Assembly (NCBI GenBank): GCA_025453925.1
Contig: JALOPK010000254.1
Span: 1 to 5,276, forward strand
DNA from: Candidatus Eiseniibacteriota bacterium
GTDB lineage: Bacteria > JAFGKV01
Direction of reading: 5' to 3'
DNA: 5,276 bases
Of the stretch, positions 1 to 5,276 are shown piece by piece (the first letter of the stretch is position 1; each line of letters opens with the position of its first letter). A program made the translations under genes and the position numbers. The notes below the pieces were generated by a model. It made no database searches. It was not told the origin of the DNA and saw nothing but the letters and a program-made list of their open reading frames with translations.

Positions 1-87
1 TCTCCCTTCTCCCGGAGGCTTGATAGACAGAGCGGCGGCAGCAAGAAACACGGCGAGGGCCTCGATGGGAAGCCCCCGCCGCGGCAT
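1..87 (-). CDS. 5' end of a probable exported protein (partial, runs off left edge)
   Basis: An open frame of 29 codons begins at the ATG at 87 and stays open to the window edge. Its start reads MPRRGLPIEALAVFLAAAA, a short basic segment followed by a hydrophobic stretch, as in a Sec signal peptide. It starts 17 nt after the stop of the PilX-like gene and continues the same-strand cluster, so it is probably the fifth gene of the operon. Many minor-pilin clusters carry a large PilY1/PilC-type adhesin at this position, but no PilY1 domain is visible, so that identity is only a guess from context. The Shine-Dalgarno signal is weak (TGAG just before the ATG). A competing ATG at 92, in another frame, is also open to the edge and gives a less signal-like, Pro/Cys/Leu-rich product. 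Confidence 0.5.
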   Translation of the reverse strand, partial: MPRRGLPIEALAVFLAAAALSIKPPGEGR

Positions 88-104
88 CTCATGTCAGGGG
101 CGGT

Positions 105-1508
105 CTACAGCACCTCCTGCCAGTTCTCCCGGGTTGCCTGCCACTGGACCGTGCCGTTTTCACGGCGCAGGTCGGGGAAGCACGGGGGAGGATCGGCGCA
201 GCCTCGATCGTCGAGGGTCCAGTCCGTCCCGTAGCCATGCTGGTAGTCGCTGCTTTCCGTGGCATGGAGCTGACCCTGCATGATGCCGCCGTAGATCATC
301 ATGATGCCTTCGCGCTCGCGGCTCGTGGCCTTTTCGACCCGGATACTCGCATTGCAGTGGGTCCCCACGTAGAACCCGAAGATCTGCCGGTCGCCCTCCA
401 CTCCCGGTTTCTGCGGGAAGAATAGGTCGCCGTCGGCACCGGTCTTCCAGCCTCCCATGAGGCCCAGACGGTCGTCGCTGGAAGGATCCAGGCGCGGGTC
501 ACTGGCGTAGAGGATGTCGCCGATGACCTTGATCTCCTGCCCTGCCATGATGGTGAGCCGCCCGTTGAGCGTTCCCTGCAAGTAGACATCACCCTTGTTT
601 CCAGTAGCGTTTATCGCGACGACGCAGTTGGTCGTAATCGGCCTGATCACTCCGTTCGGCGCGGTGTTCCACGGCGCTATGAGGCCGCCCGGCTGGTAGA
701 TGCGCATGGTGCCGTCTGCGATGAGCGTAATGTAGGTGCCGTTGCCGTTGCCGGGGAGCATGTACCCGCTGGCGGTCGCGCACGTAGCGGTCGGATCGGT
801 ATCCACCGTGCAGTCGATTTCCGCGACGTTCAACTGGTAGCCCTCGTAGAACGTCCCGTATCCGGGCGGACAGCCGCCGCCCTGGTCGAGCCCGGAGCAC
901 TGGAACCGGTCCGGCGTGACCGTGACCTTGCCGTAGAAGCGCGGCCCCCGCGGAGGATACCTATCGCTGTTGGTGATCTTCGGCGTCTTGTTGAAGTGGA
1001 CACGGCCGGTCGTCACGTCGAAGTCTCCGTACCATGCGTTGATGGCGCAGCATCCGGTCACCAGCATGCAGGCCGGTGACTCCTTCCGCAACACCACATC
1101 CAGCTCCGTGGTCGTCACGTTGGACCGGCCGCCTGCCTGGCGGGTGCAGGCCGAACGAACCTTGTACCCCCAGCCCTGGTATTGATTGGAGCAGTTGTTG
1201 GAGTCGGCATACACGATGGAAACGTTGGCGCTCGCCCCGTCGGGGTACGAGTAGGTCCCCAGGGTGTAGGCACCCGCATTGGCGCAGGGGGGCGGATCCT
1301 GGGCCTGCAGCCACTGGTAGCCCCAGGCGATACCGCCGTCGGAGCACTGCACCCCGGCCGTGGCTTCGATTTCGTTGAACGACATCTGGTGCTCGGTGAT
1401 CGAACCGACGATGAACCCGGCGGCGAGGACGCCGAGGATCAAGAGGGAGAACACCGCGACGATCAGCACGACGCCCCGGCGAGGGCTCATGCGCACAAAC
1501 GCGTGCAT
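105..1508 (-). CDS. PilX-like type IV pilus minor pilin, large and cysteine-rich
   Basis: A protein of 467 aa that begins like PilX/GspK-class pseudopilins. A basic leader ends in SPRRG, followed by a hydrophobic helix at about residues 13-35 and then the amphipathic helix ITEHQMSFNEIEATAG. The residue at mature position +5 is Val rather than Glu, which is usual for the PilX/GspK tip subunit. The other three pilins in this operon keep Glu+5. The remainder is a predicted extracellular region with 15 cysteines, including a CC pair near residue 154. Around residues 304-353 the pattern GDVYLQGTLNGRL...DRLGLMGG resembles the C-terminal beta-rich region of large PilX/DUF4900-type proteins; I recognise this by eye only. 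The start at 1508 is chosen because AGGAG (1516-1520) lies 7 nt upstream; the ATG at 1514 is only 1 nt from it. Probable role: pilus-tip or priming-complex subunit inserted in the inner membrane before assembly. It is far longer than classical PilX (about 170-200 aa). Confidence 0.82.
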   Translation of the reverse strand: MHAFVRMSPRRGVVLIVAVFSLLILGVLAAGFIVGSITEHQMSFNEIEATAGVQCSDGGIAWGYQWLQAQDPPPCANAGAYTLGTYSYPDGASANVSIVYADSNNCSNQYQGWGYKVRSACTRQAGGRSNVTTTELDVVLRKESPACMLVTGCCAINAWYGDFDVTTGRVHFNKTPKITNSDRYPPRGPRFYGKVTVTPDRFQCSGLDQGGGCPPGYGTFYEGYQLNVAEIDCTVDTDPTATCATASGYMLPGNGNGTYITLIADGTMRIYQPGGLIAPWNTAPNGVIRPITTNCVVAINATGNKGDVYLQGTLNGRLTIMAGQEIKVIGDILYASDPRLDPSSDDRLGLMGGWKTGADGDLFFPQKPGVEGDRQIFGFYVGTHCNASIRVEKATSREREGIMMIYGGIMQGQLHATESSDYQHGYGTDWTLDDRGCADPPPCFPDLRRENGTVQWQATRENWQEVL

Positions 1509-1524
1509 GGTCATGCTCCTTTCA

Positions 1525-2031
1525 TTAGATGTTGCGGGGAGCGACGGCGCCAGACACCGTGAACGTGTCGCTCTCGTCCGGCAACATCACCGAGACAGTG
1601 ACGAGAATGCGCTTGACCAGTTGGTCATTGGCTATCGTGATGGGCGGCGAGACCACGTTGCCTTCAAGGTTCAGATACGTGAAACCAAGGTCAACCGCCC
1701 GTTCGGTCACTTCCTGCATGCCGCTGCCGCCTGCCTCCCGACGGAGTGAGCGGCCGTGCAGAGCATACTTGTAGGTCTGGGAGACGCCTGAGATCCGCGC
1801 GAGAAACAGGATCGAATCGGCTTGTCCGCTCTGTATGGACGAGCAGTGCCGCAATTCCCTTGAGAGTATGTCAAAGGAGGCCCGGGCATCGTGGATCATG
1901 TCGGCGCGGGCCTGGAGGGGGCCGGACAGGCTGAGGTGCCCGCGGAACACCATGAAGAGGGCAGCGCTCACGATGCCGAAGATCGTGAGCGCGACGATCA
2001 TCTCGACCAGGGTCAGTCCGCGTCGACGCAT
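1525..2031 (-). CDS. PilW/GspJ-like prepilin-type N-methylation protein
   Basis: A protein of 168 aa with a very short class III leader. MRRRG is followed by LTLVEMIVALTIFGIVSA, so the prepilin peptidase PilD would cut after Gly5 and methylate Leu+1, and Glu is at mature position +5. A hydrophobic helix spans about residues 6-28. The helix continues as ARADMIHDARASFDILSREL, matching the PilW/GspJ pattern of a long N-terminal helix running into an arginine/leucine-rich stretch. The C-terminus has alternating hydrophobic strands (RILVTVSVMLPDES). It is short for PilW and nearer GspJ size, so the exact subfamily is open. GGAGG directly follows the upstream stop codon, with 10 nt between that stop and this ATG, consistent with translational coupling. 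It would be a minor subunit of the pilus or pseudopilus tip complex in the inner membrane. Confidence 0.87.
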   Translation of the reverse strand: MRRRGLTLVEMIVALTIFGIVSAALFMVFRGHLSLSGPLQARADMIHDARASFDILSRELRHCSSIQSGQADSILFLARISGVSQTYKYALHGRSLRREAGGSGMQEVTERAVDLGFTYLNLEGNVVSPPITIANDQLVKRILVTVSVMLPDESDTFTVSGAVAPRNI

Positions 2032-2041
2032 GTCAGCCTCC

Positions 2042-2407
2042 TCACAACTCGGCCGCGATGACCGTGGACATCGCGATTGAGTACGGCCGCCCCTGCCAGT
2101 TCCATCTGACGGTCACCACCGCGCGACGGGTTTCGGCAATGGGACCCGCGCTGATCGTCCACGTGAGGGTGTAACGGCCCGTCACGCGGGATCCCGATGA
2201 GGGGGGAAACGGCGCCGCATTGAGCGCCTCCAAGTGCTGTTCCGCCAACACCGAAGCTTCGGTCTGGAACTCGCTCGCGATGAGCAACGTGGTGCCCATC
2301 GGCCACTGGCTCACCACGCCCAGCATGCCCACCATGAGCAGCACCATGGCCACCATGACTTCCACGAGCGACATGCCGTGGGATCGAGTACGACTGGTTC
2401 CGGTCAT
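2042..2407 (-). CDS. PilV/GspI-like prepilin-type N-methylation protein
   Basis: A protein of 121 aa. The leader MTGTSRTRSHG is followed by MSLVEVMVAMVLLMVGMLGV, a canonical class III signal with Glu at +5 and a hydrophobic helix at about residues 12-32. The Met-rich segment ending LMVGMLGV is typical of PilV/GspI. The helix continues through TEASVLAEQHLEALNA, and the C-terminal half forms short strands (RYTLTWTISAGP, RAVVTVRWNWQG), as in PilV-like minor pilins. The start at 2407 is preferred over the upstream in-frame codon at 2452 because GAGGTGAG ends 4 nt before it and the 2452 start would overlap the preceding gene. The upstream stop lies 10 nt before this ATG. Predicted role: processed by prepilin peptidase and inserted into the inner membrane as part of the minor-pilin initiation complex with its three neighbours. 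Confidence 0.88.
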   Translation of the reverse strand: MTGTSRTRSHGMSLVEVMVAMVLLMVGMLGVVSQWPMGTTLLIASEFQTEASVLAEQHLEALNAAPFPPSSGSRVTGRYTLTWTISAGPIAETRRAVVTVRWNWQGRPYSIAMSTVIAAEL

Positions 2408-2417
2408 CAGGCTCACC

Positions 2418-2843
2418 TCACGGATTCTGGATGCGGACGCGGCCGACCGCATTGACGATCACCTGCTTGCTGCGGGCGGCATCGCCAACGGTGATAGTTG
2501 CCCCCACGGCGGTGCCGCGGGCCTGGAAGGTCGGGTTGTTCGTCGAAGCCAAGACGGAGGCACCGCCGGACAGACCGAAAATGTAGAGGGTGTCACCGCT
2601 GGCCTGGCTCACCACGAGCACTTTGGTCGGGTTGGCGTCGGCGATCACCTGGGTGGTGTGACGGGTCGTGATCGCCATTTGCCGGGCGAACCGCAGCGCG
2701 CTCGCCACCTGCTTGGAGGCCGTGTCAACGCTTCCGGACGAAAGTGTTGAGAGAAATCGCGGCGCTACGGTCACAACGAGAATGATGACGATCACGATCA
2801 CGATGGACAGCTCGATCATCGTGAAGCCTTTGCGCCATCGCAT
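2418..2843 (-). CDS. GspH/FimT-like prepilin-type N-methylation protein
   Basis: A protein of 141 aa with the leader MRWRKG followed by FTMIELSIVIVIVIILVVTV. This is a textbook prepilin peptidase site with Phe+1 and Glu+5, and a hydrophobic helix at about residues 7-28. The segment VDTASKQVASALRFARQMAITTRH fits the GspH/FimT signature, in which the N-terminal helix ends in an LxxALxxARxxAI-like run. The rest is predicted beta-strand (TQVIADANPTKVLVV, KQVIVNAVGRVRI) and ends near the classic GspH position with a G-R-V-R-I strand. The start at 2843 is chosen because the leader has the right length and a GGTGG-containing purine-rich stretch lies just upstream; the in-frame ATG at 2891 would add 16 unlikely residues and lacks a Shine-Dalgarno signal. 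It is the first gene of the operon and lies about 84 nt downstream of the predicted sigma-54 transcription start. Confidence 0.88.
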   Translation of the reverse strand: MRWRKGFTMIELSIVIVIVIILVVTVAPRFLSTLSSGSVDTASKQVASALRFARQMAITTRHTTQVIADANPTKVLVVSQASGDTLYIFGLSGGASVLASTNNPTFQARGTAVGATITVGDAARSKQVIVNAVGRVRIQNP

Positions 2844-2868
2844 AGAGTCCACCGCCTTTCCGGTGCAA

Positions 2869-2883
2869 CGGGCGCGACGCCCG
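2869..2883. repeat. Small perfect hairpin in the pilin operon leader
   Basis: CGGGCG and CGCCCG form a 6-bp perfect stem around a 3-nt loop (CGA). It lies about 26 nt upstream of the first pilin start codon, between the predicted transcription start and the ribosome binding site. A weaker dyad, CGGCA-TG-TGCCG, sits just beyond it at 2886-2897. The two may shape the 5' leader of the mRNA. No function is shown by sequence alone, and short dyads are common in GC-rich DNA. Confidence 0.35.
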
Positions 2884-2937
2884 ATCGGCATGTGCCGCTT
2901 TCATCGTGTACGTGCATATGTTCCCCGGCATGTGTCC

Positions 2938-2953
2938 AGCAAGTGGCGTGCCA
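2938..2953 (-). promoter_or_regulatory. Sigma-54 (RpoN) -24/-12 promoter for the pilin operon
   Basis: Read on the minus strand this is TGGCACG-CCAC-TTGCT, which matches the RpoN consensus TGGCACG-N4-TTGCW at every defined position. The invariant GG (2952-2951) and GC (2940-2939) are separated by exactly 10 nt. The expected start point is near 2927, leaving a leader of about 84 nt before the first pilin gene, with the promoter pointing into the operon. Sigma-54 promoters need an NtrC-type activator bound upstream, and type IV pilus genes are known RpoN/PilR targets in several bacteria. Part of the motif also forms a small dyad (GTGGC-GT-GCCAC), which probably follows from the consensus. Confidence 0.8.
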
Positions 2954-2960
2954 CGGGAAG

Positions 2961-2999
2961 AACGGCATGGCCCCGAGTCGGCAAGGGGGCAATGCCGTT
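2961..2999 (-). terminator. Terminator-like hairpin just upstream of the sigma-54 promoter
   Basis: AACGGCAT (2961-2968) pairs with ATGCCGTT (2992-2999), and GCCCC (2970-2974) pairs with GGGGC (2986-2990). The two stems are separated by one mismatch and close an 11-nt loop. On the minus strand the stem is followed by CTTCCC, so the T tract is poor. The hairpin starts 8 nt beyond the -24 element and could stop read-through from rsgA or insulate the promoter. It could also be an enhancer-region structure. Termination is inferred, not shown. Confidence 0.45.
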
Positions 3000-3094
3000 G
3001 TCGCGCAAAGATGACGGGGCGGCCGCGGCTCAGGCTGCATGCCGCTGCCGGGACCCCGGCCGTGAAACCGCATTCCGGAGGGTGAAGGGACTTT

Positions 3095-3142
3095 CACGTC
3101 TTGTCTTCGGGCGGAAGCCGACATGCCCCCGGCTTCGACGTG
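3095..3142 (-). repeat. Extended bulged hairpin in the rsgA-pilin intergenic region
   Basis: CACGTC (3095-3100) pairs with GACGTG (3137-3142), and GAAGCCG (3114-3120) pairs with CGGCTTC (3130-3136). On one side the two arms are contiguous (3130-3142); on the other they are separated by 13 nt, giving a 13-bp stem with a one-sided bulge and a 9-nt loop. The CACG part of the outer arm also belongs to a different dyad, CGTGAAA (3061-3067) with TTTCACG (3092-3098), so the two folds exclude each other. No known riboswitch class was recognised. Confidence 0.4.
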
Positions 3143-3160
3143 CCGCATGTGGTTCTCTTG

Positions 3161-3196
3161 ATATAGGACATGTCCAATATAAGACACGTCCTATAT
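3161..3196. promoter_or_regulatory. Tandem palindromic operator-like element (two 16-bp boxes)
   Basis: Two adjacent 16-bp boxes, ATATAGGACATGTCCA (3161-3176) and ATATAAGACACGTCCT (3177-3192), match at 13 of 16 positions and are followed by a closing ATAT. The core of the first box, GGACATGTCC, is a perfect palindrome; the core of the second is nearly one. The whole element is also an inverted repeat with 14-nt arms (3161-3174 and 3183-3196), one mismatch and an 8-nt spacer. It is strikingly A/T-rich for this GC-rich DNA. This is the form expected of a binding site for two cooperating dimers. It lies about 250 bp upstream of the predicted sigma-54 start, so it could be an enhancer site. The TGTC/GACA half-sites are reminiscent of PilR sites, but the assignment is speculative. 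Confidence 0.6.
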
Positions 3197-3200
3197 GCCT

Positions 3201-3235
3201 CCCCCGCGGGAGGGACACGTTCCATCGCGTCCGCC
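3201..3235. repeat. 35-bp dispersed hairpin repeat, copy 1
   Basis: This copy matches the copy at 4475-4509 at 32 of 35 positions and has the same orientation. Its core is GGACACG-TTCCAT-CGCGTCC (3213-3232), a 7-bp stem with one position that pairs only as G-U in minus-strand RNA. Its left part also joins a second dyad, CCTCCC-CCGC-GGGAGG (3198-3213). It lies about 70 nt downstream of the rsgA stop codon and directly abuts the tandem palindrome. It may be a REP-like element or a 3'-end structure. Confidence 0.65.
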
Positions 3236-3301
3236 CTTCTGACACCCTCGGCCACGGTCGCGCATCGCGGATCGACAACCTGCGGATGCCCCTCCCCCGG
3301 C

Positions 3302-4198
3302 TCAGCCCCTATTGTCGGAGGATGCCTCGCCCGCGAGAGTGAAGAAACTCGCATACCGGTGGGGCGCGACCGAACCCGCTTCCACGGCTGCCTTCACACC
3401 GCATCCTGGCTCCTGCACGTGGCGACAATCGCCGAATCGACACCGTTCCCGCAGCCTGCGGAATTCGGGAAACAGCTCGGCCAGCTCAGCCGCGGAGGAC
3501 GGCGGCGTTCCCAGCCAGCCGAGGCCCGGGGTATCAACCAGGTGCCCACCTCCCTCCAGCGGCAGCATCCGGCTCGATGTCGTCGTGTGCCGGCCGCGCT
3601 GGATCTTGGCGCTGATCTCCCGCACCTGCTGGGCATGGGAACCGAGGATCGCATTCACCAGCGACGATTTGCCCGCCCCCGAGGGACCCACCATGGCGGT
3701 GACGCGCCCGCGCAAGGCCGCGTGGAGATCCTCCATCCCCTGGCCCGTCAACGCGCTCGTGACCACCAGAGGATAGCCAATGCCCGGGTAGACGGCCAGC
3801 TCGGGCGGAGGCGACGGCACCAGATCGATCTTGTTGAGGCACACCGTGCATCGTAGATGCCCCCTCTCCCCCACGACCAGAAACCGGTCCAGCATCGAGA
3901 GCGAGGGCGCGGGCGCCGCCGCGCTGATCACGACAACGAGGAGTTCAAGGTTCGCCACGACAGGGATCGGTGCGCCACGGTAGCCGGTCCGCGTGAACAC
4001 GTTCGTTCGCGGTTCGATACCGACGATGGCAGTCCCGCGGCTGGTGCTCCGCAACTGGACGAGATCTCCCGCCACGGGCATCTCCCGGGTGCCGCGGATC
4101 TTCATGCGGCCGGCAGGAGTTGCGCGGAGGAGATTCCCGCCGTCCGCCTCCACCAGCAGTTCCCGTCCCAGGACGCACACCACGCGGCCGGTGCTCAC
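3302..4198 (-). CDS. rsgA: Ribosome small subunit-dependent GTPase A
   Basis: A protein of 298 aa of the RsgA/YjeQ family, a circularly permuted GTPase that acts late in 30S subunit maturation. An N-terminal OB-fold region covers about residues 1-75. The GTPase motifs follow in permuted order: G4 NKID (122-125), G5 SAL (148-150), G1 GPSGAGKSS (171-179), a threonine-rich G2 (GRHTTTSS, near 202-209) and G3 DTPG (222-225). The C-terminal zinc site C-x4-C-x-H-x5-C is intact (Cys253, Cys258, His260, Cys266). The length is normal for the short form of the family. Start: GGAGG at 4207-4211 is 8 nt from the GTG at 4198 but only 2 nt from the ATG at 4204, so the GTG is preferred; a GTG at 4246 would add 16 Pro-rich residues and looks too early. 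The gene appears monocistronic in this window, divergent from the tRNA gene. Confidence 0.95.
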   Translation of the reverse strand: MSTGRVVCVLGRELLVEADGGNLLRATPAGRMKIRGTREMPVAGDLVQLRSTSRGTAIVGIEPRTNVFTRTGYRGAPIPVVANLELLVVVISAAAPAPSLSMLDRFLVVGERGHLRCTVCLNKIDLVPSPPPELAVYPGIGYPLVVTSALTGQGMEDLHAALRGRVTAMVGPSGAGKSSLVNAILGSHAQQVREISAKIQRGRHTTTSSRMLPLEGGGHLVDTPGLGWLGTPPSSAAELAELFPEFRRLRERCRFGDCRHVQEPGCGVKAAVEAGSVAPHRYASFFTLAGEASSDNRG

Positions 4199-4206
4199 CG
4201 GCATGC

Positions 4207-4211
4207 CCTCC
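4207..4211 (-). promoter_or_regulatory. Ribosome binding site that selects the rsgA start
   Basis: A perfect GGAGG core on the minus strand. It sits 8 nt before the GTG at 4198 and 2 nt before the ATG at 4204, so normal spacing favours the GTG. The two starts differ by only two codons. Confidence 0.6.
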
Positions 4212-4254
4212 GCACCGGAACATCCAGGCGATGGCGGGGGCGACACCCCCCCCG

Positions 4255-4283
4255 TTGACCCGCGGGCATCAGGGACGTACTTT
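4255..4283 (+). promoter_or_regulatory. Candidate sigma-70 promoter of the tRNA gene
   Basis: TTGACC (4255-4260) matches the -35 consensus at five of six positions. A 17-nt spacer separates it from TACTTT (4278-4283), which matches the -10 consensus at only three of six positions. Transcription would begin near 4290, about 40 nt before the mature tRNA. A perfect 12-bp palindrome, GTGATGCATCAC (4287-4298), covers the expected start point. An 8-C run (4246-4253) lies immediately upstream of the -35 element. Confidence 0.5.
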
Positions 4284-4328
4284 GATGTGATGCATCACTG
4301 GCATGCACGGCCGGTGATGGCGGACCGT

Positions 4329-4404
4329 GGCGGCGTAGCTCAGCTGGTAGAGCAGCGGAATCATAATCCGTAGGTCCGGGGTCCGAATCCCTGCGCCGCT
4401 ACCA
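4329..4404 (+). tRNA. tRNA-Met (CAU), elongator type
   Basis: A 76-nt cloverleaf with encoded CCA. The acceptor GGCGGCG (4329-4335) pairs with CGCCGCT (4394-4400), with a G-U at the first pair. The D arm is GCTC/GAGC with an 8-nt loop containing GG. The anticodon stem is GCGGA/TCCGT around loop ATCATAA, with anticodon CAT at 4362-4364. The variable loop is 5 nt, the T stem is CGGGG/CCCTG and the discriminator is A. The G1-U72 pair, rather than the unpaired C1-A72 of bacterial initiators, favours elongator Met; CAU-reading tRNA-Ile2 is a less likely alternative. The T loop reads TCCGAAT, so position 55 is C instead of the near-universal U. Confidence 0.95.
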
Positions 4405-4406
4405 AG

Positions 4407-4437
4407 AAGAGGCGGGGAAATGATTCCCCGCCTCTTT
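4407..4437 (+). terminator. Intrinsic terminator after the tRNA gene
   Basis: AAGAGGCGGGGAA (4407-4419) and TTCCCCGCCTCTT (4424-4436) form a perfect 13-bp stem around a 4-nt loop (ATGA), starting 2 nt after the CCA end and running into TTTGCATTTCTG. It serves the tRNA transcript. As a near-symmetrical stem it may also stop minus-strand transcription from the SGNH gene, although the tail on that side is poor in T. Confidence 0.88.
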
Positions 4438-4474
4438 GCATTTCTGTAGGGAAGATGCGGTCTCACCACCCGCG

Positions 4475-4509
4475 CCCCCGCTCGAGGGACACGTTCCATC
4501 GTGTCCGCC
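4475..4509. repeat. 35-bp dispersed hairpin repeat, copy 2
   Basis: Matches the copy at 3201-3235 at 32 of 35 positions and has the same orientation. Its core GGACACG-TTCCAT-CGTGTCC (4487-4506) forms a perfect 7-bp stem with a 6-nt loop. It lies about 37 nt after the stop of the SGNH gene, so both copies follow the 3' end of a minus-strand gene. The base change relative to copy 1 falls in the stem and keeps it pairable in minus-strand RNA, as expected if the structure matters. Confidence 0.65.
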
Positions 4510-4543
4510 GTCTGCGGAGATTGAAAGGATGCCCGGCCCTCCT

Positions 4544-5276
4544 TCACTTCGCGGGGGAGAGCGCCGCGGCACCCACCCGCTCTTCCCGGTGCGCGCGGGC
4601 AACGGCCGGATAGTCATCGCTTCCCGATAAGGCACGATACCACACTTCCGCGATGACGGAGTAGCCCAGATCGCTGGGATGCACGCCGTCCTCGCACACT
4701 ACCCGCCTCAGATCCCCCGCCGCCACATCCACGAGTCGGGCGTAGTGATCGGCTACCAGGATGCCATTGCCGTCTTCGAGCTGAAGGAGCAGCGCATTGA
4801 GCTGCTGGATCCGGAGATTCGCGGTCTCGTCCAGACGCGGCGGCACGGTGCCCACCACGGCAACCATGCCGATGGAACGGGCATATGCCGCGATGGCTGC
4901 GATGTTGTTCCTCACCGTCTGCAGGTTCAGGGGCGGCTCGACGCCGGCATCGATGGTGCCGAAGAGAATGAGCAGATAGCTGTCCGACCGCCCCGCCAGA
5001 CGTTCGTCCATCTGGTTCACACCATCGGCGCTCGCGCCGCCGGGAACCCATGTCGTGTCCACCGTGGCACTGCCGAAAAAGGCGGTAAGCGCCAGCTCCA
5101 GCTCCTCCCGGTACCCTTCACAGTAGATCCATCCGCCGTTCTGCGTCTGGGCGCCGGCCGTGATGCTGTCGCCGTACCCCAGAATCCGGTGGGGATCCCG
5201 GGCGCCGATGTCGGGAACACGGAAGGTCGCCACGCTCGACCACGGTCCATGGAGCACATCGTCGAAGGCCCGCGCC
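4544..5276 (-). CDS. SGNH/GDSL-like hydrolase, C-terminal part (partial, runs off right edge)
   Basis: The frame is open past the right edge, so the true start is outside the window; the GTG at 5257 is internal or arbitrary. Numbering from that codon, block I is ILGYGDSITAG with nucleophile Ser31. Block II is VPGGASADG (Gly73/Gly74), and block V is DGVHPSDLGY with Asp190 and His193 of the catalytic triad. Block III reads LFGTIDAG, where the family normally has GxND, so the oxyanion-hole Asn is replaced by Ile102. Before the domain, VLHGPWSSVATFRV resembles the last strands of a fibronectin III-like repeat, so the complete protein may be a larger multidomain, probably exported enzyme. SGNH enzymes hydrolyse esters of lipids, polysaccharide acetyl groups and similar substrates; the substrate here is unknown. 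The C-terminal tail after residue 205 is probably disordered. Confidence 0.8.
   Translation of the reverse strand, partial: ARAFDDVLHGPWSSVATFRVPDIGARDPHRILGYGDSITAGAQTQNGGWIYCEGYREELELALTAFFGSATVDTTWVPGGASADGVNQMDERLAGRSDSYLLILFGTIDAGVEPPLNLQTVRNNIAAIAAYARSIGMVAVVGTVPPRLDETANLRIQQLNALLLQLEDGNGILVADHYARLVDVAAGDLRRVVCEDGVHPSDLGYSVIAEVWYRALSGSDDYPAVARAHREERVGAAALSPAK

Follow-up and report, generated by a model that had tools for sequence, protein, structure and literature searches.

A probable sigma-54 promoter with a candidate upstream enhancer at a minor-pilin operon of Candidatus Eiseniibacteriota

The minor-pilin operon and its surroundings

The stretch of DNA analysed here, referred to as the window (5,276 nucleotides), is the whole of contig C284 of a Candidatus Eiseniibacteriota MAG (G000) of 3.9 Mb, assembled in 502 contigs and 82% complete. 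It was compared with a relative of the same genus (G001) and one of the same family (G002), the rest of the searched genomes being related at the domain level only. Four pilin genes follow one another on the minus strand of the window. The first (2418..2843) encodes a GspH/FimT-like minor pilin (PF12019, 6.4e-8; PF07963), with orthologues that are 57% and 47% identical; its start codon, the ATG at 2843, is backed by a GAAAGGYGGTG ribosome site, and this site, the start codon and the first codons are kept in the three genomes. The second gene (2042..2407) encodes a PilV-like (GspI-type) minor pilin with PF07963, for which the best model is PilV (TIGR02523, E 2.4e-7, below the model's cut-off), and the third (1525..2031) a PilW/GspJ-type minor pilin with PF07963 and weak gspI/gspJ matches. 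The prepilin N-terminal domain PF07963 is present in these three genes. The last gene (105..1514) encodes a PilX-like pilin of 469 aa with a large C-terminal domain; the window protein has no direct Pfam match, and PilX_N (PF14341) is found in two of the three aligned orthologues.

The operon ends at an intrinsic-terminator-like hairpin of 15 pairs on the same strand (49..83), a kind of site of which four were found against 2.1 expected. No pilY1 was found in the operon, the PilX-like gene being followed in the window by this hairpin and the end of the contig. In G002 a gene for a 203-aa protein comes next after the PilX-like gene, and then a topoisomerase-like and a trmFO-like gene, the last two named from N-terminal sequences. 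Upstream of the operon, on the same strand, the neighbour in the window is rsgA. A tRNA with a CAU anticodon (4329-4404), the only match of an Rfam search, separates rsgA from a GDSL-type hydrolase gene and has a strong hairpin terminator (4406-4437) after it. Both relatives possess an orthologous pilin operon, with upstream neighbours other than rsgA, and the operon is carried by these three genomes only. Further minor-pilin-like gene sets were observed elsewhere, one in the MAG itself (G000:C249, L081; GspH, PilW-type and PilX-like genes, with no comparable sigma-54 site) and one in the same-family relative (G002:C57).

The promoter core and the upstream dyads

Between rsgA and the operon, and oriented into the latter, lies a predicted sigma-54 -24/-12 promoter core (TGGCACG-CCAC-TTGCT), TGGCACGCCACTTGCT (2938..2953, minus strand), with its GG at 2952/2951 and its GC at 2940/2939. 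A consensus scan of the window returned this site as the sole perfect RpoN match, with no mismatch to TGGCACGN4TTGCW at the defined positions, the runner-up having two mismatches. The gap between GG and GC is exactly 10 nt, and the 3' edge of the core lies 94 nt before the first pilin ATG. The preliminary description of this DNA had claimed a full consensus match with this spacing, an orientation into the operon about 95 nt from the first pilin start, and a transcription start near 2927; the measurements agree with each of these, the last in the form of a predicted +1 at about 2927 computed from the position of the site. No sigma-70-type site was found.

The footprint of the core consists of three sequences. 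The orthologous sites, CGGCACGATGCTTGCT in G001:C288 and TGGCACCGATTTTGCA in G002:C251, each have one mismatch with GG and GC intact, and neither is surpassed by another site in the 500 nt upstream of its operon. Measured from the 5' end of the site to the orthologous ATG, the distances are 98 nt in G001 and 117 nt in G002, as compared with 110 nt in the window. The remaining intergenic DNA of the three genomes aligns poorly. In 4000 dinucleotide shuffles run on the upstream DNA of each of the three orthologues, a perfect site never arose in the 120-nt promoter-proximal zone, and a site with at most one mismatch arose there in 0.025-0.1% of cases. Genome-wide, strict YGGCACGN4TTGCW sites number 11 in the MAG against 3 in the reversed control; the relatives show no enrichment (4 against 6 in G001, 2 against 2 in G002). 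In view of these counts in the relatives, match quality alone is weak evidence, and the strict-consensus scan was rejected as stand-alone proof in spite of the excess in the MAG; the case for the predicted promoter is carried by position and by conservation in three genomes.

Farther upstream, a pair of dyads may serve as an enhancer for a sigma-54 activator. The primary dyad, GTGAAAGTCCCTTCAC (3082..3097, minus strand), lies 128 bp from the -24 side of the core, its centre at about -162 from the expected +1, and a second, imperfect dyad, GGAATGCGGTTTCA (3063..3076, minus strand), lies 20 bp, or about two turns, nearer the promoter, with its centre at about -142. The primary dyad recurs as GTGAACGCCGCTTCAC at 125 bp from the core in G001 and as ATGAAATGTTTTTCAT at 133 bp in G002, and the second copy, with one mismatch, is offset toward the promoter by 20 bp in the window and in G001 and by 21 bp in G002. 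Each of the three genomes holds exactly one instance of the composite TGAA-N6-TTCA-N113-143-GGCNCN5YTGCW, in every case at the pilin operon, and the reversed controls hold none. As the dyad pattern was derived from the three promoters before counting, this number tests whether the motif is unique and is no independent discovery of it; shuffle figures for the dyad are post hoc for the same reason. The fetched DNA, about 0.8 Mb with redundancy included, contains the tandem pair at the three orthologous promoters and nowhere else. Enhancers of the NtrC family usually consist of paired dyads that are about two turns apart and lie 140-160 bp ahead of the start; judged by their arrangement, the tandem dyads are a candidate for an enhancer of this type.

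A strong dyad, ATATAGGACGTGTC...GACATGTCCTATAT (3161-3196), was not supported as the enhancer, being absent in the relatives. These positions, about 235-270 bp ahead of the predicted start, carry a near-perfect inverted repeat, ATATAGGACATGTC / GACACGTCCTATAT, which embeds the palindrome GGACATGTCC and is missing from the upstream regions of both relatives; an operator or a mobile remnant is possible.

Two readings would deprive the core or the dyads of the proposed role. In one, the match is a chance occurrence, and the operon owes its transcript to a sigma-70-type promoter or to read-through from rsgA, which is consistent with the near-chance level of the strict consensus in the genomes of the relatives and with the position of rsgA upstream on the same strand. 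Such a coincidence is very improbable, however, given a core kept at the same position in otherwise poorly alignable intergenic DNA of three genomes, the dyads linked to it and the failure to find a sigma-70-type site; moreover, read-through is not a conserved arrangement, because the upstream neighbour differs in both relatives. In the other reading, the promoter is a sigma-54 promoter and the dyads are an operator layered on it, bound by a repressor or another non-sigma-54 regulator, for example a TetR-like protein. The exact form GTGAA-N6-TTCAC is found at three places per genome, some of them adjoining TetR-type genes (G000:C145, G002:C146), which points in this direction; nevertheless, the dyads lie 125-133 bp upstream of the core, farther than usual repressor positions, their tandem spacing of about two turns is what NtrC-family sites typically show and no regulator gene adjoins the pilin operon, so that an operator seems improbable.

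RpoN, its activators and the machine served

The preliminary description had proposed a search of the genome for rpoN and for a linked pilS/pilR pair, and had treated the absence of rpoN as refuting the promoter. No rpoN was found in the MAG, at its completeness of 82%, and hpf and hprK are missing too. Both relatives have rpoN directly after lptB, in a locus lptB-rpoN-hpf-hprK; the syntenic contig of the MAG (C248) runs from kdsB- and pyrG-like genes through lptB and ends inside the latter. Because the contig breaks inside the gene that neighbours rpoN in the relatives, with hpf and hprK lost as well, the absence is most plausibly a gap in the assembly, and the conclusion that the promoter is thereby refuted, formally drawn from the assembly, was rejected, the break lying directly 5' of rpoN. 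RpoN exceeds the family cut-off in both relatives, and that of G001 carries the AID, CBD and DBD. The MAG also encodes ten strong PF00158 sigma-54 activators, with GAFTGA-like motifs seen in eight of them on the fetched contigs. Strict sigma-54-like sites were also observed about 40-140 nt before other genes of the MAG, on C162, C337, C174, C238, C440 and C496 (L078, L075, L079, L072, L076 and L077), the genes that follow encoding a ClpB-type chaperone, an AhpC/TSA (Bcp-like) peroxiredoxin, an M16 peptidase and exported or DUF362 proteins; these sites hint at a sigma-54 stress regulon.

Taken together, these data suggest that a functional, activator-dependent sigma-54 (RpoN) promoter very probably drives the four-gene operon of GspH/FimT-, PilV-, PilW/GspJ- and PilX-like minor pilins, and the promoter that the preliminary description had placed before its GspH-PilV-PilW-PilX cluster is upheld by a site, a position and a tandem dyad kept in two relatives and by RpoN and activators in the lineage. 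From these observations we infer how binding, the start point, looping and the kind of activator might fit together. RpoN-RNA polymerase would form a closed complex on 2938-2953, from which transcription would start near 2927. The tandem TGAA-N6-TTCA dyads at 3063-3097, some 140-160 bp upstream, would be occupied by an NtrC-family activator, which would loop over to the promoter and open the closed complex; the minor pilins that prime assembly would in this way be produced only upon a signal.

The activator may be the PilR of a pilS-pilT-pilR cluster, in which case PilS sensing would govern the minor pilins as it does the classical target pilA, although the balance leans somewhat against it. 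In the relatives (G001:C154, G002:C14) a pilS gene with a PilS-like TM domain (PF25323), pilT and a gene for an NtrC-type regulator are linked beside T4P genes, and in G001:C228 (L150) a sigma-54-like site with two mismatches, CGGCACGGGAGTTGCG (1203-1218), is found 92 nt ahead of a gene for a short pilin, itself a possible major pilin. The tandem dyad, on the other hand, was not found in the contigs with pilSR, nor before any other fetched pilin gene, pilA-like ones included; about ten other activators are encoded in the MAG; and the short C/GTGTC repeats reportedly recognised by P. aeruginosa PilR are unlike the TGAA-N6-TTCA dyad. The linked pilS/pilR pair looked for is thus present in both relatives, and the MAG assembly yielded no clear pilR orthologue, the best match being 41% identical. 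PilR of the T4P cluster is one candidate among at least ten activators. Another candidate was observed in G001:C93 (L149; 4628-6519), where a small pilin gene and a gene for an NtrC-type response regulator are divergently oriented, with a histidine-kinase-like gene located upstream; this regulator has apparent counterparts in G000:C314 and G002:C105.

A further reading keeps the sigma-54 promoter as real but takes the products of the operon for GspH-I-J-K pseudopilins, which would serve a type II secretion-like machine with a separate gspE-F-G locus. The gene order is that of gspHIJK, the operon has no pilY1, the only motor ATPase assembled in the MAG (gspE-type) sits in a gspE-F-G-like locus, and the corresponding locus of G002 is followed by no recognisable pseudopilin genes. 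Against this stand the PilV model as the best match of gene 2, the PilX_N matches of two gene 4 orthologues, the further minor-pilin-like sets at G000:C249 and G002:C57, and the T4aP genes pilB, pilT, pilS and pilR of the relatives (pilB/pilT-type motor genes in G002, a pilT-type one in G001), the lack of which in the MAG is probably due to its incompleteness; a secretion machine is, on this evidence, unlikely. The earlier claim that the promoter controls a pilus tip complex keeps its basis in a minor-pilin gene set with PilV and PilX_N matches and is weakened by the lack of pilY1 and the gspHIJK order, with which the set could serve a type II secretion-like machine.

For the predicted sigma-54 promoter, a narrower suggestion can be put forward tentatively, and with more doubt than confidence: the circuit may be single-purpose, with the tandem-dyad enhancer of one activator (dyads 20-21 bp apart) serving nothing but the minor-pilin operon in this lineage, so that pilus priming and not the supply of major pilin would be regulated.

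Comparison with known systems

The control of pilA by RpoN and PilR is well documented in Pseudomonas aeruginosa and Geobacter sulfurreducens, the consensus in the latter species being TTGGCACGGTTTTTGCT (PMC2725144, PMC6058289). Like these promoters, that of the window has a -24/-12 core, a type IV pilin target and, presumably, an NtrC-type activator; the pilA promoters differ in that their target is the major pilin, adjoining pilR in G. sulfurreducens, whereas in the window the target is a minor-pilin operon, the candidate enhancer motif is another one and no regulator gene lies nearby. According to the description of the predicted PilR regulon of G. sulfurreducens given in PMC6058289, sigma-54 promoters were predicted upstream of many T4P genes; that prediction relied on an in silico model of PilR sites, and the present one relies on a phylogenetic footprint of core and enhancer.

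Minor-pilin operons are also under control in other bacteria. In P. aeruginosa, the fimU-pilVWXY1Y2E operon is controlled by AlgZR and cAMP/Vfr and is not described in PMC8787478 as RpoN-dependent; it belongs to the same class of minor-pilin operon and shares with the window a signal-dependent control, which in the window is predicted. In the HsfBA system of Myxococcus xanthus, the NtrC-like HsfA directly controls the pilY1.1 and pilY1.3 / FimU-PilV-PilW-PilX operons (PMC9109919), a likeness to the candidate NtrC-like regulator of the window operon; the HsfBA operons, however, include pilY1 and HsfA acts on many further targets, whereas the window operon has no pilY1 and its enhancer composite occurs once per genome. 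Given the HsfA precedent for sigma-54/NtrC-type control of minor-pilin operons and that of RpoN/PilR on pilA, the new promoter is a further case of a known kind. The promoter type itself is ordinary and well known, and what is less usual is the minor-pilin target and the lineage-specific candidate enhancer, a concrete motif that offers a handle for finding the activator; RpoN and an NtrC-type activator would here act at the minor-pilin step in a poorly sampled lineage, whereas in the textbook cases the major pilin is the target.
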